64,000 bases of DNA from Niveispirillum cyanobacteriorum (GTDB lineage: Bacteria > Pseudomonadota > Alphaproteobacteria > Azospirillales > Azospirillaceae): NCBI RefSeq assembly GCF_002868735.1, contig NZ_CP025611.1, forward strand, positions 428,501 to 492,500. Reading direction: 5' to 3'. The position numbers were made by a program, and so were the translations under genes. Below, piece after piece: positions 1 to 64,000 of the stretch. The notes under the pieces were generated by a model. It worked only from the letters and a program-made list of their open reading frames with translations, searched no databases and was not told where the DNA came from. The number at the start of each line of letters is the position of its first letter. Within the stretch, counting starts at the first letter, position 1.

Positions 1-107
1 ACGCCAAGGTCATGGCCGATCCACGCATGCAATGTGACCCCGGCTCCGCGCCCTTCGACACCAAACGCATGTTCTTTGGCGGTTTCACGGCGCTGGTGGT
101 TGCGTAA
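1..107 (+). CDS. DUF1428 (YbaA-like) protein, C-terminal fragment
   Basis: The window opens inside a gene. Reading from base 3 gives 34 residues ending at the TAA at 105-107. They include VMADPRM, a PFD-x-KRM segment and FGGF near the end. This pattern matches the C-terminus of the DUF1428/YbaA family of small cytoplasmic proteins of unknown function, which end in a similar PFDGKRM...GGF block. Only the tail is visible, so length and start cannot be judged. Family assignment from a short tail is fairly distinctive but remains recognition by eye. Confidence 0.6.
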   Translation, partial: AKVMADPRMQCDPGSAPFDTKRMFFGGFTALVVA

Positions 108-188
108 GTATATCGTACGACCCCTGGACCTGCCGCCCCGTTCGTTCTACTTCCTGATGTGGAGAGAAGGGCGGTTAAGGGGGACGGT

Positions 189-1124
189 ATGGTCCGGGGT
201 GTAGGGTTGCTGGCCGGTGTTATGGCCATGGCGTTGGCCGGACCGGCGGCGGCGCAGATCGTAGTGGGCAAGCCCACCAAGACGGCGACGGTGCGTCCGC
301 GTGCCCTGGAAACGGCCCCGCGCGACAATACCGGCGGCAAGCTGTTGGCAACCGGCGGTGTGACGCAGGTTGAGGGGGCGGGCGGTGGTGGTCTGACGCC
401 CTGGGCCGTGATCACCGGTTATGGCACCGACGATCAGGTGGGGGCCAATGCCTTCCTGACCAAGGTTTATGCCGATGATTACCGTCTGACTGCCTATGGC
501 GGCGCCATCGGCCTGTTCGACCGGGTGGAGTTGTCGGCGGCCAAGCATGTCTTCGACACGCGCCAGGTGGGTGCCGCCCTGGGCTTGGGCAAGGGGTACG
601 AGTTCCGGCAGACGGTGCTGGGCGCCAAGGTCCGGCTGTTCGGTGATGCCATCATCGATCAGGATAGCTGGTTGCCGCAGGTGTCGGCGGGTATCCAGTA
701 CAAGGACAATGAACGCGACAGCCTGTTGAAGGCCATTGGTGCCCGCAGCGGCAATGGCACGGATTTCTATGTTTCCGCCACCAAGCTGCTGCTGGAGCAT
801 AGCCTGCTGCTGAACGGCACCGTCCGCATGACAAAGGCCAACGAGATCGGCATCCTGGGCTTTGGCGGCACCGGCAATGGCTATGAACCCATGGTCGAAG
901 GCAGTGTCGGCTATCTGATCAACCGCAACCTGCTGGTCGGGGTGGAATACCGGTCAAAGCCGGACAATCTGGCCATCGTCAAGGAAAGCGACTGGTTTGA
1001 TCTGTTCGTGGCCTGGGTGCCCACAAAGAACGTGTCGCTGACTGTTGCCTATGCCGACCTGGGCACCGTTGCCATCCGGGACAAGCAGAAGGCGCTTTAT
1101 CTGTCCCTGCAAGTGGGGTTCTGA
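189..1124 (+). CDS. DUF3034 family envelope protein
   Basis: This is a predicted exported protein of about 311 residues. I chose the ATG at 189 because AAGGGGGAC lies just upstream and the product then begins with a clean signal peptide (VRGVGLLAGVMAMALAGPAAAQ). A GTG at 159 is the in-frame alternative. The mature part has an LLATGGVTQVEGAGGGGLTPWA block and then many alternating amphipathic segments. It ends in aromatic Phe (LYLSLQVGF), as outer-membrane beta-barrel proteins do. The family DUF3034 has no settled function. The next gene, an exported truncated globin, begins 4 bases after the stop, so the two are probably co-transcribed. A barrel fold is inferred. Confidence 0.75.
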   Translation: MVRGVGLLAGVMAMALAGPAAAQIVVGKPTKTATVRPRALETAPRDNTGGKLLATGGVTQVEGAGGGGLTPWAVITGYGTDDQVGANAFLTKVYADDYRLTAYGGAIGLFDRVELSAAKHVFDTRQVGAALGLGKGYEFRQTVLGAKVRLFGDAIIDQDSWLPQVSAGIQYKDNERDSLLKAIGARSGNGTDFYVSATKLLLEHSLLLNGTVRMTKANEIGILGFGGTGNGYEPMVEGSVGYLINRNLLVGVEYRSKPDNLAIVKESDWFDLFVAWVPTKNVSLTVAYADLGTVAIRDKQKALYLSLQVGF

Positions 1125-1128
1125 GGCC

Positions 1129-1605
1129 ATGGCAAATCTGAAACATCTGCTGCTGGCCGGGCTTCTGGCGTTGTCCGCCCCGGCCCTGGCCGCCGACACG
1201 GCCGCCTTTGAAGCCTTTGGCGGTAAGCCGGGGATCGACCGCGTGGCGACCGATTTCGTAACGCGCATGGAACAGGATGCCAAGATCGGAGCCTTCTTCA
1301 AGGACAGCAATCCAGAACGGCTGCGCAAGATGCTGGCCGAACAGTTCTGTGCCGAACTGTCCGGCCCCTGCACCTATACCGGCCAGACCATGCAGCAATC
1401 CCATGCGCGGTTCGAGATCCGGCGGGAGCATTTCAACCGGCTGGTGGAGATTTTGCAGGACACGATGAACGCGCATAACGTGCCGTTCTGGGCGCAGAAC
1501 AAGTTGCTGGCCAAGCTGGCGCCCATGGCCCGTGACGTCATGCATAATGCTGAACGGACCGGCCTGCCGGTTGCCCCCCTGGCACCGCCTGCCAAGCCGG
1601 AGTGA
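1129..1605 (+). CDS. Exported group 1 truncated hemoglobin
   Basis: A protein of 158 residues starting at the ATG at 1129. Residues 1-21 (MANLKHLLLAGLLALSAPALA) are a typical signal peptide, so the globin domain should act in the periplasm, which is unusual for truncated hemoglobins. The 2-on-2 globin features are a GG turn near residue 31, the SGPCTYTGQTM loop near 79-89, and SHARFEI, whose His at about residue 92 fits the proximal heme ligand. The position that normally carries the distal B10 Tyr (after Phe in DDFY-type motifs) appears to be Val here (DFVTRM). That would alter O2/NO chemistry; the alignment is by eye. It follows the DUF3034 gene with a 4-base gap, which suggests a joint function. 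Confidence 0.85.
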   Translation: MANLKHLLLAGLLALSAPALAADTAAFEAFGGKPGIDRVATDFVTRMEQDAKIGAFFKDSNPERLRKMLAEQFCAELSGPCTYTGQTMQQSHARFEIRREHFNRLVEILQDTMNAHNVPFWAQNKLLAKLAPMARDVMHNAERTGLPVAPLAPPAKPE

Positions 1606-1609
1606 GCTG

Positions 1610-1660
1610 ATGGCACCGCTGCCGATGGGGACGGTGCCATTCGTCGGTCTTGTTGTTTTT
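1610..1660 (+). terminator. Rho-independent terminator after the globin gene
   Basis: ATGGCACCG at 1610-1618 pairs with CGGTGCCAT at 1632-1640 (9-bp stem, 13-base loop). A T-rich stretch (TTGTTGTTTTTG) follows. It sits directly after the globin stop codon and before the ArsR promoter. Confidence 0.65.
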
Positions 1661-1666
1661 GTTTTG

Positions 1667-1678
1667 ACTTAATTAAGT
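1667..1678. promoter_or_regulatory. Perfect palindrome ACTTAATTAAGT, candidate ArsR operator
   Basis: A 12-base perfect palindrome lies 20 bases before the ATG of the ArsR-type gene in a short A+T-rich patch. A TTGACT hexamer at 1664-1669 overlaps it and could be a -35 element. ArsR-family repressors commonly bind short inverted repeats over their own promoters, so autoregulation is the natural inference. A second palindrome with the same TTAATTAA core lies before the efflux gene at 2623-2644. Confidence 0.45.
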
Positions 1679-1698
1679 AAATATCGAAATATCATCCT

Positions 1699-2022
1699 AT
1701 GGACAGCTTCACCGCCCTTGCCGAGCCGACGCGGCGTTCGATCCTGGAAATGCTGGGGCAGCGTGCCCTTGCTGCCGGGGATATCGTCAGCCGGCTTCAG
1801 GATATGGGCAGCATCAGCGCCCCCGCCGTTTCCCAGCATCTGAAGGTGCTGCGGGAGGCGGGGCTGGTGCGGGTGCGGGTGGAGGGGCAGCGCCGCATCT
1901 ACAGCCTGGACCCGGCGGGACTGGACGCGATGGATGCCTGGATCGCGCGGGTGCGCGGCTTTTGGGCGTCGCGGCTGGATCTGCTGGAACAGGCATTGCT
2001 GGAGGATGATCGGGATGAGTGA
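1699..2022 (+). CDS. ArsR family winged-helix regulator
   Basis: A protein of 107 residues. It opens with the family signature ALAEPTRRSILEML (residues 6-19), and the recognition-helix region reads SAPAVSQHLKVLREAGLVRVRVEGQRRIYSL. No CXC or metal-site cysteines are present, so a metal-sensing role is not supported. It belongs to the ArsR subgroup paired with SRPBCC/AHSA1 genes. The stop overlaps the start of the following SRPBCC gene (ATGAGTGA arrangement), showing translational coupling. A terminator upstream and a palindrome at 1667-1678 suggest its own autoregulated promoter. Confidence 0.85.
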   Translation: MDSFTALAEPTRRSILEMLGQRALAAGDIVSRLQDMGSISAPAVSQHLKVLREAGLVRVRVEGQRRIYSLDPAGLDAMDAWIARVRGFWASRLDLLEQALLEDDRDE

Positions 2023-2557
2023 TTTTGGCGTGGTGACCGAGGCCGGTGCCGTACGGTTCGAACGGCTGCTGCCGGGACCGGTCGACAGGGTCTGGTCCTT
2101 CCTGACCGACAGCGAAAAGCGCGGACGCTGGCTGGCGTTCGGGGAGATGCAGGGCAGGGTGGGGACCCCCTTCCGCCTGGAATTCCACAATACCAAGCTG
2201 GGGCCGGGCGATACTGACATCCCGGCCAAGTATCAGGATAATTGCCAGGATGGCGTTTCCACGCATGGCCGCATCCTGGCCTGGGAGCCGGGCCGGCTTT
2301 TGTCCTTCACCTGGGCGGAGGACGACCACCCCTCGGAAGTCACCATCGAACTGTCGCCCGTCGGGGACAAGGTGCGTCTGATCCTGACGCACCGTCGCCT
2401 GGGCGGGCATGGCGTGATGATCAGCGTGGCCGGCGGCTGGCACACGCATCTGGAAATCCTGGCAGCACAGTTGGAGGGACGGATCGCTCCCGGCTTCTGG
2501 ACCCGGCACACCGCGCTGGAAGCGGAGTATGACCGTAGGCTTGGCGGGCAGGGCTGA
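2015..2557 (+). CDS. SRPBCC / AHSA1 domain protein
   Basis: A protein of 180 residues starting at the ATG at 2015 inside the end of the ArsR gene. The sequence has the START/Bet v1-like pattern of AHSA1 proteins. The N-terminal strand (VRFERLLPGPVDRVWSFLTD) is followed by a WLAFGEM segment, then GRILAWEPGRLLSFTW and a long C-terminal helix beginning GGWHTHLEIL. Such proteins have a hydrophobic ligand pocket; the ligand here is unknown. Co-occurrence with an ArsR-type regulator in one overlapping operon is a common arrangement and suggests the regulator controls this gene. Confidence 0.8.
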   Translation: MSDFGVVTEAGAVRFERLLPGPVDRVWSFLTDSEKRGRWLAFGEMQGRVGTPFRLEFHNTKLGPGDTDIPAKYQDNCQDGVSTHGRILAWEPGRLLSFTWAEDDHPSEVTIELSPVGDKVRLILTHRRLGGHGVMISVAGGWHTHLEILAAQLEGRIAPGFWTRHTALEAEYDRRLGGQG

Positions 2558-2622
2558 CCGATCGCGCCATGCGGTGGATGGGCGGCTGCCATCGGGACTG
2601 GCGTGATGTGCGGTGCAGCGGG

Positions 2623-2644
2623 CAGTGCTTTAATTAATGCACTG
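2623..2644. promoter_or_regulatory. 22-bp near-perfect palindrome upstream of the efflux gene
   Basis: CAGTGC and GCACTG arms (6 bp each) flank a TTTAATTAAT core. The whole 22-mer is symmetric except for one base pair. It lies about 40 bases before the preferred start of the MFS gene, where an operator would be expected. The core matches that of the palindrome before the ArsR gene at 1667-1678. Confidence 0.45.
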
Positions 2645-2684
2645 TCCGGTACCGACCGGGCGACCGGTTCAGGATCAGTACATC

Positions 2685-3929
2685 ATGCGCAGCGTTGACA
2701 TCGGGAACATTCACGCCGAACAGGCGGCGGGCGGACAGGCCATTGCCGTTGGTGGCGGATTGCCGCCCGGCACCAGCTTCACATGGTTCGTGGTGGTCAT
2801 GGGCTTCCTGACCATGTTCGGGCCGATGGCCATCGACATGTATCTGCCGGCCCTGCCATCCATCGGGGCCGATCTGCATGCCGATCAGGCGGCGGTGCAG
2901 ATGACGCTGTCGATTTTCCTGATCGGTTATGGTGCGGGACAGTTGTTGTGGGGACCCCTGGGCGACCGATATGGCCGCAAGGGTCCGGCGGCGGTTGGTG
3001 TGGCTTTGTTCATCCTGGCCAGTGCCGGCTGTGCCCTGGCGCCCGACATCTGGTCGCTGACGGCCTGGCGGTTCCTGCATGGTGTCGGGGCCTGTGCCGC
3101 CCCCGTCATCGCGCGGGCCATGGTGCGCGACAGTTTCGACCGTGACCGGGGTGCCTCCGTCATGTCGCTGATGATGCTGGTCATGGGGGTTGCCCCCATG
3201 CTGGCGCCGCTGGCGGGCGGGCAGGTTCTGGACCATGTCGGCTGGCGCGGCATCTTCTGGTGTCTGTGCGTTTTCGGGCTGCTTGCGGGGCTGGGCTTGC
3301 TGACGGTCAAGGAAACGGCACGGCCTGCGGGCAACCGGTCGGGTGGCCTCTTGTCCAACTATGCGCTGCTGCTGCTGGACCGGCGGTTCATGGGCTATGC
3401 CCTGTCATCCGGGTTCGTGTTTGCCGGCATGTTCGCCTATATCTCTGGCACGCCGTTTGTTTACATCGAACATTTCGGGGTGGCCCCGGAACATTTCGGC
3501 TTTCTGTTCGGCGTCAATGTCGTGGCGCTGATGATCGCCAATGTCGTGAACAGCCGGCTGGTCCTGCGGTTCGGTGTCGACCGCATGATGGGCTGGGGCA
3601 TCCTGGCCACCGCAGGTATCGGCGCCGTGTTGATCATCACCGGTGGGTTCGGCATTGGCGGCGTGTTCGGCGTGGCCATCCCGCTGTTCTTCTATCTGGG
3701 GGCGCTGGGCCTTGTGGGGGCGAATGGCATGGCGGGGTCACTGGCGGCCTTTCCGCACATGGCGGGTACGGCGTCGTCCCTGTCCGGCGCCTTGCAACTG
3801 ACCATCGGGGCCGTCGCGGGCGGTATCGTGGGGGCGCTGTCCGCTGGCGGGTCGCCCCTGCCCATGTGCGCGGTGCTGTGCGGCTGCGCCCTTGCCGGGC
3901 TGGCGTCTGACCGACTGCTGAAGCGGTAA
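2685..3929 (+). CDS. MFS drug-resistance transporter, Bcr/CflA type
   Basis: An inner-membrane efflux protein of 414 residues with twelve hydrophobic segments. FLTMFGPMAIDMYLPALPSI in the first segment and the loop GPLGDRYGRKGP (MFS motif A) are typical of the Bcr/CflA drug:proton antiporter family. WRFLHGVGACAAPVIARAMVRD matches the fourth-helix signature. I chose the ATG at 2685 because an in-frame ATG at 2637 sits inside the palindrome at 2623-2644 and would add an implausible tail. The gene stands alone with its own candidate operator. The substrate cannot be told from sequence. Confidence 0.85.
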   Translation: MRSVDIGNIHAEQAAGGQAIAVGGGLPPGTSFTWFVVVMGFLTMFGPMAIDMYLPALPSIGADLHADQAAVQMTLSIFLIGYGAGQLLWGPLGDRYGRKGPAAVGVALFILASAGCALAPDIWSLTAWRFLHGVGACAAPVIARAMVRDSFDRDRGASVMSLMMLVMGVAPMLAPLAGGQVLDHVGWRGIFWCLCVFGLLAGLGLLTVKETARPAGNRSGGLLSNYALLLLDRRFMGYALSSGFVFAGMFAYISGTPFVYIEHFGVAPEHFGFLFGVNVVALMIANVVNSRLVLRFGVDRMMGWGILATAGIGAVLIITGGFGIGGVFGVAIPLFFYLGALGLVGANGMAGSLAAFPHMAGTASSLSGALQLTIGAVAGGIVGALSAGGSPLPMCAVLCGCALAGLASDRLLKR

Positions 3930-3992
3930 GGCTGGCTCCATTGGCATGATCTGCCAATTGTGGGAGAATGGGGGCCTGAATGGAGGTTCCCC

Positions 3993-4289
3993 ATGCCCAC
4001 GCGCAATGTCGTCCTGACCGACCATCACGAAAAGGTGATTGAGGAACTGGTGCGTTCTGGCCGCTACCAGAATGCCAGCGAGGTGCTACGAGAAGGCATC
4101 CGCCTGATCGAACGGCGCGAGGCGGCGGACAAGGCCAGGCTGGAGGCGTTCAACGCCGCTGTTCAGGCGGGGTTGGACGATCTGGAGGCCGGTCGGTATG
4201 TCGAGTTCGACAATGTTGACGATCTTGACGCCTACTTGGAGCGCCTTGGCGAAGAGGCCTCCGAGCGGGCAGCCACCAGATCCCAGTAG
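3993..4289 (+). CDS. parD: Type II antitoxin, ParD/CopG family
   Basis: A protein of 98 residues. The start at 3993 follows GGAGG at 3982-3986; an upstream in-frame ATG at 3960 lacks this. The N-terminal ribbon-helix-helix reads RNVVLTDHHEKVIEELVRSGRYQNASEVLREGIRLIE, the ParD signature, and would bind the operon promoter. The acidic C-terminal tail should wrap the toxin. The toxin gene starts 6 bases after this stop. Known ParD proteins neutralise ParE and autorepress the pair. Confidence 0.88.
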   Translation: MPTRNVVLTDHHEKVIEELVRSGRYQNASEVLREGIRLIERREAADKARLEAFNAAVQAGLDDLEAGRYVEFDNVDDLDAYLERLGEEASERAATRSQ

Positions 4290-4295
4290 TCGACA

Positions 4296-4637
4296 ATGAA
4301 GCGGTATAAGCTTACCGAACTGGCGGCAGGCGACATCAAGGGCATTTCTGACTATACCGGTGCCAACTTTGGCCATCCGATGCGGAAATCCTACAATGAG
4401 CTAATCCGACTAGGTGTCGCCAGCATCGTGTCAGAGCCGCGCCGGCGTGGTGTGACGGTCGTTCGGCATTCGGGAGAGAGTTTGCTCACTTATCACCTGC
4501 GTCACGTTCAGCAGACGCAGGTGAAGGCCCCCCGGCACCTGATTGTTTACCGCCTGTCGGCGAATGGCTTCATCACGATACTGCGCGTTCTGCACGAAAG
4601 TATGGATATCAGCCGCCACGTGGATAACGACAATTGA
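4296..4637 (+). CDS. parE: Type II toxin, RelE/ParE family
   Basis: A protein of 113 residues immediately after the ParD-type antitoxin. It starts KRYKLTELAAGDIKGISDYT and ends HLIVYRLSANGFITILRVLHESMD, the beta-strand pattern of ParE/RelE folds, with a basic middle (EPRRRGVTVVRH). ParE members inhibit gyrase and RelE members cleave mRNA. The pairing with ParD favours the ParE type, but activity is not readable from sequence. The stop overlaps the first codon of priA, so read-through from the toxin-antitoxin promoter into priA is likely. Confidence 0.85.
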   Translation: MKRYKLTELAAGDIKGISDYTGANFGHPMRKSYNELIRLGVASIVSEPRRRGVTVVRHSGESLLTYHLRHVQQTQVKAPRHLIVYRLSANGFITILRVLHESMDISRHVDNDN

Positions 4638-6856
4638 CCGGCGATCTGCTTTCCGGCGTGACCGCACCGCCCGCCCGCGTGCGGGTGCAACTGCCTTTGC
4701 TGCTGCCGGAACCCTATGATTACCGGGTGCCGGGGGATATGTCGCTGGTGCCCGGTTCCTATGTGGAGGTGCCGTTGGGGCCGCGCCGGCTGTTCGGTGT
4801 CGTCTGGGCCGATGGCGATTGGCAGGGAGAACGGGTGGAGGAGCGCAAGCTGCGCCCCGTTATGCGCGCCATCGACCTGCCGCCGATGCCAGAGATCACG
4901 CGGCGGTTCGTGGAATGGGTCGCGTCCTACACCATGTCGCCCGTGGGGGCCGTGCTGCGCATGGCTGTGTCGGTGTCCGCCGCACTGGAGGACCCCCGCG
5001 CGCTCACCGCCTATACCAGGGGCGAGGGGGAGGTGCCGGACGATCTGCGCCTGACGCCTGCGCGCAAGCGCATCCTGGAAATCCTGTCCGATGGGCCGCC
5101 GCGTCTGGCCGCCGATGTGGCGGCGGAGGCGGGGTGCGGCACCGGTGTGGTCAGGGGGCTGGCGGAGGCGGGTGTGCTGACCACGGTCCCCATGCTGGCC
5201 CTGCCGCGCTTTCCCCGGCCCGACCCGGATGCCAATCCCAAGACCCTGTCTGGGGCGCAGCGTCTGGCTGCCGAAGACCTGACGGCCAAGGTGTCGGCGG
5301 GCGGCTATTCGGCCACGCTGCTGGACGGGGTGACCGGATCGGGCAAGACGGAGGTGTATTTCGAGGCCGTGGCGGCCGCCCTGCGGACCGGCAAGCAGGC
5401 GCTGGTCCTGCTGCCGGAAATTGCCCTGTCGGCACAATGGCTGGACCGGTTTGCGCAGCGGTTCGGGGTGCGCCCCGCCGAATGGCATTCCGAAATGGCC
5501 CCGCCGCTGCGTCGCCATACCTGGCGGGCGGTGGCCAAGGGGGAGGCGCGGGTGGTGGTGGGGGCCCGTTCCGCCCTGTTTCTGCCCTATCCCGATCTGG
5601 GCCTGATCGTCGTGGATGAGGAGCATGAGGCCGCCTTCAAGCAGGAAGATGGCGTCATCTATCACGCCCGCGACATGGCGGTGGCGCGTGCCCATCTGGG
5701 CCGGTTTCCCATTGTCCTGGCGTCGGCCACGCCGTCGCTGGAAACGCTGGTGAATGCGGAGAATGGGCGTTACAGCCGCATCGACCTGCCGTCGCGTCAT
5801 GGTGGGGCCAGCATGCCCGATGTCACCCTGATCGACATGCGACGCAAGGAACAGGCGCCACCGGCAAGGCAATGGCTGTCGCCCGTTCTGCGCGAGGCCC
5901 TGTCCCAGACCATGCTGGCGGGTGAACAGGGCATGCTGTTCCTGAACCGGCGCGGCTATGCGCCGCTGACCCTGTGTCGCGGCTGTGGCCACCGGCTGCA
6001 ATGCCCGAACTGTACCGCCTGGCTGGTCGAACACCGGCTGAGCAAGCGCCTGCAATGCCATCATTGTGGGTATCAGGCGAAAAGCCCGGATGCCTGCCCG
6101 GAATGCGAGGCCGAGGGCAGTTTCGTCGCCTGTGGCCCTGGTGTGGAGCGGGTGGCGGAGGAGGTGGCGACCCTGTTCCCCGATGCCCGCATCGCCATGA
6201 TGACGTCCGACACCCTGTCCGGCCCGAGGGCATTGCGGGAGGTGATTGAGCAGGTGAAGGACGGTGCCGTCGACCTGCTGATCGGCACGCAGGTGATGGC
6301 CAAGGGCCACCATTTCCCCATGCTGACCCTTGTCGGCGTGGTCGATGCCGATCTGGGGCTGGCCGGTGGTGATCCGCGCGCCTCGGAACGCACCTTCCAA
6401 CTGCTGCATCAGGTGGCGGGGAGGGCGGGGCGTGAGGAACGGCCCGGTCGCGTCATGCTGCAAACCTATATGCCGGAAAACCCGGTCATGCAGGCGCTGG
6501 CCAGCCATGACCGCGACAGTTTCCTGGCGGTGGAGGCCGATCAGCGCCGGCAATTGGAGATGCCGCCCTTTGGCCGCATGGCGGCCCTGATCGTGTCGGG
6601 GGAGGATGAGGGGGCGGTAGACGCCATCGCTGCCGCCCTGGGCCGGGCGGCACCGCGTGACCGGGAGGATTTGACGATTCTCGGCCCCGCGCCCGCCCCC
6701 CTGGCCATTTTGCGCGGGCGGTACCGCCGCCGGTTGCTGATAAAGGGACCGAAAACGGTGTCATTGCAACCTATCCTGTATGATTGGCTGACCAGGGTCG
6801 AGGTGCCAGCATCCATACGTGTGCAGGTTGATATCGATCCCTATAGTTTCCTCTAG
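4634..6856 (+). CDS. priA: Primosomal protein N' (replication restart helicase PriA)
   Basis: About 740 residues. It contains an N-terminal 3'-DNA-binding domain, a Walker A box (GVTGSGKTE, near residue 235), the DEEH box (VVDEEHEAAFKQED), and a zinc-binding insertion with eight cysteines (from CRGCGHRLQCPNC to CPEC). The last helicase motifs include QVAGRAGREERPG. PriA recognises stalled forks and loads the replicative helicase. The longest reading starts at a TTG (4634) that overlaps the toxin stop. A GTG at 4658 (product MTAPPARVRVQLPLL) is a plausible alternative start. All key helicase residues appear intact. Confidence 0.93.
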   Translation: MTGDLLSGVTAPPARVRVQLPLLLPEPYDYRVPGDMSLVPGSYVEVPLGPRRLFGVVWADGDWQGERVEERKLRPVMRAIDLPPMPEITRRFVEWVASYTMSPVGAVLRMAVSVSAALEDPRALTAYTRGEGEVPDDLRLTPARKRILEILSDGPPRLAADVAAEAGCGTGVVRGLAEAGVLTTVPMLALPRFPRPDPDANPKTLSGAQRLAAEDLTAKVSAGGYSATLLDGVTGSGKTEVYFEAVAAALRTGKQALVLLPEIALSAQWLDRFAQRFGVRPAEWHSEMAPPLRRHTWRAVAKGEARVVVGARSALFLPYPDLGLIVVDEEHEAAFKQEDGVIYHARDMAVARAHLGRFPIVLASATPSLETLVNAENGRYSRIDLPSRHGGASMPDVTLIDMRRKEQAPPARQWLSPVLREALSQTMLAGEQGMLFLNRRGYAPLTLCRGCGHRLQCPNCTAWLVEHRLSKRLQCHHCGYQAKSPDACPECEAEGSFVACGPGVERVAEEVATLFPDARIAMMTSDTLSGPRALREVIEQVKDGAVDLLIGTQVMAKGHHFPMLTLVGVVDADLGLAGGDPRASERTFQLLHQVAGRAGREERPGRVMLQTYMPENPVMQALASHDRDSFLAVEADQRRQLEMPPFGRMAALIVSGEDEGAVDAIAAALGRAAPRDREDLTILGPAPAPLAILRGRYRRRLLIKGPKTVSLQPILYDWLTRVEVPASIRVQVDIDPYSFL

Positions 6857-6951
6857 CGCGTGTGCTGGGCCCTTTACCGCAACGTCGGGAATATTCTACG
6901 CTCCCTTCCAGTTCAAGGCGTTGGGGAACGCCATAGAAACGGGGAGTGGAA

Positions 6952-8886
6952 ATGCGTGGATTGTGGGGTGCGGCCCGGTTTGCCGGTGCGCTGCTGGTCG
7001 GGCTGTATGGTGGTGCCGCGCTGGCGGAGGCCGCGCCCGAAATCCCGGTGGAATATTTCGCCCACCAGCCCGTGATGGCCGATGTCGACATGTCGCCCGA
7101 CGGCAGCCATGTCGCCTTCTTGGCCCCCGTCGGTGGCCGTCAGCATCTGGTGGTGCGCAAACTGCCCCTGACCCAGGCAGAGAAACCCGCCGTCATCGGC
7201 CCGTCGGATGCAGAGATCATCGGCTTCGACTGGATCAGCAATGAACGCCTGCTGGTCCGTATCCTGACGACCGAGAAGATGAATACCAGCGACGGGCGCA
7301 AGCCCCTGCGCTTCACACGCACCGTGTCGATGTCGCGTGATCTTCAGGAAATGAAGGTCCTTTTGCAGCGCCCGCCTGACAATGGCTATTTCCTGCAGCA
7401 CACGCCGATCCTGCAGTTCATTGATGATGAATATGTGCTGGCCGCCTTTCCCACCGATGATGGCCCGTGGCCGGGCGTGGTGAAGCTGAACGTGATCACG
7501 GGCGCCTTCACCCGCGTGCGCCGCCCCATCCGGAACGTCACCGAGTATATCCCCGATCCCACCGGCGAAATCCGCATCGCGGAAACCTATGATGACCGCA
7601 GGCTGGAAAGTCGGTACCTGCGTCGCGTCGCGGGTGGCGATTTCGAATTGATGATGAAGAACAAGGTGCTGGAGGATGATGGCGGCTTCGGCATTCTGGG
7701 CTTCGATGCGTCGGGCCAGAACCTGTTCGTGGCATCCCGGCACGAGGGCGACCGTTCCGCCGTTTACAAATATGATCTGGCCAATGATCAGATGGGCGAG
7801 AAGGTCGCCAGCGACCCGCGCTTCGATGTGAACAGCGCGATCATTCAGCGGGGCGCCGTGGTGGCCATCGCCTGGAGGGACGACCTGCCGCGCCGGCAAT
7901 GGCTGGACCCCGCCGTTCAAAAGCTGCAAGACGCACTGGACAAGGCGCTGCCCGACAGCCGGGAGATCGTGATCGACACGGCCGCCGACGGCAACCTGAT
8001 CCTGGTCGCCAGCTTTGCCCTGGACGCGCCTACCACCTATCGGATGTTTGACCGGCGGACCAAGGAATTCTCGCTGTTCGGCGACACCTATCCCGGAATC
8101 GCGCAGGACAATGTCAGCAAGCGCCAACCCATCACCTACAAGGCCACCGACGGCACGGAGATCCCCGGTTATCTGATCCTGCCGGTGGGGGTGGACGGCA
8201 AGAACCTGCCCTTCATCATCATGCCCCATGGCGGGCCATTCTCCCGCGATGACGGCACGTTCGACGTGATGGCGCAGTTCCTGGCCAATCGCGGCTATGG
8301 CGTGCTGCAGCCCAATTTTCGCGGCTCCACCGGCTATGGCGCCGCCTTTAACGAGGCGGGTGAAAAACAGTGGGGCGGGTTGATGCAGGATGATGTCACC
8401 GATGCCGCCAAGTGGGCCATTTCCCAGGGCTATGCCGACCCCAACCGCATGTGCATCCTGGGCTGGTCCTATGGCGGCTATGCGGCGCTGATGGCAGCGG
8501 TGAAGACGCCCGACCTGTTCAAATGCGCCGTGGCAACCGCGCCCGTGGCCAATCTGGAACGGCTCTATGACGAGGTGAAATCGTCAGGCTATGGCAATAT
8601 CACGCGCGGCCTCTATTTCGGCGACAACCCCGACGCGCTGAAACCCATCTCCCCCTATCATCAGGCCGACAGGATCAAGGTGCCGGTCCTGCTGGTGCAT
8701 GGCGACCTGGACTATCAGGCCTCCGTCGCCCACAGCCGCGACATGCGCCGCGCCCTGGAACGGGCGGGAAAGCCGGTCGAATATGTGGAGATCAAAGGCA
8801 TGGACCATTCGCCCATCGTCACGGCACAGATGAAGACCGTTCTGGAGGCGTGGGAGAAGTTCTTGAAGACGCATCTGGGGAAGTGA
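6952..8886 (+). CDS. Exported S9 family prolyl-oligopeptidase-like serine peptidase
   Basis: A protein of 644 residues. I chose the ATG at 6952 (GGGGAG just upstream) over the GTG at 6946. Residues 1-25 form a signal peptide ending in ALA. An N-terminal beta-propeller region (VMADVDMSPDGSHVAFLAPVGGR) precedes a C-terminal alpha/beta-hydrolase domain. The nucleophile is in GWSYGGY (Ser about 506), the acid in HGDLDYQAS (Asp about 587), and the catalytic His in GMDHSP (about 619). The order fits acylaminoacyl-peptidase/DPP-like S9 enzymes acting on peptides in the periplasm. It stands alone; the substrate is unknown. Confidence 0.9.
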   Translation: MRGLWGAARFAGALLVGLYGGAALAEAAPEIPVEYFAHQPVMADVDMSPDGSHVAFLAPVGGRQHLVVRKLPLTQAEKPAVIGPSDAEIIGFDWISNERLLVRILTTEKMNTSDGRKPLRFTRTVSMSRDLQEMKVLLQRPPDNGYFLQHTPILQFIDDEYVLAAFPTDDGPWPGVVKLNVITGAFTRVRRPIRNVTEYIPDPTGEIRIAETYDDRRLESRYLRRVAGGDFELMMKNKVLEDDGGFGILGFDASGQNLFVASRHEGDRSAVYKYDLANDQMGEKVASDPRFDVNSAIIQRGAVVAIAWRDDLPRRQWLDPAVQKLQDALDKALPDSREIVIDTAADGNLILVASFALDAPTTYRMFDRRTKEFSLFGDTYPGIAQDNVSKRQPITYKATDGTEIPGYLILPVGVDGKNLPFIIMPHGGPFSRDDGTFDVMAQFLANRGYGVLQPNFRGSTGYGAAFNEAGEKQWGGLMQDDVTDAAKWAISQGYADPNRMCILGWSYGGYAALMAAVKTPDLFKCAVATAPVANLERLYDEVKSSGYGNITRGLYFGDNPDALKPISPYHQADRIKVPVLLVHGDLDYQASVAHSRDMRRALERAGKPVEYVEIKGMDHSPIVTAQMKTVLEAWEKFLKTHLGK

Positions 8887-9002
8887 GGAAGGGCACTATA
8901 TCGAAGCTTGCCTGATCGGATAATTTGATCCAAAAATATAAACTTGGAGTCAGTTCGCTGTCGTTCTGATATCATCAACCTGTTCTATGTGGTGTAAAAG
9001 TT

Positions 9003-10112
9003 ATGGAAATGCAGGATAAAGTTCGCAATCTGGTTGGTAGAATTGAAAAGCATCGTGGGAACATTCTTACCGAGGAGGCATGTAAAAATGCATTTGTGAT
9101 GCCATTTCTAAACATGCTTGGATACGATGTTTTTAACCCTGATGTGGTTATCCCTGAATTTATTGCAGATGTTGGAATTAAAAAGGGCGAGAAGGTTGAT
9201 TACGCCATTCGTGTTGGCGGAAAGATATCTATTTTGATTGAGTGCAAGTGTTCTTCTGCAAATTTGAAGGAAGTGCACATGTCTCAACTATATAGATACT
9301 TCCATGTAACGGAGGCGAAGTTTGCCATTCTTACGAATGGTATTGAATACTGGTTCTACACAGATATAGATGAACCCAATAAGATGGATCAAATACCATT
9401 CTTTAAATTTAATCTCCTGTCCCACAGATCGGCAGATATACTGGAGCTCCAAAAATTCTCATCTGACCAATTCAATGTAGATAATATTGTTTCCACCGCC
9501 AATAATCTAAAATATAGTTCTGCATTGAAGAATGAGTTCTCTAAGGAGATAGCAAGTCCCTCCGACGAATTCTGTAAAATTCTCGTTTCCCGTATTGTCT
9601 CAGGAAGTATGACAAGTAAGGTCAAAGAAAAATATTATGGACTTGTAAAGTCGGCGATAAATGATGCGCTAGCGGATATATTGAGCGACCGAATTTCCAG
9701 CGCTCTTGATATGACTTCGAGCGCGGCAACGTCCTTGGCGCGAAGTGGTTTTGTCGAGCCTGCGCCTCAGCCGGTGCCCACTTCCACTATTGAGGTGCCC
9801 GAGAAACCAGAGGGGGAGGAGGAGGTAGTTACGACCCAGGAAGAGTTGGAGGGCTACTACGTGGTGAAGGCCATTGTTAGGAACGTGATCTCCGGTGAAA
9901 GGGTCAGTATCAGAGATGCCAAAAGCTACTGTGCCATCTTGGTTGATAACAACAACCGTAAGCCACTGGCACGACTTCATTTAAATAGCAAGTCAGTGAA
10001 GTATATAGGTCTATTCAAGGGTAAGGATGAGGAGAAATTTAAGATCGAAAATATTGACGATATATATAAATTTGACGAAATGCTGCGTGAAACAGCCCGA
10101 CAATATATTTAA
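9003..10112 (+). CDS. Stand-alone HsdR-N-like restriction endonuclease
   Basis: A protein of 369 residues. The N-terminal half matches the type I restriction HsdR N-terminal nuclease fold used in predicted type IV enzymes (COG4748-like). It has EEACKNAFVMPFLNMLGYDVFNP, then KVDYAI and ISILIECKC, which supply the Asp and the Glu-x-Lys of a PD-(D/E)xK active site, followed by SQLYRYF and FAILTNG. No helicase motor, methylase or specificity gene is nearby. After a flexible linker (about residues 240-280) a C-terminal domain begins at ELEGYYVVKAIV. Base composition and codons are strikingly A+T-rich compared with all neighbours, pointing to horizontal acquisition. Function as a modification-dependent nuclease is inferred. 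Confidence 0.75.
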   Translation: MEMQDKVRNLVGRIEKHRGNILTEEACKNAFVMPFLNMLGYDVFNPDVVIPEFIADVGIKKGEKVDYAIRVGGKISILIECKCSSANLKEVHMSQLYRYFHVTEAKFAILTNGIEYWFYTDIDEPNKMDQIPFFKFNLLSHRSADILELQKFSSDQFNVDNIVSTANNLKYSSALKNEFSKEIASPSDEFCKILVSRIVSGSMTSKVKEKYYGLVKSAINDALADILSDRISSALDMTSSAATSLARSGFVEPAPQPVPTSTIEVPEKPEGEEEVVTTQEELEGYYVVKAIVRNVISGERVSIRDAKSYCAILVDNNNRKPLARLHLNSKSVKYIGLFKGKDEEKFKIENIDDIYKFDEMLRETARQYI

Positions 10113-10131
10113 ATCCCGCACCTAAACCTAT

Positions 10132-10164
10132 AAAACGCCTTGGCCCCCTCGCCGGGGCGTTTTT
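10132..10164. terminator. Bidirectional terminator between convergent genes
   Basis: AAAACGCC (10132-10139) pairs with GGCGTTTT (10156-10163). A-run and T-run flank both sides, so it can work for the restriction gene on the plus strand and the deacetylase gene on the minus strand. Confidence 0.8.
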
Positions 10165-11408
10165 CATTTTACTGCCGCCGTCAGCGGCACCAGCTGGAAC
10201 CCCTTTTCCGGCAAGGTGGGTAGCCAGTGGGTAAGGGCCGCGATGGTGACGTCGTGGGGATGGCCGATAGCGATGGCAACGCCGTTCTTGCGCGCGATCT
10301 CCTCCACCTTGGCCAGCGATGCCGCCACACCCTGTGCCGTCATCACATGGTCCAGGAACACGTCGCGCGACAGCATGGGCACCTGATAATGGGCCGACAG
10401 GGGGCCGGCGGCGGTGTTGGCCGTCGTGCGGCTGTCCAGGAACAGCAGGCCGCGTGCCCCCAGTTCAGCCATCACGACCGCCATGCCGGTACGGTCGGCG
10501 GTGAAGCGGCTGCCCATATGGTTGTTGATGCCGACAAAGCCCTGAAAGGCCGACAGGTTGGTGGCCAGACGCTGGCGCAAGGTTGCTTCTTCTAGCCGGG
10601 TCAGCAGGGCACCGGGGCCGGGATCTTCCTTGCCCGTCGGTTCCATGGGCATGTGCACGATCAGTTCATGACCCTGCGCGCGGGCCTTGCCCGTCTGCTG
10701 CGGCAGATCGCGGGCATAGGGCAGCCAGGCCAGGGTCAGGGGGCCGGGCAGGGCGGCCACCTTTTCCGACCGGTGCCGATCCACACCCATATCGTCGATG
10801 ACGATCACGATGCGGGGATGGCCGTTGGGGGCCGGGGCCGCCACCGCGAAATGTTTCCAGGTGGGCGTACCGGCGGGGGCGGCGATCAGCGGGGGCAGGG
10901 GACGCGGCGGTGCGGCGGGAAGGGCCGCCACCTGTGCCGGGGGTGCAGCGGGCGTCGCGGGTTCCAACGATGCGGGCGGCTGTGCGGGGAAATTGGGTTG
11001 CGCGTCGGGCACGGTCGGTGCGGCACCGGGGCGGGTGGGCAGGTCCGCGGTTTCCGCCGCCTCCTCGTCGCTGGCATCTTCCGGTTCGTCCGCACCGCTG
11101 GCGTCCGCTTCCTCCTCCATCGGGGTCAGGGCGGGGCCGGCGGCCACGGGGTGATAGCGTTCCTGGCCCAGCAGCGCTGTCATGCCACCCGCCACCAGCA
11201 CCAAGGCTGTCAGGGCCAGTGCGATGCGTCCGCCCGTACCCAGACGCGACAGCCAGAGCAGGGCCAGACGGCGGATGCGAACCAGACTGTCCCGACCCCG
11301 CTTCACGGCACCCGCCCCGTTGCGCACGCGCGGGCGCTGCGGTCCCCTGCCGCCACCGGTGCGGGGACGGTTGCTGTTTCCGGCGGGTCGGGGCTTCTGG
11401 GGCGGCAT
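10164..11408 (-). CDS. Divergent polysaccharide deacetylase family protein (YibQ-like)
   Basis: A protein of 414 residues. The N-terminal 55 residues are basic and Pro/Arg/Gly-rich and cytoplasmic. One transmembrane helix follows (about residues 62-82, IALALTALVLVAGGMTALL), then a long Pro/Ala/acidic linker, and then the deacetylase-like domain from about residue 195 (RIVIVIDDMGVDRHRSEKVAALPGPLTLAWLPY). Conserved blocks ELIVHMPMEP, GINNHMGSRFT and IAIGHPHDVT mark the divergent NodB-fold family PF04748. The periplasmic domain probably acts on an envelope glycan; the substrate is unknown. It shares a terminator with the convergent restriction gene and is divergent from trpG. Confidence 0.85.
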   Translation of the reverse strand: MPPQKPRPAGNSNRPRTGGGRGPQRPRVRNGAGAVKRGRDSLVRIRRLALLWLSRLGTGGRIALALTALVLVAGGMTALLGQERYHPVAAGPALTPMEEEADASGADEPEDASDEEAAETADLPTRPGAAPTVPDAQPNFPAQPPASLEPATPAAPPAQVAALPAAPPRPLPPLIAAPAGTPTWKHFAVAAPAPNGHPRIVIVIDDMGVDRHRSEKVAALPGPLTLAWLPYARDLPQQTGKARAQGHELIVHMPMEPTGKEDPGPGALLTRLEEATLRQRLATNLSAFQGFVGINNHMGSRFTADRTGMAVVMAELGARGLLFLDSRTTANTAAGPLSAHYQVPMLSRDVFLDHVMTAQGVAASLAKVEEIARKNGVAIAIGHPHDVTIAALTHWLPTLPEKGFQLVPLTAAVK

Positions 11409-11592
11409 GGATTGTGCGACCTTGGCAACGGGAACTGGATCAGTTTACTGCTACAAATACGGGATGCGGCGCAATGCCCCTGCCGCAATGCCGCCCGCCG
11501 CCGGGGACAGGGCTGCATGGGCTGGAAATCATCGCTGTCAGTCTGTAGGCTTCGCGGTCCAAGGCCTTGGGGGCCGATAGCGGAATAGAGCC

Positions 11593-12195
11593 ATGCTGCT
11601 GTTCATCGACAATTACGACAGTTTCACCTGGAACCTGGTGCATTATCTGGGCGAATTGGGCGCTGAGATGGCGGTCTGGCGTAACGATTCCCTGTCCGTG
11701 GATGAAGCGCTGGCCTTGAAGCCGGAAGCCATCGTGCTGTCGCCCGGCCCCTGCGACCCGGACCGGGCCGGCATCTGCCTGCCCCTGATCCATGCAGCGG
11801 CGGAACATAAGATCCCCCTGATGGGCGTCTGCCTGGGTCATCAGGCCATCGGCCAGGCCTTTGGCGGCAAGGTGATCCGCGCGCCGGAGCCGATGCATGG
11901 CAAACTGTCGGACGTGTTCCATGAAGGGCGCGGCCTGATGGCCGATCTGCCCAGCCCGTTTAAGGCCACGCGCTACCATTCCCTGATTGTGGAGAAGAAA
12001 ACGCTGCCGGCTTGCCTGGAAGCGACCTCGTGGCTGCCCGACGGCATGATCATGTCCTTGTCGCACAAGACCCTGCCCATCCATGGCGTGCAGTTCCACC
12101 CGGAAAGCATCGCGTCCGAACATGGGCACAAGATCTTCGACAATTTCCTGAAACTGGCCGGCGTGACCCGCGGTCCGCAGCTTCGCGTGGCGTGA
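11593..12195 (+). CDS. trpG: Anthranilate synthase component II (glutamine amidotransferase)
   Basis: A protein of 200 residues. It has the class I amidotransferase features: [14 protein letters not shown] at the start, [11 protein letters not shown], the nucleophile in [11 protein letters not shown] (Cys about 80) and the His-Glu pair in [14 protein letters not shown]. It supplies ammonia to TrpE, whose gene is not in the window, for anthranilate formation. It may also serve aminodeoxychorismate synthase. It leads a compact trpG-trpD-trpC-moaC-moeA run; trpD begins 8 bases after the stop. Confidence 0.94.
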
Positions 12196-12203
12196 GGGCT
12201 GGG

Positions 12204-13241
12204 ATGTCAGGGGATATGGGAGATTTCAAGGCGCTGCTGGCGAAGGTCGCCACTGGCGCCACGCTCAGTGATGAGGAGGCAGAACACGCCTTCGCCATCA
12301 TCATGTCGGGCAATGCCACGCCGGCCCAGATGGGCGGGTTCCTGATGGCGCTGCGCGTGCGCGGCGAAACGGTGGGGGAAATCACAGGGGCCGTGCGCGC
12401 CATGCGTGCCAAGGCCCTGAAGATCGAGGCGCCGGACGGTATCATCGATACCTGCGGCACCGGCGGGGACGGGGCGCATACCTATAACATCTCCACCGCC
12501 GTGGCCTTTGTCATTGCCGGTTGCGGCGTGCCAGTGGCCAAGCATGGCAACCGGGCCATTTCGTCCAAGTCCGGGGCGGGCGACGTGCTGTCGGCGCTGG
12601 GCGTCAATCTGGATGCTGATTTCACCCTGGTGAAGCGCGCCCTGTTCGACGCCAATATCGGCTTTCTGCTGGCCACCCGCCACCATACCGCCATGCGCAA
12701 TGTCGGGCCGACGCGGGTGGAACTGGGCACGCGCACCATCTTCAACCTGATGGGGCCACTGTCCAACCCGGCGGGGGCGCAACGTCAGCTCATGGGCGTT
12801 TATGACGCGAAATGGGTGGAACCGCTGGCACAGGTGCTGCGCAATCTGGGCTCCACCCGTGCCTGGGTGGTGTCGGGGGCCGACGGGCTGGACGAGATCA
12901 CGACGACCGGCCCCACCCATGTCGCCGAACTGCGCGACGGGCAGGTGCGGCGGTTTGAGGTGACGCCGGAACAGGCGGGCCTGACCCGCGTCACCCTGGC
13001 CGACCTGCGCGGCGGCACGCCGGAGGAAAATGCCGACGCGTTGCGGGCCGTTCTGGCCGGTGCCACAGGGCCTTATCGCGATATCGTGCTGCTGAACGCC
13101 GCCGCCGCCCTTGTCGTGGCCGATGCCGTGCCCGATCTAAAGGCAGGCGTGGCTAAGGCCGCCGATTGCATCGCCTCCGGTCAGGCCACACTGGCGCTGG
13201 ACCGGCTTGTCTCCATCACCAACACACCGTTGACCCTATGA
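12204..13241 (+). CDS. trpD: Anthranilate phosphoribosyltransferase
   Basis: A protein of 345 residues. The PRPP-binding motif is in [17 protein letters not shown], and the family block [21 protein letters not shown] follows. [25 protein letters not shown] matches the conserved central region. It transfers phosphoribose to anthranilate in tryptophan synthesis. I chose the ATG at 12204, although the next in-frame ATG at 12216 is also possible. The stop overlaps the trpC start by four bases (ATGA). Confidence 0.95.
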
Positions 13242-14056
13242 ACAGCCAACCCGACGTCCTGGCCCGCATCAATGCCGACAAGGCCGACCATGTGGCCCGC
13301 GCCAAGGCGGCCCGTCCGCTGTCCGTGGTCACCGATCTGGCCAAGGCACAACCCGCGCCGCGCGGCTTTGCCAAGGCCCTGGAAAACACCGTTGCGGCGG
13401 GCCGCTGGGCCCTGATCGCGGAGATCAAGAAGGCCAGCCCGTCCAAGGGTCTGATCCGGGCGGATTTCGATCCGCCCATCCTGGCCCGCGCATACCGTGA
13501 TGCCGGCGCCACCTGCCTGTCGGTGCTGACCGATGTGCCGTACTTCCAGGGCGATGATGCATTCTTGCAGGCGGCGCGGGCGGCAGTGGAGCTGCCGGCG
13601 CTGCGCAAGGATTTCATGATCGATCCCTATCAGATCGTGGAAAGCCGGGCGCTGGGGGCCGACTGCATCCTGCTGATCATGGCCTGCCTGGACGATGTCC
13701 TGGCCCGCGAGCTGTATGACGCCACCGTCGAACTGGGCATGGATGTCCTGGTGGAGGTGCATGACGAGGCGGAGATGGAGCGTGCCTTGAAGCTGCCGGG
13801 CGGCCTGCTGGGTGTGAACAACCGCAATCTGAAGACTCTGTCCATCGATCTGGCCACGACGGAGCGGCTGGCGGCCATGGTGCCGGCGGGCCGGCATCTG
13901 GTGGCGGAAAGCGGCATCCACAGCCCCGCCGACCTGACCCGTCTGGCCCAGGCCGGGGCACGGCGCTTCCTGATCGGTGAAAGCCTGATGGCCAAGCCGG
14001 ACGTGACGGCAGCCACCAAGGCCCTGCTCTCCACCCCGATGATCGAGGCGGCATGA
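13238..14056 (+). CDS. trpC: Indole-3-glycerol-phosphate synthase
   Basis: A TIM-barrel enzyme of 272 residues. Diagnostic blocks are [12 protein letters not shown] (catalytic Lys), [46 protein letters not shown] and [13 protein letters not shown]. It starts on the ATGA that ends trpD and ends on the ATGA that starts moaC, so translation of the three genes is coupled. It is mono-functional, without a fused TrpF domain. Confidence 0.95.
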
Positions 14057-14538
14057 ACAGCCCGCTCACCCATTTTGATGAGGCCGGCAACGCCGCCATG
14101 GTCGACGTCTCGGCCAAGGATGAAACCGTACGCATTGCCACGGCGCGCGGTTATATCGCCATGAAACCGGAAACCCTTGCCCTGATCCGCGATGGCGGCA
14201 TGGAAAAGGGCGATGTGCTGGGCGTGGCGCGGCTGGCCGGTATCATGGCCGCCAAGAAGACACCCGACCTGATCCCGCTCTGCCATCCCCTGATGCTGTC
14301 CAAGGTCGCAGTCGATTTCACCATCGACGAGGCCGCGTCCAGGGTGGAGGTCGAGGCCACGGTGAAGCTGAAAGGCCGCACCGGCGTGGAGATGGAGGCG
14401 CTGACCGCCGTGTCGGTGGCCGCACTCACCATCTATGACATGTGTAAGGCCGTGGATAAGGGCATGGTCATCGGCGGCGTCCATCTCGCCTATAAGGAAG
14501 GTGGGAAAAGCGGGACCTATGTGGGGCCTGTGAGCTGA
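14053..14538 (+). CDS. moaC: Cyclic pyranopterin monophosphate synthase
   Basis: A protein of 161 residues. The conserved blocks [28 protein letters not shown] and [28 protein letters not shown] are those of MoaC, which rearranges the GTP-derived intermediate to cPMP in molybdenum-cofactor synthesis. The His in LCHPL and the Lys residues of the active site are present. It overlaps trpC by four bases and is followed after about 105 bases by moeA, so Moco genes ride on the trp operon. Confidence 0.95.
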
Positions 14539-14643
14539 GCCGCCCGCCATCGGCAAATTATCGGCCTTCCATCGCCCTTGCCCCGTTGCAGGGCGTGATA
14601 TATGCCCCAATATGTCGCATCCATCGACAGACGGAGCATGTGA

Positions 14644-15843
14644 TTGATCCCGCTTTCCGAGGCCCGTGCCCGTATCCTGGCGGCCGCGAAGCTGCTGCCC
14701 GCTGAACAGGTGCCCATCACCCAGGGGTTGGGGCGCGTTCTGGCGGCCGATGTGGTGGCGCGCGTCACGCATCCGCCGACGGCGGTCAGCGCCATGGATG
14801 GCTGGGCCGTACGCACCGCCGACATTGGCCGCTTCCCCGTCACCCTGACCCGCATCGGTGAGGCCCCGGCGGGACGGCCCTTTGCGGGCACCTTAAGGCC
14901 AGGGCAGGCGGTGCGCATCTTCACGGGCGGGGCACTGCCCGATGGTGCCGATACGGTGGTGGTGCAGGAGGACGCTGATGATCACGGTGCCACCGTCACG
15001 TTAAGGGACGGCGGGGGGCCTGGCCGCTGGGTGCGTCCGGCGGGGCAGGATTTCAGTGTCGGCGATGTCGGTGTGCATGCTGGCCGCCGCCTGACCGTAC
15101 GTGATCTGGCGCTCAGCGCCTCCATGAATGTGCCCTGGCTGCGGGTGCGGCGTCGTCCGCGCGTCTCGATCTTGGCGACGGGCGACGAAGTGGTGATGCC
15201 CGGCGATACGCTGGCGCCGGGTCAGATCGTGAGTTCCAATTCCCTGGCGCTGTGTGCCCTGGTGCGACAGTTGGGTGGGGAACCCGTCGATCTGGGTATC
15301 GCTGGCGATAGCGCCGACAGCCTGTCCACCCTGGTGGCCGCCGCGTCGGGGACCGACCTTCTGGTCACCATCGGCGGGGCGTCGGTGGGGGAACATGATC
15401 TCGTCCGCTCCGTCCTGGGCGCCGCTGGCCTGGAGCTGGATTTCTGGAAAATCGCCATGCGGCCGGGCAAGCCGCTGATGTTCGGGCAGATGCATGGCGT
15501 GCCCATGATCGGCCTGCCGGGTAATCCCGTGTCGGCCCTGGTCTGTGCCTGGCTGTTCCTGCGCCCGCTGCTGCTGGCCATGCAGGGGCTGCCGGCGGAT
15601 GATGACCTGCGCGATGCCATTCTGGCCCGCGACATGGGGGCCAATGACAGCCGGGCGGATTTCATCCGCGCCAAACTGTCAACCGATGGGGATGGGCGCT
15701 TGGTTGCCGAACCGTTCCCCAAGCAGGATAGCGGTATGTTGAGCCGTCTCGCCTGGGCCGACTGCCTGATCCTGCGTGCCCCTCATGCCCCGCCGGTGAA
15801 GGCCGGGGACCGGGTGCAGGTGATGCCGCTGGACGCGCTGTAA
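14644..15843 (+). CDS. moeA: Molybdopterin molybdenumtransferase
   Basis: A protein of 399 residues starting at a TTG (14644), with GGAG at 14632-14635. A TGA lies immediately upstream in frame, so no longer start exists. N-terminal MoeA signature: AEQVPITQGLGRVLAADVVA, then SAMDGWAVR and FTGGALPDGADTVVVQED. The central MoCF-binding domain has ILATGDEVVMPGDTLAPGQIVSSN and VTIGGASVGEHD, and the C-terminal region has MRPGKPLMFGQ and GLPGNPVSAL. It inserts molybdate into adenylated molybdopterin. In related genomes lexA usually follows directly; here a chemoreceptor gene intervenes. Confidence 0.94.
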   Translation: MIPLSEARARILAAAKLLPAEQVPITQGLGRVLAADVVARVTHPPTAVSAMDGWAVRTADIGRFPVTLTRIGEAPAGRPFAGTLRPGQAVRIFTGGALPDGADTVVVQEDADDHGATVTLRDGGGPGRWVRPAGQDFSVGDVGVHAGRRLTVRDLALSASMNVPWLRVRRRPRVSILATGDEVVMPGDTLAPGQIVSSNSLALCALVRQLGGEPVDLGIAGDSADSLSTLVAAASGTDLLVTIGGASVGEHDLVRSVLGAAGLELDFWKIAMRPGKPLMFGQMHGVPMIGLPGNPVSALVCAWLFLRPLLLAMQGLPADDDLRDAILARDMGANDSRADFIRAKLSTDGDGRLVAEPFPKQDSGMLSRLAWADCLILRAPHAPPVKAGDRVQVMPLDAL

Positions 15844-15855
15844 CCGCAGAATGGG

Positions 15856-17535
15856 TTACGCCCCGATCCGCGCCGCCTCCTGTGCGGCGCGGTTCATGTT
15901 GGCCGACATTTCGCCCGCCACCGCACTCTGCTGTTCCACGGCGACGGCGATGGAACCGACATAGTCATTCACCTGCCCGATGGCCCCATGGATGCTGCCC
16001 AGGGTGCTGACCACCTCAGCGGCGGTTTCGCGTAGGCCGGTGATGTCGTCGGCGATGCGGTCGGTGGCGGCGCGGGCCTGGGTGGCAAGGCTTTTCACCT
16101 CCTGCGCCACCACGGCGAAGCCCTTGCCAGCATCACCGGCGCGTGCCGCCTCGATGGAGGCGTTCAGCGCCAGAAGGTTGATCTGCCCCGTGATGCCCGT
16201 GATCAGGTTGACGATATCAACCATATTGTCCGACAGGTTGGTGAGACGTGCTGTCACAGTGCTGGCAGCGTCAACGGATCGATTGGCGGCTTCTGCCTCG
16301 TCGCGGGATTTGCGCATGCTGTCGGCAATTTCGCGGATGGAGGCGTTCATCTCCTCCGCCCCGGCGGCCACGCTTTCCATCATGCCGCGCACATACTCGC
16401 TGCGCTGGCGGGCCTGCACCTGTCGCGTCACGTCGCTGGCGTACTTCACCACCTTATAGGGCTTGCCATCCAGACCCATGATCGGGTTGTAGGAGGCCTG
16501 AATCCAGACATCCTGCCCATCCTTGGAGCGGCGACGGAACTCGCCCGCCTGATATTCCCCGGCCGCCAGTTTCTGCCAGAAGGTACGGTAATCAGCACTC
16601 TCCCGCTCCCCCTCCGGCACGAAAAGGGAATGGTGGCGGCCTTCAATCTCCTCGGCGCGGTAACCAAGGGCTGATAGGAAATTCTCATTGGCGGTGATGA
16701 TGGTGCCATCCAGGGTGAATTCGATGACCGCCTGACTTTTGGAGATGGCGGCCAACTGACTGGCCCGGTCACTGTTCAGCCGCTTCTGCTCCGTGATGTC
16801 GGACGCGAATTTCACGACCTTGGCAACATTGCCGTCCGTGTCCAGGATGGGCGTGTAGCTGGCCTGAATCCAGATGTCGCTTCCATTGCGGCGAATGCGG
16901 CGGAATTCACCCCCGAAAAACTCGCCAGCGGCAAGCCGTTCCCAGAAGCGGCGATATTCGGTGGTGTCCCGATCCTCCGCCGGCATGAACTGGCGATGGT
17001 GCTTTCCCTTGATTTCCGGCAGGGAATAGCCGAGCGCGTTGAGGAAATTCTCGTTGGCCGTCAGGACCTCCCCCTGCGGCGTGAACTCAATCACGGCCTG
17101 GGTGCGGTTGATGGCGGCAATCTGCCCCGCCATGTCGGCGTTGCGGTGGACGGCATCGGTGATGTCGCTGGCCAGCTTCACCACCCGGATCACCCGCCCG
17201 GCGCGGTCCAGCACGGGGTTGTACGTCGCACGGATCCAGACATCCCGGCCCTGCCGGTCAATGCGGCGGAATACGCCGGATTGAAACTCCCCCCCTGCCA
17301 ACGTGTCCCAAAAATCCCTGTAGCTCTGCTGCTGATGATCAGCGGCCCTCAGAAACATACGATGGTGTTTGTTAACGATCTCATTTAACGAGTATCCCAG
17401 CGCTTCGAGAAAGTTATGATTGGCATCCAATATCACGCCGGTCGGATCAAATTCGATAATGCATTGAGAAGTATCAATTGCTTTATGCAGGGCAGAGAGT
17501 TTAGCAGCCTGATTGCTTCGAAATGAAAATGACAT
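15856..17535 (-). CDS. Soluble methyl-accepting chemotaxis protein with three PAS domains
   Basis: A protein of 559 residues with no transmembrane segment, so a cytoplasmic chemoreceptor. Three PAS-PAC repeats (about residues 20-130, 145-252, 265-375) share the same plan: a [QV]-IEF start, a NFL-x-ALGYS/R segment, KHHR/RHHS-x-F, FRR...G-x-DVWI and KxASDIT. The signalling domain carries the hairpin tip [35 protein letters not shown]. BdlA/Aer2-type receptors with serial PAS domains sense redox or internal ligands through heme or FAD. The HH pair in each PAS could matter, but no cofactor can be assigned. It is antisense to its neighbours and sits between moeA and lexA. Confidence 0.88.
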
Positions 17536-17802
17536 TCTAAATTTTCCCGCTTTTGAGAACTCGAATTGACGGCGATAGTTAAAAACTGGCCCGAAACCGG
17601 CAATCCCAGCGAGATTTATCTGTGATGGGCCTAAAAGATTGTCCGTATCAACGTCTAACCTTTATCGAGATGGTTGTTATCCTGAACTAATGGTGATGTC
17701 CATATAACGTTCGGAATAGTGTGATTATTAGCAAAGGATAATTATCCCGAAAGGTTGTAGCCAAGCCGGCCGATCCCCACTCGTTCAACGTGCACGCGAT
17801 GC

Positions 17803-17817
17803 GAACCAAAATAGAAC
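17803..17817 (-). promoter_or_regulatory. LexA box 1 (GAAC-N7-GAAC, minus orientation)
   Basis: GAAC at 17803-17806 and 17814-17817 separated by seven bases is the exact reverse complement of the alphaproteobacterial LexA site GTTC-N7-GTTC. It lies 91 bases upstream of lexA, 10 bases from box 2 and on the other strand. It could bind a second LexA dimer. Confidence 0.7.
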
Positions 17818-17818
17818 A

Positions 17819-17848
17819 TTGCCTGGCGTTCCGTTATTGTTCTATAGT
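17819..17848 (+). promoter_or_regulatory. lexA promoter (TTGCCT-N18-TATAGT)
   Basis: TTGCCT at 17819-17824 and TATAGT at 17843-17848 are separated by 18 bases and match sigma-70 hexamers at 4 and 5 of 6 positions. LexA box 2 fills the spacer, the expected geometry for autorepression. Confidence 0.55.
17828..17842 (+). promoter_or_regulatory. LexA box 2 (GTTC-N7-GTTC)
   Basis: GTTC at 17828-17831 and again at 17839-17842 with seven bases between is an exact match to the direct-repeat SOS box known for alphaproteobacterial LexA. It ends 65 bases before the lexA start codon, inside the promoter. Confidence 0.88.
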
Positions 17849-17861
17849 GACGTTGGTCACA
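17846..17861. promoter_or_regulatory. CRP/FNR-like inverted repeat at the lexA start site
   Basis: The segment AGTGACGTTGGTCACA contains GTGA-N6-TCAC, the core of CRP-family half sites. It overlaps the end of the lexA -10 hexamer and the expected transcription start. It is symmetric, but binding is unproven and a chance palindrome is possible. Confidence 0.3.
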
Positions 17862-17907
17862 ATGACGGTGCCGGATGGGCGGACATCGTCGCGGGTGAGG
17901 GGATGTC

Positions 17908-18654
17908 ATGCTGACGCGCAAGCAACAGGAACTGCTGTTCTTCATCAATGAACGCCTGAATGAGGGCGGGGTTTCCCCCTCCTTTGATGAAATGAAGGAC
18001 GCGTTGGGTCTGAAGTCCAAATCCGGCATCCACCGCCTGATCACGGGTCTGGAGGAACGCGGGTTCATCCGCCGTCTGCCGCACCGTGCCCGCGCGCTGG
18101 AGGTGCTGCGCCTGCCGGAAAAGCCGATGCCCAAGGCCAAGGCAGCGCCCACCGCCGCAGTATCCGCACCGGTACCCGCCGCAGCGGAGGTGTCGCCGCG
18201 GTTCAAGCCCAACGTCATCAAGGGCGATTTCCGCAACAGCCTGCCCGGTCGTCAGGCCAGCAACGATGCTGAAGCGGTGGCCCTGCCGCTTTATGGCCGC
18301 ATCGCCGCCGGTCTGCCGATCGAGGCGATGCGCGATAATTCCGTGACCATCGATATCCCGGCCTCCATGTTGGCGGCGGGTGACCATTACGCACTGGAAG
18401 TGGCCGGCGATAGCATGATCGAGGCCGGCATTCTGGATGGCGATACCGTCATCATTCAGCGCTGCGAAACGGCGGAGAATGGGACCATCGTTGTGGCCCT
18501 GGTCGATCAGCAGGAAGTGACGCTGAAGCGCCTGCGCCGCAAGGGCAATTCCATCGCCCTGGAACCCGCCAACCCGAATTATGAAACCCGCGTCTTCGGT
18601 TCCGACCGCGTGAATGTGCAGGGCCGTCTGGTCGGCCTGATCCGTCAGTATTGA
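17908..18654 (+). CDS. lexA: SOS repressor LexA
   Basis: A protein of 248 residues. The N-terminal winged helix ([17 protein letters not shown], then [13 protein letters not shown]) is followed by a long Ala/Pro-rich linker typical of alphaproteobacterial LexA. The self-cleavage bond is Ala134-Gly135 in [11 protein letters not shown]. The catalytic Ser169 is in GDSMIEAGI and Lys207 in VTLKRL. It represses SOS genes until RecA-stimulated autocleavage. Two LexA boxes upstream show autoregulation. GAGGGG lies just upstream of the ATG. Confidence 0.96.
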
Positions 18655-18757
18655 GGGGGCGTTACGCGCCTTAATCCTGTCATGGGCCGGCCCCGGTTTC
18701 GCCGGGTGCCGCGTCCAGATTGGGGGTTGTTGTCCCAGTCTGGAATGGTGCTGCCCG

Positions 18758-18982
18758 ATGCATGTCCTGGCCCTGTCCCCCTGGCGGCTGCTGCCGCTCG
18801 CTCCTTTGCTTGTGCTGCTTTCGGCCTGCGCCAGCCCGTGTCAGCGCATTGATAATGAGCTGCGGCAGCTGAATGCCGATACAATCCGTGATCCAGCCAT
18901 GGCATCCGATGGACGCTATCTGTCCCGGTTCCAGGAACTGGCCGCGCAATCGGTGGAGAAAGGCTGTCTGGGCGGACGGTAA
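18758..18982 (+). CDS. Small putative lipoprotein
   Basis: A protein of 74 residues. The N-terminus is hydrophobic (RLLPLAPLLVLLSAC) and ends in a lipobox LSAC at about residues 21-24, giving a mature lipoprotein of about 50 residues. The mature part holds three further Cys or polar stretches (SPCQRIDNELRQLN; EKGCLGG). No family is recognised. The Shine-Dalgarno sequence is weak. It follows lexA after about 100 bases on the same strand. Confidence 0.55.
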   Translation: MHVLALSPWRLLPLAPLLVLLSACASPCQRIDNELRQLNADTIRDPAMASDGRYLSRFQELAAQSVEKGCLGGR

Positions 18983-19053
18983 GCCGAAGGGGGGCATCAG
19001 CCCCCGATTGACCGGGCCTGTGGGGCGGTCAGGCGCTGATTAAAGCGCCACCC

Positions 19054-19176
19054 TTCGTCATCCCGGCGAAAGCCGGGGCCCAGGGGCAAAGTGCCCGACC
19101 TGTCAGCAGTGTCGGTTGACACGTGTGAAACGTTGATCCTGTGGCTCTGGGTCCCGGCTCGCGCCGGGATGACGAA
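19054..19176. repeat. Pair of inverted REP-like hairpins (REPIN/BIME-type element)
   Basis: The segment at 19054-19084 (TTCGTCATCCCGGCGAAAGC then CGGGGCCCAGG) contains the hairpin CCCGGC-gaaa-GCCGGG. The segment at 19145-19176 is an inverted copy, with CCCGGC-tcgc-GCCGGG and then GATGACGAA. About 60 bases lie between them. The TCATCCCGGCGAAAGCCGGG motif is a widespread dispersed repeat in proteobacteria. Two inverted copies form a larger mobile-like unit. Confidence 0.75.
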
Positions 19177-19226
19177 CGTGGATGATTCTACCTGACCCAG
19201 AAAGACATCAGGGCCTCGCAACCCGG

Positions 19227-19523
19227 TCATTCCGTCGGGCGCTGATCGAAACCGGTCAGGCCGGGATCGGCGGTTTCGGCGACCTTCACATTGATGACGA
19301 TGGCGTTGGGCGGGCCTTTCCAACAGGCGTCCAGCATGGCATCAACATCGGCGCTGTGACCGGCGAACAGGGCTTCCACGCTGCCATCGGCGCGGTTGCG
19401 GACCCAGCCATCCAGGTGCCGGGCGCGGGCCTGTTCCACGGTCCAGCCGCGGTACCAGACACCCTGGACGCGGCCCGTCACAATGACGCTGACGGCGCGC
19501 CTGTCTTCCATGGGATTTGTCAT
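19227..19523 (-). CDS. Acylphosphatase
   Basis: A protein of 98 residues. The active-site signature VIVTGRVQGVWYRGWTVEQAR contains the phosphate-binding loop with the catalytic Arg, and HLDGWVRNRADGSVEALFAG matches the second conserved block, with its catalytic Asn. It hydrolyses acyl phosphates in the cytoplasm. I used the Met at 19523; a Met four residues later is possible. The gene is monocistronic, flanked by the repeat element downstream and a divergent GNAT gene. Confidence 0.9.
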   Translation of the reverse strand: MTNPMEDRRAVSVIVTGRVQGVWYRGWTVEQARARHLDGWVRNRADGSVEALFAGHSADVDAMLDACWKGPPNAIVINVKVAETADPGLTGFDQRPTE

Positions 19524-19727
19524 GAATGTCTCGCTCTCTTTGGACCTATCCAGCCCAAGCGGGTGGCACTTGTCAATCACCCTCGCCAAGTCCGCGTTTC
19601 TGGGGCAGCATGGATCGGCCCGTTTTTCGAGTGACTGCAAATGGCGGCGACGCCTTGGGAGATTGCAACACCTGCGCGTGCCGACAGTCCGTGCGGCTGA
19701 GAGCAGGATGACCTATCCGGAGGGGGC

Positions 19728-20285
19728 ATGACCGCCAGCCTGATCCGTCCCGCGACCGTATCCGATGCGCCCGGCATCGCGCATGTGCATGTCGAGAGCT
19801 GGCGCTCCACCTATCCCGGCATGCTACCCGACCGTTATCTGGTGGGCCTGTCCACGGCCACCCATGAAAAGCGTTGGCGCGGGCTGCTGACCGGTGCGCC
19901 GCCACGGGGCCGGCGCACTTTTGTCGCATCCAGCGCGGGCCGGATCGTCGGCTTTTCCTCCTGCGGGCCGCAGCGGACGGGCCTGCCGGGCTTCGGCGGG
20001 GAGTTCTATGCGCTCTACCTGATCGATCAGGCCCAGGGCATGGGGATGGGCCGCCGCCTGCTGGCCGCCATGGCGCAGCATTTCCTGGCCGCCGGCACCC
20101 AGGCCGCCATGGTCTGGGTCCTGCGTGAGAATCCGTCCCGATACTTCTATGAACGGCTGGGCGGGCAAATGCTGGCCGAACAGCCGATAAGCTTTGCCGG
20201 TGCCCATCTGATGGAAGTGGCCTATGGCTGGACCGATCTGGTCCCGCTGGCCCGTCTGGCCGCCGATCCGCCGGTGGAAGGGTAG
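19728..20285 (+). CDS. GNAT family N-acetyltransferase
   Basis: A protein of 185 residues. The N-terminus (IRPATVSDAPGIAHVHVESWRSTYPGMLP) and the acetyl-CoA loop (LYLIDQAQGMGMGRRLLAAMAQ, about residues 95-117) are typical of GNAT enzymes. VWVLRENPSRYFYERLGGQ matches the C-terminal strand and helix. Substrate unknown. GGAGG precedes the ATG. Confidence 0.88.
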   Translation: MTASLIRPATVSDAPGIAHVHVESWRSTYPGMLPDRYLVGLSTATHEKRWRGLLTGAPPRGRRTFVASSAGRIVGFSSCGPQRTGLPGFGGEFYALYLIDQAQGMGMGRRLLAAMAQHFLAAGTQAAMVWVLRENPSRYFYERLGGQMLAEQPISFAGAHLMEVAYGWTDLVPLARLAADPPVEG

Positions 20286-20294
20286 GGTAACCCC

Positions 20295-21587
20295 TTACGC
20301 ATCCGGCGTCGGGGTGACCAGGACCTTGTCGATGCGGCGCCCATCCATGTCGACCACTTCGAAACGATAGCCGTCATGGTCGGCATATTCGCCGGCGGTG
20401 GGGATGCGGCCCAGCTTGAACAGCAAGAAACCGGCCAGCGTGTGATAGCCGCTATCCTCGTCCCGCAGGCTTTTCAGCCCCAGATGCGCCTCCACCTCTT
20501 CCACGGCCATCATGCCGTCGATCAGCAGGGACCCGTCCTCGCGCCGGACAATGTCGCTGTCTTCGCCGCCATCGTCGGGCAGTTCGCCGGCAATGCCTTC
20601 CAGCACATCGGTCAGGGTCGCGATGCCCTCCACCGTGCCATATTCGTCCACCACGATGGCCATGTGCTCGCCCGACTGTTTGAACAGGTCCAGCAGGCGC
20701 ATCACCTCCGTGCCGTCATGCACGATCAGGGCATCGCGGACCACCGCGCGCAGGTCGAACTTGCCACCCTGCAACAGGCTGTGCAGCAGGTCCTTGGTAT
20801 GGACCACACCCATGACATCGTCGAGATCGCCGCGGCAGACGGGGAAGCGGCTATGCCCGGCCTCCCGGATCTCGCGCTTGATATTCTCCGGCTCGTCATC
20901 AATGTCCAGCCACATGACCTCCGGACGCGGGGTCATGAGGGAGCGGACGGTGCGGTCGGCCAGACGCATGACGCCTTCGATCATGCGTTTTTCGCCGGGA
21001 TCGAACACGCCGCTGGCGGTTCCCTCGGCGATCAGGCTTTTTACTTCTTCTTCCGTCACCGTCTGCTCGGCCTTTTCCGGCACGCGCAGCAGCTTCAGCA
21101 TCGCTTCCGTGCTGGCACCCAGTAGCCAGACGAACGGCGCGGTGGCGCGGGACAGTGACCGCATGATGGGGGCGGCGAAGCAGGCAATGGCCTCCGCCTT
21201 GTTCAGCGCGATGCGCTTTGGCACCAGTTCGCCCGCGATCAGCGACAGGTAGGTGATGACCATGACGACGATGGCGATGGCCAGCGTCTCACCATATCCA
21301 GCGAAGGCCGGGATGGCCTCCAGCACGGGCGACAGGCGTTCGGCCAGGGTGGCACCACCCACGGCACCATTGATGACGCCGATCAGCGTAATGCCGATCT
21401 GCACCGTGGACAGGAAGCGCGAGGGGTCTTCCTGCAAAAGCAGCGCTGCGGCGGCACCCCGGCGCCCTTCCTCCGCCATCTGCTGGAGCCGGATTTTCCG
21501 GGCCGAAACAACGGCCAGTTCCGACATGGCGAAGAACCCGTTCAACAGGATCAGGAACAGGACCGCGGCGAGTTCGAGCGAAACCAT
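20295..21587 (-). CDS. CNNM/CorC (HlyC) family membrane protein
   Basis: A protein of 430 residues beginning at the Met at 21587 (MVSLELAAVLFLILLNGFFAMSELAVVSARK). The DUF21/CNNM transmembrane domain spans about residues 1-190, a tandem CBS pair follows (LMTPRPEVMWLDID; VHDGTEVMRLLDLFKQSGEHMAIVVDEYGTVEGI), and a CorC_HlyC domain ends the protein (LIDGMMAVEEVEAHLGL). Family members are linked to Mg2+/Co2+ export or heavy-metal tolerance; the old hemolysin label is not informative. The gene is convergent with the GNAT gene. Confidence 0.9.
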   Translation of the reverse strand: MVSLELAAVLFLILLNGFFAMSELAVVSARKIRLQQMAEEGRRGAAAALLLQEDPSRFLSTVQIGITLIGVINGAVGGATLAERLSPVLEAIPAFAGYGETLAIAIVVMVITYLSLIAGELVPKRIALNKAEAIACFAAPIMRSLSRATAPFVWLLGASTEAMLKLLRVPEKAEQTVTEEEVKSLIAEGTASGVFDPGEKRMIEGVMRLADRTVRSLMTPRPEVMWLDIDDEPENIKREIREAGHSRFPVCRGDLDDVMGVVHTKDLLHSLLQGGKFDLRAVVRDALIVHDGTEVMRLLDLFKQSGEHMAIVVDEYGTVEGIATLTDVLEGIAGELPDDGGEDSDIVRREDGSLLIDGMMAVEEVEAHLGLKSLRDEDSGYHTLAGFLLFKLGRIPTAGEYADHDGYRFEVVDMDGRRIDKVLVTPTPDA

Positions 21588-21817
21588 CTTCTCTGTTATG
21601 TGACGTGGGCCCAGTGCGGCCCGCGCCACATCCTATCGCATTGCACGCGAAATGCGAGTGGTCATCATTGCCTGTCGTCGTTTCGTAACGAAAGTTCGGA
21701 CCGTGACCGCTATCACTTGCCGCCGGGCGGTCCTCCATTAGATCAAGGTCCATGAACTGGTGCGCCGCCGCAATGGCCGTGACGCGCCGCAACCTTCCCC
21801 AAAGGGGCCTATTGATC

Positions 21818-22915
21818 ATGAGCAAACCCGATCTTCTGTCGCCTTTCATGCTGGGCGATGTCGAGCTTCCCAACCGCGTCATCATGGCGCCCATGACCCG
21901 GTCGCGCGCCGGTAAGGGCGATGTCGCCACCGCCGCCACGGCGAAGTATTACGTACAGCGTGCCAGCGCCGGCCTGCTGATCACCGAAGGGACCCAGGTC
22001 AGCCAGCAGGGTCAGGGCTATGCCTTCACGCCCGGCATCTACAGCCCCGAACAGGTGGCCGGATGGCGCGGCGTGACCGACGCGGTCCACGCCGCTGGCG
22101 GGCGCATCGCGGCCCAGCTCTGGCATGTGGGCCGCCTGTCACACCGGGTGCTGCAGCCGGGCGGGGCGCTGCCCGTGGCCCCCTCGGCCCTGAAGCCGGA
22201 TGGGCAGGCCTTCACCCCGCAGGGCATGCTGGATTACGAGACGCCGCGCGCCCTGGAAACGGATGAAATCGCTGGCATCGTGGCTGATTTCGCCAAGGCG
22301 GCGGAAAATGCCAAGTCAGCAGGCTTTGACGCCGTCGAGCTTCATGGCGCCAATGGCTATCTGATCGATCAGTTCATCCGCAGTGGCACCAACCTGCGCA
22401 CCGATCGCTATGGTGGGTCCGTGGAAAACCGCAACCGCTTCATGCTGGAAGTGGTGGCGGCGGTCACCGATGTGCTGGGCAGCGGTCGTGTGGGCATCCG
22501 GTTCAGTCCGAACGGTGCCTATCACAACATGTCGGACAGCGATCCGGCGGCCACCTTTGGCTATGCGGCCGAACAGTTGAACCGTTTCAATCTGGCCTTC
22601 CTGCATGTCATCGAACCGCTGGTCGATGACCATAATATGAGCCCGCCGCCGGGTGCCAAGCGTGTCGCCGGCCTGCTGCGTCAGACCTTCAAGGGGCCGT
22701 TCATTCTGAATGGCGGCATCACGCGGGAGGTTGGTGACCGGCTGATTGCTGACGGGGCGGCGGATGCCATCGCCTTCGGCGTGCCCTACATCGCCAACCC
22801 CGATCTGGTGGAACGGTTCCGCCGTAACGCCCCGCTGGCGACGGCCGACCGCGCCACCTTCTATGGTGGGGATGAACGCGGTTACCTGGATTACCCGGCG
22901 CTGAACGCGGCGTAA
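21818..22915 (+). CDS. Old yellow enzyme family alkene reductase
   Basis: An FMN-binding TIM barrel of 365 residues. Motifs are LPNRVIMAPMTRSRA near the N-terminus, QLWHVGRLSH, FDAVELHGANGYLIDQFIRSGTN and DRYGGSVENRNRFMLEVV. HGAN supplies the His/Asn pair that binds the substrate carbonyl. Such enzymes (NemA/xenobiotic reductase-like) use NADPH to reduce activated alkenes, nitro-esters or maleimides. I start at the ATG at 21818, as an upstream in-frame ATG gives an unlikely 22-residue tail. It is monocistronic and ends at a shared terminator. Confidence 0.92.
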   Translation: MSKPDLLSPFMLGDVELPNRVIMAPMTRSRAGKGDVATAATAKYYVQRASAGLLITEGTQVSQQGQGYAFTPGIYSPEQVAGWRGVTDAVHAAGGRIAAQLWHVGRLSHRVLQPGGALPVAPSALKPDGQAFTPQGMLDYETPRALETDEIAGIVADFAKAAENAKSAGFDAVELHGANGYLIDQFIRSGTNLRTDRYGGSVENRNRFMLEVVAAVTDVLGSGRVGIRFSPNGAYHNMSDSDPAATFGYAAEQLNRFNLAFLHVIEPLVDDHNMSPPPGAKRVAGLLRQTFKGPFILNGGITREVGDRLIADGAADAIAFGVPYIANPDLVERFRRNAPLATADRATFYGGDERGYLDYPALNAA

Positions 22916-22920
22916 GATCG

Positions 22921-22950
22921 AAAAGGGGGCGGTTATCCGCCCCCTTTTTA
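22921..22950. terminator. Bidirectional rho-independent terminator
   Basis: AAAAGGGGGCGG (22921-22932) pairs with CCGCCCCCTTTTT across a TTAT loop. It serves the alkene reductase on the plus strand and the PBP gene ending at 22948 on the minus strand. Confidence 0.88.
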
Positions 22951-25053
22951 TTGCTTGCCCGTCAACCGGCGCAGCAGATTGCCAATGGGATCGCCACCTT
23001 CGTCCGACGCCGGTGGTTCGGGCGGCGGGGTGCCTTCAGCGGTCTGCACCACAGTGCCGTCGGCGGGCACTTCGCTGGCCACCGGCATATCGGGGGCAGG
23101 CGGCAGCTCATTCGCAGGAACAGGGCTGCCGTTCAGGCCTGGCAGGTCGCGCGGCGGCAGCCCCTGATGCGCCTCCATCATGATGCCATGCCACAGCTTG
23201 GCCGGCAGGCCGCCGCCCGTCACCTTCTTCATGGGCGTGCCATCATCATTGCCCAGCCAGACACCGCCCACCAGATCGGCGGTATAGCCCATGAACCACG
23301 CATCCTTGTAATCCTGGGTCGTGCCGGTCTTGCCCACCGTGGGGCGGTCCAGATTGGCGGCCTTGCCGGTGCCACGGGTGACAGGGCCCAGCAGCAGGCG
23401 GTTCATCGCCTCCACATCCGGGGCGGCGACGGCATAACCCGCCGACGATCCCTGACGCTGATACAGGATACCCCCGGCAACATCCCGGATTTCCAGGATG
23501 CCATAGGGGATCACCGCCTCCCCGCCATTGGCCAGCGTGGCATAGGCCCCGGTCAGGTCCAGTAACGTCACTTCCGAGGTACCAAGCGCCAGCGACAGGT
23601 CGCGGCGCATGGGCGTGGTCAGGCCCAGACGCTTGGCCGTCTGCCGCACATTGTCGATGCCAACGGCCTCTGCCAGCCGGATGGTGGCGGTGTTCAGCGA
23701 ATTGGCCAGCGCATCATGCAAACTGACATCGCCCCGGAACTTGCCGTCATAATTGCCGGGGTTCCATTTGCCCTTGCGGTAAGGCGCGTCCAGGATGGTG
23801 CTGTATTCGTTCCAGCCTTCTTCCAGCGCCGTCAGATAGACGACGGGTTTGAAGGCGGAACCGGGCTGGCGCAGGGCCTGCGTGGCGCGGTTGAATTCGC
23901 TGCTGGAATAATCCTTGCCACCGATCATGGCCCGGATCGCCCCTTCCGGCGTCATCACCAGGGCGGCGGCCTGGCTGACCTTGGCGTCGGCCCCCGGCCC
24001 GCGCAGCATGTCCGTCACCTTCTGTTCGGCGGCGCGCTGCAGGCCGGGATCGAAGGTGGTATAGACGATCAGGTCGCCATGATCGGCCCCGACAAAGGCA
24101 GGCAACTGATCGGCCACCCACCCGGCGAAGTAGCGGCCATCACCATCCTCGCTCTCCTTGCGGGGCGGCGGCGGTGGGGCGGCCATGGCGGCATCAAACT
24201 GCGCCTGGTTGATATAGCCCTCATCCAGCATGGCGCGCAGCACCACGCCCATGCGCTGCGTCGCGCGGTTCAGGCTGGCCGTGGGGGCATAGCGTGACGG
24301 TGCCTTCAACAGGCCAACAATGATGGCCGACTCGCGCAGGGTGAGATTACGCGCCGATTTGTTGAAATAGGTGCGGGCGGCAGCATCCACGCCAAAGGTG
24401 CCGGCCCCCAGATAGACGCGGTTCAGATAGGCAGTGAGGATCTGTTCCTTGCTGTAGGTCGCCTCCAGTTGTACCGCCAGCAGGGCTTCCTGCGCCTTGC
24501 GCTTGAAGTTCTGGTCAGGTGTCAGGAACAGGTTCTTCGCCAACTGCTGGGTCAGGGTGGAGCCACCCTGCACCGTCCGCCCGGCGCGGTAGTTGGAGTA
24601 GGCGGCACGCAAGATGCCGACCGGATCGACACCGAAATGACTGAAGAACCGCCGGTCTTCCGTGGCGATCAGGGCCTGCACGAAATGCGGCGGCAACTGG
24701 CTGACATCCAGCGTTTCACCGCGCAGGTCGCCCAGGCGCTGGAACTCCGTCCCGTCCAAGGCAACCAGGGTGATGGCGGGTCGGCGCGATGCCTCTGCCA
24801 CCTCGGAAATAGCGGGCATGTCATGGGCGACATAGGCGACAGTGCCCGCCGCGACGATGACGCCCCAGATGCCGGTGACGATTAGGCCCGACAGGATGCG
24901 CTTGCCCCAGCTTTTACGGGGGCCGGCCTTGCGGGGTGGCTTGTCGCCGCCACCGCCATTGCCCCCGCCCGGCGGGGTGGGGCCGGACGGGCCGCGCTTC
25001 GCCGGGGCAGCGGCGGCAGGGCGGAAACGGTTGGGCGCGTTCAGGCTGCTCAA
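22948..25053 (-). CDS. Class A penicillin-binding protein (PBP1A type)
   Basis: A protein of 701 residues. After a 50-residue basic and Gly/Pro-rich cytoplasmic tail there is one transmembrane helix (about residues 52-75). The glycosyltransferase domain has ATEDRRFFSHFGVD and GGSTLTQQLAKNLFL. The transpeptidase domain has the SxxK serine in RQPGSAFKPVVY, SLN in NSLNTATIRL and KTGTT in VGKTGTTQDYKDAW. It polymerises and cross-links peptidoglycan in the periplasm. The Pro-rich C-terminal tail (about 60 residues) is probably disordered. Confidence 0.93.
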   Translation of the reverse strand: MSSLNAPNRFRPAAAAPAKRGPSGPTPPGGGNGGGGDKPPRKAGPRKSWGKRILSGLIVTGIWGVIVAAGTVAYVAHDMPAISEVAEASRRPAITLVALDGTEFQRLGDLRGETLDVSQLPPHFVQALIATEDRRFFSHFGVDPVGILRAAYSNYRAGRTVQGGSTLTQQLAKNLFLTPDQNFKRKAQEALLAVQLEATYSKEQILTAYLNRVYLGAGTFGVDAAARTYFNKSARNLTLRESAIIVGLLKAPSRYAPTASLNRATQRMGVVLRAMLDEGYINQAQFDAAMAAPPPPPRKESEDGDGRYFAGWVADQLPAFVGADHGDLIVYTTFDPGLQRAAEQKVTDMLRGPGADAKVSQAAALVMTPEGAIRAMIGGKDYSSSEFNRATQALRQPGSAFKPVVYLTALEEGWNEYSTILDAPYRKGKWNPGNYDGKFRGDVSLHDALANSLNTATIRLAEAVGIDNVRQTAKRLGLTTPMRRDLSLALGTSEVTLLDLTGAYATLANGGEAVIPYGILEIRDVAGGILYQRQGSSAGYAVAAPDVEAMNRLLLGPVTRGTGKAANLDRPTVGKTGTTQDYKDAWFMGYTADLVGGVWLGNDDGTPMKKVTGGGLPAKLWHGIMMEAHQGLPPRDLPGLNGSPVPANELPPAPDMPVASEVPADGTVVQTAEGTPPPEPPASDEGGDPIGNLLRRLTGKQ

Positions 25054-25179
25054 GGCATCAGGTCCGGCAAGGGGCTTTATCGGGATTGGTGGCCAGGATA
25101 GGGCCGGGCCGCCAACCCCACAAGCTGATGCACCCCCATTGCGGCGATTTCAGGGATGATGCGGCGGCATGTGTGGGGC

Positions 25180-27405
<2,226 letters not shown>

Positions 27406-27705
27406 TCAGCAGGGCAGAAGGTTTGCCGGTTCCACATCGCGCAACCCCCCGGAGGGAAGGCTGGCGGTCTGGTAATAGGAGACGGCGAAAAGGTCGAGTT
27501 CCAGTGACAGGCTGCGCCGGCCACACCGGCGGGCGACATTGGCAATCAGCGTTTCCAGGCTGACGCCTTCCTGAAGGCTGATATCCTCCAGCGCGTTCCA
27601 GCATTCCTCGCTGACACACACACTGATCCGACGGCCATCGACGGTGATTTCCCGTCGCCGCTGTTCGTAAGAGGTCTGCCCCAGAATGCGCAGAAGATTC
27701 TGCAC
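27406..27705 (-). CDS. Ribbon-helix-helix domain protein (RHH_4 type)
   Basis: A protein of 99 residues. The core (REITVDGRRISVCVSEECWNALEDISLQEGVSLETLIANVARR) matches the RHH_4 family, small proteins with a strand followed by two helices, common in alphaproteobacteria and presumed DNA-binding. The C-terminal 25 residues are not conserved to the eye. It lies between ligA and rnhA on the same strand with gaps on each side. An imperfect palindrome around 27723-27737 (GTTGGTTAACTCAAC) just upstream could be its operator; this is a guess. Confidence 0.7.
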   Translation of the reverse strand: MQNLLRILGQTSYEQRRREITVDGRRISVCVSEECWNALEDISLQEGVSLETLIANVARRCGRRSLSLELDLFAVSYYQTASLPSGGLRDVEPANLLPC

Positions 27706-27837
27706 GGGTCGCCCTGGCTCAGTTGGTTAACTCAACACACATTTATATATGGACGAGGGGCGGAATGCAAAAGCCCATCCGACGATTCCGTATACATTCT
27801 GTAGGGTTGAGCCACGCGCTAAGCGCAGAGGTTGCGG

Positions 27838-28302
27838 TCAGCCGCCGTCGCGCGCCTCACGCAGGCCATCGCGTGCCAGCTGGTCGGCGCGTTCATTCTC
27901 CACATGGCCGGCATGGCCCTTGACCCAGTGGAACTCCACCTTGTGTCGGGCGACCAGATCGTCCAGGCGACGCCACAGGTCCTCGTTCTTTACCGGATCC
28001 TTGGACGCGGTTTTCCAGCCGTTTTTCTTCCAGCCATGGATCCAGGTGGTGATCCCGTTCTTCACATATTGGCTGTCGGTATGCAGGCGGATGGGAACGG
28101 AACGCTTCAGCGCCTCCAACGCGCTGATGGCGGCCATCAACTCCATACGGTTATTGGTGGTGTCGGGCTCCCCGCCCTTCATTTCCTTCTCGGTCCCGTT
28201 CCAGCGCAGCAATACGCCCCAGCCGCCAGGGCCGGGATTGCCGGAACAGGCACCGTCGGTGAAGGCATCGACCACGTTTTCTGCGGCGGTTGCCTCGTTC
28301 AC
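27838..28302 (-). CDS. rnhA: Ribonuclease HI
   Basis: A protein of 154 residues. The catalytic carboxylates are in [14 protein letters not shown] (Asp), [10 protein letters not shown] (Glu), LHTDSQYV (Asp) and NERADQLA (Asp), with the flexible-loop His in WVKGHAGH. It removes RNA from RNA-DNA hybrids. Its start overlaps the thrB stop by four bases, a thrB-rnhA pairing seen in other alphaproteobacteria. Confidence 0.95.
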
Positions 28303-29267
28303 GACCGGTCCAACCCGTAATCGGCGATGTGGCGGATCTGCTGGTGGAAACGCAGCTTGTGCAGATATTCCAGCGGGTCCTTGCGCTTCACCATGGCACC
28401 CGGTGGCGTGTTCAGCCAGTCATAAAGGCGGGTTAGCAGGAAACGGATGGCGCTGCCGCGGGCCAGGATGGGCAGGGCCTCGCGCTCTGCCGCCGACAGG
28501 GGGCGGATACGGTCATAATTGGCCAGCAGAAGCCGGGCCTTGGTGACGTTGAAGGCTCCATCCGCCTCAAAACACCAGGCATTCAGGCAGATCGCCACGT
28601 CATAGGCAAACAGGTCGTTGCAGGCGAAATAGAAATCGATCAAGCCCGACAGCTTGCCATCGGCAAAGAAGACATTATCGGGGAACAGGTCGGCATGGAT
28701 GATGCCGGCGGGCAGATCCTGGGGCCACTGGGCCTCCAGATAATCCAGCTCCTCTGCCAGCGCATCGGCCAGACCGGGTTTCACCTCATCCGCGCGCCAG
28801 CGCGACGCCTCGAACAGGGGGCGCCAGCCGCCGACCGACAGGGAATTGCGGCGGGTCAGGGTGAAGCCGTCGCCCGCCAGATGCAGGCGCGCCAACCCTT
28901 CGCCCAGGCCAGCGCAATGGTCGGCCAGGATACGGCGCGGCCACATGCCCTTCAGGAAGGTGACGATCACGGCCGGACGGCCACACAGGCTGCGCAGCGC
29001 CACGCCATCGGTGCCGGCCACCGGTTGCGGGCAGGTCAGGCCGTTGGCGGCCAGATGATCCATCAAACCTAAGAAGAAGGGCAGGTCCGCCGGGTCCACC
29101 CGCTTTTCATAAAGCGTCAGGATATAGGGACCCTTATCGGTCACCAGCAGGAAGTTGGAATTCTCCACGCCCTCGGCGATGCCCTTGCAGGACACCACGT
29201 CGCCCAGATCATACTGAGCAACGAACGCGCGGACATCCTCGTCGGAAACTTCGGTATAGACGGCCAT
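28299..29267 (-). CDS. thrB: Homoserine kinase (APH-fold type)
   Basis: A protein of 322 residues, using the Met at 29267 ([22 protein letters not shown]). The start matches the alphaproteobacterial ThrB consensus, followed by [23 protein letters not shown], the catalytic [11 protein letters not shown] and the metal-binding [19 protein letters not shown]. It phosphorylates homoserine in threonine synthesis and has an aminoglycoside-phosphotransferase fold rather than the GHMP fold of enterobacterial ThrB. It is translationally coupled to rnhA. Confidence 0.93.
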
Positions 29268-29424
29268 GGCGGGATGGGTAGCCGGTTCCGGCACGCCGGT
29301 CAATCGCGCATGAAAGCCCTGTGCGACCGTTCCAATCGCAACAAAATTCGGTGTGATGGTGATTTTCGCTACTCGGTGGCGGAATTTGCTATCGGCCTGG
29401 TCGGGATGAGATGGGGGCGAAAAT

Positions 29425-29450
29425 AAAAATGGCGGAAATCAGCCATTTTT
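29425..29450. promoter_or_regulatory. Inverted repeat upstream of the psp promoter
   Basis: AAAAATGGC (29425-29433) and GCCATTTTT (29442-29450) form a perfect 9-bp inverted repeat with an 8-base spacer. It ends 18 bases before the -24 element. It could be an activator (PspF-type) site. A T-run also follows the hairpin, so termination of upstream transcription is the alternative. Confidence 0.4.
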
Positions 29451-29467
29451 AGGGTCGCGAGAGCACT

Positions 29468-29482
29468 TGGCACGGTGCTTGC
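29468..29482 (+). promoter_or_regulatory. Sigma-54 promoter of the psp operon
   Basis: TGGCAC at 29468-29473, five bases (GGTGC), then TTGC at 29479-29482 followed by T. This matches the -24/-12 consensus exactly at all invariant positions. It lies 57 bases before the first small ORF and about 255 before pspA. Phage-shock operons in other proteobacteria are sigma-54 dependent, which supports the call. Confidence 0.85.
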
Positions 29483-29538
29483 TTTTATGTCGGCATGGCT
29501 GAAACGGCCACCGAAATTCGAACCCGATGGAGACGATA

Positions 29539-29682
29539 ATGAGCACGATGACCTTCTTCGCCAAGCGCGCCGCCCGCACCAACAAGGTCACCGGCGACCT
29601 GAACATCTCCAGCCTGACCGAAATGGTCCCGGCCCTGGTTGTCGCAGTCGTCATGGTCCTGATGCTGAACATCCTGCTCTGA
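29539..29682 (+). CDS. 47-residue membrane peptide, first gene of the psp operon
   Basis: A short ORF begins MSTMTFFAKRAARTNKVTGD, with GGAG at 29529-29532 before it, and ends at TGA 29680-29682. Residues 1-16 are basic, residues 17-27 polar, and the last about 20 residues form one hydrophobic helix (MVPALVVAVVMVLMLNILL). It thus looks like a tail-anchored membrane peptide with a basic cytoplasmic end. It lies between the sigma-54 promoter and pspA. No homology to PspB or PspC is evident. In position it could fill the role of a small PspA membrane partner; this is inference. Confidence 0.65.
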   Translation: MSTMTFFAKRAARTNKVTGDLNISSLTEMVPALVVAVVMVLMLNILL

Positions 29683-29737
29683 TCAAGCCGCTTCTGCCAA
29701 CCCGATTACCCCACCTGTTTCAGAAGGAGCCCCGAAA

Positions 29738-30412
29738 ATGGGCCTGATCGACCGCCTCGGTGATGTCATCAATGCCAACCTGGCCAGCCTGCTGGACCGG
29801 TCGGCCGACCCGGAGCAGACGCTGAACCAGGCGATCCGGGAGATGGAAGACACCCTGTCCGAAGTGCGCTGTGGCACTGTCCGCATGATTGCGGAAAAGA
29901 AGGAACTGGCCGCCAACTGGCGCGCTGCCGAGTTCGAGATGCTGGAATGGGAGCGCAAGGCGGAAATCGCCCTGGCCCATAACCGCGAGGACCTGGCCCG
30001 CGCTGCCCTGGCCGCCAAGGATGAGATCCGCCGCGCCGCTGCGCCGGCCGAGGCGGAGATCAAGGCCCTGGAAACGGCCATCGCCCGGATGACGGAAGAT
30101 GCCCGCGCCCTGGAGGACAAGCTGGCCGAGGCGCATGCCCGCCGCCGCAGCCTCGCCGCCCGCTATCGCGGTGCCGTTGACCGGCTGCGGGCCCGTACCA
30201 GCCTGTACGATGGCCGCCTGGATGAGGCATTGGCCCGGTCCCGCGAACTGGAACGCGAGATCGATCATGTGGAGGCCGCTGGCGATGCCCTGTCCATGGG
30301 CCGGCCCCGTAGCCTGAAGGACGAGTTTGCGACCCTGGAGGCCCGTGGCCGGGTCGAGGATGAACTGGCCGCACTGAAAAAGCGCGTTGCCGAGCGTGGG
30401 TCCGCTGCGTGA
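29738..30412 (+). CDS. pspA: Phage shock protein A (PspA/IM30 family)
   Basis: A protein of 224 residues, nearly all helical. The amphipathic start (GLIDRLGDVINANLASLLDRSADPEQTLNQAIREMEDTL) is the PspA/IM30 hallmark, with a long Ala/Glu/Arg-rich coiled coil behind it. PspA oligomers bind stressed inner membrane and, in enterobacteria, inhibit the activator PspF. It is second in a sigma-54 operon with a small membrane peptide upstream and a PspC-domain gene downstream. Confidence 0.92.
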   Translation: MGLIDRLGDVINANLASLLDRSADPEQTLNQAIREMEDTLSEVRCGTVRMIAEKKELAANWRAAEFEMLEWERKAEIALAHNREDLARAALAAKDEIRRAAAPAEAEIKALETAIARMTEDARALEDKLAEAHARRRSLAARYRGAVDRLRARTSLYDGRLDEALARSRELEREIDHVEAAGDALSMGRPRSLKDEFATLEARGRVEDELAALKKRVAERGSAA

Positions 30413-30488
30413 GTTGAGTTGCATTTCACCCCTGGCGCCGGGATGGGCGACGGGGTTCTGCCAAACCGATGGAACGATGGAGAGAAAC

Positions 30489-30791
30489 GTGAGCCGCTAT
30501 AACCGCCATTTCGACCGCTTCACCAGCCGCTTTCAGGGTGGGAAGCTCTACAAGGACAGCACCAACGGCATCCTGTTCGGCGTCTGCGCCGGCGTGGCCG
30601 AATGGTTGGGGATCAGCCGCCTGTGGGTGCGCATCGCCGCGGTGCTGTCGATGGTCTTCCTGGGCGGCACCCCGATCCTGGCCTACTTCGTGGCAGCCCT
30701 GGTTCTGTCCAATCGCCCCGTCGGCCGCCATGACCGTTACGACCGCTACGCCCGCGCCTTTGGCGAGGATTACCGGGAGTGGCGCCGCTAA
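30489..30791 (+). CDS. pspC: PspC-domain envelope stress membrane protein
   Basis: About 100 residues. I prefer the GTG at 30489 (GGAGAG just before it); an in-frame ATG at 30477 is possible. The PspC domain follows a basic start: GGKLYKDSTNGILFGVCAGVAEWLGISRLWVRIAAVLSMVF, then a second hydrophobic segment (PILAYFVAALVLS) and a basic/acidic tail (RHDRYDRYARAFGEDYREWRR). PspC senses envelope stress and recruits PspA. No PspB or pspF gene is in this window. A strong terminator follows at 30818. Confidence 0.88.
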   Translation: MSRYNRHFDRFTSRFQGGKLYKDSTNGILFGVCAGVAEWLGISRLWVRIAAVLSMVFLGGTPILAYFVAALVLSNRPVGRHDRYDRYARAFGEDYREWRR

Positions 30792-30817
30792 GCCAGCGGT
30801 GCCCACTTCGGGGGAGG

Positions 30818-30855
30818 AACAGGCGGGCCCGGGGGGACCCGCCTGTTTCATTTTG
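30818..30855 (+). terminator. Terminator of the psp operon
   Basis: AACAGGCGGG (30818-30827) pairs with CCCGCCTGTT (30838-30847), followed by TCATTTT. The 10-bp stem sits 27 bases after the PspC-domain stop. Confidence 0.78.
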
Positions 30856-31034
30856 GGGTTTGCGTCAGGAAATACGGGCGCTCAATGTCACGTTGAGCGC
30901 GCTTGCTACGATCCGCAACGCATCTGCGATGTAAGCTGTGTTGCCGCTTGCGAAGGCATCATCCAGCAATTCCTGCTGCGCCCTCGGTTCGGCCAGGTAC
31001 TTTACCGGATCGAACGGTCTGGTCGTTTCCATTC

Positions 31035-31601
31035 CTACTCCGCAGCCCGTGCGGCTTCCTTCTGGACGATATCCTTCTTAAACGCGATGGTGACGGTGGC
31101 CAGATGAATGCCGAACTTGCTCATGGTGGCGCGGTTCAGCAGCACGCCGTCCGGCATCAGGAACATCCAGTCATCGAACCGCACCTTGGTCCGGCTGCCA
31201 TCCATTTTCAGGTTGAAGTCGTAGACCATGTTATAGGCGTTGCCCGACACGCGGCCCTTGGCGGGACCGATGGCGTCTGCGGTGGTGCCGGTCCAGTCAT
31301 TGGGGGAGGGGCCGTCGCGCGTCAGGCGCCAGATGCGCTGTTCCAGTTCTCCGTCGTTCCAGACGAAGTCTTCCGTCAATGTCAGGACCTTGCCATCCCA
31401 TTCGCCCTTGATATCGACGGTGAAGGTGCGGCGGACATTGCCGAACCGGTCTTCCACGATGCCATAGGCGCGGGTATGGCCATTGAAATATTCTTCCAGG
31501 GCCAGGGCGGGTTTCTGATTGGCGAATTGTTCGGGTTTCATGTTGGTACACCCGGAAAGGGCCAGACAAAGACCGGCCAGGATAAACAGGCGGCGAAACA
31601 T
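31035..31601 (-). CDS. DUF3833 family lipoprotein
   Basis: A protein of 188 residues from the Met at 31601. The signal peptide ends in a lipobox (LCLALSGCTN, Cys about 18). The remainder matches DUF3833: LEEYFNGHTRAYGIVEDRFGNVRRTFTVDIKGEWDGK, TLTEDFVWNDGELEQRIWRL and MFLMPDGVLLNRATMSKFGI. The function of the family is unknown. Its lipocalin-like strands suggest a lipid-binding envelope protein. It is the last gene of the phrB operon, 34 bases after the MFS stop. Confidence 0.85.
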   Translation of the reverse strand: MFRRLFILAGLCLALSGCTNMKPEQFANQKPALALEEYFNGHTRAYGIVEDRFGNVRRTFTVDIKGEWDGKVLTLTEDFVWNDGELEQRIWRLTRDGPSPNDWTGTTADAIGPAKGRVSGNAYNMVYDFNLKMDGSRTKVRFDDWMFLMPDGVLLNRATMSKFGIHLATVTIAFKKDIVQKEAARAAE

Positions 31602-31635
31602 GGCGCTCTCCGCGTCGGGTTTCGGGGGAAGGGGA

Positions 31636-32943
31636 TCAGGTGCGGGCGGCGATGCGGGCGCGCAGGCTGACCTGCATGGCGGCATCGATGGGCCAGCGCC
31701 AGAGAAGGGCGATTGCCGCGAGTTTGAAGGCCACAGGAACCAGGGCGTAAAGCGCCAGCAGCGCTGTCTGCCCCATCGCGGTTCCGCCCGTGACGGGGTC
31801 GAAGCCGAACAGACCCGCCACGGTCAAGCCCAGGGCCGCCAGCGCGGTTGCCAGTTTGGTCGCCAGGCCCCAGAAGGCAAAGTACAGGCCGGTACGAGCG
31901 CGACCGGTGCGTGCCGTATCCATATCCACCACGTCGGCCTGCATGGCCGATGGCAGGATCAGATCCGCACCCAGCGACATCCCCGTCATCACGCAGATGA
32001 CCAGGAATGGCCAGAAGTCGCCCGGCCCCAGCAAAGGTACCGCCAGGAACCAGCCGATGTTCCAGAACATCGCCCAGCGCCAGACGACATGCTTGCCGTA
32101 TTTTCCGCTCAACCACAGCCACAGCGGCACCGCCAGAAGACCAGATGCGAAGTAGGACAACAGCAGAAGGCCCGCACGTTCCCCTTCCATCAGCAGATGC
32201 TGAACGAAAAACAGGAAAAGTTGTGCCGGCAGGCCATTTGCCACGCCGTTGATGACATAGGCCGCGATCAGTTTCCGGAAAGCCCCGTTGGCGAAAATCA
32301 CTTTCATCCCGCGCCGGAATTTCAGCGGCGACTTGATGGGCTGCGGATATTCGGGAACGGTGACCAGGGCGATTACTGTAAAAAGCGGCAGCACCACAAG
32401 CAGAACAAGGGCTAACAGACGCAGCGCATCGCGTTCCTGACCCGTTGCCCCCACGCCCATGGCAAAGGGCAGGGTCAGGGCGAGCACGGTACCGATAATG
32501 GCGGCGCCCTCGCGGAAACCCGCTACGCGCGTGCGTTCATGATAATCAACGGACAGCTCCGCGCCCCAGGCTGTCAGCGGCACGATCATCATGGTCCAGC
32601 CCAGGAACAGGGCAAAGGACCAGCCCAGCAGATAGACCGCCCCTACCCCGTCGCCCGGTACCATCAGGAACCAGAGCGACAGCAGGGTCAGGGGCAGGCC
32701 CGCCGCGATCCAGGGTTTGCGACGTCCAAACCGTGTAACGGTGCGGTCAGACAGGGCACCGACCAGCGGATCGGTCACCCCGTCCCACAACCGCGCCAGC
32801 AAAAGTACGATCCCGATGGCTGCCAGTGGCATTCCCGCCTGGGCATAGGCCGAGGGCAGGAACACGTAGACGGGCAGAACCAGAACCGCCAGTGGCAGGG
32901 CAGGAAGGGCATAAGCCAGCAAATGGCGCAGGTGGATGGGCAT
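31636..32943 (-). CDS. MFS transporter of the GPH/MelB-like type
   Basis: A protein of 435 residues with about twelve hydrophobic helices. RLWDGVTDPLVGALSDRTVTRFGRRKPWIAAG is the GPH (MFS_2) signature of MelB-like cation symporters, and TAWGAELSVDYHERTRVAGFREGAAIIG is typical too. In this operon a sugar role is unlikely. A lipid or lipid-precursor substrate is a reasonable inference, as MFSD2A-like relatives carry lysolipids. The gene starts 9 bases after the Cfa-like gene stops. Confidence 0.82.
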   Translation of the reverse strand: MPIHLRHLLAYALPALPLAVLVLPVYVFLPSAYAQAGMPLAAIGIVLLLARLWDGVTDPLVGALSDRTVTRFGRRKPWIAAGLPLTLLSLWFLMVPGDGVGAVYLLGWSFALFLGWTMMIVPLTAWGAELSVDYHERTRVAGFREGAAIIGTVLALTLPFAMGVGATGQERDALRLLALVLLVVLPLFTVIALVTVPEYPQPIKSPLKFRRGMKVIFANGAFRKLIAAYVINGVANGLPAQLFLFFVQHLLMEGERAGLLLLSYFASGLLAVPLWLWLSGKYGKHVVWRWAMFWNIGWFLAVPLLGPGDFWPFLVICVMTGMSLGADLILPSAMQADVVDMDTARTGRARTGLYFAFWGLATKLATALAALGLTVAGLFGFDPVTGGTAMGQTALLALYALVPVAFKLAAIALLWRWPIDAAMQVSLRARIAART

Positions 32944-32952
32944 GAGATGTCC

Positions 32953-34188
32953 TCAGCCCTTCGAAATCCCCACATGCACAAGATCGATGGTGCCGACCTT
33001 GAACCCCGCCTCGCAGTACCAGAGATATTGTTCCCACATGCGTTTGAAGCGCGTATCGAACCCGTCCTTCAGTTCCGGCCAGGCGGCCTGGAACGCCACC
33101 TGCCATTCCCGCAGGGTGCGCGCATAATGCAGGCCATAGCTTTCGGTGCTGTCGAAGCGCAGGCCTGCACCCTCCACCTCTGCTTTCAGGCGGGTGGGGC
33201 TGGGCAGCATGCCGCCGGGGAAGATGTAACGCTGGATATAGTCCGCACCCTTGCGATAGCCCTCGAAATGATCCTCACCGATGGTGATGATCTGGAGCGA
33301 GGCCTTGCCACCCGGCTTCAACCGGTCGCGCAACGTGTTGAAATAGGTGGGCCAGTAGCGTTCGCCCACGGCTTCAAACATTTCGATGCTGGCGATGCGG
33401 TCGAACTGCTCGGTTATGTCGCGGTAATCCTGCAGGCGGATATCGACCATGTGCGACAGGCCGGCCCGTTCCATGCGGGCCACAGCATAATCATGCTGTG
33501 CCTTGCTGATGGTCACGCCGGTGACGCGGGCACCCACAACCTTGGCCGCATATTCCGCAAATCCGCCCCAGCCGCAGCCGATTTCCAGCACATGCTGCCC
33601 CGGCTGCAGATCCATGCGGGCCGCGATGGCGGCATATTTGCGCTGCTGCGCCTCGTACAGCGGCTCTGCCTTGTCCAGATCGGCATAGACCGCCGCAGAA
33701 TAGGTCATGGACGGGTCCAGCCAGCGTTCATAGAAGCTGTTCCCCAGGTCATAATGATAGGCGATGTTGCGCTTGGAGCCGGACTTGCTGTTGGGCTTGG
33801 CCGCGTGCAGCAGGAAATTCAGCGCCCGGACCCAGGCCTTGCCATTCATGGCCCGGTCCAGTTCTGTCTCGTTCAGCAGCGCCATCTCGAACAAGGCCGG
33901 CACATCCGGGCTGGTCCAGTCGCCATCCAGATAGCTTTCGCAGAAGCCCAGCTTGCCACCCACCAGCATGCGTCGGGCCAGCCGGTCATTGCGGACATAG
34001 AGGACGCCATGTGGGCCGGGTACGGTGCCATCGAACCGGTGGCTGCGCCCATCGGGCAGGACAATCGTCAAAGAGCCAACCCGGATCGAGGGGGCCAGCG
34101 ATATCAGAAGCCGCATCATGCGCGACGGGCGGTAATGGATGGCCGTCTGGCCCAGGCCCAGGAGATGGCTTTCGGTCTGTTCGGTCAT
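32953..34188 (-). CDS. Cyclopropane-fatty-acyl-phospholipid synthase family methyltransferase
   Basis: A protein of 411 residues. The N-terminal lipid-binding region (about residues 1-130) precedes NIAYHYDLGNSFYERWLDPSMTYSAAVY and the SAM-binding motif VLEIGCGWGGFAEYAA (about residues 205-220). FDRIASIEMFEAVGERYWPTYF follows, and QRYIFPGGMLPS near the C-terminus. Members methylate unsaturated acyl chains of membrane lipids using S-adenosylmethionine. In operons like this they belong either to the Cfa type or to the furan-fatty-acid type; sequence alone does not decide. It overlaps the DUF1365 gene by four bases. Confidence 0.9.
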   Translation of the reverse strand: MTEQTESHLLGLGQTAIHYRPSRMMRLLISLAPSIRVGSLTIVLPDGRSHRFDGTVPGPHGVLYVRNDRLARRMLVGGKLGFCESYLDGDWTSPDVPALFEMALLNETELDRAMNGKAWVRALNFLLHAAKPNSKSGSKRNIAYHYDLGNSFYERWLDPSMTYSAAVYADLDKAEPLYEAQQRKYAAIAARMDLQPGQHVLEIGCGWGGFAEYAAKVVGARVTGVTISKAQHDYAVARMERAGLSHMVDIRLQDYRDITEQFDRIASIEMFEAVGERYWPTYFNTLRDRLKPGGKASLQIITIGEDHFEGYRKGADYIQRYIFPGGMLPSPTRLKAEVEGAGLRFDSTESYGLHYARTLREWQVAFQAAWPELKDGFDTRFKRMWEQYLWYCEAGFKVGTIDLVHVGISKG

Positions 34189-35009
34189 GGTTCCACCATT
34201 GTTTGGCCGGTGGTTGAAATGGATCGGGTGGGTCGTTCGGCAAGCGGCTTAAGACGAACGGGCGGTTCCGGGCGGCGGTGGAACCGCGCGCCCTTGCGCC
34301 AGAGTTTCAGCGCTTCCCAATGGATGCCGGCGATGACTTTCAGGGTGACCAGCGGGTGGCGTGCGACAGCCGCCCACAGACTGCTGGTGGTCAGTGGGTG
34401 TCGTTCACCCGTCTGGGTCGCCACCAGCAATTCACCCTGTTCATCGCCATAGCGGATATCGATGCCAATCCGGTCGCCCGGCAGCGACAGGCGGAATCGA
34501 TAGCCACCTTCAAGATCGAAGAAAGGGGAGACGTGGAACTCCTTGGCGTGGGCATGGTCCAGCAAAACCCCCGGCACGTGGGCCGGTATGGGGATGACAT
34601 AGCAATGCTGGTCGCCGAAGGTGTTCTTCACCTCATACACCACCCCGCGCAAGGCGCCGTCCGGTCCAAAGCCGTAATAGACGGACAATGGATTGAAGGC
34701 ATAGCCCAGGACGCGGGGAAAACAGAACAGAAGGATGCGACCTCCCTCCAGATGCACGCCCTTTTCTGCCAGCATCCTCTCCACCCAAGGGCGAAGGGGT
34801 GACCCGTCGCGCTGCCCATGGTCGCTGTCCTGGATGGACAGCAGGCCGGGGCGGTTATGGGTCAGCGGCTTTGGCAGGTCATGCAGCCGGTCGATATCCA
34901 GCAGCAGCGACCAGACGCGGTAATTGAACGCGTGCCGGAAGGGCCGGTACCGGGCGTGGAACACCCGGCAATGGTACAACGCATGGGATTGGCCATCCTC
35001 TCCCGCCAT
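34185..35009 (-). CDS. DUF1365 family protein
   Basis: A protein of 274 residues. Recognisable blocks are LYHCRVFHARYRPFRHAFNYRVWSLLLDIDRL, ILLFCFPRVLGYAFNPLSVYYGF, VYEVKNTFGDQHCYVIP and KEFHVSPFFDLEGGYRFRL. The family has no established activity but almost always neighbours the flavin amine oxidase and the Cfa-like methyltransferase. It is coupled to both here (5-base gap upstream, 4-base overlap downstream). No transmembrane segment is evident. Confidence 0.88.
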   Translation of the reverse strand: MAGEDGQSHALYHCRVFHARYRPFRHAFNYRVWSLLLDIDRLHDLPKPLTHNRPGLLSIQDSDHGQRDGSPLRPWVERMLAEKGVHLEGGRILLFCFPRVLGYAFNPLSVYYGFGPDGALRGVVYEVKNTFGDQHCYVIPIPAHVPGVLLDHAHAKEFHVSPFFDLEGGYRFRLSLPGDRIGIDIRYGDEQGELLVATQTGERHPLTTSSLWAAVARHPLVTLKVIAGIHWEALKLWRKGARFHRRPEPPVRLKPLAERPTRSISTTGQTMVEP

Positions 35010-35014
35010 GCCCC

Positions 35015-36349
35015 TTACTCCGCCGCTGCCTTGAAGGGCTTTAGCGGCCTGGCATTGCGCCCGGCAGGGGAGACATCGGTGGTGTTCCAGGGCCGCTTGG
35101 CACCCAGCGCCTCTGCCACGGCCAGTCCCGCCGACAACCCGTCTTCATGGAAGCCATAGCCAAGATAGGCCCCACAGAACCAGGTGCGGCGCACGCCCTG
35201 GATGCGGGCCATCTCACCCTGGGCGCGGATGGCGGCGGCGTCGAACATGGGGTGGTCGTAGATGAATTCCTTGATCTTATATTCCGGGCGCGGCGGCTGG
35301 ATCGGGTTCAGGGTGACGAACAGGGGGTTGCCCTCGTCAATGCCCTGCAGCTCGTTCATCCAGTAGGTGACGGCCACCTTGGCGTTGCGGTCGCGCGTAC
35401 CATTGGCCAGATAATTCCAGGCCGACCAGGCCTTGGGCCGCTTGGGCATCAGTGCTGGATCGCGGTGCAGATGCGCCCGGTTCAACTGATAGCGGAAGGC
35501 GCCCAGCACGCGCTTTTCCTGCTCATCAGCATCGGTCAGCATGGCCAGCGCCTGATCGGCATGCGCGCCGATCACCACCTGATCGTACTGCGTTTCCTGC
35601 CCCTCCGTATCGCGCAGCCAGACACCAGTGGGTGTGCGGCGCATGGCGATGATGGCGCGGTCGGTGTGGAAGCGGCCTGCCAGCGTGTCGGCCAGCACCC
35701 GAACATAAGAACGACTGCCGCCCTTCACCGTGAACCATTGCGGCCGGTTCTTGATCTTCAGCAGACCATGATTCTGGAAGAAGCGCACGAAGCTGTGTGC
35801 CGGGAAGGCCAGCATCTCCGAAATGGTCGATGACCAGATGGCCGCCCCCATGGGCAGCAGATGGTCATAGATGAAGCGATGGCCATAGCGGCCCGCATCC
35901 AGATATTCGCCTAAGGTCTGGTTGATGGCCGAAGGGTCGCGCAGCAGCTTCGGCGCCTCGCGGTAGAACCGCACGATGTCGCGCAGCATCAGGTGATAGC
36001 TGGGCGACAGCAGGTTGCGCTTCTGTGCGAACATGCCGGCCAGATTGCTGCCGGAATATTCCAGACGGCCCCGGTCCAGGCTGACGGCAAAGCTCATGGT
36101 GCAGGGCATGGAGGGCACGCCCAGATGGTCGAACAGAGCGATCAGGTTGGGGTAGGTCGCCTCGTTGAACACGATGAAGCCGGTATCGACGGGGATATTC
36201 TCCCCGTTCTTGCCCGTCACATCCACCGTGTTGGAATGGCCGCCCAGATAGTTATTCTGTTCAAATACCGTCACCTCATGGCCGTGACGGTTCAGCAGCC
36301 AGGCAGCGCTGAGACCCGAGATGCCGGCACCGATAACCGCGATTTTCAT
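35015..36349 (-). CDS. FAD-dependent amine-oxidase-like protein
   Basis: A protein of 444 residues. The N-terminal dinucleotide fold reads MKIAVIGAGISGLSAAWLLNRHGHEVTVFEQNNYLGGHSNTVDV. VDTGFIVFNEATYPNLIALFDHLGV and the C-terminal WFCGAYLGYGFHEDGLSAGLAVAEAL are characteristic of the group that accompanies DUF1365 and Cfa-like genes. Homologues in Rhodobacter-type clusters are flavin desaturases or oxidases of acyl chains. That activity is inferred here. It begins 14 bases after the phrB stop. Confidence 0.9.
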   Translation of the reverse strand: MKIAVIGAGISGLSAAWLLNRHGHEVTVFEQNNYLGGHSNTVDVTGKNGENIPVDTGFIVFNEATYPNLIALFDHLGVPSMPCTMSFAVSLDRGRLEYSGSNLAGMFAQKRNLLSPSYHLMLRDIVRFYREAPKLLRDPSAINQTLGEYLDAGRYGHRFIYDHLLPMGAAIWSSTISEMLAFPAHSFVRFFQNHGLLKIKNRPQWFTVKGGSRSYVRVLADTLAGRFHTDRAIIAMRRTPTGVWLRDTEGQETQYDQVVIGAHADQALAMLTDADEQEKRVLGAFRYQLNRAHLHRDPALMPKRPKAWSAWNYLANGTRDRNAKVAVTYWMNELQGIDEGNPLFVTLNPIQPPRPEYKIKEFIYDHPMFDAAAIRAQGEMARIQGVRRTWFCGAYLGYGFHEDGLSAGLAVAEALGAKRPWNTTDVSPAGRNARPLKPFKAAAE

Positions 36350-36363
36350 AGGTCGTCCTTCCT

Positions 36364-37854
36364 TCAGGCCGGGATCGCCGGAGTGCTGCCACGGATCGTG
36401 GCAAAGGCGTCCAGCGCGCGCTGCCGGCCCAGCGCATGATCAATGATGGGGGCGGGATAGTCACGTCCCAGTGTGACACCGGCCCCGCGCAGCACCATGG
36501 GCGGTGCGGTCCACGGGGCATGGATATATTTGTCCGGCATATGTTTCAGTTCGGGTACCCAATGGCGGACATAACGACCGTCGGGGTCGAATTTCTGCCC
36601 CTGCAAGACCGGATTGAAAACCCGGAAATAGGGTGCGGCGTCGGCACCGCAACCCCCGATCCATTGCCAGCCGGCAGCATTATTGGCCAGATCGGCATCG
36701 ACCAGCGTGTCCCAGAACCAATCCTCCCCCGCCTGCCAGGGCAGCAGCAGATGCTTGACCAGCAGGGACCCCACGATCATCCGCACACGGTTATGCATCC
36801 AGCCCGTTACCCAGAGTTGCCGCATGCCGGCATCGACGATGGGGTAACCGGTCTGCCCCCGCTGCCACGCGGCCAGGGCCTTGTCATCCTGGGTCCAGGG
36901 AAAGGCCTCAAATGCGGGTGACAGGGGGCGTTCGGGAAGGGTGGGGAAATGGTACAGCAGGGAATGGCAGAATTCCCGCCACCCGATCTCGCGCAGGAAA
37001 CTGTCCATCTGCGCCTTGAACGCCTCGCTGCCCCGATCTCCTGCCCGTTTGGCCGCGTGCCAGACCTGACGCGGGGAGATTTCACCGAAATGCAGATGCG
37101 GCGACAGGCGCGACGTGCCGTCAATGCCGGGCACATCGCGGCCGGCGCTGTAATTGGCGGCCCCTTCCGACAGGAACTGCGTCAGGCGCGCGGTGGCTGC
37201 CGCTTCGCCAACGCCCAGCCCCTCGGCCCAGGTCCGCCGGAACCCGCCCGCCCAATCGGGCCGGGTAGGCAGCAGCGCCCAGTCGGACAGGGCATCACCT
37301 TCTGGACGGTTGGGGCAGGGGGACAGCCGGTCCGGGGCGGGCAGGGGCCGTTCCGGGTTGGTGACGGCGACACAGGCCCGCCAATAGGGGGTAAAGACCT
37401 TGTACGGTGTGCCCTGACCCGTCAGCACTTCCCAGGGTTCGTTCAGCAGGGCGGCCTTGTGGCTGGTAACCTTCACCGTGCCCTTCAAGGCCGCTTTAAG
37501 CCGCGAATCGCGCTCAATGGCAAAGGGTTCATAGCAGCGGTTCCAAACCACCTCTGCCGCGTCCACCCGCGCCGCCAGGTCACCGATCACAGCATCACCC
37601 GGCCCTCGCAGCAGCAGCAGGGGCGACCCCAGCCGCTCCAGTGCCGCCGACAGATGCGTCAGGCTATGATGCAACCACCAGCGCGTGGCGCCACCGGCCC
37701 GCCAGGTGCCGGGGGTGACATCATCCAGAACATAGACGGGCAGGAGGGGCCGGCCGCTTTCCACGGCATGGTGTAAGGCCGGATTGTCAGCCAAACGCAA
37801 ATCCTGGCGGAACCAGACGATAATGGGACGCGGATCGGTCATCGGGGGAGACAT
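36364..37854 (-). CDS. phrB: Deoxyribodipyrimidine photolyase
   Basis: A protein of 496 residues. The N-terminal alpha/beta domain begins IIVWFRQDLRLADNPALHHAVESGRPLLPVYVLDD. The helical FAD domain contains GYPIVDAGMRQLWVTGWMHNRVRMIVGSLLVKHLLLPWQ, DADLANNAAGWQWIGGCGADAAPYFRVFNP and YVRHWVPEL, with the Trp residues of the electron-transfer chain. It repairs UV cyclobutane dimers using light. I use the ATG at 37854, about 26 bases after the likely start of a candidate ECF promoter. It leads a six-gene operon down to 31035. Confidence 0.93.
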   Translation of the reverse strand: MSPPMTDPRPIIVWFRQDLRLADNPALHHAVESGRPLLPVYVLDDVTPGTWRAGGATRWWLHHSLTHLSAALERLGSPLLLLRGPGDAVIGDLAARVDAAEVVWNRCYEPFAIERDSRLKAALKGTVKVTSHKAALLNEPWEVLTGQGTPYKVFTPYWRACVAVTNPERPLPAPDRLSPCPNRPEGDALSDWALLPTRPDWAGGFRRTWAEGLGVGEAAATARLTQFLSEGAANYSAGRDVPGIDGTSRLSPHLHFGEISPRQVWHAAKRAGDRGSEAFKAQMDSFLREIGWREFCHSLLYHFPTLPERPLSPAFEAFPWTQDDKALAAWQRGQTGYPIVDAGMRQLWVTGWMHNRVRMIVGSLLVKHLLLPWQAGEDWFWDTLVDADLANNAAGWQWIGGCGADAAPYFRVFNPVLQGQKFDPDGRYVRHWVPELKHMPDKYIHAPWTAPPMVLRGAGVTLGRDYPAPIIDHALGRQRALDAFATIRGSTPAIPA

Positions 37855-37885
37855 GCTTCCGGGTGAAACATCAGAATTTACTGAT

Positions 37886-37913
37886 GATACGTTACCGATG
37901 CCGGCTTGGATCA
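37886..37913 (-). promoter_or_regulatory. Candidate ECF-sigma (RpoE/ChrR-type) promoter for phrB operon
   Basis: On the minus strand TGATCC (37908-37913), 16 bases, then CGTATC (37886-37891). TGATCC is the -35 element reported for alphaproteobacterial sigma-E controlled by ChrR, which directs photolyase and Cfa-like genes in Rhodobacter. The -10 assignment is less sure. No rpoE or chrR gene is in the window. Confidence 0.5.
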
Positions 37914-38045
37914 CCCGCACCCCTATCCTTTTGCGAAGATTATTTTTTATCCGTCACGGTTGACGCCGCTTGCAGGGAACCTAGCTCGTTTCGTGGCGGT
38001 GGCCATCCCATTCTCCCCCCCTCCTTTGGCTGCCAGCCTTTTGCC

Positions 38046-38086
38046 GCCCCCGGATGCCTCCCCCGCATCCGGGGGCTTGTCTTTTT
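38046..38086 (+). terminator. Strong hairpin with T-run near the pdeM stop
   Basis: GCCCCCGGATGC (38046-38057) pairs perfectly with GCATCCGGGGGC (38065-38076), followed on the plus strand by CTTGTCTTTTT. It has terminator form on the plus strand, though no plus-strand gene is seen upstream. On the minus strand it lies just beyond the pdeM stop but without a T-run. Confidence 0.5.
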
Positions 38087-38801
38087 ACCCCTGTGCGGCG
38101 GCACTCTCGCGCCGGGTGGCGTGGTCCGCCGACAGACGGGTGCAGGGCAGGGGGAACAGGCGGGCGGTGCCCAGCATCCAGGCCTGGAACGGCCGGTGCA
38201 GCAAGCCAGAAATGGCGGGGTCCAGAACGTTCAGGCCACCGGCATAGGCACCGAAGGCCGGCAGGATCATGCGCCGGCCGTCGCCGGCGAAACAGCGTGC
38301 GCTGATCCGCTTACCCCGCACTACCGCCGCTGCCTTGGGATGGTAATGGCCGGAGATTTCGCCCGCCGCCGCCATCCGGTCCTTCACCGCCTCGTGCCGC
38401 AGCACCAGCGGCCCCTCGCGTAATTCTTCCGCCACCACCATACCGCCCCAGCCAGGCGGCGGGGCCGGGTCATGGTTGCCGGCGATCCAGACCCAGTCAT
38501 AGGCCGCTGTCAGGGCAGCGATACGCCTTCCATCTGCGTCCGAAACGCGGGCGGCGGCATCGCGGTCGTGGAAACTGTCACCCAGGCAGACGACCCGGTT
38601 GGGGCGCCAGTGGCGGCACAGTTCCTCCAGCCGCGACAGGGTTGCCGCGGTGTCATAGGGGGGCAGGAACTGTCCCATCCGGGCAAAGGCCGACCCTTTC
38701 TCCAGATGCAGATCGGCCACCAGCAGCCACCCACGTGTGGGCCAGAACAGGGCCCCGGCGGGATCGGCCTTCACTGTGGCACCGTTCAACAGGATGTCCA
38801 T
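38085..38801 (-). CDS. pdeM: Ligase-associated metallophosphoesterase PdeM
   Basis: A protein of 238 residues. Metal-binding motifs are VADLHLEKG, CLGDSFHD, IAGNHDP and ISGHYHPKA. GKRISARCFAGDGRRMILPAFGAYAGGLNV is typical of the PdeM group, a predicted endonuclease in the Lhr-helicase/LigD-like DNA damage module. The usual partner genes (Lhr-type helicase, exonuclease, ATP-dependent ligase) are not in this window, so it is an orphan locally. The VOC gene lies just upstream on the same strand with a 11-base gap. Confidence 0.85.
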   Translation of the reverse strand: MDILLNGATVKADPAGALFWPTRGWLLVADLHLEKGSAFARMGQFLPPYDTAATLSRLEELCRHWRPNRVVCLGDSFHDRDAAARVSDADGRRIAALTAAYDWVWIAGNHDPAPPPGWGGMVVAEELREGPLVLRHEAVKDRMAAAGEISGHYHPKAAAVVRGKRISARCFAGDGRRMILPAFGAYAGGLNVLDPAISGLLHRPFQAWMLGTARLFPLPCTRLSADHATRRESAAAQG

Positions 38802-38812
38802 GACGCGCCCAG

Positions 38813-39235
38813 TCAGTCCAGGGTGACCGACCCGTCTTCGGCCAGGGGCCAGAACGGGTTGAAGGCGATTTCCCAGTAATGGCCGTCCGGATCGGCATAG
38901 ATGCCGGAATAGCCGCCCCAGAACTGATCTGCCGGGGCCCGCACCAGCCGCCCGCCCTGGGTCAAGGCGAAGGACACCAGCCGGTCCACATCGGCCTTGC
39001 CGCGCACATTATGCGCCAGCATCGTGGGGCCGTGCGTCACCTTGCCGGCATCTCCCGCGATTTCTTTATCATAGCTATCAGCGGCCAGCAGGCCCAGGCC
39101 CATGCCGCCCATCTGGAAGAACGCGAAGGAGGGCTGGCTGCCGCCTGCGGCTTTCCAGCCCAGCCCTTCATAAAAGGCCCGTGACCGCGCCACGTCGGTG
39201 ACGCGCAGGGTGATCAGGGTGATGCGCTGTTCCAT
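38813..39235 (-). CDS. VOC (glyoxalase/bleomycin-resistance) family protein
   Basis: A protein of 140 residues beginning at the Met at 39235 (MEQRITLITLRVTDVARSRAFYEGLGW), with GGAGAAG upstream. Two beta-alpha-beta-beta-beta modules are visible: the first is followed by FAFFQMGGMGLGLL, the second by VSFALTQGGRLVRAPADQFWGGYSGIYADPDGHYWEIAFNP. Metal ligands cannot be assigned securely. Function open. Confidence 0.85.
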   Translation of the reverse strand: MEQRITLITLRVTDVARSRAFYEGLGWKAAGGSQPSFAFFQMGGMGLGLLAADSYDKEIAGDAGKVTHGPTMLAHNVRGKADVDRLVSFALTQGGRLVRAPADQFWGGYSGIYADPDGHYWEIAFNPFWPLAEDGSVTLD

Positions 39236-39494
39236 GCCGGCTTCTCCGCCCTCTGTCTGTCGCCATTCACACATAGAGGCCAGCAAACCGCAAGGCCAGG
39301 CTGACCATCGTTCGCCACCCCACGCAATCTGTTGGGCATGACGACCCGGTGCCACACCAGCCATTGAATTGAACAAGGCGTTTTCAGTTGAGCGGCCAAT
39401 GGTTTGGCTGCGATTTCGGTCCTGTTTAATGCCTCTTTCAAGGATTTGAAACTTTCACTACAATAAATCCGTTGGATACTTTCCGAGGCACCTT

Positions 39495-40115
39495 GTGCTC
39501 AACGGCATCATCGAACTGGTCCGGTTTGCAGTGATCACCTTCGTGGCCTCCGTCGCTGCGAACGTGATGGTGTCGATGGTTGCCTATGTCTGGGGCCGGA
39601 TCATCCGCGCGCAGGGCCAGGAGACGATGATGCGCGGCCGGCTGGCGCGCTATGCCCGCATCGCAACCGGCCTGTCCAACCGGGTGGAGGCGCGAAAGAA
39701 CACCGCTGCCGGCGCCGCAACCCATCTGTTCACGGCGCAGCGTGAGGAAAAGGCCCTAAAAAGCCGTATCCGTGAGCTGGAAAAAAGCCCCCATCGCTTC
39801 GTGCGGATGATCGGGGCGGAGCAGTTCCCCAACAAGCCGTACGAATTCCTGGTCTTCAACAGCTCGGTTTCGCATCAGGTGAAGCGGGGGGAGAAGCATC
39901 CCTTCTACGACAATTCCTGGGCGCAGCCCTGTCCCGTGCATGTCTGGGCGCGCGGACCGGAGGAGGCGAAGGCGGAGTTTGAACGGGTTTACCCCAAGGC
40001 GTCGGGTTTCAAGGCTGTCTTTGCGCAGGCCCTGACCGGTGCCGCAGCGCCCAAGGACAGTGAGGAAGGGGGCGGTGTGGAAACCGCCGGCGATGCGGAA
40101 ATGGAGCCGGCATGA
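39495..40115 (+). CDS. Unknown membrane-anchored coiled-coil protein A
   Basis: A protein of 206 residues from a GTG start. One N-terminal transmembrane helix (about residues 7-32) is followed by a charged helical segment (residues 40-100; ends KALKSRIRELEKSPHRF). A compact alpha/beta-looking domain follows at about 103-185 (PYEFLVFNSSVSHQ; PCPVHVWARGPEEAKAEFERVYP). The tail is acidic. No family is recognised. It overlaps the next gene by four bases. The two proteins share this layout, suggesting diverged paralogues that work as a pair. Confidence 0.65.
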   Translation: MLNGIIELVRFAVITFVASVAANVMVSMVAYVWGRIIRAQGQETMMRGRLARYARIATGLSNRVEARKNTAAGAATHLFTAQREEKALKSRIRELEKSPHRFVRMIGAEQFPNKPYEFLVFNSSVSHQVKRGEKHPFYDNSWAQPCPVHVWARGPEEAKAEFERVYPKASGFKAVFAQALTGAAAPKDSEEGGGVETAGDAEMEPA

Positions 40116-40687
40116 GCGGCTTTTCCATCGCCCTGATGCTGATGATTGTCTTCCTGTCGATGAAGCCGACAGTGTTGAAGGCCAATCACAGCCTTAAGGA
40201 AGCAAGAAAGGCGATGGTCGAGTTGCGGCGGCGTCAGCAGGCGCTGAGCAACAAGATCCGCGCCCTTGCCCGCGAAAGCCTGGGCCAGCGCCTTACAGCG
40301 GGTCAGGATGATCATGAAGCTGACGAGCTGCAATCGCGTACCGACCACCTGAAGCGCACGATTGAGCTGCTGGAGGCGGAGGATCGCCGCGTGCTGGTCA
40401 TGGATGAACGGCGTGGCCTGTCGGAAACCGGCTGGATCATCTGTGTTCGCCGCCGCCCGGACGCTGCCTCGCCGCTGGAACCCAGCAATATCACGCGCCT
40501 GTGGGATGAAGGCCGCTATGTCTTCTTCTTTGCCAGCGACATGCCGCGCGCCCGGCGCAAGGTGCTGATGCGGTTCCCCGAAGATGGTGGCTACAGCATC
40601 GTTGATGTAAAGCCGCATGAGGGCGATCTGTCGGAGCCCCCGGCGCTGGGCGCCCATAATCCGGACAAGCAGAAGCAAAGCGCCTGA
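40112..40687 (+). CDS. Unknown membrane-anchored coiled-coil protein B
   Basis: A protein of 191 residues coupled to protein A by an ATGA overlap. A short hydrophobic start (GFSIALMLMIVFLS) is followed by a strongly heptad-like helix (residues 25-92; ARKAMVELRRRQQALSNKIRAL, TDHLKRTIELLEAED). A C-terminal domain (SETGWIICVRRRPD; GRYVFFFASDMPRARRKVLMRFPE; YSIVDVKP) completes it. The last domain resembles that of protein A in strand/helix order. Function unknown. Confidence 0.65.
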   Translation: MSGFSIALMLMIVFLSMKPTVLKANHSLKEARKAMVELRRRQQALSNKIRALARESLGQRLTAGQDDHEADELQSRTDHLKRTIELLEAEDRRVLVMDERRGLSETGWIICVRRRPDAASPLEPSNITRLWDEGRYVFFFASDMPRARRKVLMRFPEDGGYSIVDVKPHEGDLSEPPALGAHNPDKQKQSA

Positions 40688-40696
40688 CGCGTCTCG

Positions 40697-40842
40697 GAGC
40701 TGTTTTCGGTTGACCGGAAGCAGCTCCGGCCACGACTGTCGCCGCGCGGCTCATGCCGCGTAAGCCAAGCTGCGCATGCAGCGCCGGTGCCTGAGGACAA
40801 CGAACGGCTAGAGCGTTTTTCCGGTCAACGGAAATACGCTCT
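40697..40842. repeat. Palindromic repeat cluster, left flank of accessory segment
   Basis: Two hairpin units with the shared core TTTTCCGGTCAA or its complement: GAGCTG...CAGCTC at 40697-40726 and AGAGCGT...ACGCTCT at 40810-40842. The stretch 40768-40843 is a direct repeat (about 80% identical by eye) of 41908-41983. The pair flanks a GNAT gene and an IS110 remnant. Confidence 0.65.
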
Positions 40843-40921
40843 AAGGTACCGTTAAAACTAGCGCAAACGATGCTCACCCTTCCACTGTTGATCGCCTGGA
40901 TGGCGGATTTCCACGGCAACA

Positions 40922-41479
40922 TCATGTACTCTGCGTGACCACCTCCCGCATACGCTTCTCGAACCGGAACATACCGTCGTCGCCCGGCAGATCTGGCTCA
41001 TTCGGACGGTGCGGATCCGGGTGGCCGGCATGGTGGTACTCGACGATGTGGAAGCCGCAGACGTTGACGTAAAAGTGGATGTTGCGCTTCTCGAAGTATG
41101 GCGTGTGGGTGATCCAGACCTGCGTGTCGGGGTAGGTAGCCTCAATAGCACGCCACGCCTTGCGGCCGATGCCGCGGCCCGATCGATCGGTGCGCACGTA
41201 GAAAAAGTCGAGAGAGTTCCGCTGCGTTTCGGCATCAATCGAGACCACGGCTCCACCGACCCATCGGCCGTCCTCAAGGATGCGGTGGACGACGGCGTTC
41301 GGAGCTGTGAAGGAGGCGGCTACGTCTTCGTCGGGTGGGATCGGACCTTCGTCGACCGATCCGAATGTTTCAACGACAGCGATCGCGAATGCGGCCTGAA
41401 GATCCTTGCGGAAGCGCGGTAAATCTTCCTCGCTGGCAATGTCCAGCGTCACGTGGCCCATTACGGGTGCGGATATCAT
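40922..41479 (-). CDS. GNAT family N-acetyltransferase in accessory segment
   Basis: A protein of 185 residues. I chose the ATG at 41479 because GGAG is seven bases upstream, although Met codons at 41527 and 41461 are in frame. The GNAT core reads [19 protein letters not shown], then [62 protein letters not shown], with the acetyl-CoA loop RSGRGIG. Substrate unknown. It lies between two direct repeats with a transposase remnant, so it was probably acquired. Confidence 0.82.
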
Positions 41480-41565
41480 CCGTATTCTCCAATACTCCTG
41501 TCGAGGTATGCCTTGCATGGTGGCCACGTTGTAACCGTTTCGGCAGTTACGTACATGTTTCTATC

Positions 41566-41745
41566 CTACGCCCTGGCTTCCAAGACGACCTGTACCGACC
41601 GCCGCCGACAGCGCCGTCGAAGGACGGCGTATCCCGCATCGGTATTCTCACCCTGGAACAACTCCCCGGTCGGCGTATCCAGACCGTCCAGCCGATCCTT
41701 GCTGACATCCAAAGCGATGATAGAGTCGGACTGCATCATCTTCAT
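41566..41745 (-). pseudogene. IS110-family transposase remnant
   Basis: On the minus strand a short frame starts MMQSDSIIALDVSKDRLDGLD and continues to QVVLEARA then stop. IIALDVSKDRLD is the N-terminal DEDD-domain motif of IS110-type transposases, and VVLEA corresponds to the next conserved block. Only about 57 of the usual 300-400 residues remain, so the gene is a truncated relic. Confidence 0.72.
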
Positions 41746-41907
41746 ACTCCCTGGCTTGCACGTTCGGGGCTGCAACCCCATGCAACTGTTCGGGGCAATG
41801 AAGGTGCCGACTGGAGAGCCTTGCTTGGCTGCGGAGTGCTTATCTACCGGTCCGCGGAGCGGTCTTCCATTCCGTGATAGTGCAATTCTATCAGATTGCA
41901 GAAACAC

Positions 41908-41983
41908 AAGCTGCGGATGCAGTGCCAGCGATTGAGGAAAACGGAAAGCTAGAGCATTTTCCGGTCAACAGAAACACGCTCCA
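41908..41983. repeat. Right flank copy of the palindromic repeat
   Basis: This stretch repeats 40768-40843 in direct orientation, including AAGCTGCG, ATGCAG, TGAGGA and CTAGAGC and the TTTTCCGGTCAAC core. Together the two copies bracket about 1.06 kb of accessory sequence. Confidence 0.65.
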
Positions 41984-41992
41984 GCCTGATCT

Positions 41993-42247
41993 TCAGGCCG
42001 AAATATCGATGATATAGCCGCGATACTGCACCGGCTGTACCGGGGCCAGGGTAACGGGACGCACGGGTTCCAGTGTCACGGGACGCACCGGTGCCAGATT
42101 GCGGTCGGGCAATTGCGGGGCGGGTGCAGGCCGGGGTGGCGGCGGGGCCGGTGCGGGGTCGGCAGAACGGCGACCGGGCGCCCCCTCCGGCGGGGGTGGG
42201 GCCGGGGCGGTATAGGTACCAGTGCTGTTGATGCCGTTGATCGCCAT
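41993..42247 (-). CDS. Proline-rich hypothetical protein
   Basis: A protein of 84 residues (MAINGINSTGTYTAPAPPPPEG...). The middle is low-complexity Pro/Ala. Then there is a short tandem motif (LAPVRPVTLEPVRPVTLAPVQPV) of three VxPV units, and the C-terminus is YRGYIIDISA. Codon bias follows the local GC pattern. No family recognised. The repeat content could also arise in a non-coding frame, so confidence is limited. Confidence 0.4.
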   Translation of the reverse strand: MAINGINSTGTYTAPAPPPPEGAPGRRSADPAPAPPPPRPAPAPQLPDRNLAPVRPVTLEPVRPVTLAPVQPVQYRGYIIDISA

Positions 42248-42394
42248 GACCGGCTGCCCCGATGTTTACGGCTGCATCATAATCCAGGCTGTACCCAGCG
42301 TGAAATGCACAATTGGATAGGCTGAGGGGGATAGGCTTATGCCGCCCGCCCTGTGCCGGAATTTCGGGCGTGGGGCTGATCAAGAGATGGGCAG

Positions 42395-42552
42395 AAAAAA
42401 ACGGCCGGAAAACCAAAAGGTTTCCGGCCGAGTTGAACAGGGAGGCTTCACGTCTGGGAGACGCTGGGTCAAGGACCCAACCCCGACCGGGTAAATCGGG
42501 GCGAAACGTCGCTGCTGCGTCGCAGCAGCGATGGCCCAAGATTTAAGCATCC
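42395..42552 (-). ncRNA. Candidate small RNA with extended -10 promoter and terminator
   Basis: On the minus strand an extended -10 (TGGTATAAT, TATAAT at 42559-42564) is followed by about 158 bases without a credible ORF. They hold four consecutive inverted repeats: 42509-42531, 42481-42501, 42465-42479 and 42451-42463. A single-stranded linker (42431-42450) containing CCUCCC comes next, and then a textbook intrinsic terminator (CGGCCGG...CCGGCCG, 42402-42430, and seven T). The CCUCCC and a CCC hairpin loop resemble anti-Shine-Dalgarno motifs of known trans-acting RNAs. An alternative is the 3' UTR of the LysR gene just upstream. No known RNA family was recognised. Confidence 0.65.
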
Positions 42553-42587
42553 AGGCCGATTATACCAGGGGTGAAGCCAAGCCTGAG

Positions 42588-43499
42588 TTATGCGTTTGAT
42601 GCATGGCTCGATGGGAAGGTCTCAGCAACCTTCTTCACGAGGAAGTCACGGAACACGGCGATGCGCTTGGAATGGCGCAGTTCTTCGGCATAGACGAAAT
42701 AGGCGTCGATGCGCGGCCCGCTCACTTCCGGCAGGATGCGGACGATATCGGGCTGATTGTCGACGACATAGTCGGGCAGGGACGCAATGCCCAGGCCGGA
42801 CTGAACGGCGCGGAACATGGCGTACAGGCTGTTGACGCGCAGCGCGGTATGGCGTTCGCCACCCGGCGGGTCGCCGACATGCAGGGCCCAGTTGATGTTG
42901 GTGACCGGTGCCCGCGCCTCGTTCGGATAGGCGATCAGGTCATGCTGGTCCAGTTCCGCCACCGATTGCGGCATGCCGCGCTTTTCGATGTAGGACTTGT
43001 GGGCGTACAGGTGCACGCGCACCGTCATCAGATGACGCTGGATCAGGTCCGGCTGGCGCGGGGCCGACAGGCGGATGGCGATATCCGCCTCGCGCATCGA
43101 CAGGTCCAGCTCATTATCGTCCAGCAGCAGCGTCAGCTGCACATCCGGATAGAGCGACAGGAAATCCTTCACCCGCGGCGTCAGCCAGGTAGAGCCGAGC
43201 GCGATGGTGGTGGTGACCTTCAACGGGCCCTTCGGATGCTCCTTCGATTCGGAGAGCATGGCCTCCGTCATCGAGAGCTTGGCAAACACCTCCCGCGCGG
43301 TGCGGTAGAGCAGTTCACCCTGTTCCGTCAGAATCAGCCCGCGTGCATGGCGATGGAACAGCGGCACATGGAGGCTTTCCTCCAGCGCGCTGATCTGCCG
43401 GCTGACCGCCGACTGGCTGAGGTTCAGGGTTTCCCCCGCATGCGTGAAGCTGCCCGCCTCCGCCACAGCGTGAAAGACGCGAAGCTTGTCCCAGTCCAT
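42588..43499 (-). CDS. LysR family transcriptional regulator
   Basis: A protein of 303 residues. The DNA-binding helix-turn-helix is at about residues 2-60 (MDWDKLRVFHAVAEAGSFTHAGETLNLSQSAVSRQISALEESLHVPLFHR). The effector domain starts near residue 92. It lies downstream of trxB on the same strand, with 310 bases between. Effector and targets are unknown. Confidence 0.9.
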   Translation of the reverse strand: MDWDKLRVFHAVAEAGSFTHAGETLNLSQSAVSRQISALEESLHVPLFHRHARGLILTEQGELLYRTAREVFAKLSMTEAMLSESKEHPKGPLKVTTTIALGSTWLTPRVKDFLSLYPDVQLTLLLDDNELDLSMREADIAIRLSAPRQPDLIQRHLMTVRVHLYAHKSYIEKRGMPQSVAELDQHDLIAYPNEARAPVTNINWALHVGDPPGGERHTALRVNSLYAMFRAVQSGLGIASLPDYVVDNQPDIVRILPEVSGPRIDAYFVYAEELRHSKRIAVFRDFLVKKVAETFPSSHASNA

Positions 43500-43731
43500 G
43501 GACCCGTCCCTAGATAGTGGCGCAACTGCCGAACGCCGGATGACGTTCCAGGCGCCCCGTCTGTTGGTCGGACACGGGAATGCGCCCGACGCATGGATGA
43601 TATACAGCCCCTGCCGCCAATGCTAGGGCTTGTCACCAAAATGTCGATTTACCGCTAGCTATCGTATTGTTCTTGCAACAGTTCGCCGAGGGACGGAGAC
43701 GGAATACCCCTGCTAAAGTGGTAAAATGAAG

Positions 43732-43784
43732 AAAGGCCAGGAGATGGCAACGGCGACTCCGCCCTCATCCCTTGGCCTTTTTCA
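43732..43784. terminator. Long-loop hairpin between trxB and LysR gene
   Basis: AAAGGCCA near 43732 pairs with TGGCCTTT ending at 43780, with about 33 bases between and T-runs on the plus side (TTTTTC) and the minus side (CTTCATTTT). It may terminate trxB on the minus strand. The rest of the 43500-43809 gap shows no gene; the LysR promoter should lie near 43510-43600. Confidence 0.4.
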
Positions 43785-43809
43785 CACCATACCTGGCACG
43801 TGCGTCGAA

Positions 43810-44763
43810 TCAGTGGCCGGCCAGGAACTTTTCGACTTCCAGGGCAGCCATGCAGCCCATGCCCGCCGCCGTCACGGCCTGGCGGAACACTTTGTCCTTT
43901 ACGTCGCCGGCGGCATAGACGCCGGGGATGTCGGTGCGGGTGCTGTCCGGATCGGTGACGATATAGCCTTCCTCATCCATGCGGACCTTGCCCTTGAACA
44001 CGCTGGTGGCCGGGTCATGGCCAATGGCCACGAACACGCCGTCAAGCGACCGTTCCGTGACGGCGTCGGTCTTCACATTGCGCAGGCGCACGCCGGTGAC
44101 CAGCTTCGGGTCGGTGAAGCTGGAGCCACCCTTGCCCAGGATCTCTTCGACCACACTGTCCCAGACCACTTCGATCTTGGGATGGGCGGCCACGCGTTCC
44201 TGCAGGATACGTTCACCGCGGAAGCTGTCGCGGCGGTGGATCAGGGTGACCTTGGAGGCGTGATGAGTCAGGTAAAGCGCTTCTTCCAGGGCGGTGTTGC
44301 CGCCGCCGATGACGGCCACTTCCTTACCCCGGAAGAAGAACCCGTCACAGGTGGCGCAGGCGGAGACGCCGCCGCCCTGGTAATGTTCTTCGCCCGGAAT
44401 GCCCAGCCAGCGGGCCTGTGCGCCCGTCGCGATGATCACGGCGTCGGCCACGAATTCATCGCCACTGTCGGCCTTGCAGACGAACGGACGCTTGGTGAAA
44501 TCGACATCGGTGATGATGTCGTAGAACATTTTGGTGCCGTAACGTTCGGCCTGCGCCCGCATCTGCTCCATCAGGAATGGGCCTTCAACCGGGTCGGCGA
44601 AACCGGGATAGTTTTCCACATCCTTGGTGATGGTCAGCTGCCCACCCGGCGTCATGCCCTGGACCAGCACCGGCTCCAGGCTGGCGCGGGCGGCATAGAT
44701 GGCGGCGGTGTAGCCGGCCGGGCCGGCGCCGATGATCAGGACCTTGGAACGATGGGTCGCCAT
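43810..44763 (-). CDS. trxB: Thioredoxin-disulfide reductase
   Basis: A protein of 317 residues starting MATHRSKVLIIGAGPAGYTAAIYAARA at 44763. The FAD-binding GxGxxG, the redox-active pair CATC in GVSACATCDGFFFRGK, the NADPH motif VIGGGNTALEEALYL and the C-terminal FAD motif GVYAAGDVKDKVFRQAVTAAGMGCMAALEVE are all present. It reduces thioredoxin in the cytoplasm. It is divergent from the DsbD-family gene, which passes thioredoxin electrons to the periplasm; the pairing is functionally coherent. Confidence 0.95.
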   Translation of the reverse strand: MATHRSKVLIIGAGPAGYTAAIYAARASLEPVLVQGMTPGGQLTITKDVENYPGFADPVEGPFLMEQMRAQAERYGTKMFYDIITDVDFTKRPFVCKADSGDEFVADAVIIATGAQARWLGIPGEEHYQGGGVSACATCDGFFFRGKEVAVIGGGNTALEEALYLTHHASKVTLIHRRDSFRGERILQERVAAHPKIEVVWDSVVEEILGKGGSSFTDPKLVTGVRLRNVKTDAVTERSLDGVFVAIGHDPATSVFKGKVRMDEEGYIVTDPDSTRTDIPGVYAAGDVKDKVFRQAVTAAGMGCMAALEVEKFLAGH

Positions 44764-44991
44764 GATGCTTCCTTGGGAACGGCGTTGGATTGTCTGCCGC
44801 CGAAGATGGGGGCGGTGGGGCGCATCCGGCAAGATGCACGGGCGCGGGGCGGGGTTGCGACCCTACAGGGGCGATGGCGGACGGGCAATGGCCCCGTCAC
44901 GCTGACACAACTTGAAACAAAGCCGCACTGGCCCCGGGGGCAAGGTCACACTACATAGAGAGGCGCCTTTGCTTTCCCATGGGTTTCGGTG

Positions 44992-47088
44992 ATGAAGAAA
45001 TTCGGCCTTTCCACCCTGTGCGCCCTGTTGCTGGCCGGTGCCGTGCAAGCGGCCCCTATCCGGTCCAATCTGGTGGCGACCGACAATGTGGAAACCTTCA
45101 TCACCCTGGAAACCCAGGGCATGGCACCGGGACAGACGGTGTGGGCCGCCCTGACCCAGAATATCCGCCCGCACTGGCACACCTACTGGATCAATCCCGG
45201 CGATAGCGGCATCCCGACCGAGATCAAATGGACCCTGCCGGAAGGCTGGAAGGCCGACGCCATCACCTGGCCCGCACCGCAGCGCTTCCCCATCGGCCCG
45301 CTTGTCAATTTCGGTTATGCCGATCAGGTGCATCTGCTGGTCCCCCTGACGGTGCCGGCCAATGCCACGCCGGGGCAAGCCGTGAAGCTGGATGCCAAGG
45401 TCGACTGGCTGGTCTGTGAGGATATCTGCATCCCCGAATCGGCGGACCTGTCGATCGCGGTACCGGTGGTGGCCGGAACGGCGGCGGTGGAGCCGGAGGC
45501 GGCACCGCTGTTCACCAAGGCCCGCGCCAGCCTGCCAGTGCCCAGCCCCTATACGGCCACCCTGGCGCCGGGTGACAAGGCCCACCGCCTGACCCTGGCC
45601 GCCCCTGGCCTCGACAAGGGGAAGATCAGCGAAGTCTTCTTCTTCCCGCATGACTACAAGGTGGCATCCTCCAACGCGGCACAGGAACTGCGGCTGGGGG
45701 CCGACGGCCTGACCCTGTCGCTGGTCCCCGGCGGTGCCTTGCCCGCCGGTCCCGTGACGGGTGTCCTGTCCTTTACCGAAGAACTGGATGGGCAGTCGGT
45801 GCGTCATGCCTTTGCGGTGGAGGCAGCGGTCGGCGCCGCCGCCCCGGCGTCTACGGGCGAGCAGACAAGCTGGGCCACGGCCCTGCTGCTGGCCCTGCTG
45901 GGTGGTGCCGTGCTGAACCTGATGCCCTGTGTGTTCCCCGTCCTGTCGATGAAGGCGCTGGCCCTGCTGCAGCATGGACCCGCCCATGCCCGCCGCCATG
46001 GGTTGGCCTACACTGCCGGCGTGCTGGCCTGCTTTGCCATTGTGGCCGGTGCCCTGATCGCGCTGCGCGCAGGGGGTGCCGCCATCGGCTGGGGCTTCCA
46101 GCTGCAGGACCCTCTGGTGGTCGCCATCCTGGCCTATGTCATGCTGCTGCTGGGCCTGTCGCTGTCGGGCGTCTTTACCCTGGGCGGATCGGTGATGGGG
46201 GTGGGGCAGGGGCTGGCGGGCCGTGATGGGCTGGCCGGCAGCTTCTTTACCGGTGTTTTGGCGACTGTTGTTGCGACACCCTGTACCGCGCCTTTCATGG
46301 GCACGGCCCTGGGGTTTGCGATTACCCAGCCCTGGCCCGTGGCCCTGTCGGTGTTCCTGGCCCTGGGCCTGGGCATGGCGCTGCCCTTCCTGGCTTTGTC
46401 GTTCAGCCCGGCCCTGCTGAAGCGGTTGCCGCGACCGGGTCTGTGGATGGAGCGGGTGAAGCAGGCATTGGCTTTTCCACTCTACGCTTCTGCCGCCTGG
46501 CTGGTCTGGGTTCTGTCGATCCAGGCGGGGCCGGCGGCCCTGGCCACCGTCCTGGCCGGCATGGTCGCCATCGCCTTTGCGGCCTGGGTCTATGGACAGA
46601 CACGTCTGTCGGGCGGACCGGGCCGCGCCTTCGGCAGCCTGCTGGCCGTCCTTGCCCTGGGCGGGGCGGTCGCGGGTGCCAGCACGGCGCGAACCGTTCC
46701 GGTACCGGAACAGGTGGCCGGCGCCAAGCCCGCCAGCAGCGATTATCAGCCCTGGACCGCAGAGAAGCTGGCCGAACTGACAGGGCAGGGTAAGCCGGTC
46801 TTCGTGAATTTCACGGCGGCCTGGTGCGTCACCTGTCTGGTCAATGAGCGCACCTCGCTGTCGACCGACGCCGTGAAGGCCGCCATGAAGGCCAAGGGTG
46901 TCGCCTATCTGAAGGGTGACTGGACCAACCGTGACGCCACCATTGCCCGCGTCCTGGAAAGCCATGGGCGCAGCGGTGTGCCGCTCTACCTCGTCTATCT
47001 GCCGGGCAAGGCGGAGCCGGTGATCCTGCCGCAGATCCTGACCGAGGGCATTGTGCTGGACGCCCTGTCCAGCCTGCCAAACGCCTGA
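44992..47088 (+). CDS. Protein-disulfide reductase, DsbD/ScsB family
   Basis: A protein of about 698 residues. The signal peptide ends in VQA. A periplasmic N-terminal domain has a Cys pair (DWLVCEDICIPES), the DsbD transmembrane core has the two redox cysteines in NLMPCVFPVLSMKAL and ATPCTAPFMGTALG, and the C-terminal thioredoxin domain has FTAAWCVTCLVNERTS. It carries electrons from cytoplasmic thioredoxin to periplasmic partners. The N-terminal domain resembles the ScsB/copper-tolerance type more than E. coli DsbD alpha. A GTG three bases upstream is an alternative start. The gene is divergent from trxB. Confidence 0.9.
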   Translation: MKKFGLSTLCALLLAGAVQAAPIRSNLVATDNVETFITLETQGMAPGQTVWAALTQNIRPHWHTYWINPGDSGIPTEIKWTLPEGWKADAITWPAPQRFPIGPLVNFGYADQVHLLVPLTVPANATPGQAVKLDAKVDWLVCEDICIPESADLSIAVPVVAGTAAVEPEAAPLFTKARASLPVPSPYTATLAPGDKAHRLTLAAPGLDKGKISEVFFFPHDYKVASSNAAQELRLGADGLTLSLVPGGALPAGPVTGVLSFTEELDGQSVRHAFAVEAAVGAAAPASTGEQTSWATALLLALLGGAVLNLMPCVFPVLSMKALALLQHGPAHARRHGLAYTAGVLACFAIVAGALIALRAGGAAIGWGFQLQDPLVVAILAYVMLLLGLSLSGVFTLGGSVMGVGQGLAGRDGLAGSFFTGVLATVVATPCTAPFMGTALGFAITQPWPVALSVFLALGLGMALPFLALSFSPALLKRLPRPGLWMERVKQALAFPLYASAAWLVWVLSIQAGPAALATVLAGMVAIAFAAWVYGQTRLSGGPGRAFGSLLAVLALGGAVAGASTARTVPVPEQVAGAKPASSDYQPWTAEKLAELTGQGKPVFVNFTAAWCVTCLVNERTSLSTDAVKAAMKAKGVAYLKGDWTNRDATIARVLESHGRSGVPLYLVYLPGKAEPVILPQILTEGIVLDALSSLPNA

Positions 47089-47187
47089 TCCCACGGAACC
47101 ATTCGCCACCCAGCGTTGTTGGTTTCCCGAGCAGTGATGCGGGAAGCGTGGGGCCGCTATGTCCTTGGCGATATGACGCCGACCGGC

Positions 47188-47216
47188 CTTGCGGCACCGA
47201 CACCCGCATCCTATCT
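47188..47216 (+). promoter_or_regulatory. Sigma-32-type promoter of rpoH
   Basis: CTTGCG at 47188-47193, 17 bases, then CTATCT at 47211-47216. This fits the alphaproteobacterial heat-shock pattern CTTG-N(17-18)-CTAT. It lies about 70 bases before the rpoH start, so RpoH may drive its own gene. Confidence 0.5.
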
Positions 47217-47231
47217 TAGAATTATTCTAAG
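47215..47231. promoter_or_regulatory. Inverted repeat CTTAGAA-TTA-TTCTAAG, Irr-box-like
   Basis: A perfect 7-bp inverted repeat with a 3-base spacer overlapping the -10 region. It closely resembles the iron control element (TTAGAA...TTCTAA) bound by Irr in other alphaproteobacteria. Binding is not shown; placement over a promoter argues for repression. Confidence 0.4.
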
Positions 47232-47285
47232 ACGGGAGATGCGTGCGGCTGCCCGTGCGGCCAGCATCTTCCGGGGAGACAGATC

Positions 47286-48209
47286 ATGGCCCATTACGGC
47301 GAAAGCGCAGATGTTCTGAGGACCTTCACGGCCCAGGCCAACCGGTACCCGATGCTGCTGCCCGAACAGGAGGCGCAGCTGGCCCGCGATTGGACGGAGC
47401 GCCAGGATCGCCGCGCCTTTGACAAGCTTGTCCGTTCCCATATGCGTCTGGCCGTCAAGGTGGCCGGCAAATATGCCCGTTCCGGCCTGCCCGTCGCCGA
47501 TCTGGTGTCGGAGGCCAATATCGGGCTGGTGAAGGCGGTACAGCGTTTCGATCCCACGCGCGGCTTCCGTCTGGCCACCTATGCCCTGTGGTGGATCAGG
47601 GCGGAGGTGCAGTCCTTCGTGTTGCATAACTGGTCGCTGTTGAAGGGCGGCAACACCGCCACCCTGAAGCGTCTGTTCTTCAACCTGCGTCAGACGCAGC
47701 GCAAGCTCGGTATCCATGACCGGGTGATGAGCGATGCGGAGGCGGCCCTGGTCGCCCAGACGCTTTCCGCCAGTATCGAGGATGTGCGCGAGATGGAGCA
47801 TCGCTTCGCGACACCGGTCAGTTCCCTGAATGTGGCGGTTGGGGAGGATGGCGACCATGAAGCCATCGACCTGCTGGCCGACGAGACGGAAAGTGTGGAG
47901 GAACGGCTGGCCGAGAAGGGCGAGCTGACGGTGCGGCGCGCCCTGATGAAGGATGCGCTGACCCAGCTGGGTGACCGTGAGCGCCATATCTTTGCGGCCC
48001 GCAATCTTGCGGAGCAGCCGGTGACGCTGGAACGGCTGGCCCAGCATTACGGCGTCAGCAAGGAGCGTATCCGCCAGATCGAAAGCGGTGCCTATAAGAA
48101 GGTGGTGCGCCGGGTGCGGTCGCAGGTGGAAGCAGTCCCGACGCTGCCGCCCAATCTTCCGCCTCCATTGGCGCTGGGTCGCCGGACCGGGGCCATGGCG
48201 ATGGCGTGA
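47286..48209 (+). CDS. rpoH: RNA polymerase sigma-32 (heat-shock) factor
   Basis: A protein of 307 residues. Region 2 reads [73 protein letters not shown]. The RpoH box is in [17 protein letters not shown]. Region 4 has [14 protein letters not shown] and [23 protein letters not shown]. The C-terminal 40 residues are Pro-rich and not conserved. It directs heat-shock transcription. Upstream lies a heat-shock-like promoter and an inverted repeat. RpoH paralogues are common in this group. Confidence 0.92.
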
Positions 48210-48223
48210 GGAGGCCCGATGTT

Positions 48224-48271
48224 GCGCCCTCACCCTCCAAAACGCTGATGCGTTGGGGAGGGTGAGGGCGC
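48224..48271. repeat. Long REP-like hairpin between rpoH and panB
   Basis: GCGCCCTCACCCTCC pairs perfectly with GGAGGGTGAGGGCGC, with an inner AACGC...GCGTT stem. The CCCTCACCCTCC-type arm is a common dispersed repeat in proteobacteria. It may also end rpoH transcription, although no T-run follows. Confidence 0.6.
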
Positions 48272-48363
48272 ACCGTTGCCAACCGCCCACCCTTTACGCC
48301 GTCCCCAATCTGCGGTACGGGATGCCGCAACGCACAAATAATCACGGCCGGAGGAACAGAGGC

Positions 48364-49188
48364 ATGAGCGCCAGCGCCCAGGTGAAGCGCATCAGCGTGC
48401 CCGACATTGCTGCCCGCAAAGGACAGGAACCGGTCGTGGTGCTGACCGCCTACAGCGTCTCCATGGCCACGTTGCTGGATGACCATTGCGACTGTCTTCT
48501 GGTGGGCGACAGTCTGGGCATGGTGCTGTACGGGCTGGACAGCACGCTGCCCGTCACACTGGACATGATGATCAACCATGGAGCCGCAGTGGTGCGCGGG
48601 TCGTCCAAGGCCTGTGTGGTCGTTGACCTGCCCTGGGCCAGCTATCAGGAAAGCCCCGCCCAGGCCTTTCGCAATGCCGCCCGCGTTCTGGCCGAAACCG
48701 GTGCCTCTGCGGTGAAGCTGGAAGGCGGGGAGGAGATGGCGGAGACGGTGGAATTCCTGGTGCGCCGGGGTATTCCCGTTATGGGCCATGTCGGCCTGAC
48801 GCCGCAGGCGGTGAACGCGCTGGGTGGCTATCGCGCACGCGGTCGTTCGGATGCCGAACAGGCCAAGATTCTGGGCGATGCCAAGGCCATTGCCGAAGCC
48901 GGCGCCTTCGCCATTGTGGTGGAAGGTGTTGTGGAGCCGCTGGCCCGCCAGATCACCGAACAGGTTCCCGTCGTGACCATCGGCATCGGTGCCAGTGCGG
49001 CCTGTGATGGTCAGGTGCTGGTCACCGATGACATGCTGGGCCTGTTTGCGGGCTTCACCCCGAAATTCGTGAAACGCTATGCCGAGATCGGGGAACAGGT
49101 GTCGCAGGCGGCGGCATCCTATGCCGCCGACGTGCGCGCCCGTGCCTTTCCCGGGCCGGCGCATCTGTTCGGCGTAAAGAAGGGCTGA
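48364..49188 (+). CDS. panB: 3-methyl-2-oxobutanoate hydroxymethyltransferase
   Basis: A protein of 274 residues starting at 48364, with GGAGG about 10 bases upstream. Motifs are [44 protein letters not shown], metal-binding [41 protein letters not shown] and [23 protein letters not shown]. It makes ketopantoate for CoA synthesis. No panC is nearby. Confidence 0.95.
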
Positions 49189-49190
49189 AA

Positions 49191-50783
49191 TCAGCGGATC
49201 GGCGCGCCGTCCCGCATGCTGACGGCCCGCCCAAAGATACGTGCCGTATCGCGTGGCGCCACGATCAGGTCGGCACGGTGCAGGGCCAGATCACGCATAT
49301 GCAGCAGCGGGATGAAGGGCGTATCGCGGTCCAGTATCGCCTGAATGCCCCTTACCGCCATATCGAAGGCTGCCGGATCGGTTTCCGCCGCCGCCAGAAG
49401 GCGGGTAATCTCGGCATCCCTATACTGACCGGGGTTCATGATGGTGCGGATGGGACCCGGTCGCAGCATCGCCTCATAGGCGCTGAGCACGATGCCGTCC
49501 TCAATCCCGATCAGGTTCAGCGCCATGTCAAAGCGGCCATCGCGTACCCGCTCCCGGAATTCCTCGCGCCCGACACGATGCACATTCACCTTGATCCCGA
49601 CGGCGGACAGCATGCCGGCCAGCACCTCGGCGGTGCGTCCCCCGTCGCTGCCCCGGGTAGGGGCCGTCAGCAGATCCAGTGTCAGGCCAGCCTCAAACCC
49701 GGCAGCGCGCAGCAGGGAACGGGCGGCGGCGGGATCGTAGCTGTCATCTGCCCGGTCGGCGGCGAAGCCACGCATGCCCGGTGCTCCCATCTGGTTGGCC
49801 GCAGCGCCATAGCCATCGGTGGCACGCTGTGCCAGCAGCGGCTTGTTGATGGCCAGTGTCAGGGCGCGGCGGACGCGCGTGTCGGTCAGGGCTACGCTGC
49901 CGCGCGCCATCGGGTTGCCCGGACTGTCGCCTGACAGGTTGAGCGACAGGAAAAGGGTCCGGTCGCTGGGCAGTTCGGTCAGGCTGATATGCGGCAGGCC
50001 GGGCAGATAGGCCAGGGGTGCGGGCGGCGGGTCCTCGATGATGTCGGCCTGACCATTGGCCAGGGCGCGGACGCGGGCCTGGCTGTCCGTTTCCACGCGC
50101 AGCAACACTTCCTCGAACGGGGCTGCCGTGCGGCCATTGACAGGTGTGACGGCGGCTAACTTGTATTCCCGGCCCGTATCCACCCCAGCGATCCGATAAG
50201 GGCCGCTGCCCACAGGCGGGCTGTGCAACAGCAGCAGGCCCACCGGCATATCCGCCGTGCAGGATGTGTCCGTGAAGGCTGCGGGTGCCTTGACACCATA
50301 GATCAGGAAGAAGGCGGAGATCATGCGGGTGAAGGGCCGCTCCAACTCCAGCACCACTTCCCCATTTCCCGACACGCCGGCACGGCGCAGCGATAGGGGT
50401 AGACCTGTATTCCCGCGATTCAGTGCCGCCCACCGGCACAGGCTGTAGGCGATGTCGCGGGCATGGACAGGTGATCCGTCCGCAAACCGGCGGCCTTGTG
50501 TGAGGCGCAGGCGCCATAACCGCTGATCCTGGGTTTGCCATTCCGATAGAAGGCCCGGTACCGGCTGGAACATATCCCGTTCCACCAGACTGTCGTAAAG
50601 ATGGCCCATGATCTGGAAATCGCTGCCCGTGAAGGCGCGGTGCGGGTCCAGTGAGGTGGGCCCGCTGGCCATCAGGACGGTCAGCCGCTCCGTCGTGCCG
50701 GCGGCCTTCGCCGGCGTCAGCCAGGACAGCAGCAGCATGCCCAGCAGGCCCAGAAAACCCGGCACGGCCCTGCGTTCAGCCAT
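49191..50783 (-). CDS. Extracellular solute-binding protein family 5 (A)
   Basis: A protein of 530 residues from the Met at 50783. The signal peptide ends in AKA. SLDPHRAFTGSDFQIMGHLYDSLVERDMFQPVPGLLSEW and LWRLRLTQGRRFADGSPVHARDIAYSLCRW are SBP_bac_5 (DppA/OppA-like) features, with DTRVRRALTLAINKPLL in the middle. Such periplasmic proteins feed ABC importers of peptides or related ligands. No permease or ATPase gene is in the window. The next gene upstream is a paralogue. Confidence 0.88.
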   Translation of the reverse strand: MAERRAVPGFLGLLGMLLLSWLTPAKAAGTTERLTVLMASGPTSLDPHRAFTGSDFQIMGHLYDSLVERDMFQPVPGLLSEWQTQDQRLWRLRLTQGRRFADGSPVHARDIAYSLCRWAALNRGNTGLPLSLRRAGVSGNGEVVLELERPFTRMISAFFLIYGVKAPAAFTDTSCTADMPVGLLLLHSPPVGSGPYRIAGVDTGREYKLAAVTPVNGRTAAPFEEVLLRVETDSQARVRALANGQADIIEDPPPAPLAYLPGLPHISLTELPSDRTLFLSLNLSGDSPGNPMARGSVALTDTRVRRALTLAINKPLLAQRATDGYGAAANQMGAPGMRGFAADRADDSYDPAAARSLLRAAGFEAGLTLDLLTAPTRGSDGGRTAEVLAGMLSAVGIKVNVHRVGREEFRERVRDGRFDMALNLIGIEDGIVLSAYEAMLRPGPIRTIMNPGQYRDAEITRLLAAAETDPAAFDMAVRGIQAILDRDTPFIPLLHMRDLALHRADLIVAPRDTARIFGRAVSMRDGAPIR

Positions 50784-50913
50784 TCCACGCACCCCCGTTC
50801 CGCCACGACGCACCGGCCATGCGTACAGGGATCATGACTCCTTTCCGTCGCAACGAAAAGTGTCAGAAACGCAAGATTACGTTTGTATGTATATCGCGGT
50901 CCGGAAAGCGGTG

Positions 50914-52518
50914 TCAGTTCCGGTCCAGGATGCTGTTTCCCGACGGCCTGGCATCGGCGGTCACGGGGGCCGTGATGCGCCCAAAGGCACGGGCCGTGTC
51001 ACGGGCATGCAGGGTCAGGCCCGCGCGGTGGGCGACAAGATCGCGGATATGCATCAGCGGCACCACGGGCAGATCCGTTTCCAGGATCACTGTCGCCTGC
51101 GCCGTCAGGTTGGGAATGTCCTTTGGATTGGCGCCGCGCGCCTGCCGCAGCAGGGCATCCAGGGTCGGATTGCGATAGCCGCTGGGATTGATCACGCTGT
51201 CTTTCTCTGCCGAACCCGCGATGGAGCTGTACCCCTCCATGGCCGATCCCGCTGTCAGGCCCAGGCCCGCGAACATGATCTCAAACTCCCCGGCCACGAC
51301 ACGGGCGCGGGCGTCGGCGGCGGGAACCGGTGTGATCTCCAACTCGATCCCGATGGCGCGAAGCATGCCGGCCAGGGCATCCGCCACGCGCGGTCGGTCC
51401 GTGATGCGCGTGGCAGGCAGCAGCAGCGGCAGGCGCAGGCCGCCCGGATATCCCGCCTCGGCCAGAAGGGCACGGGCCGCATCAGGATCGGGATGCATGG
51501 CGCGGGGCCGGTCAGGCAGATAGCCCTCCATACCGGGTTGGGCCAGTTGCCAGGCGGGACCGGCAAACCCCTCCAGGCCACGATCAACCAGCAGATGCCG
51601 GTCCACCGTCATGGCGATGGCCCGGCGCACGCGGATATCGGCCAGCGGATTGCGCCGCCCATCGGGCAAGGTTGGGCGCAGGTTGAAGGTCAAGAGCAGG
51701 GTACGGTCGGTCGGCAGTTCAGTGACGGCCACGCCCCGGACCTTCCCCAGATAAGGCAACTGGCTGGGGATCACATCCTCCATGATGTCGGCATCGCCCG
51801 TCACCAGCAGGCGCAGACGGTCACGCGCATCCGGTTGCGACCACAGCACGACACGGCGCCAGACCGAACAATCACGCCAGCAATGGGGGGAGGGGAGCAG
51901 CACCCGCCGGTCGGCCACAGCCGGTTCATTGGCCGGCACATAGGGGCCGCTGCCCCGCTGCGGCTGCCCTCGGCTGGCGGTCACCTGTTTGGGATCACAG
52001 CCCAGCGGCCCATCGGCGGCATCCGCCGGGGCCGCCACGATGAACAGCAATGACAGGGCGGCGGGCAGAAGTCGGTAAGGTGTGTCCAGTACCAGACCGA
52101 CACGGCCCCCGGCCTCTCCCGTGACTCGGGTAAAACCAATCCCGTCCCGTCCCATGCCCCGCATCAGCACTTGATACCGGCACAGGCTGTAGGTGACATC
52201 GCGCGGCGTCACCGGCTTGCCATCGGCAAAGCGGGCGGCGGGATCGATCTGGAAGGTCCAGGTGCGGTTATCGCTGCTGGACCAGCTTGCGGCAAGACGG
52301 GGCGCGACATTGAACCCGTCACGCGTCACCAACGTGTCGAACAGATGCTCATAATATTGGAAATCGGCCCCGGTGCGCGCCTGATGCGGGTCATCGGCAC
52401 TGACCAGACCGGAGGTGGCGACCACAAGGTCCGTCCCGGCCTGCACAGGCAGCGCTGCCGACGCCGTCAGCAGCGTCAGCGCGCAGAACAACAGCCGGGG
52501 CAGACCAAGTCGAGCCAA
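50914..52518 (-). CDS. Extracellular solute-binding protein family 5 (B)
   Basis: A protein of 534 residues. The signal peptide ends in VQA (about residue 27). DDPHQARTGADFQYYEHLFDTLVTRDGFNVAPRLAASW, WTFQIDPAARFADGKPVTPRDVTYSLCRYQ and DIRVRRAIAMTVDRHLL mark SBP_bac_5. It is a clear paralogue of protein A with 130 bases between the genes. The matching landmarks (SLCRY/SLCRW; CDPK and other Cys) and similar C-terminal RDTAR-x-FGR ends suggest a tandem duplication. The transporter partner is not encoded nearby. Confidence 0.88.
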   Translation of the reverse strand: MARLGLPRLLFCALTLLTASAALPVQAGTDLVVATSGLVSADDPHQARTGADFQYYEHLFDTLVTRDGFNVAPRLAASWSSSDNRTWTFQIDPAARFADGKPVTPRDVTYSLCRYQVLMRGMGRDGIGFTRVTGEAGGRVGLVLDTPYRLLPAALSLLFIVAAPADAADGPLGCDPKQVTASRGQPQRGSGPYVPANEPAVADRRVLLPSPHCWRDCSVWRRVVLWSQPDARDRLRLLVTGDADIMEDVIPSQLPYLGKVRGVAVTELPTDRTLLLTFNLRPTLPDGRRNPLADIRVRRAIAMTVDRHLLVDRGLEGFAGPAWQLAQPGMEGYLPDRPRAMHPDPDAARALLAEAGYPGGLRLPLLLPATRITDRPRVADALAGMLRAIGIELEITPVPAADARARVVAGEFEIMFAGLGLTAGSAMEGYSSIAGSAEKDSVINPSGYRNPTLDALLRQARGANPKDIPNLTAQATVILETDLPVVPLMHIRDLVAHRAGLTLHARDTARAFGRITAPVTADARPSGNSILDRN

Positions 52519-52559
52519 TGTCGCATCCAGATACAGCGGGCATTGTTACATAACACAAT

Positions 52560-52582
52560 GCCCGCCCCCATGGGGGGCGGGC
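52560..52582. terminator. Hairpin after minE
   Basis: GCCCGCCCCC and GGGGGCGGGC pair across ATG in the 95-base gap between the min operon and the binding-protein gene. No T-run is present, so it may be a weak terminator or a simple GC-rich hairpin. Confidence 0.4.
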
Positions 52583-52613
52583 AAGATGTTTAGGGCCGCT
52601 GAGGCGTATTGGA

Positions 52614-52898
52614 TCAGTTGATGGTGGCTGCTGTTCCGCGCTTGGCCGGACCCGGCAGTTCCACATTCACTTCCAGCATGGAACAGCCGCTTTCGCGTTC
52701 CAGCTTCACCGCCACCTTGTCATCGTCGATGGACACGTACTTCTTGATGACGGCCAGCAATTCCTGCTGCAGGGCAGGCAGGAAATCGGGACTGTCGCGG
52801 CCCGACCGTTCGTGTGCCAGAACGATCTGCAGCCGTTCCTTGGCCTGGGCCGCCACCGTGGGCGGCTTCGACTTGCGGAAAAGGTCAAGCAGGCTCAT
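52614..52898 (-). CDS. minE: Cell division topological specificity factor MinE
   Basis: A protein of 94 residues. The N-terminal membrane/MinD-contact segment ([32 protein letters not shown]) and the dimer strand region ([23 protein letters not shown]) match MinE. It drives MinD oscillation and so places the division site. It overlaps minD by four bases. Confidence 0.94.
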
Positions 52899-53710
52899 GC
52901 GGTCCTCCGCAGCAGGCGGTCCAGGAAGCCCTTCTTCTCGGGCTTGATGAAACGATGCTCGATGGTTTCGCCCAGGAAGCGGCCGACCGCATCGGCATAG
53001 GCAAGGCCGGCATTGGACTTGTCGTCCAGCACCACGGGCATGCCGACGTTCGACGCCTTCAGCACGGCCGGGCTTTCCGGGATGATGCCCAGCAGCGGGA
53101 TGGCCAGGATTTCCAGCACATCCTCCACCTTCAGCATCTCACCCTTCTCAACGCGGTCGGGATCGTAGCGGGTGACCAGCAGATGCTCCTTCACCGGCTC
53201 CAGTCCCTGTTCGGCGCGGCGCGACTTGGCTTGGATCACGCCCAGGATGCGGTCGCTGTCCCGCACCGAGGAGACTTCGGGGTTGGTCACGATGATGGCG
53301 TGGTCGGCCCAATAGAGCGCCATCAGCGCGCCCTTCTCGATCCCGGCCGGGCTGTCGCAGAGGATGTAGTCGAATTCCTTCTTCAACTCATCCAGGATCT
53401 TGCCGACACCTTCCTGGGTCAGCGCGTCCTTGTCCCGCGTCTGGCTGGTGGGAAGGATATACAGGTTCTCGACCCGCTTATCCTTGATCAGCGCCTGGCT
53501 GAGGCGGGCCTCGCCATTGATCACGTTGATGAAATCGAACACCACGCGGCGTTCGCATCCCATGATCAGGTCAAGATTGCGCAGGCCCACATCGAAATCG
53601 ATGATGCAGGTCTTGAACCCACGCAGGGCAAGGCCGGTGCCGAAGGCGGCGCTCGAAGTGGTCTTCCCCACGCCGCCCTTGCCGGAGGTCATCGTAATGA
53701 TCTTGGCCAA
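52895..53710 (-). CDS. minD: Septum site-determining ATPase MinD
   Basis: A protein of 271 residues. The deviant Walker A box is in [21 protein letters not shown], followed by [19 protein letters not shown] and the Walker B region [18 protein letters not shown]. The C-terminal amphipathic membrane helix is [12 protein letters not shown]. It recruits MinC to the membrane and is removed by MinE. It is the middle gene of minC-minD-minE. Confidence 0.96.
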
Positions 53711-53778
53711 GAGGCGTCTCCCAAGCTCAAAGGTTGATCAAACTGTTCATCAGGCTGCACGTGCAGCCAGCAGGTTAC

Positions 53779-54603
53779 TCAGGCCACGTTCGTGGCCAGT
53801 GGATCGATATGCAGATAGCCATTGTTCAAATAAATTTGAACCTGACGACGGCGGATATCCTTGCCGATATCTTCCGACACGCGGTAGAGGCCGGCGATGG
53901 ATACCAGTTCGGCATCCAGACTTTGGCAGAAAATCCGGGCATTCTGGTCACCGCTGACACCGGCCAGGGCACGACCGCGCAGCGCACCATAGACATGGAT
54001 GGAACCATCGGCCAGCAGTTCAGCACCAGGGCTGACAGAGCCGATCACCACAAGGTCACCGCCGGGCGCATAGATCTGACGGCCCGACCGCACATTCTCG
54101 GCAATGACCATCGCACTGCGTTGCGGTGCCGGTTCCGGCATCGGGGCAGGCGCCGGTGCCGGCGCGGGGTTGGGGGCGGCCTGGGCCTCCGGCTGTCCCT
54201 GGCCCTGAACATTGGCAAGACCCTGGGCCGGGCTGCGGCCCGTACCGGCCAGCGGGTCGAACAGTTCCACCTTGCCGCGCGGGGCGGCGATCAGCGCCAT
54301 GCCGCGGGCCAGAGCGGCATCTTGCTGCGGCTTGGTGCCGCCCAGGAGACCCACGGCCATCAGGCCTAGATTCTTCAGCAGCTTGCAGAAGGCATCCATG
54401 TCGAACGGCATGCCGGCGGGCAGATCGTCCAGATCCAGGACAACGCCGGCATTGCGGAAGAAATTCGGCGCCTGCGCGATCTTGCCCGACAGAACGGGGA
54501 AGAAATTCGGATTGTGGGGGTCGCTGACCTTCAGCACCATCATGGTGAAGGTGCTGCCGCGCAACTGGAATGGCGCGTCCCTGAAAGCGACCTGATTGCT
54601 CAT
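53779..54603 (-). CDS. minC: Septum site-determining protein MinC
   Basis: A protein of 274 residues from the Met at 54603 (MSNQVAFRDAPFQLRGSTFTMMVLKV). The N-terminal FtsZ-inhibiting domain spans about residues 1-110. A Pro/Ala-rich linker contains the tandem APAPAPAP stretch. The C-terminal beta-helix domain begins RSGRQIYAPGGDLVVIGSVSPGAELLADGSIHVYGALRGRALAG. It blocks FtsZ assembly away from mid-cell. The minD start is 68 bases downstream. Confidence 0.93.
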   Translation of the reverse strand: MSNQVAFRDAPFQLRGSTFTMMVLKVSDPHNPNFFPVLSGKIAQAPNFFRNAGVVLDLDDLPAGMPFDMDAFCKLLKNLGLMAVGLLGGTKPQQDAALARGMALIAAPRGKVELFDPLAGTGRSPAQGLANVQGQGQPEAQAAPNPAPAPAPAPMPEPAPQRSAMVIAENVRSGRQIYAPGGDLVVIGSVSPGAELLADGSIHVYGALRGRALAGVSGDQNARIFCQSLDAELVSIAGLYRVSEDIGKDIRRRQVQIYLNNGYLHIDPLATNVA

Positions 54604-55319
54604 ATCCGTGTCAGACCCCACCTGTCCCCGCATACGGCACAAGGGAACGGCGCGGCCCTGCCGCCCATTCCCGTCCGCATTCATATCATCCCGCCGTTCA
54701 ACCGCGTTTCGCGTGCCGACGCAAGCTTTTCGTGCGGCATATCTTGCGACAATGCGCCGATGTTCCACAATATCTATTCCGGGTGGGGCCATATGAAGGT
54801 GCCGCACCCGGCATCCCGGTTACCGTTTCCATGCCTTTTCTGCCGGATTGGGGGTATGGGATAGCCACTGTTGCAACCGTCTGCCACTCCGATGGTGCCA
54901 CGCCGTCGTTGCCAACATTCCTACTGCACCCGCGAAGCCCGACTCGGGATCGGTTCCCGAAAGGTGTATGTCACCAGATAGTGTGTGAATATTCCGTTTC
55001 ATCCGCAATGGCTGGTGACGGCTGAAAATTTATGGGGTAACGTTCCTATTGTTGATCCTAAATGGGGGTGGATCGGATACATGTTGATGGCACATTGCCC
55101 AGCAGCATCATCCCGCAGCGCAGCGGCCATGGCAGGCCGCGCGGCACCGCGAAACGCGGCACCCGGCGCACCGCCCACAGCAGCATCGACCGTCCGACGG
55201 CAAGCACACCAACCGCACCACTCGACCCGAGGGTGCGGTTTTTTGTTGCCCCGTCGCCGTCCTGCCGCGTTCCCGCTTCAACCGGACAATGTCCTTTTCC
55301 GCAAGTGAGGAGATGCCAG
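54604..55319. other. 716-base gap between minC and phoH
   Basis: The two genes are divergent and their promoters must lie here. I see no convincing gene. Frames at 54985-55308 are low-complexity and lack a good ribosome site. A clear intrinsic terminator at 55211-55244 on the plus strand implies a transcript of unknown kind that starts within the gap. A run of GC-rich direct repeats (GCGGCACC near 55141-55165) precedes it. Confidence 0.5.
55211..55244 (+). terminator. Intrinsic terminator with no annotated gene upstream
   Basis: AACCGCACC (55211-55219) pairs with GGTGCGGTT (55232-55240), followed by TTTTG. It precedes the phoH start by about 75 bases and could be an attenuator or the end of a small RNA. 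Confidence 0.7.
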
Positions 55320-56066
55320 ATGGCCAAGCGCCAGTCCAAGCCCGCGTCCAGCAGCAGTGATAACAAGGTCCAGCCGCTTTTCCCCCGCCAGTCGACGGGT
55401 TGGGACCCGTTGGGCAATGCGGGGGACGAACGGCGCGAGCAATCCTATGTCCGCACCGTCAAGCCGATGAGTGCGGGCCAGGCCCTGCTGATGCAGGCCA
55501 TCAAGGATCACAACCTGACCTTGGCACTGGGTCCCGCGGGCACCGGTAAGACCTATCTGGCCATTTCATCGGCGGTCACGGCCCTGGAAAAGGGGGAAGT
55601 GGACCGGATCGTCCTGTCCCGTCCCGCCATCGAGGCCGGCGAAAGCATCGGGTACCTGCCGGGCGACGTGAATGAGAAGATGGCGCCTTTCCTGCGCCCG
55701 CTCTATGACGCGTTGTCTGACCGGTTGGGGTCCAAGCGGCTGAAGGCCATGATGGCCGATGGTTCCATCGAAATCGCGCCTGTCGGCTATATGCGCGGAC
55801 GCACGCTGAACAACGCCTTCGTGGTGATCGACGAGGCGCAGAACTGCACCTATGCCCAGATCAAGATGCTGCTGACGCGTCTGGGCTGGCATTCCACCAT
55901 GGTCCTGACGGGTGACCCGGATCAGTCGGACCTGCTGCCCGGCGTGTCGGGACTGGCCGATATTGCCCGCCGGCTGGAGGTGGTGGAGGGGATTTCCATC
56001 GTCCGTCTGGCCGATGCCGACATCGTGCGTCACCCGCTGGTGGCCAGCATGCTGACGGTGCTGTAA
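55320..56066 (+). CDS. PhoH family ATPase
   Basis: A protein of 248 residues starting at 55320 (GAGGAG precedes). The Walker A box is GPAGTGKTYLA, then RPAIEAGESIGYLPGDVNEKMAPFLRPLYDAL. The Walker B is VVIDEAQNCTYAQIKMLLTRLGWHSTMVLTGDPDQSDL. The protein is the short PhoH form and lacks the KH-like N-terminal extension of YbeZ-type proteins. It is not beside ybeY or miaB. RNA-linked roles are inferred from the family. Confidence 0.9.
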   Translation: MAKRQSKPASSSSDNKVQPLFPRQSTGWDPLGNAGDERREQSYVRTVKPMSAGQALLMQAIKDHNLTLALGPAGTGKTYLAISSAVTALEKGEVDRIVLSRPAIEAGESIGYLPGDVNEKMAPFLRPLYDALSDRLGSKRLKAMMADGSIEIAPVGYMRGRTLNNAFVVIDEAQNCTYAQIKMLLTRLGWHSTMVLTGDPDQSDLLPGVSGLADIARRLEVVEGISIVRLADADIVRHPLVASMLTVL

Positions 56067-56090
56067 AGGGCCTTTGAGACGGGGCCGTCG

Positions 56091-56876
56091 TCAGTTCGAC
56101 ACGGCCCCTTCCTGTCCCAGATGCTCCATATAGCGGTCGGCCAGCTCCCGGCTGTCGATCTTCTGCAAGCCGCGCAGCAGGCTGGCGTGGGCCAGGGCGG
56201 CGCGGTGGCCCTTGTTGAAACAGGCATGCAACGACTGCGGCGGCCCCAAGGGCCGTTCGTTCAGCACCAGGGCCGACAATCCCTGGGCAATCTGCGCCTG
56301 GCCCACCTTGGGCTGCAGAAACGCGAACTGGCTGATTTCGACCACGGCGGCGTCGATGCGCCCGGCCTGAAGCTTGCGCAGGTTGGCGCTGTCGGTGGGC
56401 GCGCTGTCCAGCCGGATCAGCCCGCGTTTGTTAAGATCGGTGATGATGGGGCCATTATCATAGCCATCGACCACCCCGATCATCAGGCCGGAGAGGTCGT
56501 CAGGCTTTGTCCAGCGTACCGGCAATTCCTGACGCTGGGCCAGGGCGTAACGGAAATGCCCGATAGGCTTTTCCGAAAGGATGCCGCCGGCCGCATCGCA
56601 TTCGGCTTTGGTGGCCGTGAAGAAGCCAACATGGGGGCCATCCGTCTGCATTGCGGCGGCTACCGCACGCTTCCAGGGCAAGGTGGTGATGCGGAGGTCT
56701 TCACCTTGGGTGGAGAAGGCCGCACGCAGGACCGTGGTCATGGCCCCGCCCTGCGGTAAACTGCCAGAGAAGGGGGGCCATTCCAGGGTGGTGAAGGACC
56801 ATTCCTCAGCCCCTGCCACCGGCAGCGGGGCCAGGAGCAACCCGCACATCAATGCCAGTGATCGTAGCCGCCGCAT
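56091..56876 (-). CDS. Periplasmic substrate-binding protein, family 3-like
   Basis: A protein of 261 residues from the ATG at 56876 (GGAAGG precedes); a TTG six codons earlier is possible. The signal peptide ends near AGA. EEWSFTTLEWPPFSGSLPQGGAMTTVLRAAF, PWKRAVAAAM, GLMIGVVDGYDNGP and LQAGRIDAAVVE are SBP_bac_3-type features. WPPFSG resembles amino-acid or redox-signal binding proteins lacking a cognate permease. It stands alone and is convergent with phoH. Confidence 0.8.
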   Translation of the reverse strand: MRRLRSLALMCGLLLAPLPVAGAEEWSFTTLEWPPFSGSLPQGGAMTTVLRAAFSTQGEDLRITTLPWKRAVAAAMQTDGPHVGFFTATKAECDAAGGILSEKPIGHFRYALAQRQELPVRWTKPDDLSGLMIGVVDGYDNGPIITDLNKRGLIRLDSAPTDSANLRKLQAGRIDAAVVEISQFAFLQPKVGQAQIAQGLSALVLNERPLGPPQSLHACFNKGHRAALAHASLLRGLQKIDSRELADRYMEHLGQEGAVSN

Positions 56877-56982
56877 GAGCCTTCCCACATCCAAGGTACC
56901 TGCCTCTGAAACTATGGGTGACCGTGAGGCGCCGCAATATCAGCCGGTATGACCATAAGCATCAGTCCTGGTTTCCGTAACG

Positions 56983-58668
56983 TTAACCGATCCGTACACG
57001 GGCGATAAAACTCTCTACCTGCTGGCGCAGATCGTCGGCCTCCCGCGTCAATTCGCTGGCAGACGACAGGAGGTCGGTGGCGCTGCCGCTGGTGCTCTCC
57101 ACGGCTTGGCGCACGCCGCCAATATTGCCCGCGATCTCTGCGGTACCGATGGCCGCCTGCTGTACATTGCGGGCGATCTCACGCGTGGCGGCATCCTGTT
57201 CTTCCACGGCGGCGGCAATGCTGGTCGCGATCTCGTTTATCTCCGCGATGGTCCGCGTGATCTCGGTCGTTGCCGCCACGGCCCCGCCGCTAGCCTGCTG
57301 AATGGCGGCGATACGGGCGGAGATGTCTTCTGTTGCCTTGGCCGTCTGGCTGGCCAGATTTTTTACCTCCGATGCGACGACGGCAAAGCCCTTGCCAGCC
57401 TCTCCGGCGCGTGCCGCCTCAATGGTGGCGTTCAGCGCCAACAGGTTGGTCTGGCTGGCGATCTCGGCGATCAGCTTGACGACAGCCCCAATGGCATCGG
57501 CCTCTGTCGCCAGTGCCTGGATGGTGCCGTTGGTGGCCTGGGCGCGTTCGGCGGCGGCGCGCGCGATGCTGGCCGAGGTCCCGACCTGACGCGTGATCTC
57601 CCCGATGGAGGCGGTCATCTGCTCTGCCGATGCCGCTACCGTCTGCACATTGGCGCTGGTCTGGTCGGTGGCGGCGGAAACGACGCCCGTCTGGCCCCGC
57701 GCCTGTTCGGCGGATGCCGACAGGGTCACGGCGCTGTCATTCAGGTGGCTGGCGGCAGACGCGACACGGGATACGATGCCCATGACCCCAGCCTCGAAAC
57801 TGTCGGCCAGTCTCAGCATGCCTTGGCGGCGCTCCTCCTCTGCACGCTGCTCGGCTTGCTTAACGTCCTCGGCCAGCTTTTGTGCTTGTGCGGCGTTGGC
57901 CTTGAAGGTTTGCAGCGCTGTTGCCAGCCGCCCGATCTCATCCTGGCGGCCCAATCCGGGAACGACAACGGACAGGTCACCGTCCGCCACCCGCGCCATG
58001 GCCGCCGTCACGGCCTCCACGGGTCGTGCGATCGTGTAGGTGGAGATATAGAAGGCAAGACCACCCAGCAGCAGGATGCCGATACCCATCGTGGCCAGCA
58101 CCAGTAGCCGGGATTGCTGCGCATCCGCTGTCGCGGCCACGGACTCGGTATGTACCGCGTCACGAAGTTCATCGGACAATTTCAGGGCCTTGTCGCGCAA
58201 GCCATCCATAGCGGGATCAAACCGTCCGCTGACCAGGGCCAACGCGTCTGCCGGTTTGCCGGCCCGTACCACCGGCGCGATTTCCTTGAAAATCTCCTGG
58301 CTGGCCAGAAGGTCCTTCTGGATTTCCGCGATGCGTGAGGCATAGCGCGGTGCGGTCTCGCGTGTCCGGTCCAGATGGCCCGATGCCTGCCCGAAATTGC
58401 GGACACCGCGATCATGGGCTTCCTGAATGCGTTTCTCGTCGGGCATGGAGAGCAGCTTGTAGCTTTGCCGGCTGACCGCCGTCAGTTCCCGCACAGCGCG
58501 TACAACCTCCAGCGCTGCCGTCTGGTCGCCATTCAGCAATCGTGAATATTGAGCATCGGTGCTGACCAGCCGTGTAGAGGCGAACAGACCGACGCTGACG
58601 GTGAGCATTGAGAGCAGGGCAATGATGCCCAGGATTCGGGCGGAGATGGACAGGCGGCTGATATCCAT
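56983..58668 (-). CDS. Methyl-accepting chemotaxis protein (transmembrane)
   Basis: A protein of 561 residues. TM1 is at about residues 10-30 ([18 protein letters not shown]), a four-helix-type periplasmic domain spans 31-188, and TM2 lies at about 190-212. HAMP follows ([25 protein letters not shown]), then the MCP signalling domain with the hairpin tip [40 protein letters not shown]. No Cys or recognisable cofactor. No che genes are nearby; the ligand is unknown. Confidence 0.93.
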
Positions 58669-58716
58669 ATCGTCTTCTTCTGACAGGCTTTGGTTTGGCG
58701 ACCCAGGGGGTAACCC

Positions 58717-59682
58717 TTATGAATTACCCCTATGCTTGTCTATTCCCGGCAAGCCCGCCAGAAAATTATCAATGGCCGACAGAACGGCGCTCCGGATCGG
58801 GTCCGCTTCGATCAGCAGCTCATGTTCACCCACGGGGAAGGGCACGAGGGTGCAGTTCGGCAGCCGCCGGGCCGCCCGGTCATGGGCCTGCGGGCGCACG
58901 ATGCGATCGGCGCGGGCCGAGAGGATCAGGGTGGGGACGGTGACATCCTCCAGCCGGTCCTGATCAAAATAATGCCGGATGGACGACAGCGCCCCGTGCA
59001 GCCAGCCCCAGCTGGCACCGCCCAGCGCCACAGTCGGGTCCCGCGCCATCACCGCCTGCATCAGGGCGAAGCGCTGCGGGTCGCTGGTCAGGCGGTTGCC
59101 CTTGAAGGGCAAGGGATTGGGTGCCCAGCGTGGTCCCTGGAACAGTGCATATTGCTCTGCCCGTCCGTTGCGCACGGCCCATCGGGTCAATTGCCAGGCC
59201 ATCCCGTCCGGCATCGGCGCATTGATGCCCAGCATGGGGGCGCAGGCGATGATCCCGGCAAACGGGTGGGGCCGTTCCGCCACATGGCGCATCAGGATGT
59301 GCCCACCCATCGAATGGCCCAGCCCGATCAGCGGCCCCTTTATCTGGTCCTGCCAATGCGCCAAGGCCGCATCCAGATCGTCCAGGAAGGCCGCGAAATC
59401 AACGGCATGGCCCACCATCGGGTCGGGCAGCAGGCGCGACGATCCCCCCTGGCCCCGCCAATCCATGGACAGGACATGCAGCCCGCGCCCACTCAAATCC
59501 ACAGCCAGTTCGGCATAGCGCTCTACCTGCGCCGCCCGGCCCGGCAGAACCAGTATGGTCGCGGCATCATCGGGCAGGGGCGGGCCGGACGGGCACCAGC
59601 GCGACAGGCGCAACCTTGTGCCATCGGGCAGCGACAGCATCTCATGCGCCCAAGCTCCGTTATTTTCCACGCCGCCTCTCAT
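58717..59682 (-). CDS. Alpha/beta hydrolase (lysophospholipase/monoacylglycerol lipase type)
   Basis: A protein of 321 residues. The nucleophile elbow is GLGHSMGGHILMRH. ILVLPGRAAQVERYAELAVDLSGRGLHVLSMDWRGQGGSSR is the Hydrolase_4 (S33-like) signature, with the acid in LILSARADRIVRP and the catalytic His in PVGEHELLIEAD. It is cytoplasmic with no signal peptide. Substrate is probably an acyl-glycerol, by family only. It is divergent from the MaoC gene. Confidence 0.88.
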   Translation of the reverse strand: MRGGVENNGAWAHEMLSLPDGTRLRLSRWCPSGPPLPDDAATILVLPGRAAQVERYAELAVDLSGRGLHVLSMDWRGQGGSSRLLPDPMVGHAVDFAAFLDDLDAALAHWQDQIKGPLIGLGHSMGGHILMRHVAERPHPFAGIIACAPMLGINAPMPDGMAWQLTRWAVRNGRAEQYALFQGPRWAPNPLPFKGNRLTSDPQRFALMQAVMARDPTVALGGASWGWLHGALSSIRHYFDQDRLEDVTVPTLILSARADRIVRPQAHDRAARRLPNCTLVPFPVGEHELLIEADPIRSAVLSAIDNFLAGLPGIDKHRGNS

Positions 59683-59783
59683 CCTTTCCGCCGGTTTGAC
59701 CGCCCCGCCGGGCCAAGCCTATGGTTGTGACGGCAGCTTACGGGGCAGGGGCCCCATCCGCCAAGCCTGGGAGCATCGTTACG

Positions 59784-60266
59784 ATGGATAGTATCGCCCG
59801 CCGCACCGGCCTGGACCCGGCCGACCTGACCGGCTTTTATTTCGAGGACATGTTTGTGGGCATGAAAGGCGTCTATGCCCGGACCATTACCGAAACCGAT
59901 ATCGTGATGTTCGCCGGCATTTCGGGCGATACAAACCCCATGCATCTCAACGAGGAATATGCCAGGGCGACGCCGTTCGGTGGGCGTATCGCGCATGGCA
60001 TGCTGTCTGCCTGTTTCATCACGACGGTTCTGGGCACGCGCTTGCCAGGGCCCGGCTGCATCTACATGTCCCAGAATCTGCGCTTCCGCTCGCCCGTGCG
60101 GATCGGGGAGACGGTGACGACCACCGTCACGGTGACGGGTCTGGTCCCGGAAAAGCGCCGTGCCATGCTGTCCACCATCTGTACTGTCGGGGATCGCGTC
60201 GTGATTGATGGCGAGGCCATGGTGATGGTTCCTGCCCGCCCCGCGATCAGTGAAACCACCGTCTGA
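59784..60266 (+). CDS. MaoC family (R)-specific enoyl-CoA hydratase-like protein
   Basis: About 160 residues. The hot-dog fold active-site motif is FAGISGDTNPMHLNEEYARATPFGGRIAHGMLSACFI, with Asp and His in SGDTNPMH. It may hydrate enoyl-CoA in fatty-acid or polyhydroxyalkanoate routes. I use the Met at 59784 (GGGAG upstream). A Met at 59721 would add 21 residues with no clear ribosome site. Confidence 0.85.
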   Translation: MDSIARRTGLDPADLTGFYFEDMFVGMKGVYARTITETDIVMFAGISGDTNPMHLNEEYARATPFGGRIAHGMLSACFITTVLGTRLPGPGCIYMSQNLRFRSPVRIGETVTTTVTVTGLVPEKRRAMLSTICTVGDRVVIDGEAMVMVPARPAISETTV

Positions 60267-60828
60267 ATGGCGCCGGGGGAGAGACACAAGCTCTCCCCAG
60301 AATCTGTGGATAAGTCTGTGGCTAAGGGGTCGGTAACCGCGCCGGAACATTGCGGCCTGCGGCTCTCCTGGATTTGCCTAATTTTTGGGCATGCTCATTG
60401 GTTGGATGGGGGCTTAATTTAGCCGGTGCACGGCGTGTGGGTAAAAAATCTTTTATTATCAGTGTGTTGAGTGAGGATTTGGGAAATGTTCACGGATTTC
60501 CGGAACGGAAAAGCGGAAGGGCCATATGCCCGTCGTTATGCGACACATGCATGCATTAACCGATGCCGGATCGCAAAACAGGGGGGCGACAAGCCTTGAA
60601 CCGGCACCAATGTGCGGTGGACAAATATTCGCGGCAAGGATTGCTGGATGTTCGTTGTGTGAACTTTGACCATCCGCTGTTGATGGGTGCAGCGGCAGAA
60701 GTTATGGCCGGGTGAAGTCTTTGCAGGCGGTCCAGAACCCCACATACTGCCCCTGAATGATTGCGGCCCCTGCGTTCCGGGCTGGTGCTGCCACCAGGGA
60801 TCGCAGGGGCCGGTGATCGTGCGGCGGA
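60267..60828. other. 562-base gap with DnaA-box-like nonamers and hairpins
   Basis: No convincing gene. Contents seen: a GGGGAGAG...CTCTCCCC hairpin at 60276-60298 after the MaoC stop, three TGTGG[A/C/G]TAA nonamers at 60305, 60317 and 60436, an A+T-rich patch at 60443-60460, a direct ATGCATGCAT palindrome near 60547, and a GGCCCCTGCG...CGCAGGGGCC stem at 60765-60811 that may end the minus-strand MCP. Confidence 0.55.
60305..60444. promoter_or_regulatory. Cluster of DnaA-box-like sites
   Basis: TGTGGATAA at 60305-60313 is the exact complement of the TTATCCACA DnaA box. TGTGGCTAA at 60317-60325 and TGTGGGTAA at 60436-60444 each differ by one base, all in the same orientation. An A+T-rich run follows the last. 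This may be a DnaA-binding locus; no oriC-typical genes (dnaA, hemE, parAB) are near. Confidence 0.4.
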
Positions 60829-61902
60829 TCAGGCGGCGCGGATGTCGGCCAGGAACTGTTCGACGCGTGCGCGCAGATGCTCTGCCTGCTGTGACAGTTC
60901 CTTGGCAGCCCCAAGCACCTGGGTGGCGGATGCACCGGTCTGTGCAGCGGCTTCGGTCACCTGGGAGACATTGGCCGACACTTCCTGGGTGCCGGTCGCG
61001 GCCTGGGTGACGTTGCGGCTGATTTCGGAGGTTGAAGCCCCCTGCTGTTCCATGGCGGCGGCGATGGAGGCGCCGATCTCTGACACGGACTGGATGGTGG
61101 TACCGATGGAGCGGATGGCAGAGACGGAACTGTCGGTCGCCTGTTGCACCGACGATACCTGTGCCGCGATCTCCTCCGTCGCCTTGGCCGTCTGGTTGGC
61201 CAGGGCCTTCACTTCCGATGCGACCACGGCAAAGCCCTTGCCGGCCTCTCCGGCCCGTGCCGCCTCGATGGTGGCGTTGAGCGCAAGCAGGTTGGTCTGG
61301 CCGGCAATGTCCTGGATCAACTGCACCACGGCCCCGATCTTGCCCGCTGCCTCGGCCAGACCCGCGACGGTATTGTCGGTCTGGCGGACCTCGGTAAAGG
61401 CGCGGTCGGAGATGGTTTTGGAGCGGTTGACCTGGGTATTGATCTCGGTGATGGAGGCGGCCATTTCCTCCGCAGCGGCGGCCACCGTCTGGACATTGGC
61501 GGTCGTCTGCTCGGCGGCAGCGGCGGCGGCGGCGGCCTGCCGGTTGGTTTCCTCGGCAATGGCGCTCATGCTTTGCGCGGTGGCGTCCAGTTCGGTGGCG
61601 GCGGAGCTGACGGTGCGCAGAACCGCGGAGGATTGCTCATCGAAGGCCTTGATCAGGTCATTGACGCGGGCGGCACGGGCCTCCTTGGCGGCCTGTTCCT
61701 GTTTCTGCACCTCGGCCAGACGGTCAGCCTCGATCAAGCCATCCTTGAACACCTGCACCGCGCGGGCCATGTCGCCGATCTCATCCCCCCGGTCGCCGCC
61801 TTCAACGGCCACTGTCAGCTCATGCTTGGCCAGACGGTTCATCGTGTCGGTCATGCCGCGCACTGGCTTCACGACGCCGCTAATCAGTGACCAGCCGGCG
61901 GC
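60829..61902. repeat. 1.07-kb direct repeat, copy 1 (MCP signalling half)
   Basis: This stretch and 62728-63801 line up at a constant offset of 1899 bases with no gaps. They encode MCP regions that differ at only two residues (N/H and S/N) over about 330, plus the divergent ends. It reflects a recent tandem duplication or gene conversion. Confidence 0.9.
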
Positions 61903-62511
61903 CAATGCCAGTGCCGTAGCCAGGGCCAGGACCACTGCCGTGATGATCAACGACATGCGAGTGGTCGTCTGCAGATCACCAACGAGTTGGGCCGCAGCAT
62001 CCTCGTTCAACTTGATCAGTTTGTTGATATCTTCCTGAAACTTGTAAAACAGCGGCGTCTGCTGATCACGCATCATTGCACTGGCTTCCTCAGACTTGTT
62101 TTGCCTGGACAGTGCATGGACAGATTTCCAGTTAGCCATATAGGCAGCCCATTTCGACATCGCGCTGTCGTAGATGTCCTTTTCATCTTTGGAGCTTATC
62201 AATTGCTCATAGTTTTTCCGGGATTGTTCGAATTCCTTCTGCGCACCTTCCATCCGCCCCTCAAGGTAATCCATTTCCTTTTCATTCAGGGCCAGTACGT
62301 GCTGGTATTGATTGACCCTGGTTCGCAGTGCGGACGTGAAGATATCCTCGATTTCCTTGATCGAAGGCAGCGCATTCGTTCCGATGACGGTGCCGTTATT
62401 TGCCACGCTATTCATACGGTTCAGGGATAGAAGGCCCAGCATCAGCGTCAGGGCCAGGACAATTCCAAAGGCCGCCATGACGCGTGTGCGAATGGAGATA
62501 TTACTGAACAT
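60829..62511 (-). CDS. Methyl-accepting chemotaxis protein, duplicated pair member 1
   Basis: A protein of 560 residues from the Met at 62511 (GGAGG precedes). TM1 is at about 12-32, a four-helix-bundle sensor ([38 protein letters not shown]) lies outside, and TM2 is at about 183-206. HAMP ([24 protein letters not shown]) and the signalling domain with [42 protein letters not shown] follow, ending in a C-terminal [10 protein letters not shown]. The signalling half is almost identical to that of the next MCP; the sensor is different. Confidence 0.93.
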
Positions 62512-62669
62512 ATTCCCTCCTAAAGGACCCGCCACTCTAAAAGAACTATACCAAATGTCATATGCCTGTATGTCGCGCTGAACAATCTATGCGTTAGGAT
62601 AGTAATTAAGGTTACGAAATACCGGTGGTGCGGGAGGGGCGTCTGTTCCTGCGTCTTCCGGGCAAAGAA

Positions 62670-62699
62670 AAGGCCCGCCCCCATGAAGGGGCGGGCCTT
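62670..62699 (-). terminator. Intrinsic terminator of MCP pair member 2
   Basis: AAGGCCCGCCCC and GGGGCGGGCCTT pair with a 6-base loop. On the minus strand TTTTCTTT follows, giving a terminator 28 bases beyond the stop at 62728. Confidence 0.8.
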
Positions 62700-62727
62700 G
62701 TCGGAAACAGATTTCAGGGCTTTATGA

Positions 62728-63801
62728 TCAGGCGGCGCGGATGTCGGCCAGGAACTGTTCGACGCGTGCGCGCAGATGCTCTGCCTGCTGTGACAGTTCC
62801 TTGGCCGCCCCCAGCACCTGGGTGGCGGATGCCCCGGTCTGTGCAGCGGCTTCGGTCACCTGGCTGACATTGGCCGACACTTCCTGGGTGCCGGTTGCGG
62901 CCTGGGTGACATTGCGGCTGATCTCGGAGGTTGAAGCCCCCTGCTGTTCCATGGCGGCGGCGATGGAGGCACCAATCTCCGACACGGACTGGATGGTGGT
63001 GCCGATGGAGCGGATGGCGGAGACGGAACTGTCGGTCGCCTGCTGCACCGAATTGACCTGTGCCGCGATCTCCTCCGTTGCCTTGGCCGTCTGGTTGGCC
63101 AGGGCCTTCACTTCCGATGCGACCACGGCAAAGCCCTTGCCGGCCTCTCCGGCCCGTGCCGCCTCGATGGTGGCGTTGAGCGCCAGCAGGTTGGTCTGGC
63201 CGGCAATATCCTGGATCAGCTGCACCACGGCGCCGATCTTGCCCGCCGCCTCGGCCAGACCCGCGACGGTATGGTCAGTCTGGCGAACCTCGGTGAAGGC
63301 GCGGTCGGAAATGGTCTTGGAGCGGTTGACCTGGGTATTGATCTCGGTGATGGAGGCGGCCATTTCCTCCGCAGCGGCGGCGACCGTCTGGACATTGGCG
63401 GTCGTCTGCTCGGCAGCGGCGGCAGCGGCAGCAGCCTGCCGGTTGGTTTCCTCGGCAATGGCGCTCATGCTTTGCGCGGTGGCGTCCAGTTCGGTGGCGG
63501 CGGAACTGACGGTGCGCAGGACCGCGGAGGATTGCTCATCGAAGGCCTTGATCAGGTCATTGACGCGGGCCGCACGGGCCTCCTTGGCGGCCTGTTCCTG
63601 TTTCTGCACCTCGGCCAGACGGTCAGCCTCGATCAAGCCATCCTTGAACACCTGCACCGCGCGGGCCATGTCGCCGATCTCGTCACCCCGGTCGCCGCCT
63701 TCAACGGCCACTGTCAGCTCATGCTTGGCCAGACGGTTCATCGTGTCGGTCATGCTGCGCACCGGCTTTACAACACCGCTAATCAGTGACCAGCCGGCGG
63801 C
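62728..63801. repeat. 1.07-kb direct repeat, copy 2 (MCP signalling half)
   Basis: Partner of 60829-61902 at an offset of exactly 1899 bases. Silent changes are scattered along the copy, but there are no indels. Confidence 0.9.
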
Positions 63802-64000
63802 GATGGCCAGGGCCATGGCCAGACCCAGCATCAACCCGATCAGCAGCAGGGAGGTGCTGGCATTCCGGTCCAGGTCCCCGACCAGTTCCTCTGAAGTGCG
63901 TTCGTTCAGTTGGATCAGCTTGTTGATCTCAACCTGCATCTCCTGGAACTTCGGGGTTAGCACATCGCGCATCATGTTGCCGGCTTCGACATCCTTTTCC
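62728..64000 (-). CDS. Methyl-accepting chemotaxis protein, duplicated pair member 2 (partial)
   Basis: The gene runs off the right edge of the window, so its N-terminus and first transmembrane helix are missing. About 423 residues are visible: the end of the sensor ([36 protein letters not shown]), TM2, HAMP and the complete signalling domain ending [10 protein letters not shown]. An internal Met at 63975 is not the true start. The signalling half matches member 1 nearly exactly, but the visible sensor tail differs, though the MMRD...KFQE...NKLI...LNE pattern is retained. Confidence 0.92.

Follow-up and report, generated by a model that had tools for sequence, protein, structure and literature searches.

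A conserved structured RNA behind the trxB-LysR gene pair of Niveispirillum cyanobacteriorum, a probable counterpart of the AbcR small RNAs

By computation, we found in a 64-kb stretch of Niveispirillum cyanobacteriorum DNA (64,000 nucleotides, hereafter the window) a structured and conserved RNA on the minus strand that is linked to the gene of a LysR regulator and preceded by a conserved box (Table 1). We consider it probable that the region 42395-42553 encodes an independent, LysR-activated small RNA that is similar to AbcR and blocks ribosome-binding sites, mainly those of uptake genes. In the mechanism that we propose, the LsrB/VtlR-type LysR protein encoded just upstream would bind the ATGC-N7-GCAT box and activate the RNA promoter, and the RNA would end at its own terminator and act in trans. 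The CUCCCA of hairpin 4 and the CCUCCCUGUUCAA linker would pair with ribosome-binding sites that contain GGGAGG, which would block translation, and the targets would be mainly uptake genes, the best candidate here being the mRNA of a TonB-dependent receptor. The RNA would fill the genomic slot of the Rhizobiaceae AbcR RNAs and work as they do; we infer that it is transcribed, is activated by LysR, uses Hfq and blocks the translation of these targets.

Table 1. Features of the RNA locus and of the genes upstream of it (positions are those of the window)
Feature	Position	Strand	Remarks
trxB, thioredoxin reductase, conserved neighbour	43810-44832	minus	TIGR01292 410.6 bits, cut-off 343
LysR regulator, LsrB/VtlR type, proposed activator	42588-43499	minus	HTH_1 and LysR_substrate domains
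ATGC-N7-GCAT inverted repeat (LysR-type T-N11-A box)	42590-42604		~45 bases upstream of the inferred RNA start
Extended -10 TGGTATAAT	42559-42567	minus	sole copy in the 64-kb window; 0.08 expected by chance
Small RNA gene	42395-42553	minus	length ~158 nt, with the start placed by means of the -10; contains four hairpins, the CCUCCCUGUU linker and a terminator
Hairpin 1	42509-42531	minus	compensatory changes (helices 1-3, 30-copy alignment)
Hairpin 2	42480-42502	minus	two-sided changes in 8/9 pairs (helix 4, 30-copy alignment)
Hairpin 3	42465-42479	minus	two-sided changes in 3/5 pairs (helix 5, 30-copy alignment)
Hairpin 4, CGUCUCCCAGACG, M1-like CUCCCA	42450-42464	minus	two-sided changes in the broad set (helices 4-5)
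Linker GAAGCCUCCCUGUUCAACU, proposed seed	42431-42449	minus	identical in 30/30 aligned copies; CCTCCC at 42440-42445
Intrinsic terminator	42395-42430	minus	stem 42402-42430 and seven T 42395-42401; stem covaries in the broad set (helix 6)

The initial annotation of this locus described four back-to-back hairpins and a terminator with seven T within about 158 bases of the minus strand, and all of these elements are present, both as coordinates and in the predicted fold. The region 42395-42553 (minus strand) folds at -75.5 kcal/mol, as opposed to -51.1 ± 4.0 kcal/mol in shuffled sequences (z = -6.2), and none of the 200 shuffles folded as well. The terminator was missed by a simple terminator scan, probably because its stem is interrupted, and is visible in the fold and in relatives; the RNA has a U tail, and Hfq is a putative partner. 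The CCUCCC stretch had been described as single-stranded, which holds or fails with the ends assumed for the transcript. With a transcript start at 42554, the UCC is taken up by pairing with GGA at the 5' end of the same RNA and is only ~17% unpaired, whereas CUCCC is 90-100% unpaired once the ends shift slightly. Across 30 homologues, folding gave CUCCCUGUU a mean accessibility of ~0.6-0.75. In these folding models, the proposed seed may be partly hidden by the 5' end of the RNA itself.

A DNA search returned matches in 33 of 58 relatives (34 of 59 counting this genome) and in 16 of 37 genera. Loss from close relatives, which would speak against the initial annotation, was not seen: the RNA is present in 9 of the 10 other same-genus genomes, the tenth of which (G005) is split into 860 contigs. 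Matches extend to 18 of 24 other family members and 6 of 24 other class members, in the last group mostly as a short core. Rfam had no family at gathering score anywhere in the 64-kb window or in 20 related loci; Rfam is without a family for this RNA of many genera.

We then compared sequence change with structure in an alignment of 30 copies, the window's included and all picked by DNA similarity. A run of 32 consecutive nucleotides (GTCTCCCAGACGTGAAGCCTCCCTGTTCAACT) is identical in all 30, 96.2% of cells are paired, and two-sided compensation occurs in 20 of 31 base pairs; two-sided cells numbered 85, compared with 21.8 in shuffles, and none of 500 shuffles reached as high a count. The covariance check proposed with the initial annotation thus came out in its favour for the stems of the three 5' hairpins. 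Hairpin 4 (helix 6) is nearly invariant in close relatives and uninformative there. In a broad set of 52 sequences, within which CCUCCCUG is invariant by selection of the set, two-sided changes were found in 17 of 19 pairs (0 of 500 shuffles). Automatic RNAalifold on the divergent set A3 returned no pairs; the structure used for A3 was supplied from one sequence and the counts lean towards it, with slid controls giving much lower values. Among 97 distinct 37-mers, the six fixed pairs of hairpin 4 pair in 84% of cells, compared with 79.9% in shuffles (maximum 82.1%); slid versions of these fixed pairs reach similar two-sided counts, so that support by that count is weak. Covariation, the invariance of the CCUCCCUGUU linker and the distribution of the RNA support the initial proposal of an independent structured RNA carrying motifs directed at ribosome sites.

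Covariance model R2, whose training set includes this genome's copy, scored 79.9 bits at 42395-42486 and matched 59 of 60 loci searched (15 from the training set, 57 chosen for having the core). Six of the 60 related loci carry tandem copies, with two or three RNAs behind the same LysR gene: L169 (2331-2947), L078 (3549-4131; a Sneathiella MAG), L110 (3536-4137), L048 and L053 (both Thalassospira) and L098 (a Magnetovibrio MAG). These tandem loci are natural systems for studies of sibling RNAs.

The gene order in the window is trxB-LysR-RNA. The initial annotation did not include the LsrB/VtlR type of the LysR gene, its link with trxB, the conserved LysR box, the spread of the RNA through the class or a comparison with the ar15 and alpha-r8 families. 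By tblastn, the window LysR is 50.7% identical to the S. meliloti LysR encoded beside trxB and to an R. leguminosarum protein annotated VtlR, and it is the best match of S. meliloti LsrB in this genome (330 bits, compared with 126 for the next; a reciprocal best match). Its closest named homologue, at 98% identity, is from a Niveispirillum MAG. LysR lies upstream of the RNA in 29 of the 30 aligned loci; in the remaining one, a contig end cuts the locus off. Among the best 80 LysR loci of named genomes, the core was within 900 bases downstream in 59, absent in 18 and the sequence too short in 3; carriers include Azospirillum, Thalassospira, Kiloniella, Nisaea, Reyranella, Sneathiella, Magnetovibrio, Elioraea and Belnapia. 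The core was not found behind the LysR gene of Azospirillum canadense (L037), and of the 18 named loci without it, two (L051 and L054) carry it farther downstream and one (L085) weakly. In a class-wide sample, LysR was found at E 1e-60 or better in 144 of 241 genomes. Locus counts cover 110 of these 144, this genome included, and related genomes make them non-independent: the core lies behind LysR in 69 of 110 loci and is absent in 41, three of which (L188, L195 and L203) are matched by R2 with E below 1e-3, and 92 of the 110 have trxB upstream in the same orientation. In a separate observation, plasmid p2 of Azospirillum brasilense Sp 7 carries an LsrB-type LysR gene (L290:2501-3415, 71% identity) two genes after an Lrp gene, where R2 found no RNA at E 0.001.

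The same neighbourhood is known from rhizobia. The S. meliloti and R. leguminosarum records read trxB-LysR-ar15-ar15-arsR, an arrangement that has also been described for A. tumefaciens (PMC7486931). The conservation of the trxB-vtlR order in the class (PMC7486931) and the synteny of the AbcR1 region (PMC8844928) are already published, and what appears to be new is the RNA that fills the trxB-LysR slot outside the carriers of AbcR. One section of a 2025 paper is headed 'LsrB is a LTTR unique to Rhizobiales' (PMC11975290). We found that 64 of the 110 LysR homologues, including that of the window, are without any cysteine, and that the three cysteine positions of S. meliloti LsrB are mostly valine in other homologues. 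Because so many homologues have no cysteine, sensing through thiols, as described for LsrB, cannot serve these regulators as their general input.

Between the LysR gene and the RNA lie the putative promoter elements. The extended -10 had been placed over the 3' end of the LysR gene; the motif itself is present, but it is located ~20 bases past the end of that gene (stop codon 42588-42590), and the last LysR codons are overlapped by the LysR-type inverted repeat and not by the -10. An exact TATAAT occurs in 5 of 10 same-genus copies (window included), and a promoter scan returned no -35/-10 pair at the locus; the missing pair and the presence of TATAAT in half of the genus copies would fit an activator-dependent promoter. 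T-N11-A is a general signature of LysR sites. Of the 30 aligned loci, 28 have the exact ATGC-N7-GCAT repeat, at 153-169 bases upstream of the core; the LysR stop varies more widely in position, from 139 to 378 bases upstream of the core. As the box is outside the codons wherever LysR ends 176-378 bases before the core, its conservation is not due to LysR codons. In the class sample, 46 of the 69 core-bearing loci have the exact box (23 of 69 are without it), compared with 8 of the 41 that lack the core; it turned up in none of 109 control stretches taken from the trxB side and in 14 of 2200 shuffles. Box and core are separated by 111 to 240 bases in this sample, except for one outlier at 476. 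Within the window, this inverted repeat occurs 4 times, with 3.15 expected by chance; its frequency is thus at chance level, and therefore only the conserved place of the box counts. Autoregulation of LysR through another inverted repeat (43580-43594, 81-95 bases upstream of the LysR start) was considered and rejected, that repeat being kept in only 3 of 109 class loci. In S. meliloti, the activity of the abcR1 promoter fell more than 22-fold after removal of the LsrB motif (PMC8844928), and passages in the two papers disagree on whether LsrB drives AbcR expression there: no according to PMC7486931, yes for AbcR1 according to PMC8844928.

The position of the RNA directly behind LysR also raises another reading, in which the lysR mRNA ends in this structure, as its 3' untranslated region and terminator, or releases it by cleavage, and the RNA has no promoter of its own. 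RNA and gene are on the same strand, the inferred start is only ~35 bases after the LysR stop, the promoter scan was negative for a -35/-10 pair, and SorX of Rhodobacter derives from a 3' UTR (by a title cited in PMC8307010). However, a LysR-type box separates gene and RNA and keeps within 153-169 bases of the core in the 30 aligned loci while the LysR stop varies, and AbcR1 is transcribed in that slot from a promoter of its own (PMC8844928); we regard a 3'-UTR origin as unlikely. It is highly improbable that the region encodes a small protein and not a regulatory RNA, since the 196-codon open frame that overlaps it (41949-42539, minus strand) is without a Pfam match and the loop and linker are identical while the stems change by compensation, a pattern that is RNA-like.

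Membership in a described RNA family, as a divergent form of alpha-r8 (mmgR/SisA) or of SorX/SorY, is a further alternative that turns on model scores and gene context. Among Rfam models, SorX comes closest at the locus (25.3 bits, E 5e-4) but stays below its gathering score of 46.6 bits. Conversely, R2 finds in this genome a single strong copy, followed weakly by two alpha-r8 copies at 24.9 and 22.3 bits, and it also finds, at 36.8 bits, a LysR-linked RNA of Paracoccus that itself passes SorX gathering. These similarities have to be set against the separate alpha-r8 RNAs with UUUCCUCCCUAAACUC in this genome, against the usual neighbour of alpha-r8, which in most species is the N-formylglutamate amidohydrolase gene (PMC12559287), and against the 20 further loci of the window RNA's family that are without an Rfam match at gathering. 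On balance, we consider that a place within either family is quite unlikely, and we favor an independent, LysR-activated small RNA.

For a small RNA of this type, the expected partners would be ribosome-binding sites. The initial annotation drew a parallel between the CCUCCC and CUCCC motifs and those of other alphaproteobacterial RNAs that oppose the Shine-Dalgarno sequence, and the parallel holds: the CUCCCA of hairpin 4 is identical to motif M1 of Brucella AbcR (PMC5461406). Within CGUCUCCCAGACG, full unpairing is predicted for CCC only; the neighbouring C-U and A form part of the stem or border on it. The CCUCCCUGUU of the linker has complementarity to Shine-Dalgarno regions. This genome contains 48 CAGGGAGG...ATG sites, compared with 7 for the reversed pattern, an excess that mostly reflects general Shine-Dalgarno richness. 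Thirty of the 48 were examined as loci, 19 of which have an open frame of 60 or more codons; a Pfam scan of 10 of those 19 frames identified 2 TonB receptors, 1 MFS transporter and 7 enzymes. The targets of AbcR itself are mRNAs of ABC transporters; the one solute-binding family counted here, PF13458, had 6 matches. The 13-base TTGAACAGGGAGG, antisense to CCUCCCUGUUCAA, occurs 18 times in 11 genus genomes, and 10 of these occurrences are the RNA gene itself. In 3 of the 11 genomes (this one and two others) it coincides with the ribosome site of one and the same TonB-dependent receptor, a site absent in this exact form from the other 8; five of the eight exact sites outside the RNA gene fall elsewhere, and the TonB-receptor site is the only exact one with an ATG and a long frame. 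From these sequence matches, uptake genes are plausible targets of the RNA.

A literature search, with most subscription journals outside its reach, found no description of the RNA, and none of five core fragments occurs in the main text of a paper on A. brasilense small RNAs. Farther downstream in the window, an open frame at 41566-41907 (minus strand) contains IIALDVSKDRLD, which we take to resemble the start of an IS110-type transposase; the frame had no Pfam match.

Among described RNAs, alpha-r8 (MmgR, the Rfam suhB family RF00519; SisA-D in Caulobacter) has the same design of a hairpin, a single-stranded CCUCCC stretch opposing the Shine-Dalgarno sequence and a terminator. Its core UUUCCUCCCU is absent from the window RNA, which reads GAAGCCUCCCUGUU, and its gene neighbour also differs. 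The suhB model gave 18 matches in this genome up to E 1; none of them is the locus, and two pass the cut-off. These two alpha-r8 copies read UUUCCUCCCU, and a third, sub-threshold copy reads AUUCCUCCCU. Identity with alpha-r8/mmgR, which was our first guess, was ruled out by the core sequence, the separate copies and the usual gene neighbour. At L222 and L224 (G000:C3:790913-791651), an alpha-r8 RNA lies ~600 bases from another match of this model, sub-threshold and on the opposite strand. With SorX (RF02784) and SorY (RF02651) of Rhodobacter, the window RNA has CUCCCUGUU and the terminator module in common; the SorX model comprises 73 positions and two stems, in contrast to ~158 nt and five stems here. 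Behind an LsrB-type LysR gene of Paracoccus versutus pBEN (L291:3539-3626), we observed an RNA that passes SorX gathering (49.3 bits, threshold 46.6), hinting that SorX-like RNAs may occupy the same LysR slot in Rhodobacterales.

The closest parallel in place and design is AbcR1/AbcR2 (alpha-r15, Rfam RF02345), described from Rhizobiaceae and Brucellaceae (PMC3712013, PMC8844928), which occupies the same slot behind trxB and an LsrB/VtlR-type LysR gene; we call the window RNA a counterpart of AbcR because of this shared place. Both have two C-rich segments opposing the Shine-Dalgarno sequence, one of them with CUCCCA in a hairpin, and a terminator of their own. The M1 motif CUCCCA, which AbcR carries in a hairpin loop, is found in the window RNA within hairpin 4, whereas the second AbcR motif, M2 GUUCCC between the hairpins (aSD2 UUCCCCUC), is not, the linker being GAAGCCUCCCUGUUCAACU; in short form, CCUCCCUGUU stands here where AbcR has GUUCCC(CUC). 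The window RNA, with ~158 nt and four hairpins plus a terminator, is also larger than AbcR, with 114-121 nt and three hairpins (PMC8844928, PMC3712013), it has one strong copy in this genome where AbcR has several per genome, and its ATGC-N7-GCAT box differs from the GCATG-N5-CATGC that we read by eye in two rhizobial promoters.

The Rfam ar15 model (gathering 40 bits) did not list the locus among its matches up to E 10, and as a positive control it gave 97-127 bits for six copies from three Rhizobiaceae records. Membership in ar15 was rejected on these scores and on the different second motif. A search with RF02345 of 142 class genomes, this one included, gave 0 matches, and the controls of that search were also silent, so that this absence says little apart from the positive control; the published AbcR motif pair had 7 scattered matches in 385 class genomes. 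In the opposite direction, R2 scored at best 14.2 bits on an ar15 copy (E 0.24, Shinella) and did not find the S. meliloti and R. leguminosarum copies. R2 thus falls short of ar15, which leaves shared place and design as the only grounds for kinship to AbcR.

Viewed across the class, the slot behind LysR is filled by ar15 in Rhizobiaceae, by a SorX-like RNA in one Paracoccus and by the window RNA in Rhodospirillales and others. The three forms share a module of a hairpin, a C-rich linker and a terminator. Descent of all three from one ancestral RNA is reasonable, if unproved. We tentatively suggest, as a possibility somewhat short of an even chance, that the LysR-sRNA pair is an ancestral alphaproteobacterial module, in which a single RNA opposing the Shine-Dalgarno sequence behind trxB-LysR evolved into three forms: AbcR in the Rhizobiaceae, the SorX-like RNA of Paracoccus and the unnamed one of Rhodospirillales and their kin. 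In such a history, the circuit that silences uptake would be older than the redox-cysteine sensing of rhizobial LsrB, because of the 64 of 110 homologues without cysteine. In rhizobia, AbcR RNAs control how nutrients are taken up and roots colonised, and in Brucella they control virulence. If the window RNA works like AbcR, then the LsrB/VtlR-sRNA circuit would be a general alphaproteobacterial regulator, and one that is testable in plant-associated Azospirillaceae.
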